From the NCBI GenBank assembly GCA_029262295.1, contig JAJCZR010000037.1, forward strand, positions 1-64,000: a stretch of 64,000 bases of DNA. Reading direction: 5' to 3'. This stretch comes from Deltaproteobacteria bacterium. Its GTDB lineage: Bacteria > Desulfobacterota_D > UBA1144 > Nemesobacterales > Nemesobacteraceae. How positions within the stretch are numbered: the first letter of the stretch is position 1; each line of letters begins with the position of its first letter. Under the pieces are notes generated by a model that ran no database searches, was not told the origin of the DNA, and worked only from the letters and a program-made list of their open reading frames with translations. The position numbers and the translations under genes are program-made. This document shows, one piece after another, positions 1-64,000 of the stretch.

Positions 1-131
1 AAGTCAGCTCCTCCGGACTCGGATAACACTTTTGTTATTGCTGCTGTTAGTGTTGTCTTACCGTGGTCTACGTGACCTATTGTACCTATGTTTAAATGAG
101 GTTTGCCTCTCTGAAATTTTGCCTTCGACAT
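1..131 (-). CDS. tuf: Elongation factor Tu, N-terminal part (truncated by window edge)
   Basis: Reverse complement translates [43 protein letters not shown], the EF-Tu N-terminus with the P-loop; downstream of a tRNA cluster. Confidence 0.95.
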
Positions 132-202
132 ATTGTCCTCCGAAATTTATTTCATATTGTTTACTGTTCATAATAACTTTTTTGATAACTTTATTTGCTT
201 CA

Positions 203-278
<76 letters not shown>

Positions 279-288
279 AGAACAAATG

Positions 289-362
289 AGCGGGAGACGG
301 GATTCGAACCCGCGACCCTCAGCTTGGAAGGCTGATGCTCTAGCCAACTGAGCTACTCCCGC
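289..362 (-). tRNA. tRNA-Gly(TCC)
   Basis: Cloverleaf GCGGGAGTAGCTCAGTTGG...CTTCCAA...GGTTCGAATCCCGTCTCCCGC; anticodon TCC. Confidence 0.95.
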
Positions 363-370
363 ACAAATTT

Positions 371-453
371 TGGGAAGGGCAGGATTCGAACCTACGTAGG
401 GGTTAACCGTCAGATTTACAGTCTGATGCTTTTGACCGCTCAGCCACCTTCCC
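371..453 (-). tRNA. tRNA-Tyr(GTA)
   Basis: Class II tRNA with long variable arm, GGGAAGGTGGCTGAG...CTGTAAA...GGTTCGAATCCTGCCCTTCCC; anticodon GTA. Confidence 0.95.
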
Positions 454-476
454 TCTCTATCCATATTGATTTTACG

Positions 477-548
477 AGCTGGAGAAGGGATTCGAACCCC
501 CGACCGGCTGATTACAAATCAGCTGCTCTACCCCTGAGCTACTCCAGC
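477..548 (-). tRNA. tRNA-Thr(TGT)
   Basis: Cloverleaf GCTGGAGTAGCTCAGGGG...TTTGTAA...GGTTCGAATCCCTTCTCCAGC; anticodon TGT. Confidence 0.95.
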
Positions 549-682
549 AGTTTTTTCATTCTCCCGCTATATTAAATTACAATTTCATTAAGATAATTTG
601 GGTATAAAAATCCCGTAAAATTTAAGCCGAAAATTATAACTTTATAGAATATGGATGTCAACTGGGCAAAACATATAAATTC

Positions 683-1123
683 TTACACAAGAGAAGCTGA
701 AACCTGTGCTTCAGCGACTTTTTTCCCATCAACTGTGGCCCTTCCACCAAAAAGGAGGATCCTTGACCTTCTTTTAATAAGTTCAACCTCAAATACTACT
801 TTATTCCCAGGTAAAACAGGGCTTCTGAATTTACAGCTGTCTAGCCCAATAAGATAGGCATTACTAAACTCACTTTTCTCAAGCTCTTCTTTAAATGAGT
901 GGTTAAAAAGAATTCCCCCTGTTTGTGCAATTGCCTCAGTAATAATTACACCGGGCACAATGGGGTTGCCGGGAAAGTGCCCCGGGAAAAAAAATTCATT
1001 TTCACCAAACACCTTTTCTGCAATAATTTTCTTACCTGATTCAATACTCACAACTGAATCAACAAACAGAAAAGGTTCTCTATGTGGTATTAAAGCCTTA
1101 ACCTGCTCTTTATCTAAAAGCAT
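683..1123 (-). CDS. fabZ: 3-hydroxyacyl-[acyl-carrier-protein] dehydratase FabZ
   Basis: LIPHREPFLFVDSV and FFPGHFPGNPIVPGVIITEAIAQTGG hotdog-fold motifs. Confidence 0.95.
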   Translation of the reverse strand: MLLDKEQVKALIPHREPFLFVDSVVSIESGKKIIAEKVFGENEFFFPGHFPGNPIVPGVIITEAIAQTGGILFNHSFKEELEKSEFSNAYLIGLDSCKFRSPVLPGNKVVFEVELIKRRSRILLFGGRATVDGKKVAEAQVSASLV

Positions 1124-1134
1124 AAACCGAGCAC

Positions 1135-1647
1135 CTACTTTGTTGCATCATATGCTTGTATAACTTTTCCAGTTATATCAGAATTTAACCCACCATAAAC
1201 AAGCCCGGCTTCAGTTTTTTCAAATATCATAGTGTAGCCGCCCTTATCACCAATATCTTTTACAATCCCTTCAATGTCTTTAAGTATCTTTTGGGTTAAC
1301 TCAAGGTCTTTTCTTTGAAGTTCGACTCTAAAGTCTTCTCTCGTACGGTCAAGGTCTTTTTGTTTTCTCTCAATTGTTTCTGCCATTGATTTTCTCTTGG
1401 TCTCGCTTGCAACTGCACCGTTTTTAATAAAATCCTGTCTTAAATTCTCAAGGGCACTTGCTTTCTGCTCAATTATCTTTCTTTTATTTTGGAATGCAGA
1501 CTCAAAAGATGTTTTCGCTGTTTTTCCTGCTTTTGAATCTCTTATCACCCTTTGAAGGTCAACATAGGCAATCTTATCACCTTGCGCGTAAGATAAACCA
1601 GCAAAACAAAATAAAAATATAGCACTTAATAATAAAAACTTTCTCAT
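1135..1647 (-). CDS. skp: OmpH/Skp family periplasmic chaperone
   Basis: Signal peptide, KIAYVDLQRVIRDSKAGK, coiled coil; adjacent to bamA. Confidence 0.9.
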   Translation of the reverse strand: MRKFLLLSAIFLFCFAGLSYAQGDKIAYVDLQRVIRDSKAGKTAKTSFESAFQNKRKIIEQKASALENLRQDFIKNGAVASETKRKSMAETIERKQKDLDRTREDFRVELQRKDLELTQKILKDIEGIVKDIGDKGGYTMIFEKTEAGLVYGGLNSDITGKVIQAYDATK

Positions 1648-1673
1648 TTAAAAGCCTCCTTACTATTTTTAAA

Positions 1674-4016
1674 TTAAAATAAGCTTCCTACAGTAAACTG
1701 TATTTCAAAGCTGTCTTCACCGGGAAGTGTGCTTCCCAGAGGAAAACCAAGATCCAATCTTAAAGGCCCAAGAGGTGAGATCCATCTAACTCCAAATCCA
1801 ACATCTGTCCTGAGATCATCAAAACTTGGGTTTTGTCCGTCATTAAATGCGTTTCCAGCTTCAAAGAAAACTACTCCTTTTAAGTTAAGATCACTTACAA
1901 TCGGGATAATATAGTCTACTGAGAAAAGCAGTTCCTGCACCCCACCAATTATTACAAAATCACCATCTTCTGTTGGTACCCTTGGTCCAACTCTCCTAAA
2001 TCCAAAGCCTCTAAGGGCATTTGGGCCTCCAAGGAAAAACCTTTCCCCAACAACTAAATCATCTCCGTTGTTTTTTAAATCAATAAAACCATACCTTCCA
2101 AGAACTGAAAAATAGGTATCTTTCCAAAATGGGAGCCAATAACGGCTGGACAAAGTGTACTTGATAAAATCTGTGTTTCCACCAATTCCTGCATACTCCA
2201 CATCTGCCCTTGCAAGTATTCCTCTGGTAGGATCCAGAAAATTATTTCTTGAATCCCAGATTAACCCAAAAGCAACACTGCTTATAGTTCGATCAGACTC
2301 AGTAATAATTAATCTTGAATCACGATCAACGTCCGAAATACTCTGCCTTTCAAGTCTGTATGATGTACGTGCACTTAAATTGCCATAAATTCTTCTGCCA
2401 AAACCAATAACACCACCAAAAGCTTCCCTGTCAAAATCCCTGAACTGCCTGTCATTCAAAAAGAGCAAAGTATCAAAAGTCCATTTTGAATCAAGAAAGG
2501 TAGGATCCCTGTAGTTTAATGATACTACCCTGGTCACACCGCCAATTTGTGCATTGAGCGTGAGTGTCTTTCCATAACCAAACAAGTTAGATTCCTGCAC
2601 CTGCGCAGCAAAAAGAACAGTCTCCACTGAACTAAATCCGCCAGAAACGCTAAAAAAACCGGTAGGACGTTCTTCAACTTTTACTTTCACATCAAGCTGA
2701 TCATCGGTATCGGGAACCCTTTCCGTTGTAACTTCAATATTATCATCAAAGTACCCAAGCCTTGTTATCTGGCTTTTGGCTGCATTAAATTTTGAGGAGC
2801 TGTAAAGTTTTTCTTCTTCAAGGGATAGGTTTCTTCTTACCACTTTATCCCTTGTTCTTGAGTTACCTGTTATATCAATATTTCTAACAAAGACTTCTTT
2901 TCCCTTTTCAAACTGATAGTCAATACTCACAGAATTGTTACTTCGATCAAGCTGCACATCGGGGTTTACGTTTGCAAACGCATACCCTTTATCACCATAA
3001 AATGTTGTTAATGAAGCAATATCCGCTTGTAAGGTAAAAGTGCTGAAAACATCACTGGGTTTTAATTTTACAGCACCCAGCAACTCACTCTCATCTGCAA
3101 TTATATCACCTGAAAAAGTAATATTGGATATATTAAACTGTGACCCTTCTTCAATTCTAAAAACAACACTATAACCCTCAAGCTCATCGTCATAGTTTAT
3201 CTCTGACTCACTTACCTTTACATCAAGATAACCCTTATCAAGATATATTGCCCTTATCCTGTCGGAATCTCTGTTAATTTCTTCAATGTTGTAAAGCCCT
3301 CTTTTTGTTAGAAATGAAAGGAAGAACTTTGTCTTGGAATAAATCTTCTTTTTTATTTCCTTGCTATCAATATTTTCATTACCAGCAAGTGAAACATTCT
3401 TGATATAAGCGGTGCTACCTTCAGTAATTTTGTATAAGACACTTACCGTACCATCACCCCTAGGCTCTATTTCATAGTCAACACTGGTACCGACAAACCC
3501 ATTTTGTGAATAAACCCCGAGTATTGCATTTTTGCTTTCTTCAACCTGGTTTAAATCAATTATCTTTCCTTCTTTAACCGTAAGGGCCTCGAGGACTGTA
3601 TCATCTTTAACATCATCGTTACCTGCTATTCTTAAATCTGTAACAACAGGTTTTTCAAGAACTGAGAATTCAAGCTGAAGGCCCTTCTCAGTTTCATCAG
3701 CTGCAACTGTAACCTGTTCAAAGAAACGGAGGTCATGTAGCGATCTTATACTATTTTTTACTGATTCAAGAGAATAAATATCACCAGTTTGTAATTTAAG
3801 GTTAAGACGAATTACTTCTTCTTCAATTCTTTTGTTTCCAGTAATTTTTATATCAACAATTTCTTTTCCCTCAAAACTGCTTTGGCTCTCTGCAGAAGGT
3901 TTAGCTGCTTCTTGAGAGTAAGAATGATTTACACAGAAACACAAAGTTACTGTAAAAACAAGAAAAGTTGTCAATAAAATCCTAAAAGAAACTCCAAATC
4001 TATTATTAATGCTCAT
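1674..4016 (-). CDS. bamA: Outer membrane protein assembly factor BamA
   Basis: Signal peptide, repeated POTRA-like segments (ITGNKRIEEEVIRLNL), C-terminal barrel with FFLGGPNALRGFGFRRVGPR and terminal F. Confidence 0.95.
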   Translation of the reverse strand: MSINNRFGVSFRILLTTFLVFTVTLCFCVNHSYSQEAAKPSAESQSSFEGKEIVDIKITGNKRIEEEVIRLNLKLQTGDIYSLESVKNSIRSLHDLRFFEQVTVAADETEKGLQLEFSVLEKPVVTDLRIAGNDDVKDDTVLEALTVKEGKIIDLNQVEESKNAILGVYSQNGFVGTSVDYEIEPRGDGTVSVLYKITEGSTAYIKNVSLAGNENIDSKEIKKKIYSKTKFFLSFLTKRGLYNIEEINRDSDRIRAIYLDKGYLDVKVSESEINYDDELEGYSVVFRIEEGSQFNISNITFSGDIIADESELLGAVKLKPSDVFSTFTLQADIASLTTFYGDKGYAFANVNPDVQLDRSNNSVSIDYQFEKGKEVFVRNIDITGNSRTRDKVVRRNLSLEEEKLYSSSKFNAAKSQITRLGYFDDNIEVTTERVPDTDDQLDVKVKVEERPTGFFSVSGGFSSVETVLFAAQVQESNLFGYGKTLTLNAQIGGVTRVVSLNYRDPTFLDSKWTFDTLLFLNDRQFRDFDREAFGGVIGFGRRIYGNLSARTSYRLERQSISDVDRDSRLIITESDRTISSVAFGLIWDSRNNFLDPTRGILARADVEYAGIGGNTDFIKYTLSSRYWLPFWKDTYFSVLGRYGFIDLKNNGDDLVVGERFFLGGPNALRGFGFRRVGPRVPTEDGDFVIIGGVQELLFSVDYIIPIVSDLNLKGVVFFEAGNAFNDGQNPSFDDLRTDVGFGVRWISPLGPLRLDLGFPLGSTLPGEDSFEIQFTVGSLF

Positions 4017-4704
4017 TCACAATTATCCCGTCAGAAATTGTAATTGTACGTTTCAACTTGCTGGCTATTTCCAAGTTGTGTGTAACAACTACTGATGTAA
4101 TCCCATATTCCTCGTTCAATTTAAGAAATAACTCCAATATAGACAATCCAGTTTTTAAATCAAGGTTTCCAGTTGGTTCATCGGCAAGAATCACCTTTGG
4201 GTTCAAGACCATTGCCCTTGCAATTGAAACCCTTTGCTGCTCTCCCCCTGAAAGTTGCCCTGGGTTATGAGTGACCCTTTGTTCAAGTCCTAAACTCTTA
4301 AGCACATTAAAAGCTTTTTCTTCAGCTGCATCCCTTTCCTCTCTTCTTATTAAACAAGGCATCATTACATTTTCAAGTGCAGAAAATTCAGGGAGTAAAT
4401 AATGAAACTGAAAAACAAAACCTATTTGTTTATTTCGGAAATCACAAAGATAAGCTTCATCTTTAATAAAAAGGTTTTCTTCATCGTAAAAGACTTCACC
4501 TTCACTTGGTGAATCAAGGGCACCCATAATATGAAGTAAAGTGCTTTTGCCTGAACCTGAAACTCCAATTATGCCAAGGGTCTCTCCAGTCTCAATATCA
4601 AGGTCTATACCATTTATAGCTTTCACAATAGAACCATTGTTTGAAAACCTTTTCTCAAGACCTCTTATCTTATATAAATTATTACTCATATCTAAGTGCT
4701 TCAA
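4006..4704 (-). CDS. lolD: Lipoprotein-releasing ABC transporter ATP-binding protein LolD
   Basis: Walker A GVSGSGKST, signature LSGGEQQRVSIARAM, Walker B VILADEPTGNLD; next to lolC-like permease. Confidence 0.93.
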   Translation of the reverse strand: MKHLDMSNNLYKIRGLEKRFSNNGSIVKAINGIDLDIETGETLGIIGVSGSGKSTLLHIMGALDSPSEGEVFYDEENLFIKDEAYLCDFRNKQIGFVFQFHYLLPEFSALENVMMPCLIRREERDAAEEKAFNVLKSLGLEQRVTHNPGQLSGGEQQRVSIARAMVLNPKVILADEPTGNLDLKTGLSILELFLKLNEEYGITSVVVTHNLEIASKLKRTITISDGIIVNEH

Positions 4705-5977
4705 CAGGATCCCTTTTTGATGCTTGATATGAAGGATACAAAGTTGCTATAAAACAAATCAGTAAACTGCAGATTGCAACAATGATAAAATATTCAGCCT
4801 CCATCTTAACAGGAAACTCCGAGATAGGATACACATTGTTATCGAAAGGTATCAAGTTCTTTATAAAATTACTGGTTTTAAGAAAATAGCAGACTAGGTA
4901 TCCTGCTATAGTGCCCAACAATGTTCCAACTGAACCAATTATCATTCCGTCCATAACAAATATTTTTCTAACCCCTGATTTTTTTGCCCCCATAGCCCTG
5001 AGAATAGCGACATCTTTATTTTTCTCCATGACAAGCATTGTAAGCGTGCTGACAATGTTAAGGGCAGCCACAAGTATTATGAAAGCCAGAAAAATGGCTA
5101 TTGCAATTCTCTCAAGCCGGAGGGCCTTGAAAAGGCTTTTATTAACCTCTTCCCAGTTTCTTGCAAAGTAAGGGAACTTTAGTAATTCAGAAAGATCCTC
5201 ACCTATTTTTTTAGCCCTGTAGATTTTGTCGACCTTTACCTCAATTCCAGTTGCCTTATTATCAGTCTCAAAAAAGTCCATTGCGTCCCGAAGGGATGTA
5301 TAAGATATAGATGAATCATATTCGAGCATTCCGTAATCAAAAATCCCAATCACTTCAAATTTTCTTGTTTTTGCCTGCGGACCAAATGGGCCTATCTTTC
5401 CAAATGGAGACACTAGATTAATTGAATCTCCAACTAAAACTCCAAGGGAATTTGAAAGCTCCTTACCAATAAGAATTGGCGGAACACCAGACTCTGTTTT
5501 TTTATCCAGTTTTGTTAAAAGTTCTTTACCGGCATTAATTAGTAACTGATCATCTTCTTCATTAACGGGAAATAAGCCTTTTCCCACAGCCTCGGCAATA
5601 TTACTAACAGTGGTAGCAGTGTTAGGATCAATTCCTCTTACAACCGAACCAGCAACATTGTTTTCTGCAACAAGCATCCCTTGATTATAAATAAAGGGGC
5701 TTGCACCAACCACTCCCGGAAAATCGAGAATTTTCTCTCTCAGTTCATTAAAGTTATCAAAATCGCCGTCATAACTCATAACAACAATGTGGGAGCTAAC
5801 ACCAAGAATTTTGTCTCTTAACTCTTCTTCAAATCCCTTCATAACAGAGAGCACAACATTAAGGGACATTACCCCAAGGAATACTCCTAGTATGGAAATA
5901 AGTCCAATAACTGAAACAAACTTTTGCTTGCTTCTGGACCTTAAGTATCTAAAGGATATTAATGATTCGTAGCTCAT
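4682..5977 (-). CDS. lolC: Lipoprotein-releasing ABC transporter permease LolC/LolE family
   Basis: N-terminal ISFRYLRSRSKQKFVSVIGLISILGVFLGVMSLNVVLSVMKGFEEELRDKILG typical of LolC/E; FtsX-like C-terminal TM. Confidence 0.92.
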   Translation of the reverse strand: MSYESLISFRYLRSRSKQKFVSVIGLISILGVFLGVMSLNVVLSVMKGFEEELRDKILGVSSHIVVMSYDGDFDNFNELREKILDFPGVVGASPFIYNQGMLVAENNVAGSVVRGIDPNTATTVSNIAEAVGKGLFPVNEEDDQLLINAGKELLTKLDKKTESGVPPILIGKELSNSLGVLVGDSINLVSPFGKIGPFGPQAKTRKFEVIGIFDYGMLEYDSSISYTSLRDAMDFFETDNKATGIEVKVDKIYRAKKIGEDLSELLKFPYFARNWEEVNKSLFKALRLERIAIAIFLAFIILVAALNIVSTLTMLVMEKNKDVAILRAMGAKKSGVRKIFVMDGMIIGSVGTLLGTIAGYLVCYFLKTSNFIKNLIPFDNNVYPISEFPVKMEAEYFIIVAICSLLICFIATLYPSYQASKRDPVEALRYE

Positions 5978-7438
5978 TTAGGATCTAAGATGAGGAAAGA
6001 ATATTACTTCTCTTATAGACGATGCCCCGGTAAGCAACATCACAAGACGGTCTATTCCAATGCCAGCACCAGCAGTTGGGGGCATGCCATACTCAAGTGC
6101 CGTAACATAGTCTTTATCCATTTCGTGTGATTCATCCTCACCTTTTTCTTTCATTTTCATCTGATTGGCAAACCTTTCGTTCTGGTCAATAGGATCGTTT
6201 AATTCTGAAAAAGCATTCGCAATCTCTCTTCCATAAATATAAAGCTCAAACCTGTCTGTTATTTCAGGATTATCATCATTTTTTCTTGCAAGTGGAGATA
6301 CATCAAGCGGAAACCCATAAACAAAAGCGGGGTCAATTAACTTTTCTCCAATTTCCAGCTCAAAAAGCTCAGTAATGGCTTTTCCCTTTATATCATTATG
6401 ATCAATTCCAAGTGAACCTGCTTTTTCAAAAAGAGTTTTTTCATCATTCACAATTTCTTCACCAAATTTATCTATGAGTGCATCATATATATTTATTCTT
6501 TTCCACGGCCTACTTAAATTTATTTCTTTTTCTTCATATGGAATGGTTAATGAACCAACTGTTTCTTCTGCAAGATGGCAAATAAGATCTTCAATTAGCT
6601 CCATTAAGTCTTCATACGTTGCATACGATTGATAAAACTCTAGCATCGTAAACTCAGGGTTATGCCTTGTGGAAACTCCCTCATTTCTGAAGGTACGTCC
6701 TAGTTCATAAACCCTCTCAAGCCCACCCACTACAAGCCTTTTTAAATAAAGTTCAGGGGCAATTCTAAGATAAAGGTCCATATCAAGTGCATTGTGGTGA
6801 GTAATAAAAGGTTTTGCAGCAGCACCTCCTGCAATTGGATGAAGTATAGGCGTTTCAACTTCAAGATAATCCCTTTTATCAAGAAAAGTTCTTATTAAAT
6901 TTATCACCTTTGATCTTCGTTTAAAAATTTCTTTTGTCCCAGAGTTTGAGATGAGATCGAGATACCTTTGTCTGTATCTTGTTTCAACATCAGAAAGTCC
7001 ATGCCATTTTTCTGGAAGCGGCCTCAGGGTCTTGGTGAGAAATTCATAAGAAGAAATATTAATTGTTAACTCTCCGGTTTTAGTCTTAAAAACATTCCCT
7101 TCAATACCAATAAAATCTCCAATATCTATTAACTTTTTAAACGACTGAAATGTTTCATCATCAAGATTCTTTTTCTGAATAAATGCCTGTATTTTCCCGG
7201 TACGGTCCACAATATTTAGAAAAGCACTTTTACCAAAATCCCTTATTGAAATTATTCTGCCTGCAAGAGAAAAGCTTTCCTGTATATCTTTTAATTCTTC
7301 TGCATCTTTCTCACCGTATACAGAAATAACTTCCAGGGAAGTATTTTTAGGCTTAAATCTATTTTCATAGGGATTTATTCCCTTTTCTTTAAGCTCTGAT
7401 AGTTTTGATTTTCTTAATTGAAACTGATCATTGTCCAT
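5978..7438 (-). CDS. lysS: Lysyl-tRNA synthetase, class II
   Basis: [23 protein letters not shown] (motif 2), [15 protein letters not shown] (motif 3). Confidence 0.97.
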
Positions 7439-7475
7439 AATTTAGTTTAGGAAACCGCTTTTGGGGAATCTTGAT

Positions 7476-7868
7476 TTAATCCAAGATAATATACGTAGCT
7501 ATTGCTTTCGCTACAAGATTATTTTTATTGTACACCTCTGCTTCGACAGGAATAACCCTTCCCTCTCTAAGCACTTTTGCCAAACATATGAGTTCGTCTT
7601 CTGTCACCGGTTCAAGATAATTTATTTTCATTTCTGCAGTAACAAACTTTTTTTCAAATTTAACTATACTCGCAACTGCAAAGCCACAAGCAGAATCAGC
7701 CAAAGAGAAGATTGCCCCCCCATGCACCATATCATAGGGTTGTCTTAATTTAAGATCAAAAGGCATTCCTAGTTCTGATTCCCCATTTTGCATCTTATAG
7801 ATTTCGATGCCAAGTGTATCGATTAAATTTGGTTTTGGAAAAGGAAGCTTAATAGGGGTTTTACTCAA
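7476..7868 (-). CDS. PaaI-family hotdog thioesterase
   Basis: DMVHGGAIFSLADSACGFAV hotdog thioesterase motif. Confidence 0.85.
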   Translation of the reverse strand: MSKTPIKLPFPKPNLIDTLGIEIYKMQNGESELGMPFDLKLRQPYDMVHGGAIFSLADSACGFAVASIVKFEKKFVTAEMKINYLEPVTEDELICLAKVLREGRVIPVEAEVYNKNNLVAKAIATYIILD

Positions 7869-9045
7869 ATTTACTCTCCATCAATTCAAATTTTTTTGAA
7901 TAAGAATTAAATATAAAAAATGTGATAAAAACTGTACTAGCAATCACAGAAAACATTACCCTGAATCCAAAGAAATCTGCAACCATGCCATATAAAATTG
8001 AACCTATCATTCCTCCGGCAGTAAAAGAAAGACTGCTCACTGCAAAAGATTTTGACCTTGAAATACTGCCAGCCGACTCAATGATTATTGTATAAATTGA
8101 TGGATAAGCAAAGCCATGTGCAACTCCAAAAATAAAAGCTGCAACAATCAAAATTGTGAGGTTTTTTGTAAAAGCTAATATCAATATAGCAAATGCAAAT
8201 ACCAAAATTGAAGGAGAAGAAACTTTCCATCTTCCATATTTATCAGGTACCCATCCAAAAAACAGCCTTATAAGTAAGACAGCCGCAGTATATGAAACAA
8301 AATACAGATAATATGATTCAATTGATATTGAAAGGGAAAAAAGAGAAATAAAATTAAGCACTGATATGAAAGCGGCACCCAAAATAAAAAGTGCAAAGGC
8401 TGATATAAGTGAAGGCTTGTTTTTTATATAACTCAGATATGATTTGGGAACCTTAAATAAACCTTCTTTTTCTGATTTAGATATATTTTTTAATGCTAAT
8501 GACAAAACAAAACCAATTATTCCAAAAACACTCAGCAACAAAATGTATGTTTTAAAATCAAACCTGTTTATAATAATTGATCCAACAAATGGTGCTATAG
8601 CATAATTTATAACTGTAAATACCCCATAAATACCAATTGCCTGGGTTTTTTTAGTTTCAGGGGAGATATCCGTTGTGTAAGCCCCTGCTGAAATAAAAAA
8701 AAGTGAGAATGACGCGCCATGTAAAATCCTGAGTAAATATACATAAAAACCAATATTGCTTATATAAGCAAAAGGAAATGTTGATAGGATTAAAAGCAGA
8801 AATCCAGAAGAGATAAACAGTTTTTTCCCAATCTTATCCGACAGATAACCAACTAGAGGTGTGAGTATTAATGTACTGACACCGGAAATACCCATTATAA
8901 AACCAACATCCTTTTCAGTTGCCCCCAGATCTGTGAGAAACGGAGGCAGCAATAAAAAGGAATGAAGATTAAAGAAATAAAAAAAGCCAATTGTTGTTAT
9001 AAGAACAAATTCCCTATTGAGAATTGAGTTATTATTTATATTCAT
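7861..9045 (-). CDS. MFS transporter
   Basis: About 12 hydrophobic segments; GYLSDKIGKKLFI loop and GWVPDKYGRWKV repeat. Confidence 0.88.
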   Translation of the reverse strand: MNINNNSILNREFVLITTIGFFYFFNLHSFLLLPPFLTDLGATEKDVGFIMGISGVSTLILTPLVGYLSDKIGKKLFISSGFLLLILSTFPFAYISNIGFYVYLLRILHGASFSLFFISAGAYTTDISPETKKTQAIGIYGVFTVINYAIAPFVGSIIINRFDFKTYILLLSVFGIIGFVLSLALKNISKSEKEGLFKVPKSYLSYIKNKPSLISAFALFILGAAFISVLNFISLFSLSISIESYYLYFVSYTAAVLLIRLFFGWVPDKYGRWKVSSPSILVFAFAILILAFTKNLTILIVAAFIFGVAHGFAYPSIYTIIIESAGSISRSKSFAVSSLSFTAGGMIGSILYGMVADFFGFRVMFSVIASTVFITFFIFNSYSKKFELMESKFE

Positions 9046-9082
9046 TAATTGGTTTTAAAAATTATGATTTGGCAGGGGGGAA

Positions 9083-10366
9083 CTAATTCTTTGAATAAAC
9101 AACCTTTCCTGAAACAATAGTCTTATGAACAACCCCTTTCAATTTCCATCCTGAAAAAGGTGTATTTGTACCTTTTGATAAAAACTTTTCAGGGCAGACC
9201 TCATGCTCTTTCTCAGGGTCAAAAATTGTAACATCAGCAATAGCACCTGGTTTAAGGGTGCCTCTACCTATGTTAACTATCTCAGAGGGTTTAATAGTCA
9301 ACTTTTTTATCATATCTGAAACACTTAATATCCCACCTTCAACAAGTTTAAGTGATAATGGTAAGGCTGTTTCCAAACCTACAATACCAAATGGTGCAAG
9401 GTCAAACTCCACATTTTTCTCATCCTGACTGTGAGGGGCATGATCAGTTGCTATTGCATCTATTGTGTCATCTTTAAGGGCTTTTATAATAGCCTTTACA
9501 TCTTTTTGAGTTCTAAGTGGCGGGTTCATTTTTGCATTTGTATTGTAATCTACCACAGCTTCATCTGTGAGTGTAAAATGATGAGGTGCTGCTTCCGCTG
9601 TAATTTTAACACCTCTTTTCTTTGCATCCCTTATTAATCTTACAGATCCAGCAGTTGAAACATGGCATATATGTATATGGGCCCCGGTTATCTCAGAAAG
9701 TATTATATCCCTTGCAATCATTACCTCTTCAGAAGCACCCGGTATACCTTTCAAACCAAGTTTTGTTGAGACAACACCTTCGTTCATAACACCATCAGAA
9801 GATAAATACTTATCTTCAGCATGAATAATTAATGGAATACCAAAAGGCTTTACATATTCCATGGCCCTTCTCATTAAATTTGAATTTGTTACCGGAACAC
9901 CATCATCTGATATTCCAACACACCCTGCTTCATACATCTCACCTATATCAGCAAGTGCTTCACCTTTTTCCTCTCTCGTTATTGCCCCGATTGGAAAAAC
10001 ATTAACTATGCCTTCTGTTCTAGCCTTTAGGAGTATATATTCGGTCACAGAGGCATTATCATTTATCGGGTTAGTATTAGGCATACAAACAATTGAAGTG
10101 AAACCACCGGCAGCTGCAGACATACAGCCAGTTTTTATTGTTTCTTTATATTCATAACCTGGTTCTCTTAAATGAACGTGCACATCTACAAACCCGGGGC
10201 AAACAATCATATTTTTGGCATCTATCTCTTTTACATTTTTTCCAGAAGGTGTTTTTATTTTTTTTGAGATCTTATCAATTTTTCCTTTATCAATATAAAT
10301 ATCACAAACCTTGTCAATATTCTGTGATGGATCAATAACCCTTCCATTTCTAATAAGCAGGCTCAT
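9083..10366 (-). CDS. pyrC: Dihydroorotase
   Basis: PGFVDVHVHLREPGYEYKETI, ATDHAPHS; true start is likely MSLLIRNGRVIDPSQN at 10366, immediately after the pyrB stop, not the longer 10462 ORF. Confidence 0.95.
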   Translation of the reverse strand: MSLLIRNGRVIDPSQNIDKVCDIYIDKGKIDKISKKIKTPSGKNVKEIDAKNMIVCPGFVDVHVHLREPGYEYKETIKTGCMSAAAGGFTSIVCMPNTNPINDNASVTEYILLKARTEGIVNVFPIGAITREEKGEALADIGEMYEAGCVGISDDGVPVTNSNLMRRAMEYVKPFGIPLIIHAEDKYLSSDGVMNEGVVSTKLGLKGIPGASEEVMIARDIILSEITGAHIHICHVSTAGSVRLIRDAKKRGVKITAEAAPHHFTLTDEAVVDYNTNAKMNPPLRTQKDVKAIIKALKDDTIDAIATDHAPHSQDEKNVEFDLAPFGIVGLETALPLSLKLVEGGILSVSDMIKKLTIKPSEIVNIGRGTLKPGAIADVTIFDPEKEHEVCPEKFLSKGTNTPFSGWKLKGVVHKTIVSGKVVYSKN

Positions 10367-10367
10367 T

Positions 10368-11294
10368 TTAGTGTTTATCTCCCGTTGAAACCAGATAAAG
10401 CATGGCCATCCTGATTGCAATCCCATTTGATACCTGATCCAGGATAACAGACTTTGGATCATTGGCTATTTCCGAACTAAGTTCCACACCCCTGTTAATT
10501 GGGCCCGGATGCATCACGGTAACATCTTTTTTTGCAATTTTGAGTTTGTCTTTATTCAGACCATAGAATTTAGAGTACTCCCTTAGCGATGGGAAAAACT
10601 CAAGGCTCTTCCTTTCTGCTTGCACTCTTAGCATGATCACAACATCAACATCTACTAAAGATTCCTCAAGAGAATAAAAAATTTGTACACCGAGGTCTTC
10701 AAAATATTTTGGAACTATTGATCCTGGGCCAACAATTCTTACATTCGCACCGAGTTTTAAAAATCCAAATATATCTGACCTTGCAACCCTGCTATTGAGA
10801 ATATCTCCTACAATAAGAACATTCAGCCCTTTAATACCTCCCTTAATTTGCCTGATTGTGAAAAGATCGATTAGTGCCTGACTTGGATGTTCATGTGATC
10901 CATCACCAGCATTAATTACAGAGGAATTTATTTCCCTTGCCAAGACAAAAGGCGCACCTGACATTGAGTGACGTATTACAATAATTGTGGCGCCCATTGC
11001 CTCAAGGTTCTTTGCTGTATCAACAAGGCTTTCACCTTTGACAATACTGCTTTGTGAAGAAGAAAAATTAAGTACATCTGCACTTAACCTTTTTTCCGCA
11101 ATTTCAAAAGATGACCTTGTTCTTGTACTTGGTTCTAAAAAAAGATTAACAACAGTGATCCCTTTAAGGGCAGGAACTTTCTTAACATCCCGTGAAGAAA
11201 CCTCTTTCATGGATTCAGCTGTATCCAGAATAGTTTCAATCTCACCCTGTGTTAGTTCATTTAGGCTTAAAATGTTTTTTCTGTTAAACGCCAT
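10368..11294 (-). CDS. pyrB: Aspartate carbamoyltransferase catalytic subunit
   Basis: FLEPSTRTRSSFEIAEKRL, DGSHEHPSQALIDLFTI, MHPGPINRGVE. Confidence 0.96.
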   Translation of the reverse strand: MAFNRKNILSLNELTQGEIETILDTAESMKEVSSRDVKKVPALKGITVVNLFLEPSTRTRSSFEIAEKRLSADVLNFSSSQSSIVKGESLVDTAKNLEAMGATIIVIRHSMSGAPFVLAREINSSVINAGDGSHEHPSQALIDLFTIRQIKGGIKGLNVLIVGDILNSRVARSDIFGFLKLGANVRIVGPGSIVPKYFEDLGVQIFYSLEESLVDVDVVIMLRVQAERKSLEFFPSLREYSKFYGLNKDKLKIAKKDVTVMHPGPINRGVELSSEIANDPKSVILDQVSNGIAIRMAMLYLVSTGDKH

Positions 11295-11817
11295 TTGATT
11301 TTATTACTTCTACTTCTTCTTTTTTATCCACCTCATGTATAAAAACGTTAACAATTTCGTCTTTAGAAGTTTCTATTTTAATGCCCACAAAGTCAGGTTG
11401 AATAGGAAGCTCTCTATTTCCTCTATCTACTAAAACGGCAAGTTTTACTGAGGACGGCCTTCCAAAATCCATAATGGAGTTTATTGCAGCCCTTGCCGTG
11501 CGTCCTGTGTTAATAACATCGTCCACCAGCAACACATCTTTATCTTCAATATCAATGGGTATTTCAGTTTTTTGCAGCTGAGGCCAAGCTTTGTTGTTTT
11601 TAAAATCATCCCTGTAAAGGGTAATATCAAGGGTTCCAAAATGAACTGACTTTCCGGTTTTATCTTTTATCATACTTACTAATCTTTTCCCAAGAAATTC
11701 GCCCCTTGTTTTAATACCAATAACAACCAGGGCTTCAAGATTACCCTTGTTTATATTATTAAAACTGTCTGAAATAAAATCTTTAATTCCATCGCTCCCA
11801 CTGATTTTTTTACTCAT
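11284..11817 (-). CDS. pyrR: Bifunctional pyr operon regulator/uracil phosphoribosyltransferase PyrR
   Basis: GIKTRGEFLGKRL, VLLVDDVINTGRTARAAINSI PRPP loop; next to pyrB. Confidence 0.94.
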   Translation of the reverse strand: MSKKISGSDGIKDFISDSFNNINKGNLEALVVIGIKTRGEFLGKRLVSMIKDKTGKSVHFGTLDITLYRDDFKNNKAWPQLQKTEIPIDIEDKDVLLVDDVINTGRTARAAINSIMDFGRPSSVKLAVLVDRGNRELPIQPDFVGIKIETSKDEIVNVFIHEVDKKEEVEVIKSNGV

Positions 11818-11823
11818 ACCAGA

Positions 11824-12171
11824 TTAAAAGACCCCTGCTTCTGCTGCTTTACATTCATGATAAAATTCAAACTTTTTTTGGTAATATCCAAAGAAATCTG
11901 CAGTATCTGTATAATATATTTCAACAAATGTTCCATCCTCAGCTTCAGTAACTTTGTGTTGTCTTTGTGATTTAGGAATTCCCAGCTCATTAAGGTCATT
12001 GTTAATAGTTCCAGTAATATATTCTTTATGATACCTATAGATACGGTCTGCATTATCTTTACAAATGCTTTTTATAGCCACAGATTTGTAATAAATTGGC
12101 ACTATTTTCCAGGCAACTACTATTGCAACCACAATAAAGATAACCAAGAAAGTTTTTTTCAGAAATTCCAT
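11824..12171 (-). CDS. Small membrane-anchored protein, DUF4845-like
   Basis: Single N-terminal TM, about 80-aa soluble part, adjacent to lepB as DUF4845 proteins often are; family call tentative. Confidence 0.6.
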   Translation of the reverse strand: MEFLKKTFLVIFIVVAIVVAWKIVPIYYKSVAIKSICKDNADRIYRYHKEYITGTINNDLNELGIPKSQRQHKVTEAEDGTFVEIYYTDTADFFGYYQKKFEFYHECKAAEAGVF

Positions 12172-12189
12172 TAAGTAATCCCCCAGTAG

Positions 12190-13134
12190 TTAGTTAATAT
12201 CAGAGAATATTCTGTTCCATCTAACTTTACCAAAAATCTCAGGGTTTTTAAAATCCCACGACCAGTGAATAAAAAATGCTTTACCAGATACATTTTCAAC
12301 AGGAACAAAACCCCAAAACCTGCTGTCGTAACTATTATCTCTATTATCACCCATTACAAAAAGATTTTCTTCTGGCACGACTAAAGGAAAATCAATTCTT
12401 CCAAGTTCAGTTGAACTAAAACCTTTTCTGTATATTACTCGTGATTCTCCGGCAGGAAGCAATTGTTTATACTCATCAGCTGTTCGTGTTACTTTACTGT
12501 CTAAATATTCATAATCACCAATGTAGAGCTGTTTTATAGGTTCATCATTTACATAAACAACCCTTTTTCTTATATCCACTTTATCCCCGGGAAGACCAAT
12601 AACCCTCTTAATATAATGAACACCTGTTGCGGCAACGCCAGAATCCCTACCCTCGGGAAATTGAAATACTATTACGTCACCTCTTTTTATATCTTTAATA
12701 GGGAAGATCACTTTGCCAAGAAATGGTATATTGGTCCCATAAATAAATTTATTCACTAAAAGCTGATCGCCAATTAATAGCGTTGGGATCATTGAGCCTG
12801 ATGGAATTTTGAAAGGCTGCACAACAAAAGTACGAATTAGAAAAGCAAGCGCTAAGGCAAAAATAAGGACTTCTAAATTTTGCCTTATTTTTGATTTTTC
12901 ATAGGTACCCAGGTTTTTTTTATTAAAGTTAATAAGTGAGTTGTGAGTCCTTTTAATTTCTTTAAGACCGCCTTTTTCAATAGCAGTTTCAGATTCTTTA
13001 ATTTTTTGATCTGCTTCGTAAGCAATTTCAGGTTTTAAAAATTGCCTGTGTTTATTAAGAATCTTGTTTGTTGTTCTTAATAATTCTTTGGATTTTTTTA
13101 CTGTCGATCTTTTTTTAAACCAGGAAAGAATCAT
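12190..13134 (-). CDS. lepB: Signal peptidase I
   Basis: IPSGSMIPTLLIGDQLLVNKFIYG, GVHYIKRVIGLPGD, FVMGDNRDNSYDSRFWG; about 90-aa extension before the TM. Confidence 0.95.
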   Translation of the reverse strand: MILSWFKKRSTVKKSKELLRTTNKILNKHRQFLKPEIAYEADQKIKESETAIEKGGLKEIKRTHNSLINFNKKNLGTYEKSKIRQNLEVLIFALALAFLIRTFVVQPFKIPSGSMIPTLLIGDQLLVNKFIYGTNIPFLGKVIFPIKDIKRGDVIVFQFPEGRDSGVAATGVHYIKRVIGLPGDKVDIRKRVVYVNDEPIKQLYIGDYEYLDSKVTRTADEYKQLLPAGESRVIYRKGFSSTELGRIDFPLVVPEENLFVMGDNRDNSYDSRFWGFVPVENVSGKAFFIHWSWDFKNPEIFGKVRWNRIFSDIN

Positions 13135-13193
13135 ATTAAGGCAAAGATTATAAACGTGATAGTAGACATTTCAATAAAAAATCTAAATTACTC

Positions 13194-15347
13194 TTAGCCA
13201 AAAGATGGTCTCTCAACTAACATCACACCATCTATCATTTTCAAAGAATTTATAACCTGATCCAGCTGTTCAATGCTGTTTACAGTTATGTTAAATGTGC
13301 CAACGGCATGCCCTGCACCTGTCTGGTTCATTTCAACCTTGGATATATTCACATCCGAATTTGATATTAATTTTGTAAGGTCTGACAAAATACCTGGTTT
13401 GTCTTCACATTTTACATGAATTGTTGTGGGAAGCTGCCCGCTAAATTTCTCATCCCAATTAATCTCAATTCTTCTTTCCGGATCAACCTCAAAAAGCTTT
13501 GGGCAATTTGATTTGTGTGCGGTAATTCCTCTACCTCTTGTTATAAAACCAATTATTGGTTCTCCTGGAACTGGAGTGCAACAGTTACCAAACCTTATAA
13601 GAATATTGTCATAACCTTTTACCAAAACAGAATTATTGAATTCAGGTTTACTGATTTTATCAACTATACTTTTGATTCTTTCATCTTTTTTGGTCTTGTC
13701 ACCTAATTCGTCTGGTTTAATGATTTTTATAAGCTCATTGGCAGAAATTGTCCCAAAACCAACCGCTTTATAAAAATCATTAATACCCTCAAACTTCAAC
13801 TTCTTTAAAGATGCATCAAGTTTGTTTTTTTCAATAAGTTTTTTAAGATTTAGCTTGCTTGCAACAAACTTTCTTTTGGTAATAGACTCACCAACTTCTA
13901 GGGCCTTCGTGTTTTCTTCATCCCGAAGCCAGCTTCTAATACTGGTTTTTGCTTTTGAGGTAATAACAAAATCAAGCCAGTCCCTGTTAGGCGCTTTATC
14001 TTTTGCTGTTATCACTTCAACCATATCACCGGTGTGCAGTTTACAATCAAGTGCAACCATATTTCTATTAACAAGGGCCCTTGTGCAGTGGTTTCCAACA
14101 TCACTATGAATTGCGTAAGCAAAATCTACTGGAGTGGCCCCAATCGGAAGTTCAATAAGATCGGCATTTGGAGTGTACACATATATTACATTTGATATTA
14201 ACTCACCTTTTATTGCTTCAATAAACTCAGTGGGGTCTTTAATATCTTTAAACTCTATTAACTGCCTTAGGTTTGAATAAACCTCCACATTATCATTTCC
14301 ATCTTTTGCACCTTCTTTATAGTTCCAGTGAGCTGCAACACCATATTCTGCAAAGTGGTGCATTTCTTCGGTTCTTATCTGAATCTCCATCTGCTCACCA
14401 AAAGGGCCAATCACAGTTGTATGAAGGGACTTATATCCATTGGCTTTTGGAAGCGCCACATAATCTTTTATCCTGCCCGGGATTGGTTTCCATATTTGAT
14501 GCACTGCCCCAAGTGCTTGATAACACTCAGTAACATCTTTAGTAATAATTCTGAAAGCAAGAACATCATAAATATTCTGAAAATCCATATTCCCTACATT
14601 CATTTTTTTATTAATGCCGTATATGTGTTTAAACCTTCCTGTAATTTTAGATTTAACACCTATTTCCTTCATCTTATCCTGTAGTAAGGATTTGACTTCT
14701 TTAACGTAGTTTTTCCACTCCTTCTTTTTTTTGGAAACAAGTTTTGAGAGCCTTAAATATTCTTTCGGATCAGAAAATTTAAAAGCCAGATCTTCAAGCT
14801 CAGTTGATATCCAGTTAATACCAAGCCTGTGGGCAAGAGGAGCATAAATTTCCATTGTCTCATTCGATATTCTTATTTGTCTCTCTTTTGCAAGGTGCTT
14901 TAGGGTCCTCATATTGTGAAGTCTGTCGGCTAATTTAACCAGGACAACCCTTATGTCCTTAGCAGTGGCAAGGATGAGTTTTCTGAAACTTTCAGCCTGC
15001 TTTTCAACATCGGTTACATTTGGCAGACGGCTAATTTTTGTTGTGCCATCTACAAGGAAACAGATTTCCTCGCCAAAAAGCGCCTCTATTTCCTCAAGCG
15101 TGGCCAAAGTATCTTCCACTGTATCATGTAGAAGGCCCGTAACGACGGAAGGGATATCAAGTTGCAGGTCAGTGAGGATGGCGGAGACTTCAAGTGGGTG
15201 GCTCAGGTATGGTTCTCCTGAGACTCTTTTTTGCCCGGCATGTACTTTCGCAGAGTAAACATAGGCTTTTTGTAAGAGATCAACATCTTCTTCCTTAAAA
15301 TCTATATAAGCGTTAACCTTTTCAACGATGTCATTAAGCCTTATCAT
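13194..15347 (-). CDS. relA/spoT: RelA/SpoT-family (p)ppGpp synthetase/hydrolase (HD, synthetase, TGS, ACT)
   Basis: HPLEVSAIL, GLLHDTVEDT (HD), YKSLHTTVIGP (synthetase), VYTPNADLIELPIGATPVDFAYAIH (TGS), C-terminal ACT. Confidence 0.96.
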   Translation of the reverse strand: MIRLNDIVEKVNAYIDFKEEDVDLLQKAYVYSAKVHAGQKRVSGEPYLSHPLEVSAILTDLQLDIPSVVTGLLHDTVEDTLATLEEIEALFGEEICFLVDGTTKISRLPNVTDVEKQAESFRKLILATAKDIRVVLVKLADRLHNMRTLKHLAKERQIRISNETMEIYAPLAHRLGINWISTELEDLAFKFSDPKEYLRLSKLVSKKKKEWKNYVKEVKSLLQDKMKEIGVKSKITGRFKHIYGINKKMNVGNMDFQNIYDVLAFRIITKDVTECYQALGAVHQIWKPIPGRIKDYVALPKANGYKSLHTTVIGPFGEQMEIQIRTEEMHHFAEYGVAAHWNYKEGAKDGNDNVEVYSNLRQLIEFKDIKDPTEFIEAIKGELISNVIYVYTPNADLIELPIGATPVDFAYAIHSDVGNHCTRALVNRNMVALDCKLHTGDMVEVITAKDKAPNRDWLDFVITSKAKTSIRSWLRDEENTKALEVGESITKRKFVASKLNLKKLIEKNKLDASLKKLKFEGINDFYKAVGFGTISANELIKIIKPDELGDKTKKDERIKSIVDKISKPEFNNSVLVKGYDNILIRFGNCCTPVPGEPIIGFITRGRGITAHKSNCPKLFEVDPERRIEINWDEKFSGQLPTTIHVKCEDKPGILSDLTKLISNSDVNISKVEMNQTGAGHAVGTFNITVNSIEQLDQVINSLKMIDGVMLVERPSFG

Positions 15348-15361
15348 TTTGCCTCTTTAAT

Positions 15362-16057
15362 TCATCTCAAATTAAACCTTTTAGTAATAATTTCATCAAA
15401 AATTTTATCACTTTTAACTCTTTCTGCAGCAAGGGAATGTTCATTCGTTAGAGTGGGCGCAGAATCATTAGATTTAAAATTTCTCTCAAATATTATTATG
15501 GATTCAATTGTCTTTCCAGCTGCATCCATATCATCATTAATAATAATATAATCATACTCTTTTGACTTTTGTATCTCATATTTCACAACATTCAGCCTAA
15601 GTGAGATATCATCTTTTTTTTCTGAATTTCTCATCTCAAGCCTTTTTCTTAGCACTTTCATTGATGGGGGCACAACAAATATAAAAATAGCGTCTGGAAA
15701 TTTTTGTTTTAGTTGTTCTGCACCCTGCACATCAATATCAAGAAGAATATCAACTCCTTTTTCATTAGTATCTTTAATGTTATCAATTGGTGTGCCATAC
15801 AGGTTTCCATGCACTTTAGCCCACTCGGCAAACTTTCCCTCTTTCACCATTTCAGTAAACGTGTTTTGATCCACGAAGAAATAGTCAACTCCATCCACCT
15901 CACCATTGCGTATAGGCCTTGTGGTAAATGACACTGAAAACCTGAGGTTATCAATGTTTTTTACCGCATGGCTTGAAAGAGTTGTCTTGCCACTGCCAGA
16001 TGGCCCTGATATTACAAATAAACGTCCTTTCATAATTTTAGTAAACTTATGTATCAC
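15362..16057 (-). CDS. gmk: Guanylate kinase
   Basis: ISGPSGSGKTTL, FSVSFTTRPIRNGEVDGVDYFFVD. Confidence 0.94.
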   Translation of the reverse strand: MIHKFTKIMKGRLFVISGPSGSGKTTLSSHAVKNIDNLRFSVSFTTRPIRNGEVDGVDYFFVDQNTFTEMVKEGKFAEWAKVHGNLYGTPIDNIKDTNEKGVDILLDIDVQGAEQLKQKFPDAIFIFVVPPSMKVLRKRLEMRNSEKKDDISLRLNVVKYEIQKSKEYDYIIINDDMDAAGKTIESIIIFERNFKSNDSAPTLTNEHSLAAERVKSDKIFDEIITKRFNLR

Positions 16058-16122
16058 TGTTGCCGAATAAAAAGATTAAATTATAATAAAAAATTATAAT
16101 TCAGCATAGTCAATAATAATAT

Positions 16123-16872
16123 ATGAACAACAAACTTCCTTATATAGACTGCAGATTAATTTTCATTTTGATTGTTTTTATATTCTTTTCAAACAGCATT
16201 GCTTTAGCAGAAAAGCAATTTTTTTATAAATGGAAAGATGACAAAGGCACCACACATGTAACTGACAATAAAGATAATGTGCCTCAAAAATTCAGAAATA
16301 AAGTAGTGAAATATGAGAAAAAAGAAGGTCTTGAAAAACAAGGAATAAAAACATATTACGATAAAGGCCAGAAGCTAGTACTTAAATATAAATATTTTTT
16401 GTTGGGATTACTGCTTATTGTTTCAACACTTATTCTTTTAATAAAAGTTTTTAGAAAAACAAAAGAACTTAACCTTAAAAGAAAAACAATTTCAACTGAA
16501 AAAATTATCAAAAACTCTGGAATTGAAAATATGGGCGCTGATGAATTTAAAGATAATGTAAAAGAAATCCTTATTAGAAGCGGCTATAAACTTGCTCAGA
16601 TAGATGCCCCTTTTAAGACTTTTTCTGACTTTATTGGTGAAAAGAAAGGTAAGAAATATACCGTTCTCATTAGCACCGCATTAAATGAAATATCAAAAAA
16701 CCAAATCAGTGATCTTGAAAGCGAAAGAGACAAATATGGATGTGATGGTTCAATTGCGATTGCAAAATCAGGATTTGATAATTCAGCAGCCTCTTTTGCC
16801 AAAGAAAATGGCTGTAAAATTATTGACCGAAAGACAATAGCAAAAGCTATTTTAGGTAAGTCACAAATCTAG
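16123..16872 (+). CDS. Signal peptide + DUF4124-like domain + TM + cytosolic Mrr-like restriction-endonuclease-fold domain
   Basis: QFFYKWKDDKGTTHVTDNKDNVPQKFR (DUF4124-like), hydrophobic helix, then MGADEFKDNVKEILIRSGYKL...SFAKENGCKIIDRKTIAKAI (Mrr-like layout). Confidence 0.6.
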   Translation: MNNKLPYIDCRLIFILIVFIFFSNSIALAEKQFFYKWKDDKGTTHVTDNKDNVPQKFRNKVVKYEKKEGLEKQGIKTYYDKGQKLVLKYKYFLLGLLLIVSTLILLIKVFRKTKELNLKRKTISTEKIIKNSGIENMGADEFKDNVKEILIRSGYKLAQIDAPFKTFSDFIGEKKGKKYTVLISTALNEISKNQISDLESERDKYGCDGSIAIAKSGFDNSAASFAKENGCKIIDRKTIAKAILGKSQI

Positions 16873-16873
16873 T

Positions 16874-17545
16874 TTAAAAATTAGTTAAAAAATCCGGGTT
16901 AATTTTTTCAAAACTTTCAAAAACAAGATCAGCATCTTTAATTTCATCACTGTTGTATGAATTGGAAATCCCAACGCATTTCATTCCAGCAGATTTTGCA
17001 GCCTGAATTCCATAAACCGCATCTTCAAAGACAAGGCATTCCTCAGCCATTAATTGAAAGTCATTTCTGGAATTAAATTCGTCTAAAACTTTAAGATAAA
17101 CTTCTGGATTTGGTTTACAGTTCTCCACTTCATCAGCACTAACTATAAAATCAAAATACTTTTCCATATTCAATTTATTTAGAATGATCTCAATTTCTGA
17201 CCTCAAAGCCCCGGAACCTATTGCCACAGGATAATTACCATTAATATTTTGTAAAAATTCACGAACTCCAGGAAAAACCTTTATACTATCTTCAATCAAT
17301 GCTTCAAATATCCTGGATTTTTTATTTATAAGTTGCTCAACCTGTTGGGGGCTTTCATATTTGCCAAAATCAGACAAAGAATTTGTAAAAAAAGTCTTAT
17401 CATCAAATGCAAGGTATTTTAAAATGTAATCTTCTTTGCTTAAACTAACACCTACATCTCTTAACACTTGCTGAAATACTTTCAGATGAAGCGGCTCGCT
17501 ATCAACTACAACACCATCAAAATCAAAAATAATAGCTTTTATCAT
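16874..17545 (-). CDS. HAD-superfamily hydrolase (beta-phosphoglucomutase/phosphatase-like)
   Basis: MIKAIIFDFDGVVVDSEPLH; likely start at 17545 rather than 17575. Confidence 0.88.
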   Translation of the reverse strand: MIKAIIFDFDGVVVDSEPLHLKVFQQVLRDVGVSLSKEDYILKYLAFDDKTFFTNSLSDFGKYESPQQVEQLINKKSRIFEALIEDSIKVFPGVREFLQNINGNYPVAIGSGALRSEIEIILNKLNMEKYFDFIVSADEVENCKPNPEVYLKVLDEFNSRNDFQLMAEECLVFEDAVYGIQAAKSAGMKCVGISNSYNSDEIKDADLVFESFEKINPDFLTNF

Positions 17546-17755
17546 TTTATATATTCCTGGAAAAAATATTTTCAACTACTTTTTTAAAACTAATGATCCA
17601 ACAACTAAAAAACAGTACATAAACAAATTTTTTTGTGTTAATTTCATGTAAATAACTTTTATTTACACTATAACTTCAGCTTTGTGAATCCAAGATTGCA
17701 GCTTGAAGAGTAATTTATATTGGAAATAATATAAATCTATACAATTAAACCAGGA

Positions 17756-18742
17756 GTGTTACAAATAATGAGTGCAAATGAAGTAACCCATGATGATGTT
17801 CAGGAATTTTATGGTGAAGCTGCAAAAAAACCACAAGCAGATCTTTGCTGTCCAACAAACTACCCGATTGAAGATACAAGCCATATTCCACAAGAAGTAA
17901 TAGACAGGTTTTATGGTTGTGGCAGCCCTGTAGGAATTGCGGAAATAAAAAATGGAGAAACTGTTGTTGACCTTGGATCAGGTGCCGGGATTGACTGCTT
18001 TATAGCTGCAAAAAAAGCAGGTGCTGTAGGTAGTGTTATTGGAATTGATATGACAGATGAGATGCTCGAGGTTGCAAGAAAAAGTAGTGAAAAAGTTTCT
18101 GAAAACCTTGGATATAGAAATGTTGAATTCAGAAAAGGTTATCTTGAGGAGATTCCCGTTGATAGTGAAACAGTTGATCTTATAACCTCAAACTGCGTTA
18201 TTAATCTTTCTCCAAACAAAGTAAAAGTTTTCCAGGAAATGATCAGAACACTTAAAGATCATGGAAGAATTCTTATCTCAGATGTTGTTTCTGAGGTTTC
18301 GCTTCCAAAAGAAATAAGGGAAGACAAACAACTTTGGGGAGAATGCCTTGGTGGGTGCGTCACAGAAAACCAGTTAATCTCATATCTTGAACAGGCAGGT
18401 TTTTATGGAGTTGAAATACTTGGGAAAACATTTTGGAAAACTGTTGAAAAAATCAATTTTTATTCTGTTTCCGTAAGGGCATTTAAACATAACAAATCTG
18501 ACAAATGTGTTTATGAGGGGCAAAAAGCAGTTTATTGTGGCCCATTTAAAGTAATTATAGATGATGAAGGACATGTCTTTCCAAGAAACGAAGAAGTAGA
18601 AGTATGCAGCGATACAGCTTCAAAATTAAGCAGGCCACCATATAAAATGTTCTTCAATATAATTGAACCTGATGACAAAACAGGGAATTCATGCTGCACT
18701 CCAGGAGCAAATGGTTTATCAGACAGCCCATCTTGTTGCTAA
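17756..18742 (+). CDS. arsM: ArsM-like arsenite methyltransferase of an arsenosugar-biosynthesis-type cluster
   Basis: GETVVDLGSGAGIDCFIAAKKAG SAM motif, DLITSNCVINLSPNK, Cys-rich C-terminus SCCTPGANGLSDSPSCC; probable start MSANEV at 17768. Confidence 0.88.
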   Translation: MLQIMSANEVTHDDVQEFYGEAAKKPQADLCCPTNYPIEDTSHIPQEVIDRFYGCGSPVGIAEIKNGETVVDLGSGAGIDCFIAAKKAGAVGSVIGIDMTDEMLEVARKSSEKVSENLGYRNVEFRKGYLEEIPVDSETVDLITSNCVINLSPNKVKVFQEMIRTLKDHGRILISDVVSEVSLPKEIREDKQLWGECLGGCVTENQLISYLEQAGFYGVEILGKTFWKTVEKINFYSVSVRAFKHNKSDKCVYEGQKAVYCGPFKVIIDDEGHVFPRNEEVEVCSDTASKLSRPPYKMFFNIIEPDDKTGNSCCTPGANGLSDSPSCC

Positions 18743-18764
18743 GTCATCTTAGGAGAAGGTTAAT

Positions 18765-19100
18765 ATGTCATACTATGATCCATCTGATCTAAAGAGATTT
18801 GCTGAAGTTGGTAAATTCAGCAAAGAACTTATGGATAAGTTTTTTGAATATTACAATAGTGCAGTTGGTGAAGACGGCGCCTTAACAAAAAGAGAGAAAT
18901 CATTAATTGCTCTTGCTGTAGCTCATACTGAACAGTGCCCTTATTGTATTGATGCATACACTACTCAGTGCCTTGAATCAGGCGCTGATCCTGAGCAGAT
19001 GACTGAAGCAGTACACGTTGCGGCATCAATGTCCGCAGGAATAAAGTTAATCCATGCCCTACAGATGCAAAATTCACTCAAAAAAAAGGGTGCCCTTTAA
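18765..19100 (+). CDS. AhpD/carboxymuconolactone decarboxylase-like protein, arsenosugar-associated peroxidase-like type
   Basis: LTKREKSLIALAVAHTEQCPYCIDAYTTQCLE CXXC motif; between arsM- and arsS-like genes. Confidence 0.87.
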   Translation: MSYYDPSDLKRFAEVGKFSKELMDKFFEYYNSAVGEDGALTKREKSLIALAVAHTEQCPYCIDAYTTQCLESGADPEQMTEAVHVAASMSAGIKLIHALQMQNSLKKKGAL

Positions 19101-19125
19101 AACTTTCTTTCAAACTATTTCGTAG

Positions 19126-20166
19126 GTGTTCTTAATGAGCCAGTCAACAAGTGTAGAAAAAATATCCAATAAAAACTCCCACAAATATAATTTTGTTGAT
19201 AAATTCAAAAGAAGTGGCCTGAAACCTAACCCTCTTACAGTTGAAACTCTTCAGGTAAATGTCACAAAGCTTTGCAACCAGACATGTGTTCACTGCCATG
19301 TTGATGCATCACCTAAAAGAAAAGAACAATTGAATATTGATGGGGTAAATAGATGTATTGAGATTTTAAAGGAACATCCATCAATAAAAAATCTGGACTT
19401 AACAGGCGGTGCCCCTGAGTTAAATCCACATTTTGACTATTTTGTGGAAGAGGCAAAAAAACTGGGTGTGCATGTGATGGTAAGGCACAACCTCACTGTT
19501 ACTCTGGATGGAAATCCCGTAACAGGGGAAGAGAAAACCTACCTTCCTGATTTTTTTGCTGAGCATAAAGTAGAAGTTATATCTTCACTTCCATATTACC
19601 AGGAGTATTTTACAGATAAACAAAGAGGTAAAGGAGTTTTCGAAAAAAGCATTGAGTCAATAAAAATGCTTAATTCCAGGGGATTTGGAAACGGCAATAG
19701 TGAACTCATGCTCAACTTTGTCTATAACCCGGCGGGCGCATATCTTCCACCATCTCAGGAACAACTTGAAATTGATTTCAAAAAAGAGCTTCACAACAAA
19801 TATGGAATAACCTTTAACAAGCTTTTTGCTATAACCAATATTCCAATTAACAGGTTCAGGACGCAACTACTTAAAATAGGGGCTTATGAAGAATATATGG
19901 AAAAGCTTGTAAACGCCTTTAACCCAGCTGCCGCCGAAGGAATAATGTGCAGAAACCTTATAAGTGTGGATCACGATGGGAAAATATACGATTGTGATTT
20001 CAATCAACAGATGATGAACATGGAAGTCGAAGTTGATGGTGAACCACTTACAATCTTTAATTTTAATATGGAAAAAGCACTTAAAAGAAAAATTAGATTT
20101 GGCCCGCACTGTTTTGGCTGCACAGCAGGAGCAGGAAGTAGTTGCGGGGGAACTATCTCGGAATAA
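19126..20166 (+). CDS. arsS: Arsenosugar biosynthesis radical SAM protein ArsS-like
   Basis: LCNQTCVHCHVDASPKRKE radical SAM CXXXCXXC, DLTGGAPELNPHF, C-terminal HCFGCTAGAGSSCGG; likely start ATG 19135. Confidence 0.9.
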   Translation: MFLMSQSTSVEKISNKNSHKYNFVDKFKRSGLKPNPLTVETLQVNVTKLCNQTCVHCHVDASPKRKEQLNIDGVNRCIEILKEHPSIKNLDLTGGAPELNPHFDYFVEEAKKLGVHVMVRHNLTVTLDGNPVTGEEKTYLPDFFAEHKVEVISSLPYYQEYFTDKQRGKGVFEKSIESIKMLNSRGFGNGNSELMLNFVYNPAGAYLPPSQEQLEIDFKKELHNKYGITFNKLFAITNIPINRFRTQLLKIGAYEEYMEKLVNAFNPAAAEGIMCRNLISVDHDGKIYDCDFNQQMMNMEVEVDGEPLTIFNFNMEKALKRKIRFGPHCFGCTAGAGSSCGGTISE

Positions 20167-20175
20167 ACTACAGTT

Positions 20176-20871
20176 ATGTGCGGCAATAAATCAGAAAATG
20201 CATTAATAATTTTTGTAAAATATCCCGAAAAAGGAAAGGTAAAAACAAGGCTTGCAAAGAAAACAGGGGAAGCAAAAGCAACGGGAATTTATTCTATTGT
20301 AGCAAAATATATTATTGATAAATTTTCAGGTCCTGATTTTTATAAAACGTATATTTACTACTCACCACCACAAAGAGAAAAAGAACTAAAAGACTGGCTT
20401 TTGAATCCCGAAGTGCAGTATTTTCCTCAAAAAGGAAATTCCCTTGGCGAGCGGGTTTCAGATGCTCTCCAAAACACTATAAAAAAAGGTGCAAAGAATA
20501 TAGTAATTATCGGGACAGATTGCATAGATATCACAGTTAAAGACATACAGACAACTTTTGAGAAGCTCTCACGCAATACCTCGCAGATTGTAATTGGCCC
20601 GGCAAGGGATGGAGGGTATTACCTTATTGGGTTAAATGCTTTCAGAAAAGAACTATTTGAAGATATAGACTGGAGCACAGAAAAGGTATTGCCGCAAACA
20701 ATTGAGAAAATTAAAAAAAGTAAATTAAACTACAACCTCATGCATACATTAAATGATATTGATGAAATTGAAGACATAGACTTTGATTCGTTAAATAAGA
20801 TTGATTTAGAGGTAGCGAAAAGAATAAACTCAATAATTGTAAATGATCAGGTAGCAAAGGGGGCAATATAA
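20176..20871 (+). CDS. TIGR04282-type glycosyltransferase, arsenosugar biosynthesis-associated
   Basis: ALIIFVKYPEKGKVKTRLAKKTG, IIGTDCIDIT, GPARDGGYYLIGL. Confidence 0.88.
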   Translation: MCGNKSENALIIFVKYPEKGKVKTRLAKKTGEAKATGIYSIVAKYIIDKFSGPDFYKTYIYYSPPQREKELKDWLLNPEVQYFPQKGNSLGERVSDALQNTIKKGAKNIVIIGTDCIDITVKDIQTTFEKLSRNTSQIVIGPARDGGYYLIGLNAFRKELFEDIDWSTEKVLPQTIEKIKKSKLNYNLMHTLNDIDEIEDIDFDSLNKIDLEVAKRINSIIVNDQVAKGAI

Positions 20872-21396
20872 ATGTTGTGCAAATCGAGATCAATTATCTT
20901 TTTTACTTTAATGATTTCAATTCTTTTTTCTTCCTGTAGTAATCAAAGTGGGAATGGGAAAGATTATAAATCAAAAGAAAAAGAAATAAGCTTTAATGCA
21001 CCTTCTTTAACCAATGATAAAGAATTCACTTTTAAAGATTTTGAGGGCAAACCAACTATACTAAATTTTTGGGCTTCCTGGTGTGTTCCATGCAGGGATG
21101 AGATGCCTTTTCTGGAAGAGACCTGGAATGAATTAAAGGGTAGGAATATAAACATCGTTGGAATTAATGTGATGGATGATAAAAAAGAAGCCTTAAGTGT
21201 TCTTAAACAGTTCAATATAACTTATATAAATTTGTTTGATCAGAGTGGCGACATTTCAAGAAAGTTTGGCGTGCTTGGGCTTCCTGCAACTATTTTTATA
21301 AATAAGAGTGGTAAGGTGGTGAAACAAAATTACGGACCGTTTCTTGGTGAACAAGGAGAAAAACAGTTCCACAATTTTGTTGGGGAAATACTCTAG
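20872..21396 (+). CDS. TlpA/ResA-family thioredoxin lipoprotein
   Basis: Lipobox-like LFSSCSNQ; TILNFWASWCVPCRDEMP thioredoxin motif. Confidence 0.92.
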   Translation: MLCKSRSIIFFTLMISILFSSCSNQSGNGKDYKSKEKEISFNAPSLTNDKEFTFKDFEGKPTILNFWASWCVPCRDEMPFLEETWNELKGRNINIVGINVMDDKKEALSVLKQFNITYINLFDQSGDISRKFGVLGLPATIFINKSGKVVKQNYGPFLGEQGEKQFHNFVGEIL

Positions 21397-22149
21397 ATGG
21401 AATTTAGTATATTAAATGTAGGAGGTGCTTTTCTTGCAGGGCTAATATCTTTTCTCTCACCATGTGTTCTTCCCCTTATGCCTGGATATCTTTCTATAAT
21501 AACTAAACTTTCCTACGAAGATCTCACTGAAAACGAGAACATCTCAAAGTTTTCAACAATATTTATTCCGAGCCTTGTATTTGTCTTGGGTTTTTCAACT
21601 GTATTTATTTTACTCGGGGCATTTTCTTCTCAGGTTGGAAATTTTCTTTCAGCAAATAAAACCCTGATCCTAAAAATAATTGGGATATTGATAATCCTGT
21701 TTGGAATTTTCTCATTAGAATTAATAAAAATACCTTGGCTCTATAGAGAAAAAAGAGTTGATTACAAAGCAAACAACAGGGGAGGTTTAATAAGCACATA
21801 TTTTTTGGGATTTGCATTTGGATTTGGCTGGACGCCTTGTGTAGGGCCAATTCTTGCTTCGATCCTCCTTTATGCAAGCACTGCTGAAGGAAGCTTTAGC
21901 GGCCCTTTTTTACTTTTTATTTATTCACTCGGTCTTGGCGTTCCATTTATTTTAACTGGCTTGGCATTCTGTCAGGCACTTAACACTTTTAAATCAATAA
22001 GAAAACACTATCAGTATTATAAGTATATTGTTGGTGGGGCACTAATTTTGATTGGAATATTAATGGTTACCAACAACCTTTTTCAACTTAATATCTATGG
22101 ACAAAAAGTCCTTGATACCTTTGGAATTGATTTCTGGAAGAACTTCTAG
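21397..22149 (+). CDS. ccdA: CcdA-family thiol-disulfide membrane reductase
   Basis: [42 protein letters not shown]. Confidence 0.94.
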
Positions 22150-22262
22150 AAATTAGCAAAAGCTTATCTAAGAAAAAATTTACAACCTCATTTCTGGCTA
22201 ATAATTTTTTTTTATATATAATGTTTTCTATTTTCAGCACATCAACGGAGGAGTTGTTTTTA

Positions 22263-23552
22263 ATGTGTGAATATCAAAAAGACATGAGACAGGCTGCACT
22301 TAAGTATCACAGTACTGGAAGGAAAGGAAAGCTTGAAGTTTTACCGACCAAACCATGCAAGACTTCATGGGATCTCTCTCTGGCCTATTCACCCGGAGTT
22401 GCTGAACCTTGTAGAGAAATAGAAAAAGACGAAAATCTCGCATATGAATATACAAACAAGGGGAACCTTGTAGCAGTAATTTCCAATGGCACAGCAGTGC
22501 TTGGCCTCGGAAATATTGGGGCACTTGCAGGAAAACCTGTAATGGAAGGGAAAGGCGTGCTTTTCAAAAAATTTGCTGACGTTGATGCGTATGATATTGA
22601 ATTGAATGTAGAAGATCCGGATGAACTTATAAAGACTGTTAAGTATCTTGAACCCACATTTGGTGGAATAAATCTTGAAGATATAAAAGCCCCGGAATGT
22701 TTTTATATTGAAGATGTATTAAAAGAAGAAATGAACATTCCTGTTTTTCATGATGACCAGCATGGTACAGCTATTATTTCTGGTGCCGGGCTTTTAAATG
22801 CGTGTGAGTTTGCAGGGAAAAGTATGGGCGAGCTAAAAATGGCATTTAATGGTGCCGGGGCTTCTGCTATTGCCTGTGCTGAGTTTTTCATTACACTCGG
22901 TGCGAAAAAGGAAAACATTATTATGTGTGATAGTAGAGGGGTAATTTACAAAGGAAGGAAAGAAGGTCTTAATTCTCAAAAAGAAAAATTTCTAGTGGAA
23001 ACAGGGAAAAGAACAATTGAAGATGCACTTGTTGGAGCTGATGTTTTTGTCGGACTTTCAAGCGGCGGAGCAATAACCAAAGATATGGTTAAAACTATGG
23101 CTGATAACCCTATTATATTTGCAATGGCAAATCCCGACCCTGAAATACTCCCTCCCGATGCAAAAGAGGCTAGAAGTGATGTAATCACGGCAACAGGAAG
23201 ATCGGATTATGCAAACCAGGTAAATAATGTTTTAGGTTTCCCTTTTATCTTTAGAGGTGCACTTGATGTAAGGGCAACTTCAATTAATGAAGAGATGAAA
23301 GTGGCAGCGGCAAAATCACTAGCAGCGCTTGCCAGGGAACCTGTGCCATTGTCAGTTGCAAAAGCATATGGAGTTGAGTCTTTTGAATTTGGTCCTGAAT
23401 ATCTTGTGCCTAAACCTTTTGACCCCAGAGTATTTGTATGGGAGTCATTAGCCGTAGCTAAAGCTGCAATGGAAAGTGGTGTGGCAAGAGTGCAATTAGA
23501 TCTGGATGTTTACAAAAAGAAATTAGAAAAGAAAATGGAAGAGCTAATTTGA
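22263..23552 (+). CDS. maeB: NAD(P)-dependent malic enzyme (no phosphotransacetylase domain)
   Basis: [55 protein letters not shown] 22247-22253 supports start 22263. Confidence 0.93.
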
Positions 23553-23575
23553 AATAAAATTGGTTTTAACTTTAT

Positions 23576-23613
23576 AAAGGGATGAAGCAAAAAACTTGTT
23601 TCATCCCTTTTTT
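23576..23613 (+). terminator. Rho-independent terminator after malic enzyme
   Basis: AAAGGGATGAAGCAA-AAAAC-TTGTTTCATCCCTTT followed by T-tract. Confidence 0.88.
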
Positions 23614-23620
23614 ATTTACT

Positions 23621-24268
23621 ATGAAAAAAGCTGTGATTTTTGATATGGACGGAATTATTATTGATAGTGAACCTCTTTGGGAAAAAGCTGAAATTATGCT
23701 AATAAATCAAAAAGGTATCACTTATAGTAGTTCATACAGAGAAAAAATTGTAGGGCTTAATCAAAATGATTCTGTGAAACTTCTAAAAAAAACTTTTAAT
23801 CTTAAATCATCAATCGAATCTATTTACGAAGAAAGGATTAATATTCTTTTAAATATCTATAAGGAAAAACTCACTCTTGTTCCTGGAATACACAAACTAC
23901 TTGAAGAAGTAAAATCTCATAATCTAACAATTGGTCTGGCTTCAGGATCTCCTATGAAAGTTATTGAGTTTGTGCTCGACAGATTTAAGATTAAACATTA
24001 TTTTTCGGCTGTAGTGTCAGCTGATTGCACTGAAAAAGGGAAACCGGCTCCCGATTCATATCTCAAAGCTGCTAGTATTACTAAAACCAGGCCACCTGAT
24101 TGCGTTGGAATTGAAGACTCAATAAATGGAGTAAAATCAGTCAAGAATGCGGGAATGTTTTGTATTGCAGTTCCTCATCCTGATTTGGACATCAACAAAT
24201 ATGAAGAAGCAGATTTAATTTTTCAAAAGGTTTCAGAAATTAATATTAATTCTATTCTTAACAACTAA
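23621..24268 (+). CDS. HAD-superfamily phosphatase (HxpB/2-deoxyglucose-6-phosphatase-like)
   Basis: MKKAVIFDMDGIIIDSEPLWEKAE; the ORF-track start 23582 lies inside the terminator hairpin and is probably wrong. Confidence 0.88.
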   Translation: MKKAVIFDMDGIIIDSEPLWEKAEIMLINQKGITYSSSYREKIVGLNQNDSVKLLKKTFNLKSSIESIYEERINILLNIYKEKLTLVPGIHKLLEEVKSHNLTIGLASGSPMKVIEFVLDRFKIKHYFSAVVSADCTEKGKPAPDSYLKAASITKTRPPDCVGIEDSINGVKSVKNAGMFCIAVPHPDLDINKYEEADLIFQKVSEININSILNN

Positions 24269-24274
24269 TTTTAC

Positions 24275-25270
24275 TTATTTATTTGGTCTTGGGCCGGGTG
24301 CCATAAATTCTGGGCCAATTGGCTCAGAAATAACTTCATTCACAATATTCTCGATTTCAGCCATAGAACCATCATCAATATTCCATCCCATAACTTTGGA
24401 GACATCATCAAGCTGGTCCGGTCTTCTCGCTCCCCAAAGAGATATATCATTTTTACACTTATCGAGCATCCATCTAACCGAAAGATGAAGAACATTTTTA
24501 TTAAAATGTTCTTTTGCAAACTGATCAAGCTTATCTACAACCTCAATATACTTTTTGAAGGCAGGCATTTGAAATTTTGGATCAAAGTTTCGTATGTCAT
24601 CACCTTTAAATTCGGAATCTGCACTCAGTTTTCCACTTAAAAGGCCTCTGCATAATGAGCCATAAAGAAGCATTGTAATTTTATTCTCATTACAATAAGG
24701 AATAACATCCTCATCAATGCCTCTTTCAAAAAGATTATATGGAGGCTGGTCTGTTTGAAGTTTACAAACAGATGAAAATATCTCCATCTGTCGAGGAGAA
24801 TAGTTGCTTACACCAACTGCCCTTATCTTCCCTTCTTTAATAAGATATGCCATAGCCTCAGCAGTTTCTTCAATTGGCACTAAAGGGTCAGGCCAGTGAA
24901 TTTGATATAAATCTATGTAATCCGTTTTTAATCTTCGAAGTGAATCATCCACTTCTTTCAGTATTCTCTGTTTGGTTGAGTTTCTATAAACTTTATTGTC
25001 GGGCCACTCAAGACCTGCTTTGGTTGCAATAACCAGGTCATCCCTGAAACTTGTTTCAGAAATAGCTTCTCCAACAATTTCTTCTGATACCCCGAATCCA
25101 TAAACTGGAGCTGTATCAATTAAATTTATACCTTCATCAAAAGCTTTATAAAGGGTCTTAACACACTTCTTTTTATCACTCCCTCCCCAAAGCCATCCTC
25201 CCATTGCCCATGTTCCAAGCCCTATCCTTGATGCTTTAATATCCGAACCTGCTATTTTTATGAATTCCAT
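24275..25270 (-). CDS. Aldo/keto reductase
   Basis: RIGLGTWAMGGW, INLIDTAPVYGFGVSEEIVGEAI, DYIDLYQIHWPDP. Confidence 0.94.
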   Translation of the reverse strand: MEFIKIAGSDIKASRIGLGTWAMGGWLWGGSDKKKCVKTLYKAFDEGINLIDTAPVYGFGVSEEIVGEAISETSFRDDLVIATKAGLEWPDNKVYRNSTKQRILKEVDDSLRRLKTDYIDLYQIHWPDPLVPIEETAEAMAYLIKEGKIRAVGVSNYSPRQMEIFSSVCKLQTDQPPYNLFERGIDEDVIPYCNENKITMLLYGSLCRGLLSGKLSADSEFKGDDIRNFDPKFQMPAFKKYIEVVDKLDQFAKEHFNKNVLHLSVRWMLDKCKNDISLWGARRPDQLDDVSKVMGWNIDDGSMAEIENIVNEVISEPIGPEFMAPGPRPNK

Positions 25271-25278
25271 ATTATTAA

Positions 25279-27465
25279 CTAGTTTATATCAGCCAGATAG
25301 TAAAGAAGATTCCTTACTTCTTTAACAGAAGGCAACCTGTATTTTGCTTTGGAAGGCCCAAACCCAACTTTTATTGAATAAGCATCATCTGGAAGCACCT
25401 CAAATACATACTCGTCAGTCCAGTCATCACCAATGGATATGATCGTATCCCATTTAGCTGATTCAAGCCACCTGAGAGCCGCCCTTCCTTTATTTATGGA
25501 TGTGTACTTTATTTCTATCACTTTATTTCCTTCAAGCACACCTACACCCAAATTTGATATAAGATGGGAAAGGGTATCTTTAAGTTCCCCTACCCTCACA
25601 TTTGAAAGGGCAGGATCAACATTTCTGTAGTGCCATGCAATTGAGTAGGCCTTCTCTTCAATTAGTGAACCCGGGGTCCTGTCTACAAACAACTCTAAGA
25701 TAGGCCTTACTTCCTCTTTCCACTCATCTGAAAGGGTATCAATCATCTTCCAGTCTTTACCATCCATTATCCACAAACCATGCTCTGCAGAAAGCCCATT
25801 AGTAAGTCCATTTAGCCATAATCCAAGTGAGTCTTTATCCCTTCCGCTTATTACAACCACTTCATTCTTTGGATTTTTTGAAAGTACCTTTAAAATCTTA
25901 CAGAGTTCTTTATCAGGCTTTGCATCTGCGGGATTTTTTACAAAAGGCACCATCGATCCATCATAATCGAGAAGAAATAAACAGTTTTTACCTTTTTTAT
26001 ACTTTTCAAAAAGTTCATCAATTGTTTCAGAGTTTAATTTTTTTGAAAGCATATTGTCCTGAACTTCCTTTATATGGTTTAGTCTTTCCATAAAATCTTC
26101 AGTCCAGACTTTTAGGTCATACCTCTTAAGGCGCTTTTGCATACTGTTCATTCGTTTTTTCTGTTCAGGTTTATCCATGTCTATTGCAGTCTTAAGAGCA
26201 TTAGAAGTAGCTTCAAGATCATTTGGGTTTATAATAAGGGCCTCACTTAGTTCCTTAGCAGTCCCAGCCATCTCACCTAATATCAGAACCCCGGTTTTAT
26301 CATTTCTAGCGGCAACGTATTCCTTAGCAATAAGGTTCATCCCATCCCTTAGCGGGGTAATAAAAAGGACATCTGCGATCAGATAAAGTGCTATGAGATT
26401 ATCAAAATCAAATGATCTATACATATAATGGATTGGGTTCCATGATATAGTCCCATGATTTCCGTTAATGTTTCCAACTAGTGTATCAACTTCAGATTTG
26501 AGCATTTTATAATGAGTCACTTCAGTTCTGGATGGTACAGCCACAAGTATCAACAAAACCTTTTCCTTTAAATCAGGGTTTTGCTCTAAAAAAAGATCAT
26601 ATGCCTTTAACCTTTCAGGAATACCTTTTGAATAATCCAGCCGATCAATAGAAAGAATAATTTTGTAATTTCCACTCAACGATTTGGTAATTTCCTTAAT
26701 ATTTTTTTTAACTTCTGATTTTTTATGGGCAGTTGAAAACTTTTTGTAATCAATACCCATTGGGAATGTGTCCATCTTCACAGCTCTTTTACCTACAAAA
26801 AGCTGGCCAAGAGAGTGCTCATAACCAAGAATTCTTCTTGCACTTTCTGCAAAGTGGCGCACATAATCAAATGTATGAAATCCAATTAGATCAGAGCCAA
26901 GAAGTCCGTTAATAATATCTTTGCACCAAGGTATTAATCTGAATATCTCAGATGAGGGAAAAGGAATATGAAGAAAAAAGCCAATATTTGAATTTTCAAG
27001 ATTTGCCCTTATTAATTTTGGCAGAAGCATTAAATGATAGTCGTGAACCCAGATATAGTCACCTTCATCTGCAACTTTAAGGACAGCTTCGCAAAACTTC
27101 TCATTTACCTCAACATAAGATTCCCAAAACTCTTTATCATATATCCCATACTGAACAAAATAATGGAATAATGGCCAAATGATTTCATTACAAAACCCCT
27201 GATAATAAGATTCTATTTCATCTGAGCTTAAATACACCGGATGAAATTTATTCTTACCAAGTTCTTTTTCTATCTCTTTTAACTCTTTTTTTGATCTGTT
27301 TTCATGATCGATTCCCGGCCATCCAATCCAGTGTTTTTCATACTCACTTTCTAGAGAACTCAGGCCAGTTGCCACACCACCCATGCTTGGCTCAAAAGTG
27401 AGTTTGTCATTTTGCTCCTTGACTGTTACTGGAAGTCTATTCGAAACTATTATTAGTTTTTTCAT
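25279..27465 (-). CDS. otsA-otsB: Bifunctional trehalose-6-phosphate synthase/phosphatase (OtsA-OtsB fusion)
   Basis: LIIVSNRLPVTV, YIWVHDYHLMLLP, DRLDYSKGIPERLKAY (GT20); C-terminal FLLDYDGSMVPF and SIGDDWTDEYVF (HAD). Confidence 0.95.
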   Translation of the reverse strand: MKKLIIVSNRLPVTVKEQNDKLTFEPSMGGVATGLSSLESEYEKHWIGWPGIDHENRSKKELKEIEKELGKNKFHPVYLSSDEIESYYQGFCNEIIWPLFHYFVQYGIYDKEFWESYVEVNEKFCEAVLKVADEGDYIWVHDYHLMLLPKLIRANLENSNIGFFLHIPFPSSEIFRLIPWCKDIINGLLGSDLIGFHTFDYVRHFAESARRILGYEHSLGQLFVGKRAVKMDTFPMGIDYKKFSTAHKKSEVKKNIKEITKSLSGNYKIILSIDRLDYSKGIPERLKAYDLFLEQNPDLKEKVLLILVAVPSRTEVTHYKMLKSEVDTLVGNINGNHGTISWNPIHYMYRSFDFDNLIALYLIADVLFITPLRDGMNLIAKEYVAARNDKTGVLILGEMAGTAKELSEALIINPNDLEATSNALKTAIDMDKPEQKKRMNSMQKRLKRYDLKVWTEDFMERLNHIKEVQDNMLSKKLNSETIDELFEKYKKGKNCLFLLDYDGSMVPFVKNPADAKPDKELCKILKVLSKNPKNEVVVISGRDKDSLGLWLNGLTNGLSAEHGLWIMDGKDWKMIDTLSDEWKEEVRPILELFVDRTPGSLIEEKAYSIAWHYRNVDPALSNVRVGELKDTLSHLISNLGVGVLEGNKVIEIKYTSINKGRAALRWLESAKWDTIISIGDDWTDEYVFEVLPDDAYSIKVGFGPSKAKYRLPSVKEVRNLLYYLADIN

Positions 27466-27608
27466 TATGGTTAATTCTGAAATATGGCACTTTAGGTATG
27501 CATAATTTTAATATGGTTTAAATTTTAACTATCTCAATTATACTAACATCTACTGCTTATTAATAAAAAACATTAACCTAGTATTAATATTGTATTTTGC
27601 ACTAATCA

Positions 27609-28157
27609 ATGAAAATATTTAAAACCATTTATAGAATTATTACGCTTGGATTAATAATATTTCTTTTATTCATAATGTACAATGCGCTCTTTGGTGAAAA
27701 GAAGATTGCCACTTTCTCACCTCTGGTAGGAAAACCCGCACCAGAATTCTCTCTTAAAACTTTTGACGGAAAAAAGGTTAAACTCTCCGATTATAAGGGA
27801 AAGGCACTTTTGGTAAATTTTTGGGCTTCTTGGTGTAATCCATGTAAAGTGGAAGCCCCAGCACTTGAGAAATCCTATAAAGACCTTTCCGGCAAAAATG
27901 TTGAATTTCTTGCAGTGAATGTACTAGATGATCAGAAAAGTGCTAAAAGATATTTATCCTTGTTTGGGGGATCGTTCCCACATCTATACGATGAGGATAA
28001 AATAATACATTTAGATTACGGAGTAGAGGGAGTTCCTGAGACTTTCTTTATAAACCCGGAGGGGATTATCACTGATAAATATAGAGGGCCCCTAACAGAA
28101 GATATAATTGCTGTATTTATCAAAAAAGCACTAACGCTTAATGGAGAAACTTCTTGA
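27609..28157 (+). CDS. ccmG: Thiol-disulfide oxidoreductase, CcmG/DsbE/ResA family
   Basis: N-terminal TM, ALLVNFWASWCNPCKVEAP, GVEGVPETFFINPEG; followed by ccmH. Confidence 0.9.
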   Translation: MKIFKTIYRIITLGLIIFLLFIMYNALFGEKKIATFSPLVGKPAPEFSLKTFDGKKVKLSDYKGKALLVNFWASWCNPCKVEAPALEKSYKDLSGKNVEFLAVNVLDDQKSAKRYLSLFGGSFPHLYDEDKIIHLDYGVEGVPETFFINPEGIITDKYRGPLTEDIIAVFIKKALTLNGETS

Positions 28158-28603
28158 AAATAATATTTATTTTGATCCTTATTATTCTCTCCAACCCTTT
28201 ACATTCTTACTCAGATACAGTTGAAGACCAGGTAACCGATATTGCCGGGGAGCTTTTATGCCCAGTCTGTCAGGGGCAAAGTGTTGCTGAATCAAACTCA
28301 CAGCTTGCCCAGGATATGAGGGCAACAATAAGAAAAAAACTGAAGGAAGGCGAATCAAAAGAAGAGATAATAAGTTATTTCAGGGCAAGTTATGGTGACA
28401 CTATTCTTGGTTCACCCCCACTAAAGGGAATTAACCTTTTTTTGTGGTTGCTTCCTGTTATATCACTTTCAATTGGAGTAATTATTATTTTTAGAGTTCT
28501 TCAAACCTATAAAAAGCCGTCTGATGTAACTAATAATGAAAAACCTGATCCTGAATATATTGAAAAAATTGAAAAAGAACTAGAAGATTCAAAAGATACT
28601 TAA
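28154..28603 (+). CDS. ccmH: Cytochrome c-type biogenesis protein CcmH
   Basis: ELLCPVCQGQSVAESNSQLAQDMRATIRKKLKEG LRCXXCQ-type motif. Confidence 0.94.
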   Translation: MKIIFILILIILSNPLHSYSDTVEDQVTDIAGELLCPVCQGQSVAESNSQLAQDMRATIRKKLKEGESKEEIISYFRASYGDTILGSPPLKGINLFLWLLPVISLSIGVIIIFRVLQTYKKPSDVTNNEKPDPEYIEKIEKELEDSKDT

Positions 28604-28612
28604 TTTTTCACA

Positions 28613-29278
28613 TCAAATAGAAAAGGTTTCTCCATCAAACTTTTCATTCACTGTAAACTCTGAAACTGATTTTCTAGATAATCTTGTCAACTGTTTTACC
28701 GGCTTTCCAAGTGGAATAAGTGCACTTATCGCATAGTGATCAGGAATGTTAAAGCACTGCTTTAACTTTGGCTCTTGAGTTACTGGAATTGTTGTAATTC
28801 TTCCACCAAGACCTTCATTTCTGGCTGCAAGCAATATATTCCAGACAAATGTATAAATTGATGCCCCGGATATTACTCCAACCCTGTCTAGATATTGATC
28901 CATTGCTGCAACAACCTTCAAATCAATACAGGTAATAAGTACTACTGGGGCTTTAACATAAGTCATTTGCAGAAGTGGTGATGGCGGTGTGTTTTCAATT
29001 GTCTTTTCATCTACCAAAGTTGAATCAATTGTATTCCAGGGATTTTCACCAGCATTTCGCTGAGCAGCATATCTTTTGGCCCCGGGTATTGCAAACTCTG
29101 CAATCTTTTCTTTAGATTCCTCACTTCTAACAATAATTACCTTCCAACCCTGACGATTTCCTCCACTTGGGGCAAAGCGGGCATTATCCAGAATTCTATA
29201 TATAAGTTCATCTCTGACTGGATCATTCGTAAACTCCCTTGCTGAAAAAGTTGTACGCATCACATCGAAAAGCTCCAT
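28613..29278 (-). CDS. Nitroreductase family protein
   Basis: TTFSAREFTNDPVRDELIYRILDNARFAPSGGNRQGWKVIIVR. Confidence 0.92.
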   Translation of the reverse strand: MELFDVMRTTFSAREFTNDPVRDELIYRILDNARFAPSGGNRQGWKVIIVRSEESKEKIAEFAIPGAKRYAAQRNAGENPWNTIDSTLVDEKTIENTPPSPLLQMTYVKAPVVLITCIDLKVVAAMDQYLDRVGVISGASIYTFVWNILLAARNEGLGGRITTIPVTQEPKLKQCFNIPDHYAISALIPLGKPVKQLTRLSRKSVSEFTVNEKFDGETFSI

Positions 29279-29344
29279 TAATTATCTCCTTAAAAATTAG
29301 TAATTATTCTGCATATCAAAGGCTATACTATATGACAAAATTCA

Positions 29345-29806
29345 ATGTTAACAAGAAAACAACATCTACCTATATTACTTTCAATTCTTTTAATTTCTCT
29401 CATTTTTATGCACTCTGTATATGCAAAAGACATAAAGAAGAAAGTTATTAAAGAAACCCAACTAGATGAACAAATAGAGTTGTTTTGCAATGAATATTGC
29501 CAGGGGAACAAGAAAAAAGGTTATTTAAAAAGTATTACACTAGATAAGATTAACCCTGATAATTATAGAGTGGTTGGAAGAGCGGCACTTCAGAGTAAAC
29601 ATGTGTATGCAAACTATGTTGTCTATAACCACACTGTAATAATTAATACATTTGGAACTTTAAATCCAAATAGCTGTGAACTCAGGGTTGATGAAATATT
29701 TGTACAAAATGATTTTAACAATATTTTCACAAAACTTATTCAAAACCAGTCAGATATTATTGGGAGGAAGGAGTCAGTGCCTGATTGTAAGAAATTTTTA
29801 AATTGA
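29345..29806 (+). CDS. Hypothetical secreted protein
   Basis: Signal peptide ending SVYAKD, Cys-containing mature part; no recognised family; 3' end overlaps the convergent gene. Confidence 0.6.
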   Translation: MLTRKQHLPILLSILLISLIFMHSVYAKDIKKKVIKETQLDEQIELFCNEYCQGNKKKGYLKSITLDKINPDNYRVVGRAALQSKHVYANYVVYNHTVIINTFGTLNPNSCELRVDEIFVQNDFNNIFTKLIQNQSDIIGRKESVPDCKKFLN

Positions 29807-31058
29807 TTTTTGAAAACACTTCTTCATAGTTTGGGTTATCTACATCCACAAAAATAAATTTATTATCAATTATTTCTTTACTCAAAAAAGGATATTTAGG
29901 TGATACTTTCTTATATAAAACTATAACTTGAGGAATATTTGTAATATCAAAATAAACAGCAAGAAATTTTGGAATCATACTTTGTTGATTACCAACTAAT
30001 ATGATATCTGCCTCAAATATTGAGTGAATGAGGCTGTGTAGTTTTTCCTTATCTTCTCCAATAATTAATTTAGAATTTCTAATGCTTTTAAGTATTTTGA
30101 AATAATTTCTATCATAGTCACTTTCACTTTTTATCAATAAGAATTTCTGTTTTTTTGTTAATTTAAGCTTATCAGCTCTATTGTAAATTCCTTTAAAAGC
30201 TCTTTTGAAGCCATCTGAAAAAAAAATGATTGAAAATTTATTTTCATCATAAAAAGAAACTAGTTTTTCTAAAAAGTTTTTAAATACATATGCTTCAATA
30301 TTCCTGTGACTCTTTATTTGTGCGAGACTATCAAGTTCCTCAAAGGAATCCTCGATGTACTTATACATAGAATATGAAGATATATAAGTTTTCCATGGTG
30401 TTTTAATTACACCAGTATCGCCTTGTCTTATATGAACTAGTACTTTTAACTTTTTATCATCAAATTTAGACACAAAATTACTGTTTTCTCTTTGTTCAAA
30501 ATATTTTTCCCTTAATTCTAATTCATTTTGAGATAACGGAATATTTAAAAAAATAGGTTTTAGTAAACTTCTTCCCGATTGTTGCATCTTAAAAAGGATA
30601 AACTTGTGGGAGTTGCTACAACTTGATAAAGCTTTTTTAATAGAATTCTTGAGATTATTTAGTGAATTTTCATTGTTTTTGCAAACAAGTTCATTGTCAA
30701 AAACAACTTCAATTTTTGAAAAATTATTAAGGTTTAAAGTCTTATTTCTTTCATTCAAAGACTTATTAAAACCTATAAAATCAAACACATCTGAATTAGG
30801 ATTGATTTTCAACTTAATTTTCTCTAAAACTTTTTGAAATCTTAAAAGTATTTTCAGAAACAAGTTGTTTGAATTTAATTCTCTAATGTCAGAGCTTCTG
30901 GAGGATTTAAAATCAGTATGATAGTATTGAAAACCCATTGAACAACCCAGTCTATATAGTGCATCAAACTGGTTTAATTTATCCGTAAAACCTGAAACTT
31001 TTGTTGGAATTATAGTAAAACAAGTTTTTTGTTTTGCCTGAAATTCTTTATTAGTCAT
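29757..31058 (-). CDS. Hypothetical protein with fucosyltransferase-like (GT11/GT23/NodZ-type) features
   Basis: KVLVHIRQGDTGVIKTPW, FSIIFFSDGFKRAF, ADIILVGNQQSMIPKFLAVYFD recall HIRRGD/SDD/QSS-F motifs of fucosyltransferases. Confidence 0.5.
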   Translation of the reverse strand: MTNKEFQAKQKTCFTIIPTKVSGFTDKLNQFDALYRLGCSMGFQYYHTDFKSSRSSDIRELNSNNLFLKILLRFQKVLEKIKLKINPNSDVFDFIGFNKSLNERNKTLNLNNFSKIEVVFDNELVCKNNENSLNNLKNSIKKALSSCSNSHKFILFKMQQSGRSLLKPIFLNIPLSQNELELREKYFEQRENSNFVSKFDDKKLKVLVHIRQGDTGVIKTPWKTYISSYSMYKYIEDSFEELDSLAQIKSHRNIEAYVFKNFLEKLVSFYDENKFSIIFFSDGFKRAFKGIYNRADKLKLTKKQKFLLIKSESDYDRNYFKILKSIRNSKLIIGEDKEKLHSLIHSIFEADIILVGNQQSMIPKFLAVYFDITNIPQVIVLYKKVSPKYPFLSKEIIDNKFIFVDVDNPNYEEVFSKINLKISYNQALTPSSQ

Positions 31059-31081
31059 AGAAACATCTTAAAAAACAAACA

Positions 31082-32017
31082 TTAATCAAGAAATTGCTTT
31101 ACTCTATTAATAATAGATTTTAGTTCTGTATTATTATCAAACCATTCTATTTCTTTATCCGCACGAAGCCATGTCATTTGTCGTTTAGAAAATCTTTTTG
31201 AATCTCTTTTAATAACTTCCACAGCCCTATCCAGAGTTAAATTGTTATCCAGATATTGATTAACCTGTTTATAACCGATGGATTTCATAGGTTTAAGATC
31301 AGGACCAAAACCAATATCTCTAAGATTCTTTACTTCGTCAACAAAACCATCTCCAAACATTTGGTCCACTCGTTTATCTATTCTATTTCTCAGATCTTCT
31401 CTTTCAACACCTATTCCAATTTTTAATGTGTCGAATCTTTTATCCTGAAAAGCATGTTCTTCTTGATGTTCGCTGATTGATTTTCCTGTGAGCTGGTAGA
31501 CTTCAAGAGCACGTTCTATTCTTACATAGTCATTTTTATTAATCCTTTTTGCAGATTCGGGATCGATCATTTTCAAGCGTTTATGAAGAGAAGATGTTCC
31601 TTCTTTCTCTCTAAGTTTTTTTAATTCAGCTCTAAATTTCTTATCAACTCCAATATTTTCAAGTAGACCGGAGAGCAAAACCTTCACATAAAGAAAAGTA
31701 CCACCAACAATTATAATTTTTTTTTCTTCTTTTAAGAGTTGTTCAATTTTTGCAAGTGCGAGATCTCTATAGACACCTGCATTACAGTCTTCAGTCGGCT
31801 CTAATACATCTATTAAATGATGTGGAACTTCTTTTCTTTCCTGTATTGTAGGTTTGGCAGTACCTATATCAAGGTATTTATAAATCTGAAGAGAATCGGC
31901 ACTTATAATTGAAGCGCCAATTCTCTTTGCAATCTCTATTCCTAACTTTGTTTTGCCAACGGCTGTTGGACCAAGAATTACAATTAACTTAGGTTTTTTA
32001 TTTTCGCTCTTACTCAA
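31082..32017 (-). CDS. miaA: tRNA dimethylallyltransferase MiaA
   Basis: LIVILGPTAVGKTKLGIEIAKRI, SADSLQIYKYLDIGTAKPT. Confidence 0.96.
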   Translation of the reverse strand: MSKSENKKPKLIVILGPTAVGKTKLGIEIAKRIGASIISADSLQIYKYLDIGTAKPTIQERKEVPHHLIDVLEPTEDCNAGVYRDLALAKIEQLLKEEKKIIIVGGTFLYVKVLLSGLLENIGVDKKFRAELKKLREKEGTSSLHKRLKMIDPESAKRINKNDYVRIERALEVYQLTGKSISEHQEEHAFQDKRFDTLKIGIGVEREDLRNRIDKRVDQMFGDGFVDEVKNLRDIGFGPDLKPMKSIGYKQVNQYLDNNLTLDRAVEVIKRDSKRFSKRQMTWLRADKEIEWFDNNTELKSIINRVKQFLD

Positions 32018-32023
32018 ATAACT

Positions 32024-34132
32024 TTACTTATAGTCAGCTATGTTCTCATCCAGTGCAGCTTTTCTGCTCAATCTGACTTTACCATCCCTTTCAACCATGA
32101 TGCATTTTACAAGGACTTCGTCCTTTTCATTTACAACATCTGTAACATTTTTCACCCTTTCATTTGCAAGTTCAGAAATATGCACAAGACCGTCCTTACC
32201 GTTTTTAAGCTCAACAATTGCACCAAAATCGAGGATACGTTTTACTACACCAAGGTATGATTTCCCAACTTCGAGATCTGTTATGAGGTCTTCAATATAT
32301 TTCTTTGCATTTTCACACGATTCTCCATCAGGTGATGCAATATTTATAATCCCATCATCATTGATATCAATCTGTACACCGGTTTCTTCAATAATCTTCT
32401 TGATGGTTTTTCCACCCTGTCCGATTACATCCTTGATCTTGTTTTTATCGATCTGCATTGTTAATATTCTGGGAGCAAATTCAGAAAGTTCGTTACTTGG
32501 AGCATCAATCACTTCTCCCATTTTTGAAAGAATATGCATTCTTCCTTCATGAGCCTGGTTTAAGGCTTTATTAAGAATCTCTTTTGTTATACCCTTTATT
32601 TTTATATCCATCTGAAGAGCGGTAATTCCGTTTTTTGTACCGGCAACTTTGAAATCCATGTCGCCCAGATGATCTTCATCACCAAGAATATCAGAGAGAA
32701 TAACAAATTCTTCCCCTTCTTTTATCAGTCCCATCGCAATCCCTGCCACAGCACCACTAATTGGCACACCAGCATTCATAAGGGAAAGTGAAGAACCACA
32801 AACGGTGGCCATTGAAGATGAACCGTTTGATTCAAGCACTTCTGAGACAATCCTGATTGTGTATGGAAACTCTTCTTTTGGAGGGAGTACAGGCTTGATA
32901 GCCCTTTCTGCTAATGCACCGTGGCCTATTTCCCTTCTGCCCGGGCCTAGCCTAAAGCTTGTCTCTCCAACAGAATAAGGTGGAAAGTTGTAATGAAGCA
33001 TAAAACTTTTTGTAATATCACCATCCAGTGCATCTATTCTTTGTTCATCGTAAGCTGTTCCAAGAGTGGCAACCACAGCAGCCTGGGTTTCTCCCCTTGT
33101 AAACACAGATGAACCGTGAGTCCTGGGAAGAAATCCAATCTCGCTTGTTATTGGCCTTACAGTTGTGAAATCCCTGCCGTCTGGCCTTACTTTCTCATTT
33201 ACAATAATTCCTCTTACCATATCCTTTAAAAGCTTATCGTAAGCCTTTCCAACATGATCTTCCTTTTCTTCAAACCTATCACCAAAGCTCTCCTTCATAT
33301 CTGAAAGAACCTCTCTAACCAGATCACTTCTGGAGGATTTGGAATCTACAATAATATTTTCTCTTAATCTGTCTTTTGCAAAAACCGCAACAGCTTCACT
33401 AACCTCGGCATCTATCTCAGCTTTTTTAACTTCTCTTTTTGGTACTTCAATACCATCTATAAAACGTTTTTGTAAATCAATGAGCTTCCTGGCGGCATCA
33501 TGTGCAAATATCAAGGCATCTACCACTGCTTCCTCACTAACCTCTTTTGAACCACCTTCCACCATTACAAGTGCCTCTTCAGTGCAGACTACTGTAATAT
33601 CCATATCACTTTTTTCAGCCTGTTCTTTTGTAGGGTTTATTATAAACTCCCCGTCAACCCTTCCAACTGTAACCCCTGCAATAGGACCATCAAAAGGTAT
33701 ATCGGAAACCATAATCGCAGCCGATGATGCCGTAAGGGCAAGCACTCCGGGATCATTTTCCTGATCCGATGACATAACTGTTATTATTACCTGAGTGGAA
33801 TAACTAAACTCCTTTGGTATTAATGGCCTGATAGGCCTGTCAATAAGTCTTGAAGTCAGGACTTCAAATTCTGAAGGCCTTCCCTCTCTTTTGAAATATC
33901 CGCCAGGAATTTTTCCTGCGGCATAGGATTTTTCCTGATAGTTTATAGTTAGTGGTAAAAAATCCTCATCAATTCGATCTCTAGATGCAACAACAGTGGC
34001 TAAAACAGATGTTCCGCCGCATGAGGCCAAGACTGCACCACTTGCCTGTTTTGCAAGTTTTCCTGTTTCAAATCTGTAATCTCTTCCAAATAGGTTTTCT
34101 TCTATAACTCTATAGTCGTTCGACACGTTCAC
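32024..34132 (-). CDS. pnp: Polyribonucleotide nucleotidyltransferase
   Basis: Duplicated RNase PH domains, FTRGETQAAVVATLGTA, KH (VIGQGGKTIKKIIEETG) and S1 domains. Confidence 0.98.
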   Translation of the reverse strand: MNVSNDYRVIEENLFGRDYRFETGKLAKQASGAVLASCGGTSVLATVVASRDRIDEDFLPLTINYQEKSYAAGKIPGGYFKREGRPSEFEVLTSRLIDRPIRPLIPKEFSYSTQVIITVMSSDQENDPGVLALTASSAAIMVSDIPFDGPIAGVTVGRVDGEFIINPTKEQAEKSDMDITVVCTEEALVMVEGGSKEVSEEAVVDALIFAHDAARKLIDLQKRFIDGIEVPKREVKKAEIDAEVSEAVAVFAKDRLRENIIVDSKSSRSDLVREVLSDMKESFGDRFEEKEDHVGKAYDKLLKDMVRGIIVNEKVRPDGRDFTTVRPITSEIGFLPRTHGSSVFTRGETQAAVVATLGTAYDEQRIDALDGDITKSFMLHYNFPPYSVGETSFRLGPGRREIGHGALAERAIKPVLPPKEEFPYTIRIVSEVLESNGSSSMATVCGSSLSLMNAGVPISGAVAGIAMGLIKEGEEFVILSDILGDEDHLGDMDFKVAGTKNGITALQMDIKIKGITKEILNKALNQAHEGRMHILSKMGEVIDAPSNELSEFAPRILTMQIDKNKIKDVIGQGGKTIKKIIEETGVQIDINDDGIINIASPDGESCENAKKYIEDLITDLEVGKSYLGVVKRILDFGAIVELKNGKDGLVHISELANERVKNVTDVVNEKDEVLVKCIMVERDGKVRLSRKAALDENIADYK

Positions 34133-34144
34133 TCTCCTTAGGTG

Positions 34145-34414
34145 CTAACGTCTTAGGCCAAGTCTGGCAATTAGTTCACCATATTCGCCTGGCTTAACTC
34201 TTTTTAGATAATTTAGTAATTTTCTTCTTTTAGCAACTAATGAAACCAAACCTTTTCTTGAATGATTGTCCTTCGGTGCATTTTCCATATGAACTGAAAG
34301 TTCCTGTATCCTTTTACTCAGTATTCCCACCTGCACTTCAGCAGAACCTACATCCTGTGGGTGTTTTTGAAACTCACTAATAACCTGAGCTTTGTCTTCG
34401 CTGTCGAGAGCCAT
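34145..34414 (-). CDS. rpsO: 30S ribosomal protein S15
   Basis: DVGSAEVQVGILSKRIQELSVHM, DNHSRKGLVSLVAKRRKLLNYLK. Confidence 0.98.
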   Translation of the reverse strand: MALDSEDKAQVISEFQKHPQDVGSAEVQVGILSKRIQELSVHMENAPKDNHSRKGLVSLVAKRRKLLNYLKRVKPGEYGELIARLGLRR

Positions 34415-34436
34415 TGGCTTCCCTCCTCATAAAATA

Positions 34437-35348
34437 TTAATTAAGTACCCTTAAATGCTGGAAAATTATATCCTCATCTTCGGCATATTCAAATTCAGAT
34501 GAACTAATCTTGGCCTCTGAGAGGGAAATTACTTCTCCTTCAAAAAGGGTTTTAATTATATCCATTTTATCAAAATTTGGTAATAAAATTTTTAAAAGTG
34601 ATTTTTTAGTGATCTGTCTTCCATTTTTGATCATTTCGGTAAGCTCAAGATCTATATTAATACTTATATAACCACTTAAGATTTCACTTGCAGAAAGAAT
34701 ATTGTACCTTCCAGACTCTATCTCATTAAAGCTATAAGAGTTTTCAATAATAAAGTTTCCACTACCCAACCTTCTAAGAGAAGATAGATGGGCCCCGCAA
34801 CCAAGCTTATCCCCAATATCTGAAGCTAAAGCCCTTACATAGGTTCCTTTTGAACAATTAACATAAACTTTAATAACTGGAGGATTAAACTCTTGAAGCT
34901 TTATCTCATGAATAAATATCTCTCTTGGTTCCCTTTCAACTTCAAGGCCTTTTCTTGCAAGATTGTATAGCCTCTCACCTTTTATTTTTAGAGCAGAAAA
35001 CATCGGAGGAACCTGTTTTACCCTGCCTTTAAAACAACTCATAACGCTTTCCACATTAGACTTTTCAATTCCATCTACACTCTTTTCGGAAATAATCTCA
35101 CCAGTATAATCCATTGTATTAGTTGAAGTGCCCAGCTCAATTTCAGCAGCATATTGTTTTGTTTCTTCACAAAGATAAGGAATAAGTTTTGTAGCTTTAT
35201 TAAAACAAACGGGAAGAACACCTGTTGCAAATGGGTCGAGTGTGCCGGTATGGCCGGCTTTTTTTATATCAAGAATCTTTTTTAACCTCGAAACTGCCTG
35301 ATGAGATGTACAATCTGCTGGTTTATCAAGAATAAGTAGTCCATTCAT
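34437..35348 (-). CDS. truB: tRNA pseudouridine(55) synthase TruB
   Basis: GLLILDKPADCTSHQAVSRLKKIL, GHTGTLDPFATGVLPVC. Confidence 0.96.
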   Translation of the reverse strand: MNGLLILDKPADCTSHQAVSRLKKILDIKKAGHTGTLDPFATGVLPVCFNKATKLIPYLCEETKQYAAEIELGTSTNTMDYTGEIISEKSVDGIEKSNVESVMSCFKGRVKQVPPMFSALKIKGERLYNLARKGLEVEREPREIFIHEIKLQEFNPPVIKVYVNCSKGTYVRALASDIGDKLGCGAHLSSLRRLGSGNFIIENSYSFNEIESGRYNILSASEILSGYISINIDLELTEMIKNGRQITKKSLLKILLPNFDKMDIIKTLFEGEVISLSEAKISSSEFEYAEDEDIIFQHLRVLN

Positions 35349-36326
35349 TCATCTAAGCTCTTTTTTAATAGAACTGTAGAGCTTTGATTTTGCATCTTTT
35401 ATTGAACCTGCAACTCTACACCCGGCTGCCTTTTTATGACCACCACCACCATAGCCCTTTGCAATATTGGCTACATCCACATATTCTTTGGAGCGAAGGC
35501 TTGCCTTCCAGTCTGAATTTCCATTTATACATTCTTCGCGCAGCATAACTGCCACTTCTACCCCTTCTATAGATCTTGGAATATTCACCAGGCCTTCTGT
35601 ATCAACCCGGCTTGTCTTGGTTAGATCAAACATTTTTTTATCAACATGAATAAATGCAATTTTACCGGATTCATCAAGATCCAGAGTTCCAAGTGCCATA
35701 CTTTTTAATTTTATTTTTTTTACAGATTCTGTATCAAAGATTTTCTGCGAAATTTTTTCGGGGTCAACCCCAATACTCACAAGATCACCGGCAATATGAA
35801 AAGTTTCAGAATATGTGTTTGAGTATCTAAATGATCCAGTATCACCAACAATAGTTGCAAAAATATTTTCGGCGATGTCTTTATCAATTTCAATTCCCAT
35901 ATGCTTAATTAATTTATAGATTAGAATTCCAGTTGAAGAAGCATCAGGATCAACAATGATGTTTGCCCCATTGAGGCCGTTTGTCTTATGATGATCGATA
36001 AAAAGCATATCAATCCTGGTTTTTTTTGTATAATTTGCAAAATCTTCACCAGGCCGCATTGTATCTGCACAATCAAGCACTATAGCAGTTGATACTTCTG
36101 AATCTATAAGATCAAGGGAATCTTTTATAAGATGTGAACCTGGAAGAAATTTAAGATAATGAAGCTCATCTTTATTATACATTTCAACAGCTTTTCCAAT
36201 CTTGGTTAGGGCAAGCCCCAATGCCAGGGTTGAACCAATTGCATCACAATCAGGATTTTCATGTGCAACTATCAATAATTTGCTGCTATCCAGAATATGT
36301 TGAGAAACTTCTTCAAAATTAATCAT
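35349..36326 (-). CDS. nrnA: DHH-family phosphoesterase, NrnA-like (bifunctional oligoribonuclease/PAP phosphatase)
   Basis: HENPDCDAIGSTLALGLAL, LFIDHHKTNG, C-terminal GGGGHKKAAGC DHHA1. Confidence 0.93.
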   Translation of the reverse strand: MINFEEVSQHILDSSKLLIVAHENPDCDAIGSTLALGLALTKIGKAVEMYNKDELHYLKFLPGSHLIKDSLDLIDSEVSTAIVLDCADTMRPGEDFANYTKKTRIDMLFIDHHKTNGLNGANIIVDPDASSTGILIYKLIKHMGIEIDKDIAENIFATIVGDTGSFRYSNTYSETFHIAGDLVSIGVDPEKISQKIFDTESVKKIKLKSMALGTLDLDESGKIAFIHVDKKMFDLTKTSRVDTEGLVNIPRSIEGVEVAVMLREECINGNSDWKASLRSKEYVDVANIAKGYGGGGHKKAAGCRVAGSIKDAKSKLYSSIKKELR

Positions 36327-36672
36327 CGACGCTGTCTTTTATTATTTGATCAAGCCTTTGGCTCTGATCTATAAATTGATCATACTCAAATTCTATATTT
36401 GGGATTTTTTTAATCCTCAGTCTTTTTGAAAGTTGGGTTTTTATATGGCCTGTGGCACTTCTTAGACCTTCTAAAACTTCATTCTCATCAATATCATCAA
36501 GAAGGGGCTTAAAAAATATTTTTGCATATCCCATATCATCTGTAACTTTTATGCCGGTTATAGATATTGATGAAACCCGTGGGTCTTTGATTTCCCCTCT
36601 TGTAATCATATTTGAAATTTCTTTAACAAGCAGATCTGAAATTCTGGCAGACCTTTTATAGCTGTGCCCCAA
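36319..36672 (-). CDS. rbfA: Ribosome-binding factor A
   Basis: RSARISDLLVKEISNMITRGEIKDPRVSSISITGIKVTDD. Confidence 0.93.
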   Translation of the reverse strand: MGHSYKRSARISDLLVKEISNMITRGEIKDPRVSSISITGIKVTDDMGYAKIFFKPLLDDIDENEVLEGLRSATGHIKTQLSKRLRIKKIPNIEFEYDQFIDQSQRLDQIIKDSVDD

Positions 36673-36681
36673 GACTATCTC

Positions 36682-36972
36682 CTAAAAATGAATGACCTCT
36701 TTCTCTTCATTATTAATGAAAGAACCTGAAATTTGCTGAATGTAAAAAAACGCCTGATCTAAAATTGAATCCACAAAGGAAGCTTCATTTGAGACTATTG
36801 ACAAACCCACTGTAGATTTGTTCCATTTATCCAAAGAGCCAACTTCTGCAATAGATATATTTGGGAACCTTGATTTTGTTTTACCTATTAAACTTTTTAC
36901 TTGTCTTCTTTTATCTTTTAAAGACTGATTACCTTCCATGTAAATATCAAATTTCAATATCCCGACAACCAT
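36682..36972 (-). CDS. DUF503 (YlxP-like) protein
   Basis: SLKDKRRQVKSLIGKTKSRFPNISIAEVGSLDKWNKSTVGL; between rbfA and infB. Confidence 0.9.
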   Translation of the reverse strand: MVVGILKFDIYMEGNQSLKDKRRQVKSLIGKTKSRFPNISIAEVGSLDKWNKSTVGLSIVSNEASFVDSILDQAFFYIQQISGSFINNEEKEVIHF

Positions 36973-36982
36973 TCAAAGGTAT

Positions 36983-39577
36983 CTATAGTGTTTGTTTTAT
37001 CTCTTCAAACATATAGAGTTCAAAAACATCACCAACTTTTATATCATTAAAATTTTCAATTGTTATTCCACACTCAAATCCTGTTTGCACTTCTTTTGCA
37101 TCATCCTTAAAACGCTTTAAGGAACTTAACTTTCCATCGTAAGTAATTACCCCTTCACGAAGTACCCTTGCCTTATCATCTCTTCCGACTTTTCCATCTG
37201 TAACCATACAACCAGCAATTGTACCTATCCTGGATATATGAAAAGTTTCCCTTACTTCAACATGTCCTGTAATTACTTCTTTTAGAACAGGCTCAAGCAG
37301 GCCTTCCATTGCATCTCTGATTCTGCTCACAACATCATAAATAATTGAATGAAGCTCAAAAGATACTTTTTCCTTTTCAGCTATTGAGAGTGCATTATTG
37401 TCAGGCCTTACATTAAATCCAACAACAATAGCGTTAGAAGCGCTGGCAAGCACAACATCTGTTTCGCTAATTCCACCTACACCTGTGTGAACTATTTTCA
37501 CAACACATTTTTCAGTGGAAAGTTTTTCAATCGATTCTTTAAGTGCTTCAACAGAACCCTGGGTATCACCTTTAATAATTATAGGTAGTTCTTTTACTTC
37601 TTCTTTTTCAAGAGAATCAAATAGATCCTCAAGCGATATCTTATTTGTATTTGGGGAATGAATATTAATCTTGTCTTCACGATGGGTAATAATATCTTTT
37701 GCGTCTTTTTCACCTTTCACTACATAAAACATATCGCCAGCTTCGGGTACTCCAGACAGTCCCATAATCTCAACTGGCATAGATGGCCCGGCCTCTTTAA
37801 CTCTTTTGCCATTATCATCCAAAAGTGCTTTTACTTTTCCATAATTAAGCCCTGATATAACATAGTCACCAACTTTGAGGGTCCCTTCTTTTACGATAAC
37901 AGTCGATAGTGCACCTCTACCCTTATCAAGCTCGGCTTCTACCACAACCCCATTTGCCCTTATATCTATTGCAGCTTTTAACTCCAGAAGATCAGACTGA
38001 AGTAATATAATTTCCAAGAGTTCCTTGATTCCAATTTTGCTTTTTGCTGATACTTCTGCAAAAAGTGTATCTCCACCCCACTCCTCAGAAATAAGACCTA
38101 TTTCGGAAAGTTCTCTTTTTATTTTTTCAGGATCAGCGCCGTCTTTATCAATTTTGTTAATAGCAACAATGATTGGCACTTCTGCTGCTTTGGCATGGTT
38201 AACAGCTTCCACAGTTTGCGGCATCACTCCATCATCAGCAGCCACCACAAGAATTACTATATCTGTAATGCTTGCTCCTCTGGCCCTCATGGAAGTAAAA
38301 GCTTCATGACCTGGAGTATCAACAAAAACAACACTCCCATCATTTACTTTAACTTTATATGCACCTATGTGCTGTGTAATTCCACCTGCCTCACCATCAA
38401 CAACATTAGCTTCCCTTATTGTGTCAAGCAAAGTTGTTTTTCCATGATCAACATGCCCCATCACAGTTACAACAGGAGGACGAGAAATAATTTCCTTTCC
38501 GCTTTCAATATCTACATCTATAAGAAATTCTTCTTCTTCAAATTTTTGAACTACTACCTCGTAACCAAATTCATCCGCAATCAGAGTTGCAGTATCTGTA
38601 TCTATCAACTCATTAATTGTGGCAGGTGTGCCCAATTGCATTAATTTTTTTATTATTCCACCAGCCTTTATTGACATTAATTTTGCAAGATCTCCCACTG
38701 AAACTGTTTCACCAATCTTCACAACTCTCTTAGTAGGTGGGACCGTGGAAATTGTTGAGCCACCTGCAATTCCATCTGAGGATACACCCCGTCGTGAACC
38801 TCTTGCATTTCTTCCGCCTGACCTTCTTCTTGAATCAGATCCATGCCTCAGCTTTGGCCTTCTTTCATCAACAACATATTCTCTTTTTCTGCTAGGTAAC
38901 TTGGTCCTGAATGCCTTTTTCAGTTCTTCTAATGAATCTTCATCAATTATTTCTTCTTTTTTCGGTTTTTTCTTTTTACCCTTTTTCTTTTTAATATCTT
39001 CTTCAGCCGCACTATCACCTTTTTTAGGTGATTTGGCCGAAACTTTTTTCTTTTCAGTTTCTTCTTCGGGAATATCCTTCGATTCTGTGGCAATATCTAC
39101 CACATCTTGTTGTGTTTCAGGAGAAAGTTCTTCTTTAGCTTCTTCTTTTGCTTCAACTACATCTTCTTTCTCAACTGGTTTTTCTTCAACTTCAACCTCG
39201 GAAACTTCTTCTGTGATAGTATCATCTTCAGCAACAGTTGTTTCTTCAACGGTTTCTTCTGATTCTTCTTTTACTTCAGATCGTTTCTTCTTTCTTAAGA
39301 CAACTCTTGAACCAGTTCTTCTTTCAACAATTTCCTGTCCACTATCTGACTTGAAAACTTTTACTTTCTCTTCTTTTCCTTCAACCTCTTCTGGCTTGGC
39401 AACAGAACTGATACCATTAGAAACGGATAAAGAATCCTTTATCTTTTGTGCATGCTCTTCACTAACAGAGCTTGCGTGGCTTTTAAGCTCAAACCCCAGT
39501 TCCTTACCTGCACTTATCACCTGCGCATTTGTAAGTCCAAGTTCTCTTGATATTTCATATACCCTAACTTTAGGCAT
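36983..39577 (-). CDS. infB: Translation initiation factor IF-2
   Basis: [52 protein letters not shown]. Confidence 0.98.
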
Positions 39578-39603
39578 TCCACATTTCCCGTAAAAATTTA
39601 TAT

Positions 39604-41109
39604 TTATTCACTATTTTCTACACTACTCTCATCAATTGAAATTTCTGATGGTTCAGAATCCGGCTCAGTCTCAGAAACAGGTTCAGGTTCTGAAACAGGC
39701 TCATTTTCCGAGATTGATTCATTTTCTAAAACAGGCTCAGCTTCAGAAGCATTTTCTTTTTCTGGTTCAGGTTCATTTTCTGATGTAGTTTCTTTGAGTT
39801 CTTCAGATTTACTTGCATCAACGGATTCATTATCAGAAACATCATCTTCAATAGACATTTGATCAAGTCTGTCTTTAAGGGCAAGTCTTGAAGCAGTTTG
39901 TATCTTGGCAACTTCGTCAAGATCTGGAAGGCCAGCTGCCCTCATTAACGATTCAGGCTCTGAAAATGCAACATCTTCCAGTGAATAAAATCCTTCATTA
40001 TAAAGAAGATTGGCAGTAACCTCACTAATAGAAGGAAGGCTCATTAATAATGATAAAACATCTTGCTGTTCTTTTTTTACTTTTGTCTCAGTCTTAATAT
40101 CAATCTTCCAATCTGTTAATTGTGAGGCAAGCCGCACATTCTGACCTCTTCTCCCAATTGCAAGTGATAATTGATCATCATCAACAATCACTTCCATAGC
40201 CTTACTCCCTTCATCAATAATTACTTTATTTACACTTGCAGGGGAAAGGGCATTACATGCATAACGGGCAGAATCTTCAGACCACGGGACGATATCAATC
40301 TTCTCACCTCTAAGTTCCTGAATAATATTCTGAACCCTTGAACCTCTCATTCCAACACATGCACCCACGGGATCAACATCAGAATCGGCAGAAGTAACTG
40401 CTATTTTAGTCCTACCACCCGGATCTCTTGCCACTGATTTTATTTCAACAATTTGTTCACTAATTTCAGGCACTTCTGATTCAAACAACTTAACTACAAA
40501 GCTCCTGTCAGATCTTGATAAAATGATCTGTGGCCCACGTTTTGATTCCCTTATATCCAGAAGTACAGCCCTTATTCTTTCCTTGGGCTTATAGTATTCT
40601 TTTGGCACCTGCTGATCTGCCGGCAAAATTGCTTCTGTTCTGCCAAGATCCACTATCACATTTCTTCTTTCCATTCTTCTAACAATACCACCCACAAGAT
40701 CGCCTTTTCTGTTTATAAATTCATCGTATATAACTTTTCCTTCAGCTTCTTTGAGTTTTTGTAATACTTTTTGCTTTGCATTTTGTATTGCAATTCTTGT
40801 GAACTCAGGACTTATTTTTACACCGATCAAATCACCAATCTCAGCATCTGGATCAAGTTTGGCAGCATCGTCTACAGAGATTTCAAGATCAGGATCTTCA
40901 ATATCATTTACAACTTCTTTAAACTCAAATAACTCAACTTCACCTTCAACAACATTATAGTGAACTTCAAATTCCTTATCTTTCCCGCCTCTAAGAAGTT
41001 TTTCAGCAGCAGACAAAACAGCTTCTTCAACAGCCTGTATTATCTGATCCTTGTCAACTCCTTTATCTTTACCTACGGAATCTATTACTCGGCTTAATTC
41101 CGTAATCAT
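39604..41109 (-). CDS. nusA: Transcription termination/antitermination factor NusA with acidic repetitive C-terminal tail
   Basis: S1, KH (SRVQNIIQELRGEKIDIV; LAIGRRGQNVRLASQL); SD AGGAGG 41116-41121 supports start 41109. Confidence 0.96.
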   Translation of the reverse strand: MITELSRVIDSVGKDKGVDKDQIIQAVEEAVLSAAEKLLRGGKDKEFEVHYNVVEGEVELFEFKEVVNDIEDPDLEISVDDAAKLDPDAEIGDLIGVKISPEFTRIAIQNAKQKVLQKLKEAEGKVIYDEFINRKGDLVGGIVRRMERRNVIVDLGRTEAILPADQQVPKEYYKPKERIRAVLLDIRESKRGPQIILSRSDRSFVVKLFESEVPEISEQIVEIKSVARDPGGRTKIAVTSADSDVDPVGACVGMRGSRVQNIIQELRGEKIDIVPWSEDSARYACNALSPASVNKVIIDEGSKAMEVIVDDDQLSLAIGRRGQNVRLASQLTDWKIDIKTETKVKKEQQDVLSLLMSLPSISEVTANLLYNEGFYSLEDVAFSEPESLMRAAGLPDLDEVAKIQTASRLALKDRLDQMSIEDDVSDNESVDASKSEELKETTSENEPEPEKENASEAEPVLENESISENEPVSEPEPVSETEPDSEPSEISIDESSVENSE

Positions 41110-41119
41110 ATTTTGCCTC

Positions 41120-41587
41120 CTAGAAATCAAGTTCTAAGTTTGCCTTTTTAATTGAATCTAAAGGCAAGCTGTACAGCTTTCCATCAACATCTACAGATAC
41201 TATTTTTTTCTCAATTCCCATCAAATTACCTATAAAGTTCTTTCTGTCTTCAATAATTTCATTTGTCTTTATCTTCACTTTTTTTCCTGCAAACCGCTCA
41301 AAATCACTCTCCTTACGGAGTGGCCTTCTAAGGCCAGGTGACGACACCTCCAGGTTATATGAGCTTCCAATAACATCATTCACATCAAGCAAAACACTCA
41401 AATTCCTGCTAACTTTGGCACAATCATCAAGTTTAATGCCCCCGGGTTTATCAAGATAAACCCTGAGAACTTTTCCGCCTGCTTCGTTTTTAAACTCAAT
41501 ATCTACCAGTTCAATATGACCTTCATCAAGTATTGGTGCCAAAATGTCTGCAACCGAATTTACTGAAGGATCATCAAATTGTTTCAT
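41120..41587 (-). CDS. rimP: Ribosome maturation factor RimP
   Basis: EVSSPGLRRPLRKESDFERFAGKKVKIKT. Confidence 0.93.
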   Translation of the reverse strand: MKQFDDPSVNSVADILAPILDEGHIELVDIEFKNEAGGKVLRVYLDKPGGIKLDDCAKVSRNLSVLLDVNDVIGSSYNLEVSSPGLRRPLRKESDFERFAGKKVKIKTNEIIEDRKNFIGNLMGIEKKIVSVDVDGKLYSLPLDSIKKANLELDF

Positions 41588-41617
41588 TATAATTTTTATG
41601 CTTTATATTAAACTAAT

Positions 41618-41645
41618 AAAAAAAAGCGGGCTAAAACCCGCTTTT
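41618..41645 (-). terminator. Intrinsic terminator hairpin in the rimP upstream region
   Basis: Minus strand AAAAGCGGG-TTTTAG-CCCGCTTTTTTTT, GC-rich stem plus long T-tract. Confidence 0.8.
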
Positions 41646-41715
41646 CTTTGCAAATCAAAAAATAGTCTACATAAACAATGTAAATCATCAAGAAAAGAAA
41701 TACAAACAGTTTGTT

Positions 41716-42222
41716 ATGAAAAATAAAGTTCAAAGCCTGATAAAACTAATCTATAATTCCCTTATATTTGATCAAAAAACCTACAGAGAAGTAAAAGATA
41801 ATGGTGAATACACAAAATATTGCCTCTTAATTGTTATTATTGCTGCCCTTTGCGATGGTGTTTCAACAGCTCACTACACAAATGCTGAAGGCCTTGTTAA
41901 GCAACTTGTTTTCTCAATTGTCGGTTGGATCATAAGCAGTGCAATTATATACTTGATCGGGGTTAGGGTGATTGGTTATAGCTCCGGGATATTACAATTA
42001 GCCAGAACGCTTGGAATTTCATACTCACCTCATATTATCAATCTTTTTACAATCATACCGTTTATTGGAATAAACATTTTTATTATTTCAGTAATATGGG
42101 GGTTTTTTACAACAGTTTATGCAGTAAAACTCACTTTTAATTGCAGAAAGCTAATTGCATTTTTAATAACTTTAGCAGGATTAGTTCCCTACGGTATTAT
42201 TATGTTTTTTCTTCTGAGATAG
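41716..42222 (+). CDS. Yip1/YIP-like integral membrane protein
   Basis: LIYNSLIFDQKTYREVKDNGEYTKYCLLIVIIAA and several TMs, Yip1-family layout. Confidence 0.7.
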   Translation: MKNKVQSLIKLIYNSLIFDQKTYREVKDNGEYTKYCLLIVIIAALCDGVSTAHYTNAEGLVKQLVFSIVGWIISSAIIYLIGVRVIGYSSGILQLARTLGISYSPHIINLFTIIPFIGINIFIISVIWGFFTTVYAVKLTFNCRKLIAFLITLAGLVPYGIIMFFLLR

Positions 42223-42226
42223 TTTT

Positions 42227-43189
42227 TTATTCCATTGACCAACTTTCTTTAAATGCTTCATTAACTATTTTCACCTCAACGTCTTTAGTAATACCATATG
42301 CATTTCTAACATCCTTTTTATACTTATCCGTTAATTCTCGGTTTTTATCAATATTTTTTATTATATTTTCTTGTTTGTAGTTCGGATCAAAAATATCAAT
42401 GGGATAAATTTTGTCGGCTTCTATTCTAGCTTTATCTTCAGCAGCAACAATTTCTTTGAAATATTCTCTTCTTTCTTCTTCAGTAAAACCAAATTTATCT
42501 TCTGATTTGACTCTTTGGCTTAGATACTCTTCAAGATTTTCCCTTATTTTAATTGTTGTTTTGTAATTTGTTCTATCATTACTTTTTGCAATTTTAGGAG
42601 TGACATTTCCTAATTTTCCTTCTGGTGCCCAAGTTGCAGTTGCAACATCATATGCTCCATTTATAAGATTTCTATCACTAAAAATCCATATTGTTATTTC
42701 ATCAATATCAATATCTTTAGTGGTGATGTCATTAATGATTTTTTGAATAGTAGGTGTTACTTGATCTTCTAAAATATCTGAGATAACTACTATTCTGTAA
42801 GCCATCTTTTTATCAAGAGGAAGTGCTCTAATTTCTTGAGTTGTATAATCAGAAAGTGATTTATTTCCAAGTGCTTTATAACTTTGATCTTTAATTTCTA
42901 AAATTTCATATTCAACAGCAGAAATATTTTTATTCTCTGTTTCTTTTAAATTTTTTTGTTCTTTTTCTTTCGTTTTATTTTCAACTTTATCCGTACTATT
43001 TGTTGTTAAAGGTTCAGTTGTCACTCCTATTAAAATAAATAAAATTATTGTTGATAATCCAAATATTATTATTGAATTTTTTCGTGTTGCTTTTTCTTTT
43101 AAAAATCTAGAAAACAAGGATGGCTTGATAAAAGCTATGATTAAACAAAGAAGCGAAGTAAGAAAAAGAATTATTAATAGATCATCCAT
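42227..43189 (-). CDS. Hypothetical membrane-anchored protein with KPSLFSRFL-type N-terminus
   Basis: N-terminal two-TM segment IAFIKPSLFSRFLKEKATRKN, charged linker, soluble domain; function unknown. Confidence 0.65.
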   Translation of the reverse strand: MDDLLIILFLTSLLCLIIAFIKPSLFSRFLKEKATRKNSIIIFGLSTIILFILIGVTTEPLTTNSTDKVENKTKEKEQKNLKETENKNISAVEYEILEIKDQSYKALGNKSLSDYTTQEIRALPLDKKMAYRIVVISDILEDQVTPTIQKIINDITTKDIDIDEITIWIFSDRNLINGAYDVATATWAPEGKLGNVTPKIAKSNDRTNYKTTIKIRENLEEYLSQRVKSEDKFGFTEEERREYFKEIVAAEDKARIEADKIYPIDIFDPNYKQENIIKNIDKNRELTDKYKKDVRNAYGITKDVEVKIVNEAFKESWSME

Positions 43190-43413
43190 GATTTTATTGT
43201 GAATTACAGAAACTATTTGTAGGTCAAAATAATACTATATTTACATTCCTTATAAATAATATTCTGTGCAAACAAATTTAAAGTATTAGTTTTATACATT
43301 AACCGTTCATAATCTAAATTAAATATCTCTATTTTAGTATTATATATTTTCTAGAATATTTGATGACATAATTTTAGGTGTAATTCATTAAGTATAATTC
43401 ATTTATGCAGCTA

Positions 43414-45468
43414 CTATTTTTTCATCAGCTTTATCTTCAGTTTCCTCGAAAGAGTTTTAATCAAATTAATCTTCTCATCCGACCTTTCATCACCAAACCT
43501 TGATTCCTGATAAAGCTCAGTAATCTCATTTAAAAGCTTATAAGCCTGATAATCTTTAGATCTAAGGCTTTGCAAAAATTCATCAGGAGTAAGGTATTCA
43601 CTTTTCTTAAACCCTTTTTTGGCAAGAATATTCAAAGTCTTTTCATAAATTCTCACTATTTTATCTGTATCATTTTTTAATCCTGGCAATGAAAAACTTT
43701 TATTCTTAAAGAAAATAAAAGAGAACACAAAAAGAAAAAAGACAAGTACAAACTCCTTTTTTATATCAACTTTGGCTATTGATCCCCTTTTGATATTAAG
43801 GTTTGTTTTTTTTACCTTTTTGTTAACATTCTCAAAAAAGTTGAGCTGGTCCCTCCTTGAAAAATCCACCACATACCTACTCCACCTGAACTTTAAAAAA
43901 TCAATGTAGCTGGAAAGGTATGAACCGTTTTGAAAATGAGAAGCATCAGAAGCTTCGGGCGTAGGATCAAAAAGCACCCAGCCACTTTCAGGAAAATACA
44001 CCTCCACCCATGCATGTGCATTACTCTCTCTCACAAGATAAAAGCTTCCGAGTTCATTAAATTCCCCACCCAGAAAGCCCGTAACAATCCTTGAAGGTAT
44101 TCCCATCTCTCTTAGGATCAGTACCATTGCACTTGCAAAATATTCGCAGTGCCCTTCTTTGTATTTGAAAAGAAAATCATCAATTGGATATGTGGCCGAA
44201 CCTTTTTTTAATATTCGGGTGTACTTGTAATTGGAAAGAATGTAATCCCTCACATTTACAACATTGCTGTAATACTTATCATCCTCGTTATAAAGTGACC
44301 CAACCAAATCCGTAAAACTTTCCGACGATGGCGGAGACTGTGCATAATTAGATAATACTTTTTCAGGTATTTTGCCGTTATCTTCCCTCAGTTGTGTTGC
44401 ATCTGGCTTTTCAAGATTTGAATATGCCTCATATTTAATTCTTGATTTTTTGTAATCAAAAAGAGAGTATGAGTTGTTATAGCTGATTATCTTTCTATTC
44501 GGAACTTTTGAAAAACTTACAGGCTTGTCTGCGGAAAAAAGCACCTGCGTGTCTATTGGCTCTGTTATTATTTCCTGTTTTAATAGTTTTTGCCTTTTCT
44601 TGTTTTTCCCAACAACTATCTGTCCATACTCATTTTCCCTGTAAAAAACCTGTTTGGAATCCTTTCCTGCTTTCCACGACTTTCCGTCAAACTCATCAAG
44701 TGCAAGCCCTCTCCAATAGATCGGACTATCTATCTCACCAGGTTTATGATCCAGAATATGCACTCGCATCACTGGAGAATTATCCGCCTTTATCTCACCA
44801 AGCCTGCCGAGAGTTACCTCATCAGAAAAACCAGATTTAATTGAGGTGGGCTTTGAGAAAGCTCCTGTTAAAAACTCACTGTTAAACCTGGGCATTATTA
44901 AAAAGAAAACAGAGGTGAGAAGCAATACAAAAACAATTATAAGGAGTTCAAATTTTAGAAAAGGATAAATATCGATATTTGATTCACTTTTACCTACTAC
45001 CTGCTGTTTTTCTTTTTTTATATTTAAAACTATTAGTGCCAGCAGTGCCATAAAAAGGTAGACAATAAGGATAATACCAAAAGTAAAACTTGTGGTTAAA
45101 ACACAGGAAGCTACAACCTGAAAGAAGCTCAGAAGAAGTATCTGCTGGTGATCTCTCAGTTTTTTGTCTGCAATAAGCTTATAAGAGTGAAGCAGAATAA
45201 TTGTGTTAATAAGAAATGAAAGAAACTCTGTTTCCAGAAAAACAAAATCGGCGATAAGAAACAAAACCAGCCCATAAATAAATATAGTGGGGAATTTCCC
45301 CTTTAAACTCAAAAAATTCTTGTTTTTTATCTTAAAGAAACCAGCAATGACTGAAACTAAAAAAAGTATTGTGAAGATAGTATCGACAGTATCAGTGAGG
45401 TATAAACAGACAAAACCAGTAAGAGACACAATCAGGATCAGGATATTCAGAACCCTTTCTATATTCAT
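43414..45468 (-). CDS. DUF3488 + transglutaminase-like (TgpA-type) membrane protein
   Basis: N-terminal TMs, YKEGHCEYFASAMVLILREMGIPSRIVTGFLGGE, NAHAWVEVYFPESGWVLFDPTP Cys-His-Asp triad. Confidence 0.93.
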   Translation of the reverse strand: MNIERVLNILILIVSLTGFVCLYLTDTVDTIFTILFLVSVIAGFFKIKNKNFLSLKGKFPTIFIYGLVLFLIADFVFLETEFLSFLINTIILLHSYKLIADKKLRDHQQILLLSFFQVVASCVLTTSFTFGIILIVYLFMALLALIVLNIKKEKQQVVGKSESNIDIYPFLKFELLIIVFVLLLTSVFFLIMPRFNSEFLTGAFSKPTSIKSGFSDEVTLGRLGEIKADNSPVMRVHILDHKPGEIDSPIYWRGLALDEFDGKSWKAGKDSKQVFYRENEYGQIVVGKNKKRQKLLKQEIITEPIDTQVLFSADKPVSFSKVPNRKIISYNNSYSLFDYKKSRIKYEAYSNLEKPDATQLREDNGKIPEKVLSNYAQSPPSSESFTDLVGSLYNEDDKYYSNVVNVRDYILSNYKYTRILKKGSATYPIDDFLFKYKEGHCEYFASAMVLILREMGIPSRIVTGFLGGEFNELGSFYLVRESNAHAWVEVYFPESGWVLFDPTPEASDASHFQNGSYLSSYIDFLKFRWSRYVVDFSRRDQLNFFENVNKKVKKTNLNIKRGSIAKVDIKKEFVLVFFLFVFSFIFFKNKSFSLPGLKNDTDKIVRIYEKTLNILAKKGFKKSEYLTPDEFLQSLRSKDYQAYKLLNEITELYQESRFGDERSDEKINLIKTLSRKLKIKLMKK

Positions 45469-47474
45469 TTGATCTCACCTGCATATTTTGCTTCAAGTTC
45501 ACGCAATTTTTTGATCTGGTTTTTCTTTTCTGAGGCATTTTCAAACTCAAGCCTTTTGGCCGCTGCCCTCATCTCTTTATTTAGTTTAAAAATAAGTTTT
45601 GGTATCTTGTTTGGCGGAATATCAAAGAACTCATCATCTTTGTCTTTTGGCACAGTTATATAATCCGCTTCATAAATTGAACTCAGAATATCTGTGATAT
45701 TTTTCTTTATACTTGTAGGAGTAATATCGTTTGCTTTATTGTACTCAAGCTGAATTTTCCTTCTTCTGTTTGTTTCCGAAATTGCATGTTGCATTGAACG
45801 TGTAATTGTGTCTGCATACATAACAACCCTGCCGTTAACATTTCTCGAAGCCCTTCCGAAAATCTGGATCAACGAAGTTTCCGATCTGAGGTAACCTTCC
45901 TTGTCAGCATCAAGCACTGCCACAAGAGATACTTCCGGAATATCCAGCCCTTCCCTTAAAAGATTAATGCCCACAAGCACATCAAATTTTCCCATCCTGA
46001 GATCCCTTACAATTCTGATTCTTTCCAGGGTATCTATCTCAGAATGCAAATATCTTACTTTTACACCAAGTTCTATATAATAATCAGTAAGATCTTCAGC
46101 CATCTTTTTTGTTAATGTGGTAACTAAAACCCTCTCCCCATTTGTCGTGACACTTCTTATCTCTTCAAGAAGGTTGTCCACCTGGTTTTCGGCAGGCCTT
46201 ATCTCAAGAGTTGGATCGGCAAGTCCTGTTGGTCTGATTATCTGCTCTGTTATCTGGCCTTCACACTTTTCTTTCTCATAAGGCCCGGGTGTAGCTGAAA
46301 CATATACCACCTGATCCACCTTTTTTTCAAACTCCTCAAAACTAAGCGGCCTGTTATCAAGTGCGGAGGGAAGCCTAAACCCGTTTTCCACAAGTGAAGT
46401 TTTTCTGCTTCTGTCTCCAAGATACATTGCCCTTAGCTGAGGGATCATCTGATGGCTTTCATCAATTACACATAAAAAATCGTCGGGGAAATAATCAAGA
46501 AGTGTAAATGGAGGCTCCCCGGCTTTTCTTCCTGACAGGTGACGGGAATAGTTTTCAATCCCCGGACAAAATCCCATTGTTTCCAGAAGCTCAATATCAA
46601 ATTTTGTTCTCTCCACAAGCCTGTTTTTTTCCAGTTCGAGGCCCTGCAACTTTAATTTCTCCATTTGCTCTTCAAGTTCTTCTTTTATTGCTTTAATAGC
46701 CTGTTTAAATCTTTCCTTTGGGGCTACATAGTGCGATCCGGGAAAAATCGTAGCTTTATCAACACTACTAATTGTAATACCTTTTAGGGGATCTATGCGT
46801 TTTATGTTGTCGACAACATCCCCAAAAAACTCCACACGAAGGGCAATCGACTCTTCATGTGATGGAAAAATATCTACAACATCCCCTTTTACCCTGAATG
46901 TGCTTCTCTCAAGTTCATTCACTTTTCTGTCGTACTGGACTTCCTGAAGCCTTTTCATAAAACTCTCTCGTGTAAGCTCCATATCCTTTTCAACTATTGT
47001 TAACATTCCGTAGTAATCCTTTGGGGCACCGATTCCATAAATTGAAGAAACACTTGCCACAATTACCACATCTTCCCTGTCGAAAAGGGATGTTGTGGCA
47101 GCGTGCCTCAACCTGTCGATATATTCATTTATAGATGAGTCTTTTTCTATATACGTATCGGTTTGGGGAATGTATGCCTCAGGCTGGTAATAATCGTAGT
47201 AGCTTACAAAGTAGTGGATGCTATTTTCTGGAAAAAACTCCAAAAGCTCTGCGTAGAGTTGTGCGGCAAGAGTTTTGTTATGAGCGAGGATTAATGTTGG
47301 GCGCTGAATATTTTCTATTACATTTGCAACAGTAAAAGTCTTACCACTTCCTGTTACACCAAGAAGCGTCTGGTGTTTTTCACCTGTATTTATTCCACCG
47401 GTTAATTCTTTAATAGCGGCAGGTTGATCACCTTTTGGTTCAAATTCGCTCTTTAGTATAAATTTTTCAGACAC
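45465..47474 (-). CDS. uvrB: Excinuclease ABC subunit B
   Basis: TLLGVTGSGKTFTVANVI, VSYYDYYQPEAYIPQTDTYIEKDSSIN, C-terminal UVR motif. Confidence 0.98.
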   Translation of the reverse strand: MSEKFILKSEFEPKGDQPAAIKELTGGINTGEKHQTLLGVTGSGKTFTVANVIENIQRPTLILAHNKTLAAQLYAELLEFFPENSIHYFVSYYDYYQPEAYIPQTDTYIEKDSSINEYIDRLRHAATTSLFDREDVVIVASVSSIYGIGAPKDYYGMLTIVEKDMELTRESFMKRLQEVQYDRKVNELERSTFRVKGDVVDIFPSHEESIALRVEFFGDVVDNIKRIDPLKGITISSVDKATIFPGSHYVAPKERFKQAIKAIKEELEEQMEKLKLQGLELEKNRLVERTKFDIELLETMGFCPGIENYSRHLSGRKAGEPPFTLLDYFPDDFLCVIDESHQMIPQLRAMYLGDRSRKTSLVENGFRLPSALDNRPLSFEEFEKKVDQVVYVSATPGPYEKEKCEGQITEQIIRPTGLADPTLEIRPAENQVDNLLEEIRSVTTNGERVLVTTLTKKMAEDLTDYYIELGVKVRYLHSEIDTLERIRIVRDLRMGKFDVLVGINLLREGLDIPEVSLVAVLDADKEGYLRSETSLIQIFGRASRNVNGRVVMYADTITRSMQHAISETNRRRKIQLEYNKANDITPTSIKKNITDILSSIYEADYITVPKDKDDEFFDIPPNKIPKLIFKLNKEMRAAAKRLEFENASEKKNQIKKLRELEAKYAGEIK

Positions 47475-47660
47475 AAAATAATTTTATTGTAATTGGGATA
47501 AAGGGCAATGTAGTTGTGATGCCAGATACTGAATCGAGTTCAGCACATGCTCGATCTGGGATCTCGGATATTGTCAAAAAACTTTATACACATTTCTAAA
47601 TTTAAATCACTGAAACAAAACCATCATTCAGCAATTTGTTTTTCTTTTTTGTAATCCTGG

Positions 47661-47680
47661 ATTCCTGCTTTCGCAGGAAT
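47661..47680. repeat. Dispersed intergenic hairpin, GGATTCC/GGAATGACA type
   Basis: ATTCCTGC-TTTC-GCAGGAAT, flanked by CTGG and GACA. Confidence 0.75.
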
Positions 47681-47723
47681 GACAGAAGCTAACTACTAAC
47701 CACCAAAACCTAACAACTAATTT

Positions 47724-48155
47724 CTACTTATGTTTACTCTTAAGCTGTTTCAGTTTTTTTCTTTGATCAACTGTAAGTACATCGCGAATACCAAAGAGCA
47801 TGTCAAGCTTAAGCTCTTTTCTTTCACTCTTTAGTTTTAAGACATCTTTACTGAGAAGTTTTACTTCGCTGTTTTTTGCCGAAGGATCGTTCAACATATC
47901 TTTGAGTTCACCTTCCTTTTGGGAAAGTTTTTTGTCTATATCATTTATTTGCAAACTATGAGATTGAAACATATTTTCAATCTGGTCTATCTGAGATGAA
48001 GAAAGTTTCACCTGTTCTATTATTTTAGGAACTCTCCACCAATAAAAACTATCATCCCCGCTACCAGCAAAGACATTAGAGGTGAAAAAAAGCATTATAA
48101 AAGCAACTGCAACCAACTTTTTCAAATAAGTGCTCCTTTCTTTTGATTTTACCAT
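47724..48155 (-). CDS. Spy/CpxP/LTXXQ-like periplasmic protein (heavy-metal sensor/resistance type)
   Basis: Signal peptide, VKLSSSQIDQIENMFQSHSLQI, long helices, DVLTVDQRKKLKQL. Confidence 0.75.
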   Translation of the reverse strand: MVKSKERSTYLKKLVAVAFIMLFFTSNVFAGSGDDSFYWWRVPKIIEQVKLSSSQIDQIENMFQSHSLQINDIDKKLSQKEGELKDMLNDPSAKNSEVKLLSKDVLKLKSERKELKLDMLFGIRDVLTVDQRKKLKQLKSKHK

Positions 48156-48589
48156 GGCCCATACACTTCCAGGGAAGAATCGCTGTTTAATGTAATTGCA
48201 TTATCGAGTTGATTCAATATTTCCACATCTTCGGAAAATGTAAATCCACTGTTTACATCAGAGAAATAATTATTGATAAAAAATGCTGAAGCTACAAAAA
48301 ACACTGCAAATGATCCCGCAAGTTTCCAGTTGAATTTAAAGAAATCAAAAAATCTAAAACCTTTATTCTTTTCTTTATCCGCTTTCTTCCAAAAATCGGT
48401 TACAAATGATTTTGAAGGCTCTATCCCGGCAAGATTATCAAGATTATCCCATGATAATTTTGAAGATTTATAATAGCTTTGAAGTTCCGAAGATTCATTT
48501 ATCAAAAGCTCCACCTGAGCCTTTTCACCAGCCTCAAGGTCACCACATATAAGCATTTGGACTTTTTCTTTTAACTTGTCATCAATCAT
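48149..48589 (-). CDS. Putative anti-sigma factor (single TM)
   Basis: N-terminal short helical domain (ICGDLEAGEKAQVELLINES), one TM, immediately after the ECF sigma gene. Confidence 0.72.
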   Translation of the reverse strand: MIDDKLKEKVQMLICGDLEAGEKAQVELLINESSELQSYYKSSKLSWDNLDNLAGIEPSKSFVTDFWKKADKEKNKGFRFFDFFKFNWKLAGSFAVFFVASAFFINNYFSDVNSGFTFSEDVEILNQLDNAITLNSDSSLEVYGPW

Positions 48590-48592
48590 AAT

Positions 48593-49150
48593 TTATTCCT
48601 GGGCCAGGTCTTTTAAATCCTCGACCAACTTCATCCTTCCTCTATAAATGTGGGTTTTCACTGCCCCTACAGTACATTCCAATACTTCTGCTATCTGATT
48701 GTAAGACATACCTTCATATTTACTCAAAGTTACTGCCACTCTTTCTTTTTCAGGTAGTTTGCCCAATGCTGCAAATATAGTTTCCTTAATTTCGTTTCTG
48801 TAATAAAGATCATAACCACTTTCAGATTTTGCATCTGGAAGGTCGCCTGCTTTTTCGCTAATTTCATCCAGGCTGAGATCTTTTTTATAATTCTTTTTTA
48901 TTTTAGTTAAACATAGATTTGTTGCAATCTTGTAAAGCCAGGTTGTAAATTTGGCTTCCGGTTCATATCTTCCAATCGACTTGTACACCCTCAAAAACAC
49001 TTCCTGAGTAATATCCTCCGAATTCGCACTACCGTTTGTAAACCTGTATACAAAATTCAGGATTCCTTTGTAATGTCGCTGCATCAACTCAGAGAAAGCG
49101 CCTTCGTCTCCGTTCTTTGCCTTTAGGGCAAGTTCAATATCATTAAGCAT
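48593..49150 (-). CDS. rpoE: ECF-subfamily RNA polymerase sigma factor
   Basis: ILNFVYRFTNGSANSEDITQEVFLRVYKSIGRYEPEAKFTTWLYKIATNLC; region 4 YEGMSYNQIAEVLECTVGAVKTHIYRGR. Confidence 0.95.
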   Translation of the reverse strand: MLNDIELALKAKNGDEGAFSELMQRHYKGILNFVYRFTNGSANSEDITQEVFLRVYKSIGRYEPEAKFTTWLYKIATNLCLTKIKKNYKKDLSLDEISEKAGDLPDAKSESGYDLYYRNEIKETIFAALGKLPEKERVAVTLSKYEGMSYNQIAEVLECTVGAVKTHIYRGRMKLVEDLKDLAQE

Positions 49151-49300
49151 CCTGAATTATCTCTGTTTTCAATAATTTAAACTACTTTTAACTAAGAATG
49201 TTTCAAAAATAAGACATTTATCCAACAACAAAAATTATTAGGTTACAAAAGCTTAGCCGGCTTGACAACATATTTCAGCTTGGTTTCATTTTACATAACT

Positions 49301-50827
49301 ATGAAAAAAACAGGTAAAGCTTTTCTTGTAGGTGCAGGGCCTGGCGATCCGGGCTTAATTACAGTTAAAGGAAAAAACATTTTGAAAAGTGCTGATGTGG
49401 TGGTTTACGACTCACTTATTAACCCCATACTCTTAAAAATGTGTAGAGAAAATGCCGAACTAATTTATGTTGGCAAAAAGATAGGACATAAAGAGCTCAG
49501 CCAAAATGAGATTAACAAACTCCTTGTGAAAAAAGCAAAAGAGGGAAAAATGGTTCTAAGATTAAAGGGTGGTGATCCATTTGTTTTTGGAAGAGGTGGT
49601 GAGGAAGCAGAAATACTTGAGAAAAATAATATTGAAACTGATATTGTGCCTGGAATAAGCTCAATTATTGCAGTGCCGGCTTATAGTGGGGTCCCTGTTA
49701 CCCATAGAGATTATAATTCCTCATTTGCTGTGTTCACAGCACATAAAAGCAAGTTTAATAGCTTAAAAGATTTTGATCCCGCTTCCCTAAAAAGTATCAA
49801 AACCCTTGTTTTTTTAATGGGATTAAACAATATCCGCAATATAATGAGCAAATTAACAGAGTCAGGAAAAGATCCTGAGACACCTGTTTTAGTTATCTCA
49901 AACGGAACATTACCATCTCAGAACTCACTTGTCGGCACTATTTCCAATATTACCAATAAGCTCAAGGATAATCCTGCGATTACTACGCCAGCAACAATTA
50001 TTGTAGGGGATATTATTAATCTAAGGAACAAAATAAACTGGTTTGAAAATAAACCCCTTTTTGGAAAAACAGTTGTAAGCACAAGGGACAAAAATTACAG
50101 CTCTGAAATTGAGAGTATCTTAAATCAGAATGGTGCTAATGTAATAAATTTTCCAACTATAGAGATCAAACCCATTAAAAACAATAAGAAACTCGCAAAA
50201 TCCATTAAAGATTTTGACGAGTACAATTTTGTAATATTCACAAGTGTAAATGGTGTAAAATATCTTTTCGAAAACTTAAAAAACCTCAAAAAAGATTCTA
50301 GAATATTTGGCAATAAGAAAATAATTACAATTGGAGAAAAAACTGCTGCCGAATTAAAAAGGTACGGTTTAGAATCAGATTACACACCGGATGAATATAT
50401 TGCAGAAGGAGTTATCGAGCTTTGCAAGAAAATTGGGGTCAAAAATAAAAAAGTATTGATCCCACGGGCAAAAGTGGCAAGGGAAATACTGCCGCAAAAA
50501 TTAAAAGAACTAGGTGCAAAAGTTGATGTAGTAGCAACTTATGAAACTATTTTACCAAAACACAAAAAGAAAGATATTGACGAGATCATAAATAAATTAA
50601 AAAAAGGTGAAATTAATATTGTTACATTCACAAGTTCATCAACTGCCAGAAATTTTTTTGAACTAATCGGTAAAAGAAAAACCATATACACAAAAACAAG
50701 GTTTGCATGTATTGGCCCAATCACTGCCGACACTGTAAAATCCTTTGGTTTTAAATCTGATATTGTTGCTGAAAAGTACACAATTGAAGGTTTGGCACAA
50801 GGAATTATAGACTTTTATACCAAGTAA
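49301..50827 (+). CDS. cobA-hemD: Fused uroporphyrinogen-III C-methyltransferase/uroporphyrinogen-III synthase
   Basis: FLVGAGPGDPGLITVKG, LRLKGGDPFVFGRGGEEAE (SUMT); C-terminal HemD VVSTRDKNYSSEIES, FTSSSTARNF. Confidence 0.94.
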   Translation: MKKTGKAFLVGAGPGDPGLITVKGKNILKSADVVVYDSLINPILLKMCRENAELIYVGKKIGHKELSQNEINKLLVKKAKEGKMVLRLKGGDPFVFGRGGEEAEILEKNNIETDIVPGISSIIAVPAYSGVPVTHRDYNSSFAVFTAHKSKFNSLKDFDPASLKSIKTLVFLMGLNNIRNIMSKLTESGKDPETPVLVISNGTLPSQNSLVGTISNITNKLKDNPAITTPATIIVGDIINLRNKINWFENKPLFGKTVVSTRDKNYSSEIESILNQNGANVINFPTIEIKPIKNNKKLAKSIKDFDEYNFVIFTSVNGVKYLFENLKNLKKDSRIFGNKKIITIGEKTAAELKRYGLESDYTPDEYIAEGVIELCKKIGVKNKKVLIPRAKVAREILPQKLKELGAKVDVVATYETILPKHKKKDIDEIINKLKKGEINIVTFTSSSTARNFFELIGKRKTIYTKTRFACIGPITADTVKSFGFKSDIVAEKYTIEGLAQGIIDFYTK

Positions 50828-50881
50828 AAAGATATTAAAGTTAACTCCTTTAAAGCAACTAATAGTTTTGTCTTGTAAACT

Positions 50882-51140
50882 ACTGTAATCATTAAACTTT
50901 AATTAAAACATTTCAAGAAGTTACTATTTAACATTAAGTCTTATCAAATAATTAAAGTTGCGGTTTATGTTTGCCTTTCTTTTATAAGTTACTTTAAGTT
51001 CAAACAATTGTTACCAACTGCAATCATTAGATTTTCTTAAAATTTCTACGCAGATATACTTAAAGTTAAGAAAAGACCTTAGGTATTAAGGGTAATTCAC
51101 TGTAATTATTAACTTATATTTTCCTAAAATTCTACGAAGA
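50882..51140. repeat. Three imperfect copies of an AT-rich repeat in a gene-free gap
   Basis: ACTGTAATCATTAAACTTTAATTAAAAC (50882), ACTGCAATCATTAGATTTTCTTAAAATTTCTACGCAGA (51017), ACTGTAATTATTAACTTATATTTTCCTAAAATTCTACGAAGA (51099). Confidence 0.5.
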
Positions 51141-51341
51141 ATTTAAAATCTTTATTGATATCAATAGGTTAGGATTCATAAATAATGTTTGTTTAATGTT
51201 AACTTTAACTATTAAATCCGGTAAATAGAATACAAAGAATAAATTAAAACTATATTCCAATATAGTTTTTCGTAAATTCATGATCAAATAAAGCGGAAAA
51301 TATTGTAAAAAGTCATGTTGTTTATACTATAGAATAAGCCA

Positions 51342-52067
51342 ATGCCTAGATTCCCAATAGATAAAGAGCAAATTACCGAAGATTTAGTAATAATTACCGG
51401 CAGTGATTTTAAGCACATCACAAAAGTTCTGAGATTGAAAGAAGGTGATCTAATTGATCTATTTGATAACAACTCAACTGAATACAGAGGAAAGATCACT
51501 GAAATTAACGCAAAGGGTATAACTGTAAGAATTCAAGATTTTTGGGCAATTGAAACCGAATCAAAACTTCAAATTGATCTTTATCAGAGTATTATCAAAC
51601 CAAACAAGATGGATTTGCTAGTGCAGAAAGCTACGGAACTTGGTGTCTCAAATATTATTCCCATGACAACTGAAAGAACTCAAAAGAATTTGCAGGTTAA
51701 AGATGAAAGATTAAACAAAATATCTGTGGAATCTGCAAAACAGTGCAGACGGAGTAAACCTCCAATTGTTTCTGAAACTATTAGTTTTAAAGAAGCATTG
51801 GAAACAGACAGTGATTATGATTTAAAACTAATACTCTATGAAAATTCTGAAGTATCACTAAAAAATCATCTCAAAAACTACTCTAAAAATGTCGACCGAA
51901 TATCAGTTTTAATTGGCCCGGAAGGTGGATTTACTGAAGATGAAGTAAGTCTTGCAGAGAAAAATAGTTATATATCTTTGGGTCTTGGAAAAAGAATTTT
52001 GAGGGCTGAGACTGCTGCTATAACTATTATTTCTCTGCTTCAATTTCAATTAGGAGATCTAGGATAA
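51342..52067 (+). CDS. rsmE: 16S rRNA m3U1498 methyltransferase RsmE
   Basis: HITKVLRLKEGDLIDLFD, VLIGPEGGFTEDEV, LGLGKRILRAETAAI. Confidence 0.94.
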   Translation: MPRFPIDKEQITEDLVIITGSDFKHITKVLRLKEGDLIDLFDNNSTEYRGKITEINAKGITVRIQDFWAIETESKLQIDLYQSIIKPNKMDLLVQKATELGVSNIIPMTTERTQKNLQVKDERLNKISVESAKQCRRSKPPIVSETISFKEALETDSDYDLKLILYENSEVSLKNHLKNYSKNVDRISVLIGPEGGFTEDEVSLAEKNSYISLGLGKRILRAETAAITIISLLQFQLGDLG

Positions 52068-52076
52068 GATTTAGTG

Positions 52077-52556
52077 CTAATTTTTGAACAGTTTAAAAAT
52101 TCCAAGGCCCCCAATAAATGTAAAAAAGATTGAGATTAATCCAGCACTAATAAAACCAACCCATTTCACCCCTGGTTCTAAGACTGCAATATTGGGATCT
52201 TCAGTTGAGTAGTACACCCTAACCTTTTTTCCAACGGGATAGCGGTCACGCTTTTTTCTTGCAGAATCACCAAACACCTTTGCCACAAAGCCAACATCAT
52301 GGCTCGTGTAAGTTCTTTGATTGACACTATACTCGTAAGTAATTCTGTGTTTTCTTTTACCTGGCCCTCTCCAAACTTTTGATTTCAGAACTACACCTTC
52401 GGTTGTCGGCCATGAAAGACTCTCATTAGCCAATGGAAAGTCTTTGGTTGTTTTCCATATACCTAAAACACCGCCTAATAAGAAAAACAACAGTAAAAAA
52501 GCTATTAATAATTTTGGGAGAAAAGTTTTCATCAGATGTTTATAATTATAAGACAA
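52077..52556 (-). CDS. DUF3592-domain membrane protein
   Basis: SWPTTEGVVLKSKV, ITYEYSVNQRTYTSHDVGF, YPVGKKVRVYYSTEDPNIAVLEPG between two TMs. Confidence 0.85.
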   Translation of the reverse strand: MSYNYKHLMKTFLPKLLIAFLLLFFLLGGVLGIWKTTKDFPLANESLSWPTTEGVVLKSKVWRGPGKRKHRITYEYSVNQRTYTSHDVGFVAKVFGDSARKKRDRYPVGKKVRVYYSTEDPNIAVLEPGVKWVGFISAGLISIFFTFIGGLGIFKLFKN

Positions 52557-52703
52557 TTATTAACTTCTAATATGAAAAGAAAGAGTTTGAATCAGGATGA
52601 TACTCTATTTTAGATATATAAGTTTAGTTAGTTAAGTTTAAGTCGGGAATAAAAGTCCCCGAGCTTAAGTTACCCGGAGACTAGTAGTTTTTAATTATTT
52701 TTA

Positions 52704-53099
52704 TTATTCAACAGTAATTATCCAGGCTCTCTGATTACCACTCACAGTTCCTTTCAGCTCGACATCCTGTTTATTACCAGCCTGAATCCTTTCAATAGTT
52801 TCAGCGTTTGCATTTACTGCATAAACATTTCCCTGCTTGGATCTGGTATCAAGAAAAACATGGGCATGAGAAGTCTTTCCCACACATGGTTCACTAGCAA
52901 CTATAGGTTCTACAGTACCATTTTCATAATCAGGAAGTAGACAAATAACATTCCCTTTATGTATATCACCTGCATGTACACTGTCTGCAGAAGCAGAAGT
53001 ATCGGCAGTATCAGCAGCAGGTCTTGCACAAGAAATAACAATAAGACCTACAAACAAGATAAAAACTAAACTTAAACAAGTTGTAACAGATTTTGACAT
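52704..53099 (-). CDS. Hypothetical lipoprotein
   Basis: Lipobox-like VISCARP, Ala/Ser/Asp/Thr linker, about 75-aa domain with a CLLP...EPCVGKTSHAHVF Cys pair. Confidence 0.65.
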   Translation of the reverse strand: MSKSVTTCLSLVFILFVGLIVISCARPAADTADTSASADSVHAGDIHKGNVICLLPDYENGTVEPIVASEPCVGKTSHAHVFLDTRSKQGNVYAVNANAETIERIQAGNKQDVELKGTVSGNQRAWIITVE

Positions 53100-53234
53100 A
53101 TTTAACCTCCTGGATATTTTTATTAACTTTAATTTCCTTTATTAATACAACCTTAACACAAATGGTATTTAGTATCCATTTTTTTATTTAAGTTAAAGTA
53201 TCACTATTTATACACTTTTCATCTGAAAAAAGAT

Positions 53235-54638
53235 CTATTTTTTTATATTAAGTTCAATTATCTTGTTCTTTAATTCTTCTCTTTTAATTTTATATTCAGA
53301 TTCTTTTATGCCATCCAGTTCAAATAAGTCGTCTATTCTCGCAATCTCTTTAATCAACCCTTCTCTTGAATAAACACAATCTTTAGGTTCAGACTTTGAA
53401 TTAAACCGGGAGTAAAATATTCCAGCAAGAATAAAAATCCCAAATAATACAATTGGAATATATTTTTTAAATTCTCTGAAAACAAATACTCCATCAAATA
53501 AAATTAGAACTGACTCGTCTTTTGATAAACCTGATCTCTCATACTTATCAAAAGTATCGTTTTCAATCACTACTTCCTGAGAATTTCCCATACCTTCAAC
53601 CTGTGCTTCAACACCATCTTTCTTCTTCAAAACTATAAGGCTATTGATGTTGTAAGCAGATTCAATTTTGAGCGAAGTTGATAGGCTCTGCAAAGGTAAC
53701 TCATAGCTTAAAACCACATTTCTAAACCCCGGGTTCACAGCAGTTGTATCAAAATATTTGTCCCCATTTTTTATAACATTTTCTGGGTTTATGCCATTTA
53801 GGAAATTTACATTTTTTGCATCTTCTGGAACTTTAAAGGCAAGAGTTTTTCTCTGTGAATTATCACCTTCTATCTTGCTACCAACAAAAATAGTGTTTGA
53901 TGAATTCAAAAGTTCATAGATATTTGTAATGCTCACAGACTTTTCATCAGATGCAGGATAAATAATTACATGAAGGTTATTTATAGAAATATTTTTTTCG
54001 GACTCGGTTGAATTAAAGACGGGTAGTTCAAGTGAAATAATATCCTGATTGGGGGCAAAAACCATTTTACTGGAAGTGTATTGTGCCTGCTGATAAAGGA
54101 CTGTGAGTTCATAACTCCTATTCCAGTCTAGCCCACTAAAGGTAAAGTTGCCGTTAGCATCCACTTTTTTAAAACTCTCGCCCTGCTCCACATCACCAAG
54201 ATATGATCTTAAAACTATCTCCACATCACTGGCATTTTGCGAAGTTGTCTCATTTACTATTGTTCCTTTTATTGTTCCTTTCTCAGAGAGACCATCTTTC
54301 AGATCAAAATTCAAAAGATAATTAGACACTTTTTCGGCTTCACTTTGGGATAAGTTCATTGGAGGCATTGGAGGAAAACCCTGATTAACCGGCACTTTAC
54401 CCTTTTTTTGATAGATAAGCTGAGGGTTTATTGCCCATTTAATTATCTCTTCAGTGCTATATTTATTTTTAAGATTATTAAGATCAGGGCCAACAAATAT
54501 TCCTCTTCCTATTGTATGGCACCTCACGCACCTTTTTTCCAGAAATAGTTCTTCCCCGGATTTCTGAACCTGCTGTGAGTAGGCACTTATTGGAATGAAT
54601 AAAAATATCTGTATTAATAATAAATATATAATTTTCAT
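53235..54638 (-). CDS. c-type cytochrome domain + carboxypeptidase-regulatory-like domain + TM + short C-terminal coiled segment
   Basis: Signal peptide, KRCVRCHTIGRGIFVGPDL (CXXCH), GTIKGTIVNETTSQNASDVEIVLR, TM at VLFGIFILAGIFY; end of ccm operon. Confidence 0.75.
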   Translation of the reverse strand: MKIIYLLLIQIFLFIPISAYSQQVQKSGEELFLEKRCVRCHTIGRGIFVGPDLNNLKNKYSTEEIIKWAINPQLIYQKKGKVPVNQGFPPMPPMNLSQSEAEKVSNYLLNFDLKDGLSEKGTIKGTIVNETTSQNASDVEIVLRSYLGDVEQGESFKKVDANGNFTFSGLDWNRSYELTVLYQQAQYTSSKMVFAPNQDIISLELPVFNSTESEKNISINNLHVIIYPASDEKSVSITNIYELLNSSNTIFVGSKIEGDNSQRKTLAFKVPEDAKNVNFLNGINPENVIKNGDKYFDTTAVNPGFRNVVLSYELPLQSLSTSLKIESAYNINSLIVLKKKDGVEAQVEGMGNSQEVVIENDTFDKYERSGLSKDESVLILFDGVFVFREFKKYIPIVLFGIFILAGIFYSRFNSKSEPKDCVYSREGLIKEIARIDDLFELDGIKESEYKIKREELKNKIIELNIKK

Positions 54639-54654
54639 TTTCTGGTAAATAAAA

Positions 54655-55008
54655 TCAGGAATTTACTTTTCTAAAGGCAAGAATTTCTTTTTCGATCTGT
54701 TCATCAACTTTCTTAATATCAGTGTCTTCTTTAATATTATCTATTTTTTCAATTACAGATGCTGCTTTTAATTTATATTCCTTAAGAAGTTGCTGATAAT
54801 CTTTTTCATTTAACTTTCCAAGACCATAATCAAACTCTATGTCTTTTATTTCGGATAAATATAAATCTTTTTGTTCCACCAGCTTTTCAAGTATCTCAGT
54901 AGAATGGTCGGTTGCCTCTAAGCTATTGTTTTTTCCTCTGAAGAAGTAAGGGTATGAAACATAAAAAGACACAATTAGAACCAAAAATATTATTATGAAT
55001 TGTTCCAT
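54655..55008 (-). CDS. CcmI N-terminal-domain-like cytochrome c biogenesis protein (short)
   Basis: N-terminal TM then QKDLYLSEIKDIEFDYGLGKLNEKDYQQLLKEYK; start MEQF at 55008 directly follows the ccmF stop. Confidence 0.75.
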   Translation of the reverse strand: MEQFIIIFLVLIVSFYVSYPYFFRGKNNSLEATDHSTEILEKLVEQKDLYLSEIKDIEFDYGLGKLNEKDYQQLLKEYKLKAASVIEKIDNIKEDTDIKKVDEQIEKEILAFRKVNS

Positions 55009-55009
55009 T

Positions 55010-57010
55010 TTAAGAAGTTTTTCTCCTGGTCCCGGATATCTCAGGAATAAATGAATGAAATCTCGCAAACTTAACCCCGGGCCACATTGCAACAAGTGCT
55101 CCTAATAATATAAAGATACCCCCGCCCCATATCCAACTCACCATTGGATTCAAAAGTGCCCTGATGCTGGCCCTTCCATCATCTGTGGAATTTGAGAGTA
55201 TTAAATAAAGGTCATCTCTAATTGTAGACCGAAGTGCCACTTCAGTTTCCTGGTTAATTTCCCTGTTGCCTTCATATTTATATATATTTTTTTCTGGTGT
55301 CATATTTCCAAGATTTTTATTTCCATCAAATAAGGCTAAAGTTGCAACCGTGCCATCTTTTGCATCATTAGAGAATGTTTTTACACCTTCAAAAACGAGT
55401 GTATATCTTCCAAGATCAAAAGAATCCCCTTTTGATAAGACCACTTCCCTCTGTGTCAAAAAAACTGAAGAGGAGGTTATTCCAATTACAATTAGAACTA
55501 CTCCAAGATGAATTATATATCCACCGTATCTCCTTCTGTTTTTTGAAACAAGATTGGAAAAAGCAACAAGATAATTTTCGCCCCTTTTGCTTCTAACTTT
55601 TACCCCTCTGAAAAATTCAATAAAAATTGTGGATGTAACAAATGCACATATAGAAAATGTGGCAACTGCCACAAATTCCCTTATACCTAAAATCAAAAGA
55701 AGTATTCCAGTTGCAATACCAAAAATAGCAGGGATCAAAAAGTTCTTTTTTAGATTATTGGGAGATGCCTTACGCCATGATATGAGCGGCCCGACACCCA
55801 TAAGTAATATTAACACGAGACCAATTGGCACATTCACCTTATTAAAATATGGGGGGCCAACCAGAATTTTATTACCTGTAATAGCTTCCGACAAAATCGG
55901 AAATATTGTTCCCAGAAATACGGTAAATGCAGCAGCAAGAAATAAAAGGTTATTAAAAACAAATGCACTTTCTCTTGAAAGAAGAGAATCAAACTTCTCC
56001 TTGCTTTCAAACTCTTTTAATCGATATGTAAATATTGAAAATGAAAATAGAAGTATAAATGCAATAAATCCAAGAAATAATGGACCTATATCAGACTGGG
56101 CAAATGAATGAACTGAGGATACAATTCCGCTTCTGGTAAGAAAAGTGCCAAAGATTGTGAGAAAAAAAGTAATAATCAATAAAATTATATTCCACTTTTT
56201 AAACATCCCCTTTCTTTCCTGGATCATAATTGAGTGAAGAAAAGCTGTGCCGGCAAGCCAAGGCATAAAAGCAGCATTTTCCACTGGGTCCCATGCCCAG
56301 TAGCCTCCCCATCCAAGCTCCAGATATGCCCATCTAGCTCCTAAGAGCAAACCAACACTTAGAAATGTCCAGGCAAAAAGTGCCCATTTTCTAGAGTTTC
56401 TTATCCAGTTGTCATCCAGTTTTCCACTGATAAGAGCGGCCATTCCAAAAGCAAAAGGTATGGATATTCCAACATAACCTATGTACAAGGTAAGAGGATG
56501 TATTGCCATATAGCCGTTTTGCAATATTGGGTTAAGTCCCCTGCCCTCATTTGGAATAAAATCCAGTTTCTCAAAAGGGTTTTCTACATAGGTAATCAAA
56601 AATAGAAAAAAAAGTGATATTACAGCCAAGGTGGCATTAACATAAGGTTGAAAATCCCTGTCCTTATTTCTGTTTTGAATTACAACAACAGCTGTAAACC
56701 CGGAAAGGATAATAGACCAAAGCAGAAGTGAACCCGCTTGCCCTGCCCAGAGTGAAGAAATCCTGTATATAAGTGGAAGATCTGTGCTTGTATTTAGAGC
56801 AACATATTTTATTGAAAAATTAAGTGTTATAAGCTCATAGATTAATGAACCACCGGCGAAAAGAAGCAAAAGAAAAATTGCAATTAAACCATTTTCAGCG
56901 CTCTTAACAAAACTTCTGTTTCTTTTTTTTACTCCGATTATCGAAAAAACAAGTGAATAAATAGAGATAAAGAAGGACAGAAGTATTGATATACTTCCAA
57001 TTTCAGACAT
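55010..57010 (-). CDS. ccmF: Heme lyase CcmF/NrfE-family subunit
   Basis: Many TMs, ARWAYLELGWGGYWAWDPVENAAFMPWLAGTAFLHS (WWD domain). Confidence 0.96.
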   Translation of the reverse strand: MSEIGSISILLSFFISIYSLVFSIIGVKKRNRSFVKSAENGLIAIFLLLLFAGGSLIYELITLNFSIKYVALNTSTDLPLIYRISSLWAGQAGSLLLWSIILSGFTAVVVIQNRNKDRDFQPYVNATLAVISLFFLFLITYVENPFEKLDFIPNEGRGLNPILQNGYMAIHPLTLYIGYVGISIPFAFGMAALISGKLDDNWIRNSRKWALFAWTFLSVGLLLGARWAYLELGWGGYWAWDPVENAAFMPWLAGTAFLHSIMIQERKGMFKKWNIILLIITFFLTIFGTFLTRSGIVSSVHSFAQSDIGPLFLGFIAFILLFSFSIFTYRLKEFESKEKFDSLLSRESAFVFNNLLFLAAAFTVFLGTIFPILSEAITGNKILVGPPYFNKVNVPIGLVLILLMGVGPLISWRKASPNNLKKNFLIPAIFGIATGILLLILGIREFVAVATFSICAFVTSTIFIEFFRGVKVRSKRGENYLVAFSNLVSKNRRRYGGYIIHLGVVLIVIGITSSSVFLTQREVVLSKGDSFDLGRYTLVFEGVKTFSNDAKDGTVATLALFDGNKNLGNMTPEKNIYKYEGNREINQETEVALRSTIRDDLYLILSNSTDDGRASIRALLNPMVSWIWGGGIFILLGALVAMWPGVKFARFHSFIPEISGTRRKTS

Positions 57011-57441
57011 TAACCCTTTTCCTTTTTATACTGATAACCATTGGGGTTTTTAAGCTGATCTTCACCCTCATATTTGGTTGGACATTTGGCCAGCAAAAGA
57101 TCGGCCTTAAAAATATTTTGTTCGTTTAGTGTACCTTCGACAACTGCTTCTACATCATCTGCAAAAATATCAGGCACTATTCCCTGATACTCAACATCTA
57201 CCACAGCATCGCCATCTGTAATCTTAAACTTCAAAGATCGGTCAATATTATTATCAATTGATCCCGTAACGACTGTTCCTGAAACCCTGACCTTATCATT
57301 ATAAACTTCTGGGACTTTAGTAATAAGTTCATCAATAGTCAGATAATAAACAAATGTATCTTTTACACCTGCAAATACGAGGTAGGAAATACCTGTTACT
57401 ACAACCAAAATTGCTATTATTATTTTATATTTACCTTTCAT
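57010..57441 (-). CDS. ccmE: Cytochrome c maturation protein CcmE (heme chaperone)
   Basis: Single TM, DKVRVSGTVVTGSI, VVVEGTLNEQNIFKADLLLAKCPTKYEG (CcmE-like, Cys in place of the usual heme-binding His). Confidence 0.92.
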   Translation of the reverse strand: MKGKYKIIIAILVVVTGISYLVFAGVKDTFVYYLTIDELITKVPEVYNDKVRVSGTVVTGSIDNNIDRSLKFKITDGDAVVDVEYQGIVPDIFADDVEAVVEGTLNEQNIFKADLLLAKCPTKYEGEDQLKNPNGYQYKKEKG

Positions 57442-57495
57442 TTTTCCTAATCCTTAACCACTAACTGTTAACCACTAATCCCCAACACCTAAAAC

Positions 57496-57618
57496 CTAAT
57501 CCCTATTCTTATAAGATTCAATCTCTTTATTAAGAGAATCGGCTCTCAATTTCAAATAGACTACATAAACAGTGATAGAGACCCAAACAATAATATTAGA
57601 CCATAAAAGATATCCCAC
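57496..57618 (-). CDS. ccmD: CcmD-like small membrane protein (missed in the ORF track)
   Basis: GTG start overlaps the ccmC stop by 1 nt (TAGTG); translation MGYLLWSNIIVWVSITVYVVYLKLRADSLNKEIESYKNRD (40 aa), one TM; between ccmC and ccmE. Confidence 0.82.
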   Translation of the reverse strand: MGYLLWSNIIVWVSITVYVVYLKLRADSLNKEIESYKNRD

Positions 57619-58280
57619 TATTTTTCCCCACTGTATTTCAAACTTTCAAGCGTGTCTCTCATTTTGATTATTTTTATCCTTTGCTTTAAAAGTATAATAA
57701 ATAAAAGTGTAAAGGCTACGAGCGAAACCAAGAGTGTATACAACATTTCAGGAGCAATCCCGCCGCCACCTGGTCCAAAGACCACAGGTGATATTCCCCT
57801 CTTTAGCCTGGCAGATATATATACGAGAGGCAGATCAATAAAAGCAATTATAGCAAAGATGGATGAATATTTTGCAGCCCTTTCCCCTTTACCAGCTCCT
57901 GATCTCAATAGAAGATAGACTACATACAATACCCATAGTATAAATGTAGTTGTCAGCTGAGGATCCCATGTCCACCAAGTTCCCCAAACGGGTTTTGCCC
58001 AAATACTGCCTGTAATTATAGTAAGTGTTATAAAAAGCACACCAATTTCTGCTGCAGAATAGGCAATTATATCCCATTTACGTTTTTCTTTTACGAGATA
58101 CATAATACTTGCCACAAACACCACAATAAATGCTATTGTTGCAGCCCAAACCGTGCCCATATGAAAGTAGAAAATCCTCTGAATATGCCCCATAACTACC
58201 TCAGTGGGAGCATATACGAGGCTTGTGTAGGTAGCGCACAACATCGCTATAAATGTCAGGATAAACAGTATATTTTTCAT
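57618..58280 (-). CDS. ccmC: Heme exporter protein CcmC
   Basis: RIFYFHMGTVWAA, KPVWGTWWTWDPQLTTTFILW. Confidence 0.96.
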   Translation of the reverse strand: MKNILFILTFIAMLCATYTSLVYAPTEVVMGHIQRIFYFHMGTVWAATIAFIVVFVASIMYLVKEKRKWDIIAYSAAEIGVLFITLTIITGSIWAKPVWGTWWTWDPQLTTTFILWVLYVVYLLLRSGAGKGERAAKYSSIFAIIAFIDLPLVYISARLKRGISPVVFGPGGGGIAPEMLYTLLVSLVAFTLLFIILLKQRIKIIKMRDTLESLKYSGEK

Positions 58281-58294
58281 GATTTATTAAGGAT

Positions 58295-58966
58295 TCAGCT
58301 GTCTTCTATTAAATATTCAAATAAAACCGCGCATGCAACCGCAAAGATTATATCGAATGTAACCAGCACCTGCAACGAAGATTTATATTGACTAAAGTCT
58401 TTTCCGTCCAGGATTGATGAGCAGATTTTAACTGAAGTTATTATTACTGGAATAATTATCGGAAATGTAAGTACCGGAAGCATAAGCTCTTTCATTTTGG
58501 TGTTAAGCGCCATTGATGAAAAAAAAGTGCCTATTGCTATAAAACCAAAAGTGCCAAGCGCCACAACACCTAAAACTGAAAGAAGGTTTGATGAAAAATC
58601 CAGATTAAAAAACAAAATAAATACGGGGATTATTATAAGTTCCATTAAGAAAACTAAGACAAAATTTGAAAGAAGCTTTCCTATGTAAATATATGTTTTA
58701 TCTGCAGGCGTAATTACTAGGCTGAGGAGGGCATCATTTTCCTTTTCAAGTGCAAAAGACCTGCTCAGGCTTAAAAGCCCTGCAAAAATAAAAGTTATCC
58801 AGAGCATTGCTGAAATAGCATTTGGAGTTATTTCTGATCTAAACTCAAAAGCAAAATTAAATATAAGAAGTATCAGTATTCCGAAGATTAGCATTATCGG
58901 AAAAATCTCTTTGGAACGAATCTCTGTAATAATATCCTTCCAAAATATTGCAGCTATTTTATTCAT
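58295..58966 (-). CDS. ccmB: Heme exporter protein CcmB
   Basis: IFWKDIITEIRSKEIFPIMLIFGILILLIFNF, LLSLVITPADKTYIYIGK. Confidence 0.93.
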   Translation of the reverse strand: MNKIAAIFWKDIITEIRSKEIFPIMLIFGILILLIFNFAFEFRSEITPNAISAMLWITFIFAGLLSLSRSFALEKENDALLSLVITPADKTYIYIGKLLSNFVLVFLMELIIIPVFILFFNLDFSSNLLSVLGVVALGTFGFIAIGTFFSSMALNTKMKELMLPVLTFPIIIPVIITSVKICSSILDGKDFSQYKSSLQVLVTFDIIFAVACAVLFEYLIEDS

Positions 58967-58968
58967 GA

Positions 58969-59673
58969 TTAATTCTTTAAAACAGAAAAGTAGATTTCCT
59001 TAAACTCTTCTTTTCTGTAAATATTTTTTTGATCAAAGACAAGCTTACCTTTATTCAGGATCATAAGCCTGTCGCTCAGCTCCAAGCCTTCATCTATATT
59101 GTGGGTTGTCAGAAAAATTGTGTGTCCTTTGCTTTTTAGGTCACTTAAAATGCTTGAGAAACTCTCAATACCTTCCTGATCGAGCCCGTTATACGGTTCA
59201 TCCAGAAAAAGTATTTTGGGGTTGTTAATCAGTGTTCTGGCAATCGAAAGCCTTTGTTTCATTCCACTTGAAAATGTTTTCACAGGATCACTTCTTCTCT
59301 CATACAAACCAATATCCTGAAGCAATTTTCCGCAAATTTCGTCTGGTTTTTTGATAGAGTAAAAAGTTGAAATAAACTTCAGGTTTTCAAACGCGGTAAG
59401 ATTCTCATAAAGCATGTTTTGATGCGAGACAAAACCAATGATCTTTCTTATCTCATTTCTATTTTTTCCAAGATCATGCCCACTGATAACAACATTACCT
59501 TCACTTGGCTTTAATAAGGTCGAGAGTATTTTTAGTAAGGTGGATTTACCTGCTCCATTTGGCCCGAAAAGGGTTATAAAATCGCCTTTTTCAAGCCTTG
59601 CATTAAGATCACTGATAGCAGTAAGATAAGAGTAATTTTTTTTTAGGTTACTAATTTCTATTTCAAAACCCAT
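58969..59673 (-). CDS. ccmA: Heme ABC exporter ATP-binding protein CcmA
   Basis: LFGPNGAGKSTLLKILSTL, FSSGMKQRLSIARTL, ILFLDEPYNGLD. Confidence 0.93.
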   Translation of the reverse strand: MGFEIEISNLKKNYSYLTAISDLNARLEKGDFITLFGPNGAGKSTLLKILSTLLKPSEGNVVISGHDLGKNRNEIRKIIGFVSHQNMLYENLTAFENLKFISTFYSIKKPDEICGKLLQDIGLYERRSDPVKTFSSGMKQRLSIARTLINNPKILFLDEPYNGLDQEGIESFSSILSDLKSKGHTIFLTTHNIDEGLELSDRLMILNKGKLVFDQKNIYRKEEFKEIYFSVLKN

Positions 59674-59676
59674 TTA

Positions 59677-60705
59677 TTAACTCAACAATTTTTTGTAGCC
59701 GCCAATATCATCGACCCATTCTTTTAGTTCACTCATACCTTCTTCATATGAAGATACTGGTTCATAACCCAGTTGCTCTTTTGCTTTTTGAATACAGTAA
59801 GTCCTGCTTCCTGAAAGTGCTGAAACAGCAAATCTTGTAAGGACTGGTGGTTTTGGTGATTTAAAAAGTTTAAATATCATTTCCATAATAAATGCAATCC
59901 CGTAACCAACTTTATATGGAATAGTCATTTTGGGTTTCCAGTCAATTCCAATTGCTGAAAGCTCATCCTTCACAAATTCTGTATTATTCAGTTCTTTCCC
60001 ATCGTTTATGAAGTATATATTTCCAGGTGCATTTTCACTTTCTGCAGCCAGAATTACACCATGAATAAGATTATTTATATTGCAAGGTGAAACTATCTTA
60101 TTGTTAGTCCCCATATTCACAAGAAATCCTTTGAGTGCAGCCTCTGCAACACGGGGAAGTATAACAGTATCACCTGCTCCCCAAATATTTGATGGCCTTA
60201 TGGCAACTGTTTCAATATCATCTTTACCATTGTATTCAATTACCATTTTTTCGGCTATAGATTTGGTCTCATTGTAATTGTCATTGTACTTTTCAGGGTA
60301 AGGATAATTTTCATCTACATTTTTTAGGTTATGTATCTCAGAAAAAGTGGATTTCCATATAACTGTCGAAGAACTCATGTGTATAAATCTTTTAACCCCA
60401 TGTTTTATGGATGCATCCAGTAAGGTTTTGGTTGCATCAATATTTTGAGTATAGAAATCTTCTTTTTTCCCCCAATCAGAAACAAGTGCTGCAATATGGA
60501 ATACATGGTCACACCCACTTGAAAAGTCTTCTAAGGATTCAGGCGAAGAAAGATCACCATAAACTATTTCGACTTTTAGAGATTCCAATTTTGATATATC
60601 ACTAGTAGTTCTTGCAAGCGCCTTAACTTCAAAACCCTTTTCGACCAGTTTTTCTACAAGTTTTCCACCCACAAATCCCGTTGCACCTGTTACCGCAGCT
60701 TTCAC
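59677..60705 (-). CDS. NAD-dependent epimerase/dehydratase (3-beta-HSD-like SDR)
   Basis: AAVTGATGFVGGKLVEKLVEKGFEVKALAR, YNETKSIAEKMVI. Confidence 0.9.
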   Translation of the reverse strand: MKAAVTGATGFVGGKLVEKLVEKGFEVKALARTTSDISKLESLKVEIVYGDLSSPESLEDFSSGCDHVFHIAALVSDWGKKEDFYTQNIDATKTLLDASIKHGVKRFIHMSSSTVIWKSTFSEIHNLKNVDENYPYPEKYNDNYNETKSIAEKMVIEYNGKDDIETVAIRPSNIWGAGDTVILPRVAEAALKGFLVNMGTNNKIVSPCNINNLIHGVILAAESENAPGNIYFINDGKELNNTEFVKDELSAIGIDWKPKMTIPYKVGYGIAFIMEMIFKLFKSPKPPVLTRFAVSALSGSRTYCIQKAKEQLGYEPVSSYEEGMSELKEWVDDIGGYKKLLS

Positions 60706-60769
60706 AATTACTCCTCTTAAACAATAATTCTCAACATTCTAACTAATATGGAAATTATGTTGAACTGTC

Positions 60770-60790
60770 ATCCCGCACTAGATGCGGGAT
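60770..60790. repeat. Dispersed intergenic hairpin, TGTCATCCC/GGGATCCA type
   Basis: ATCCCGCA-CTAGA-TGCGGGAT. Confidence 0.75.
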
Positions 60791-60906
60791 CCACTATGCT
60801 TGCTTATAAATTTGAGTAATTAAAAAGATTTAATTCTGGCAGAAATTAACTTCTTGAGCATAATCTAAAGATATTAGTAATTCCTTAATTCTAGTCACCA
60901 CTCTGG

Positions 60907-60927
60907 ATTCCAAATCAAGTTTGGAAT
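60907..60927. repeat. Dispersed intergenic hairpin, GGATTCC/GGAATGACA type
   Basis: ATTCCAAA-TCAAG-TTTGGAAT flanked by CTGG and GACA. Confidence 0.75.
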
Positions 60928-60961
60928 GACAAGAATTTAAAATATTTAGTCTTTAAAAAAC

Positions 60962-61046
60962 TGCCCGGGGCCGGACTTGAACCGGCACAGTTCTAAGAAC
61001 CGAGGGATTTTAAGTCCCTTGCGTCTACCAATTCCGCCACCCGGGC
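60962..61046 (-). tRNA. tRNA-Leu(TAA)
   Basis: Class II cloverleaf GCCCGGGTGGCGGAATTGGTAGACGC...CTTAAAA...GGTTCAAGTCCGGCCCCGGGC; anticodon TAA. Confidence 0.95.
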
Positions 61047-61063
61047 TGATATTATTTTTAATT

Positions 61064-61138
61064 TGGAGGCGGCGCCCGGATTCGAACCGGGGTATAACGG
61101 TTTTGCAGACCGTCGCCTTACCACTTGGCTACGCCGCC
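61064..61138 (-). tRNA. tRNA-Cys(GCA)
   Basis: Cloverleaf GGCGGCGTAGCCAAG...CTGCAAA...GGTTCGAATCCGGGCGCCGCCTCCA; anticodon GCA, encoded CCA. Confidence 0.95.
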
Positions 61139-61306
61139 AGATTTAAGACTTATTAATCTTCCAGAAAAATTTACATATTGCAAAGAATTATCATTAATTT
61201 CTATTTGACTTGAATAGAGTTATTTTAATATACTTTTAACTATGAAGTAACAGTTAATAGATTGTTGCTGTCATAAGTCAAACAGATAAGGAAATACTTT
61301 TATATT

Positions 61307-61540
61307 ATGTCAATAGAATATGAAAAGCTTGAAAAAGAGATTTTAGCCTTAAGTTCAAAACAAAAGGCAGCACTTGCCATTACGTTGATCGAAGAGCTGG
61401 ACAATTCCACAGACGAAAATGTAGAAGAACTGTGGATTGAAGAAGCCGAGCGAAGATATCAATCCTATAAAGCCGGTGAATTAGAGGCTGTTGACGGAGA
61501 AGAAGCACTAAAAAGAGTGCAAACTCGTCTTAATAGATGA
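61307..61540 (+). CDS. Addiction-module-component-like antitoxin (TIGR02574-like), orphan
   Basis: LSSKQKAALAITLIEELDNSTDENVEELWIEEAERRYQSYKAGELEAVDGEEALKRV. Confidence 0.82.
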   Translation: MSIEYEKLEKEILALSSKQKAALAITLIEELDNSTDENVEELWIEEAERRYQSYKAGELEAVDGEEALKRVQTRLNR

Positions 61541-61694
61541 TTGGCTTTAGATAGCTCGAAAGAATATTTTACTCTATAAATTTTTGTTTTAATTGGGTTG
61601 GTTCTTTAGTTGTTTTATATTTATTTGAATCGATTGAAATAACGTATAAATTTAATGTGTATTAAGTTTTGTGAATATGTGGTGATTAGCAAAT

Positions 61695-61931
61695 ATGCCA
61701 ACTGTACTCAAGATTGGCCCCTATCGATTCTTTTTCTATAGTAATGAAAGAGGGGAACCACCTCATATTCATGTGCAGAGAGAACGTTTTCTTGCTAAAT
61801 TCTGGTTAAATACTGTTACCTTAGCAGGTTCTAGACGCTTTTCTTCACATGAGCTAAGAACAATACAGAAATATGTTGATGAAAATAGAGAAATATTTCT
61901 GGAGGCATGGAATGAACACATTGACAGTTGA
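61695..61931 (+). CDS. DUF4160 protein
   Basis: YRFFFYSNERGEPPHIHVQRERFLAKFWL. Confidence 0.88.
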   Translation: MPTVLKIGPYRFFFYSNERGEPPHIHVQRERFLAKFWLNTVTLAGSRRFSSHELRTIQKYVDENREIFLEAWNEHIDS

Positions 61932-62157
61932 AACACATCCCCTGGCACTGAGTATAGAATTTACAAAAGATGATCTCATTGTTTCGTTAGTAGATGGACG
62001 AAAAATCACAGTACCACTGATATGGTTTCCGCGTTTATCAGAAGCCACAGAAAGTCAATTAGAAAAATACGAACTTCTCGGTGATGGAGAAGGCATACAC
62101 TGGCCTGAAATTGATGAAGATATAAGCATTGCCGGATTATTACAGGGTAATCACTAG
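61912..62157 (+). CDS. DUF2442 protein
   Basis: LSIEFTKDDLIVSLVDGRKITVPLIWFPRLSEATESQLEKYELLGDGEGIHWPEIDEDISI; SD GGAGG upstream of ATG 61912; overlaps the DUF4160 gene. Confidence 0.88.
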   Translation: MNTLTVETHPLALSIEFTKDDLIVSLVDGRKITVPLIWFPRLSEATESQLEKYELLGDGEGIHWPEIDEDISIAGLLQGNH

Positions 62158-62171
62158 TATACACTCTAAGA

Positions 62172-62357
62172 TTGAAACATGTTGACATAGCCAAAGCCAG
62201 TCGCTCTTCACGAAAGCAAAAAAGAGTTAATGTCGATTTTCCTATATGGATGATTGAATCACTTGATCGTGAAGCTGGAAGGTTAGGTGTAACTCGTCAA
62301 TCAGTTATCAAAATGGGGCTTGCAGAAAGTTTAAAGAATTCACCATCTGAGAATTGA
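62172..62357 (+). CDS. CopG/ribbon-helix-helix antitoxin-like protein (TTG start)
   Basis: RKQKRVNVDFPIWMIESLDREAGRLGVTRQSVIKMGLAE. Confidence 0.78.
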   Translation: MKHVDIAKASRSSRKQKRVNVDFPIWMIESLDREAGRLGVTRQSVIKMGLAESLKNSPSEN

Positions 62358-62710
62358 TATAATTCAGGTGCAAGCCAAAATTAATACAAAAAAAGTAACG
62401 TCCCCATATTAAGCAATAGTTTGAACAATTTATAAACATTTCTATTTATTATCATAGAATTTGGTATTAATTGATTTAATCTAAAAAATTTATTAAATTT
62501 ATTTTATCATTCCATCAGAGACTACATAAAATTCTCAAATAATTAAGAATAAAGCTCATGTCAGATAATCTTACCACTGAAGATTATGAAAATATCTGGT
62601 TACGTATAAAAGATCGCTTCTTAAGGTATTACATCTTTTGACTTATTTATTGTTTGTTTTATAATGTATATAAAATATTTTAGATAATATAAGAATTAAA
62701 CATAGGCAAT

Positions 62711-63085
62711 ATGACTCAAAAATTCACATGTCCTCATTGCAGCAGGTCTTTAAACCCACCTGATAGACTTCTGGGTCATACTGTCAATTGCCCATCTTGC
62801 AAAGAAAAAATCACATTGCCACGAACTGCCATCCAACAGCATTCGAATATGACATCAAATGCAATTAACACTCATCAAAAGTCAAGTGACGGTCTCATAG
62901 CTTCAGGGTACTTCTGCAGTTTGATTGCACTTTTACTATTTCCACCTGGCTTTGGTATAGCAGGACTTGCAATCGGAATTATTAACTTGACTAAAGGATC
63001 TATAGGCCATGGTATTGCACAGATAGTTTTATCAATAACCTGTGCAGTCTTTGGAATGATAATTGGAGTAGCAACATCGGTTTGA
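62711..63085 (+). CDS. Zinc-ribbon + DUF4190-like small membrane protein
   Basis: FTCPHCSRSLNPPDRLLGHTVNCPSCKEKITLP plus two C-terminal TMs. Confidence 0.75.
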   Translation: MTQKFTCPHCSRSLNPPDRLLGHTVNCPSCKEKITLPRTAIQQHSNMTSNAINTHQKSSDGLIASGYFCSLIALLLFPPGFGIAGLAIGIINLTKGSIGHGIAQIVLSITCAVFGMIIGVATSV

Positions 63086-63157
63086 TCTACTAGAAATGAA
63101 CTGAGTTAAATGTATATTGTTTAATATAAATTGAAGATTCGTGATAAACCCATAAAA

Positions 63158-63943
63158 TCAAATCAATGTTTCAGACTTCATGACAGTCACTGCATTTCCA
63201 GAAAGAAGAACCGTATCATCTTTAAGTTTTGTATAGACTACTCCTCCTCTTTTTGATGCCTGAAATCCGATCAACTCTTTTTTGCCAAGTCTTTTACTCC
63301 AGAATGGAGCTAGGCAACAGTGAGCTGAGCCTGTAACAGGATCTTCATCAATTCCGGAGTTGGGAGCAAAAAACCTTGAAACAAAATCATATTTATCTGA
63401 TGATGATTTTGCTGAAATTATTAAGCCTCTGCAATCTAATTTTTTTAGATATTCAAAATTTGGAATTACTTTTCTAACAACTTCTTCATTCTCATAAACA
63501 GCAAGATAATCCATTCTGTTTTTACCAACAAATATTGGTTGATATCCAATTGCCTTCAATAGTTCTTCAGGACAATCGGCTTCAACAGGTGATTCGATCG
63601 GAAAATCCATTTCTATAAGATAATTATTTTTCCTAGCTTTTAATATTCCACTTTTGGTTTCAAATACTGCTTCCTCTTTTATGTCTAGCACTCCAACTTC
63701 CCAGAGAATATGAGCTGCGGCCAAAGTGGCATGTCCACATAAACCAGCTTCTTTTATCGGAGTAAACCAACGTAACCTGAAACTGTCATCTTTTTTTAAA
63801 ACAAATGATGTTTCGGAAAGATTTATTTCAGAAGCGATATTCTGTTTGAGCTCATCTGAAATATCTTTTTCTAAAATAAAAGTTGCTGCGGGGTTGCCAG
63901 AAAAAGGTTTATCAGTGAATGAATCTACTATATAAAAGATCAT
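63158..63943 (-). CDS. PhzF-family isomerase/epimerase-like protein
   Basis: IVDSFTDKPFSGNPAATFIL, NLSETSFVL, EAGLCGHATLAAAH, DEDPVTGSAHC. Confidence 0.94.
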   Translation of the reverse strand: MIFYIVDSFTDKPFSGNPAATFILEKDISDELKQNIASEINLSETSFVLKKDDSFRLRWFTPIKEAGLCGHATLAAAHILWEVGVLDIKEEAVFETKSGILKARKNNYLIEMDFPIESPVEADCPEELLKAIGYQPIFVGKNRMDYLAVYENEEVVRKVIPNFEYLKKLDCRGLIISAKSSSDKYDFVSRFFAPNSGIDEDPVTGSAHCCLAPFWSKRLGKKELIGFQASKRGGVVYTKLKDDTVLLSGNAVTVMKSETLI

Positions 63944-64000
63944 GGTAAGATCAATTTAACTACTTTCAAAATTATATTTCTTATCTTTCAGAGCTCTCAC

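Follow-up and report, generated by a model that had tools for sequence, protein, structure and literature searches.

Gene content of the locus

The window analyzed in this work, a stretch of 64,000 nucleotides, belongs to contig C37 in a genome of 2.2 Mb (G000, 98.8% complete), and its named relatives place the host organism in the phylum of Candidatus Dadabacteria. Six open reading frames follow one another on the + strand between positions 17768 and 22149. The first encodes an ArsM-like arsenite S-adenosylmethionine methyltransferase (17768-18742; PRK11873, 4e-72; AsSugarArsM, 2e-51), the second an AhpD/CMD-fold CxxC protein of the TIGR04169 'arsenosugar biosynthesis-associated peroxidase-like' family (18765-19100; 159 bits, curated NCBIfam cut-off 120), the third the radical SAM protein ArsS, TIGR04167, with a C-terminal DUF3641 (19135-20166; 410 bits, cut-off 300; PF04055 and PF12345), and the fourth a DUF2064 glycosyltransferase-like protein, TIGR04282 (20176-20871; 199 bits, cut-off 134). 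These are followed by a TlpA/ResA-like thioredoxin-fold lipoprotein (20872-21396; Redoxin, 5e-24; lipobox FSSC; active site WCVPC) and by the thiol electron transporter CcdA (21397-22149; DsbD_TM, 74 bits, cut-off 27). Two of the starts were read from the sequence as probably lying further in, the ArsM ATG at 17768, located 11 bases after an AGGAG ribosome site, and the ArsS ATG at 19135. The successive gaps are 22, 25 (34 to the likely ArsS ATG), 9, 0 and 0 bases, the last two being the junctions on either side of tlpA. The ORF coordinates and the NCBIfam and Pfam matches confirm the identities, order and zero-gap junctions of the six genes given in a first-pass annotation of this DNA.

The same annotation had described the first four genes as the known arsenosugar set, and the cut-offs passed by TIGR04169, TIGR04167 and TIGR04282 bear this out. 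Judged by its family matches, the tandem ArsM-TIGR04169-ArsS-TIGR04282 is the set already named by NCBIfam for arsenosugar biosynthesis and is known rather than new. The ArsM-like protein is clearly related in sequence to the arsenite methyltransferases and scores below the specific curated cut-offs, both for its best model, PRK11873 arsenite methyltransferase (243 bits, cut-off 263), and for AsSugarArsM (175 bits, cut-off 400). The first arsenosugar steps are performed by SsArsM and SsArsS in Synechocystis, according to work cited in PMC8552651. The window has the same four families in tandem as the NCBIfam set and the ArsM/ArsS system of Synechocystis PCC 6803, but its ArsM falls under the cut-off of the arsenosugar-specific ArsM model, and the second glycosyltransferase family, TIGR04283, is found elsewhere in the genome, where one match on contig C73, outside the operon, exceeds the cut-off (196 bits, cut-off 182). 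A search for the Acr3 arsenite exporter found none.

The terminator scan gave no terminator-like site between the six genes, its single match falling inside ccdA, and neither promoter nor terminator matches exceeded the level expected by chance from shuffled sequences. The co-transcription that had been called strongly suggested by the spacing is thus a plausible prediction from that spacing.

Upstream of the series, between gmk and a HAD gene, positions 16123-16872 encode a protein anchored in the membrane, which begins with a DUF4124-like segment and contains an Mrr_cat domain resembling restriction endonucleases.

CcdA and cytochrome c maturation

The first-pass annotation had proposed that TlpA and CcdA form an attached envelope redox branch that may serve arsenic chemistry. 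Such a dedicated branch would supply electrons for arsenic reduction or for an exported arsenical step, and the zero-gap junctions around tlpA speak for it, as does the known interaction of trivalent arsenicals with thiols. Against it, ArsM and ArsS act in the cytoplasm, and the genome has a single ccdA alongside its System I genes for cytochrome c maturation. Exactly one DsbD_TM match is present in G000 (the sole PF02683 match, at 21415-22068, within CcdA), and exactly one DsbD_TM protein occurs in 50 of the 58 genomes of the phylum. The DsbD_TM domain of CcdA carries one conserved Cys per half; among 50 phylum sequences the cysteine of the motif SPCxxPLxP is kept in 48 and that of WTPCxGP in all 50; the WCxPC motif of TlpA is invariant among 25 phylum members.

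The window also contains ccmA, ccmB, ccmC, ccmE, ccmF and ccmH-like genes, read from their translations, which together correspond to System I. A second TlpA-like protein of the ResA/DsbE family with a VPETF motif, read as CcmG (27609-28157, + strand), lies directly before ccmH (28154-28603, + strand), the two occupying 27609-28603 and overlapping at 28154; CcmH was recognized by its LLCPVCQGQS motif and recurs after ccmG in the outgroup loci. In cytochrome c maturation the electrons for CcmG or ResA come from CcdA/DsbD (PMC3884852). Because CcdA is the sole DsbD_TM protein of the genome and the ccm genes, with ccmG-ccmH, lie nearby, a role in cytochrome c maturation is very probable for it, irrespective of any other that it may have. 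The window resembles the CcdA-ResA pair of B. subtilis and the DsbD-CcmG pair of E. coli in both CcdA cysteine motifs, in the thioredoxin-fold lipoprotein and in the nearby ccmG-ccmH; it differs from them in that a free-standing CcdA, and not DsbD, accompanies the System I ccm genes, and in having an extra TlpA ahead of ccdA.

A different identity was also considered for the CcdA-like protein, that of an organoarsenical permease of the ArsG type through which the product would be exported. Efflux of organoarsenicals is the function of ArsG (PMC9144182), and the NF040495 ArsG model matches the window CcdA at 40 bits, which is in keeping with a distant membrane homology to the permease of ArsEFG. 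This score is far below the NF040495 cut-off of 200, the canonical CcdA cysteine motifs are nearly invariant, and orthologues are present in relatives with no ars genes at the site; moreover, the Ccm system would be left without a reductant transporter. We consider this identity extremely improbable, and it was rejected on the model score and on the orthologues at ars-free loci.

The site in related genomes

The malic enzyme gene maeB (22263-23552, + strand; PRK12861, 559 bits), a conserved syntenic partner of ccdA, adjoins it in loci of the phylum both with and without ars genes. Six loci (L121, L123, L124, L125, L126 and L128) are free of ars genes at this site and have tlpA-ccdA with maeB adjoining. 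Two of these, L125 and L126, keep the flanks of the window in the order gmk, HAD, tlpA, ccdA and maeB, and their empty sites between HAD and tlpA measure 192 bp and 152 bp, respectively, with no trace of ars-gene remnants detected there by tblastn. The class-level outgroup f8 (L113-L119) shows the order ccdA-maeB-ccmG-ccmH, and in three of these loci tlpA and ccdA share 1-4 bases. The neighborhood looks inherited because the same tlpA-ccdA occupies this place in relatives that have no ars genes there. On the maeB tree the presence of ArsS at the site needs two changes, the simplest solution being one gain and one loss, and genus g15 (L125 and L126) is nested among the ArsS-bearing f7 genera with strong (starred) support.

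The question of whether tlpA-ccdA occurs only rarely beside the ars genes, which had been offered as a way to refute the arsenic-serving redox branch, received a mixed answer. Within the phylum, CcdA is found downstream on the contig in 27 of 33 ArsS loci, following the glycosyltransferase gene, which favors a dedicated branch; TlpA is found there too in only 11 of the 33. The six loci that lack a downstream CcdA comprise four that are cut off by the end of a contig and two (G006 and G008) in which a divergent ArsS lies elsewhere; in G005 the ars genes and ccdA are on separate contigs. Outside the phylum, a profile built from 50 Dadabacteria CcdA sequences found no CcdA in any of 29 ArsS loci, 24 of which extend at least 2 kb downstream, and TlpA gave only two matches in these 29 loci, both below 20 bits and at least 3 kb upstream. 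In the loci compared, the tlpA-ccdA pair does not travel with ArsS beyond one lineage, nor is it absent where ArsS is absent. Paired TlpA is also missing from the genomes of the sister genus g2 and of f5, although ArsS persists in them; their only good TlpA match is a CcmG-like gene located some 7-8 kb away from ccdA in those genomes that have the two on one contig. Literature searches on CcdA or TlpA in connection with arsenic, and on arsenosugar and deoxyadenosyl, turned up no paper describing a link of this kind. A redox branch devoted to arsenic is very unlikely, and synteny and copy number were the grounds for rejecting this candidate.

A third explanation limits the connection to regulation: arsenic exposure or thiol stress would raise both modules through co-transcription, and the adjacency would have been selected for expression and not for a shared reaction. 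The lack of detected terminators between the six genes agrees with it, as do the tight or overlapping junctions of the glycosyltransferase gene with tlpA or ccdA in the window and in g2; in most g2 genomes the reading frames of the glycosyltransferase and ccdA overlap by 4 bases, the paired TlpA being absent. Against it, most f7 genomes have 50-120 bp between the glycosyltransferase gene and tlpA, other genes intervene in several, and the ORF list shows no ArsR-type regulator gene beside the set. We give this coupling a modest chance of being correct, and it is compatible with the explanation that we prefer.

Phosphate uptake genes are found directly 3' of TIGR04282 in several loci. A PiT phosphate transporter lies between the ars genes and tlpA in L088 (5721-6848), L120 and L131 (8738-9871), and PstS-PstC with an ABC gene occupies this place in L132 (8409-11826). 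This arrangement fits the entry of arsenate via phosphate transport, and the intervening genes count against a dedicated redox branch.

Two probable modules at one locus and variants of the arsenic gene set

The explanation that we prefer, and hold to be highly probable, is that the ars genes came to lie ahead of a pre-existing cytochrome c/thiol unit, so that their adjacency is inherited and positional and there is no dedicated arsenic redox branch. ArsM would methylate As(III), ArsS would add a nucleoside-type group derived from its radical SAM chemistry to the methylated arsenic, and the sugar part would be processed by TIGR04282 with the TIGR04283 protein encoded elsewhere in the genome; the TIGR04169 protein would be a putative redox protein associated with the pathway. 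The last two genes would be the ancestral tlpA-ccdA pair of the lineage, in which electrons from cytoplasmic thioredoxin would pass through CcdA to periplasmic thioredoxin-fold proteins, that is, to the TlpA lipoprotein and, most importantly, to CcmG. The ars genes, placed upstream of this unit and lost again in at least one genus, would now probably be read through into tlpA-ccdA, the shared transcript being a consequence of position. The Dadabacteria phylum is thereby added to the range of the arsenosugar gene set, which there occupies a stable position on the chromosome. The locus also illustrates that a zero-gap operon can mislead, and that copy counting and empty sites in relatives help to separate inheritance from function.

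There is evidence that runs counter to the positional explanation. Beyond the 27 of 33 loci with a downstream CcdA and the overlapping frames of most g2 genomes, the genera that retain this ArsS have it beside ccdA more often than would be expected under free shuffling. Conservation extends, however, to the flanking gmk-relA and maeB synteny, and inheritance alone can therefore explain the adjacency of ArsS and ccdA. TIGR04282 precedes tlpA in some f2 and f3 genomes without this ArsS, which suggests that the placement of TIGR04282 may be older than the ArsS tree indicates. There is a small chance of a weak functional tie of ArsS and the glycosyltransferase to CcdA, as the three persist together in lineages without ArsM and a paired TlpA. 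A stronger version, which we regard as improbable, is that the transcription unit of the only thiol-electron transporter in the cell has captured the arsenosugar genes and that CcdA acquired a genuine function in handling arsenicals in those genera; if this were true, an increase in arsenic metabolism would be accompanied by more periplasmic reducing power and more cytochrome c maturation.

A better question raised by these comparisons is what ArsS uses in the species that lack ArsM. The AhpD-ArsS-TIGR04282 genes are kept in the 14 genomes of g2 (G014-G027; L073, L089, L091, L094-L102 and L104) and in f5 (G011 and G012; L071 and L072), and ArsM is absent anywhere in the g2 and f5 genomes at E 1e-20. 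With ArsM absent, their ArsS has to rely on a methylated arsenical that is imported, on a different methyltransferase or on some other substrate. Most g2 loci encode a TIGR00027/LCM-type SAM-dependent methyltransferase of 276-287 aa that is convergent to ccdA (L097, 5181-6011, and its equivalents), which may or may not replace the missing ArsM. One g2 genome has an IS200/IS605-type TnpB-like transposon protein, identified by sequence reading, between ArsS and TIGR04282 (L095, 5276-6505).

Family f2 presents another variant, in which ArsM follows a radical SAM/SPASM domain in a fusion protein (L120, 193-2703; L131, 5534-8065; L133, 34-2556; also G004, contig C59, and G005, contig C21). No NCBIfam cut-off is reached by this fusion among the matches listed. 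The product is one protein of ~840 aa whose radical SAM/SPASM domain is unlike ArsS; it is followed by TIGR04282 and in several cases by the PiT phosphate transporter, and it could be an unrecognized enzyme of organoarsenical biosynthesis.
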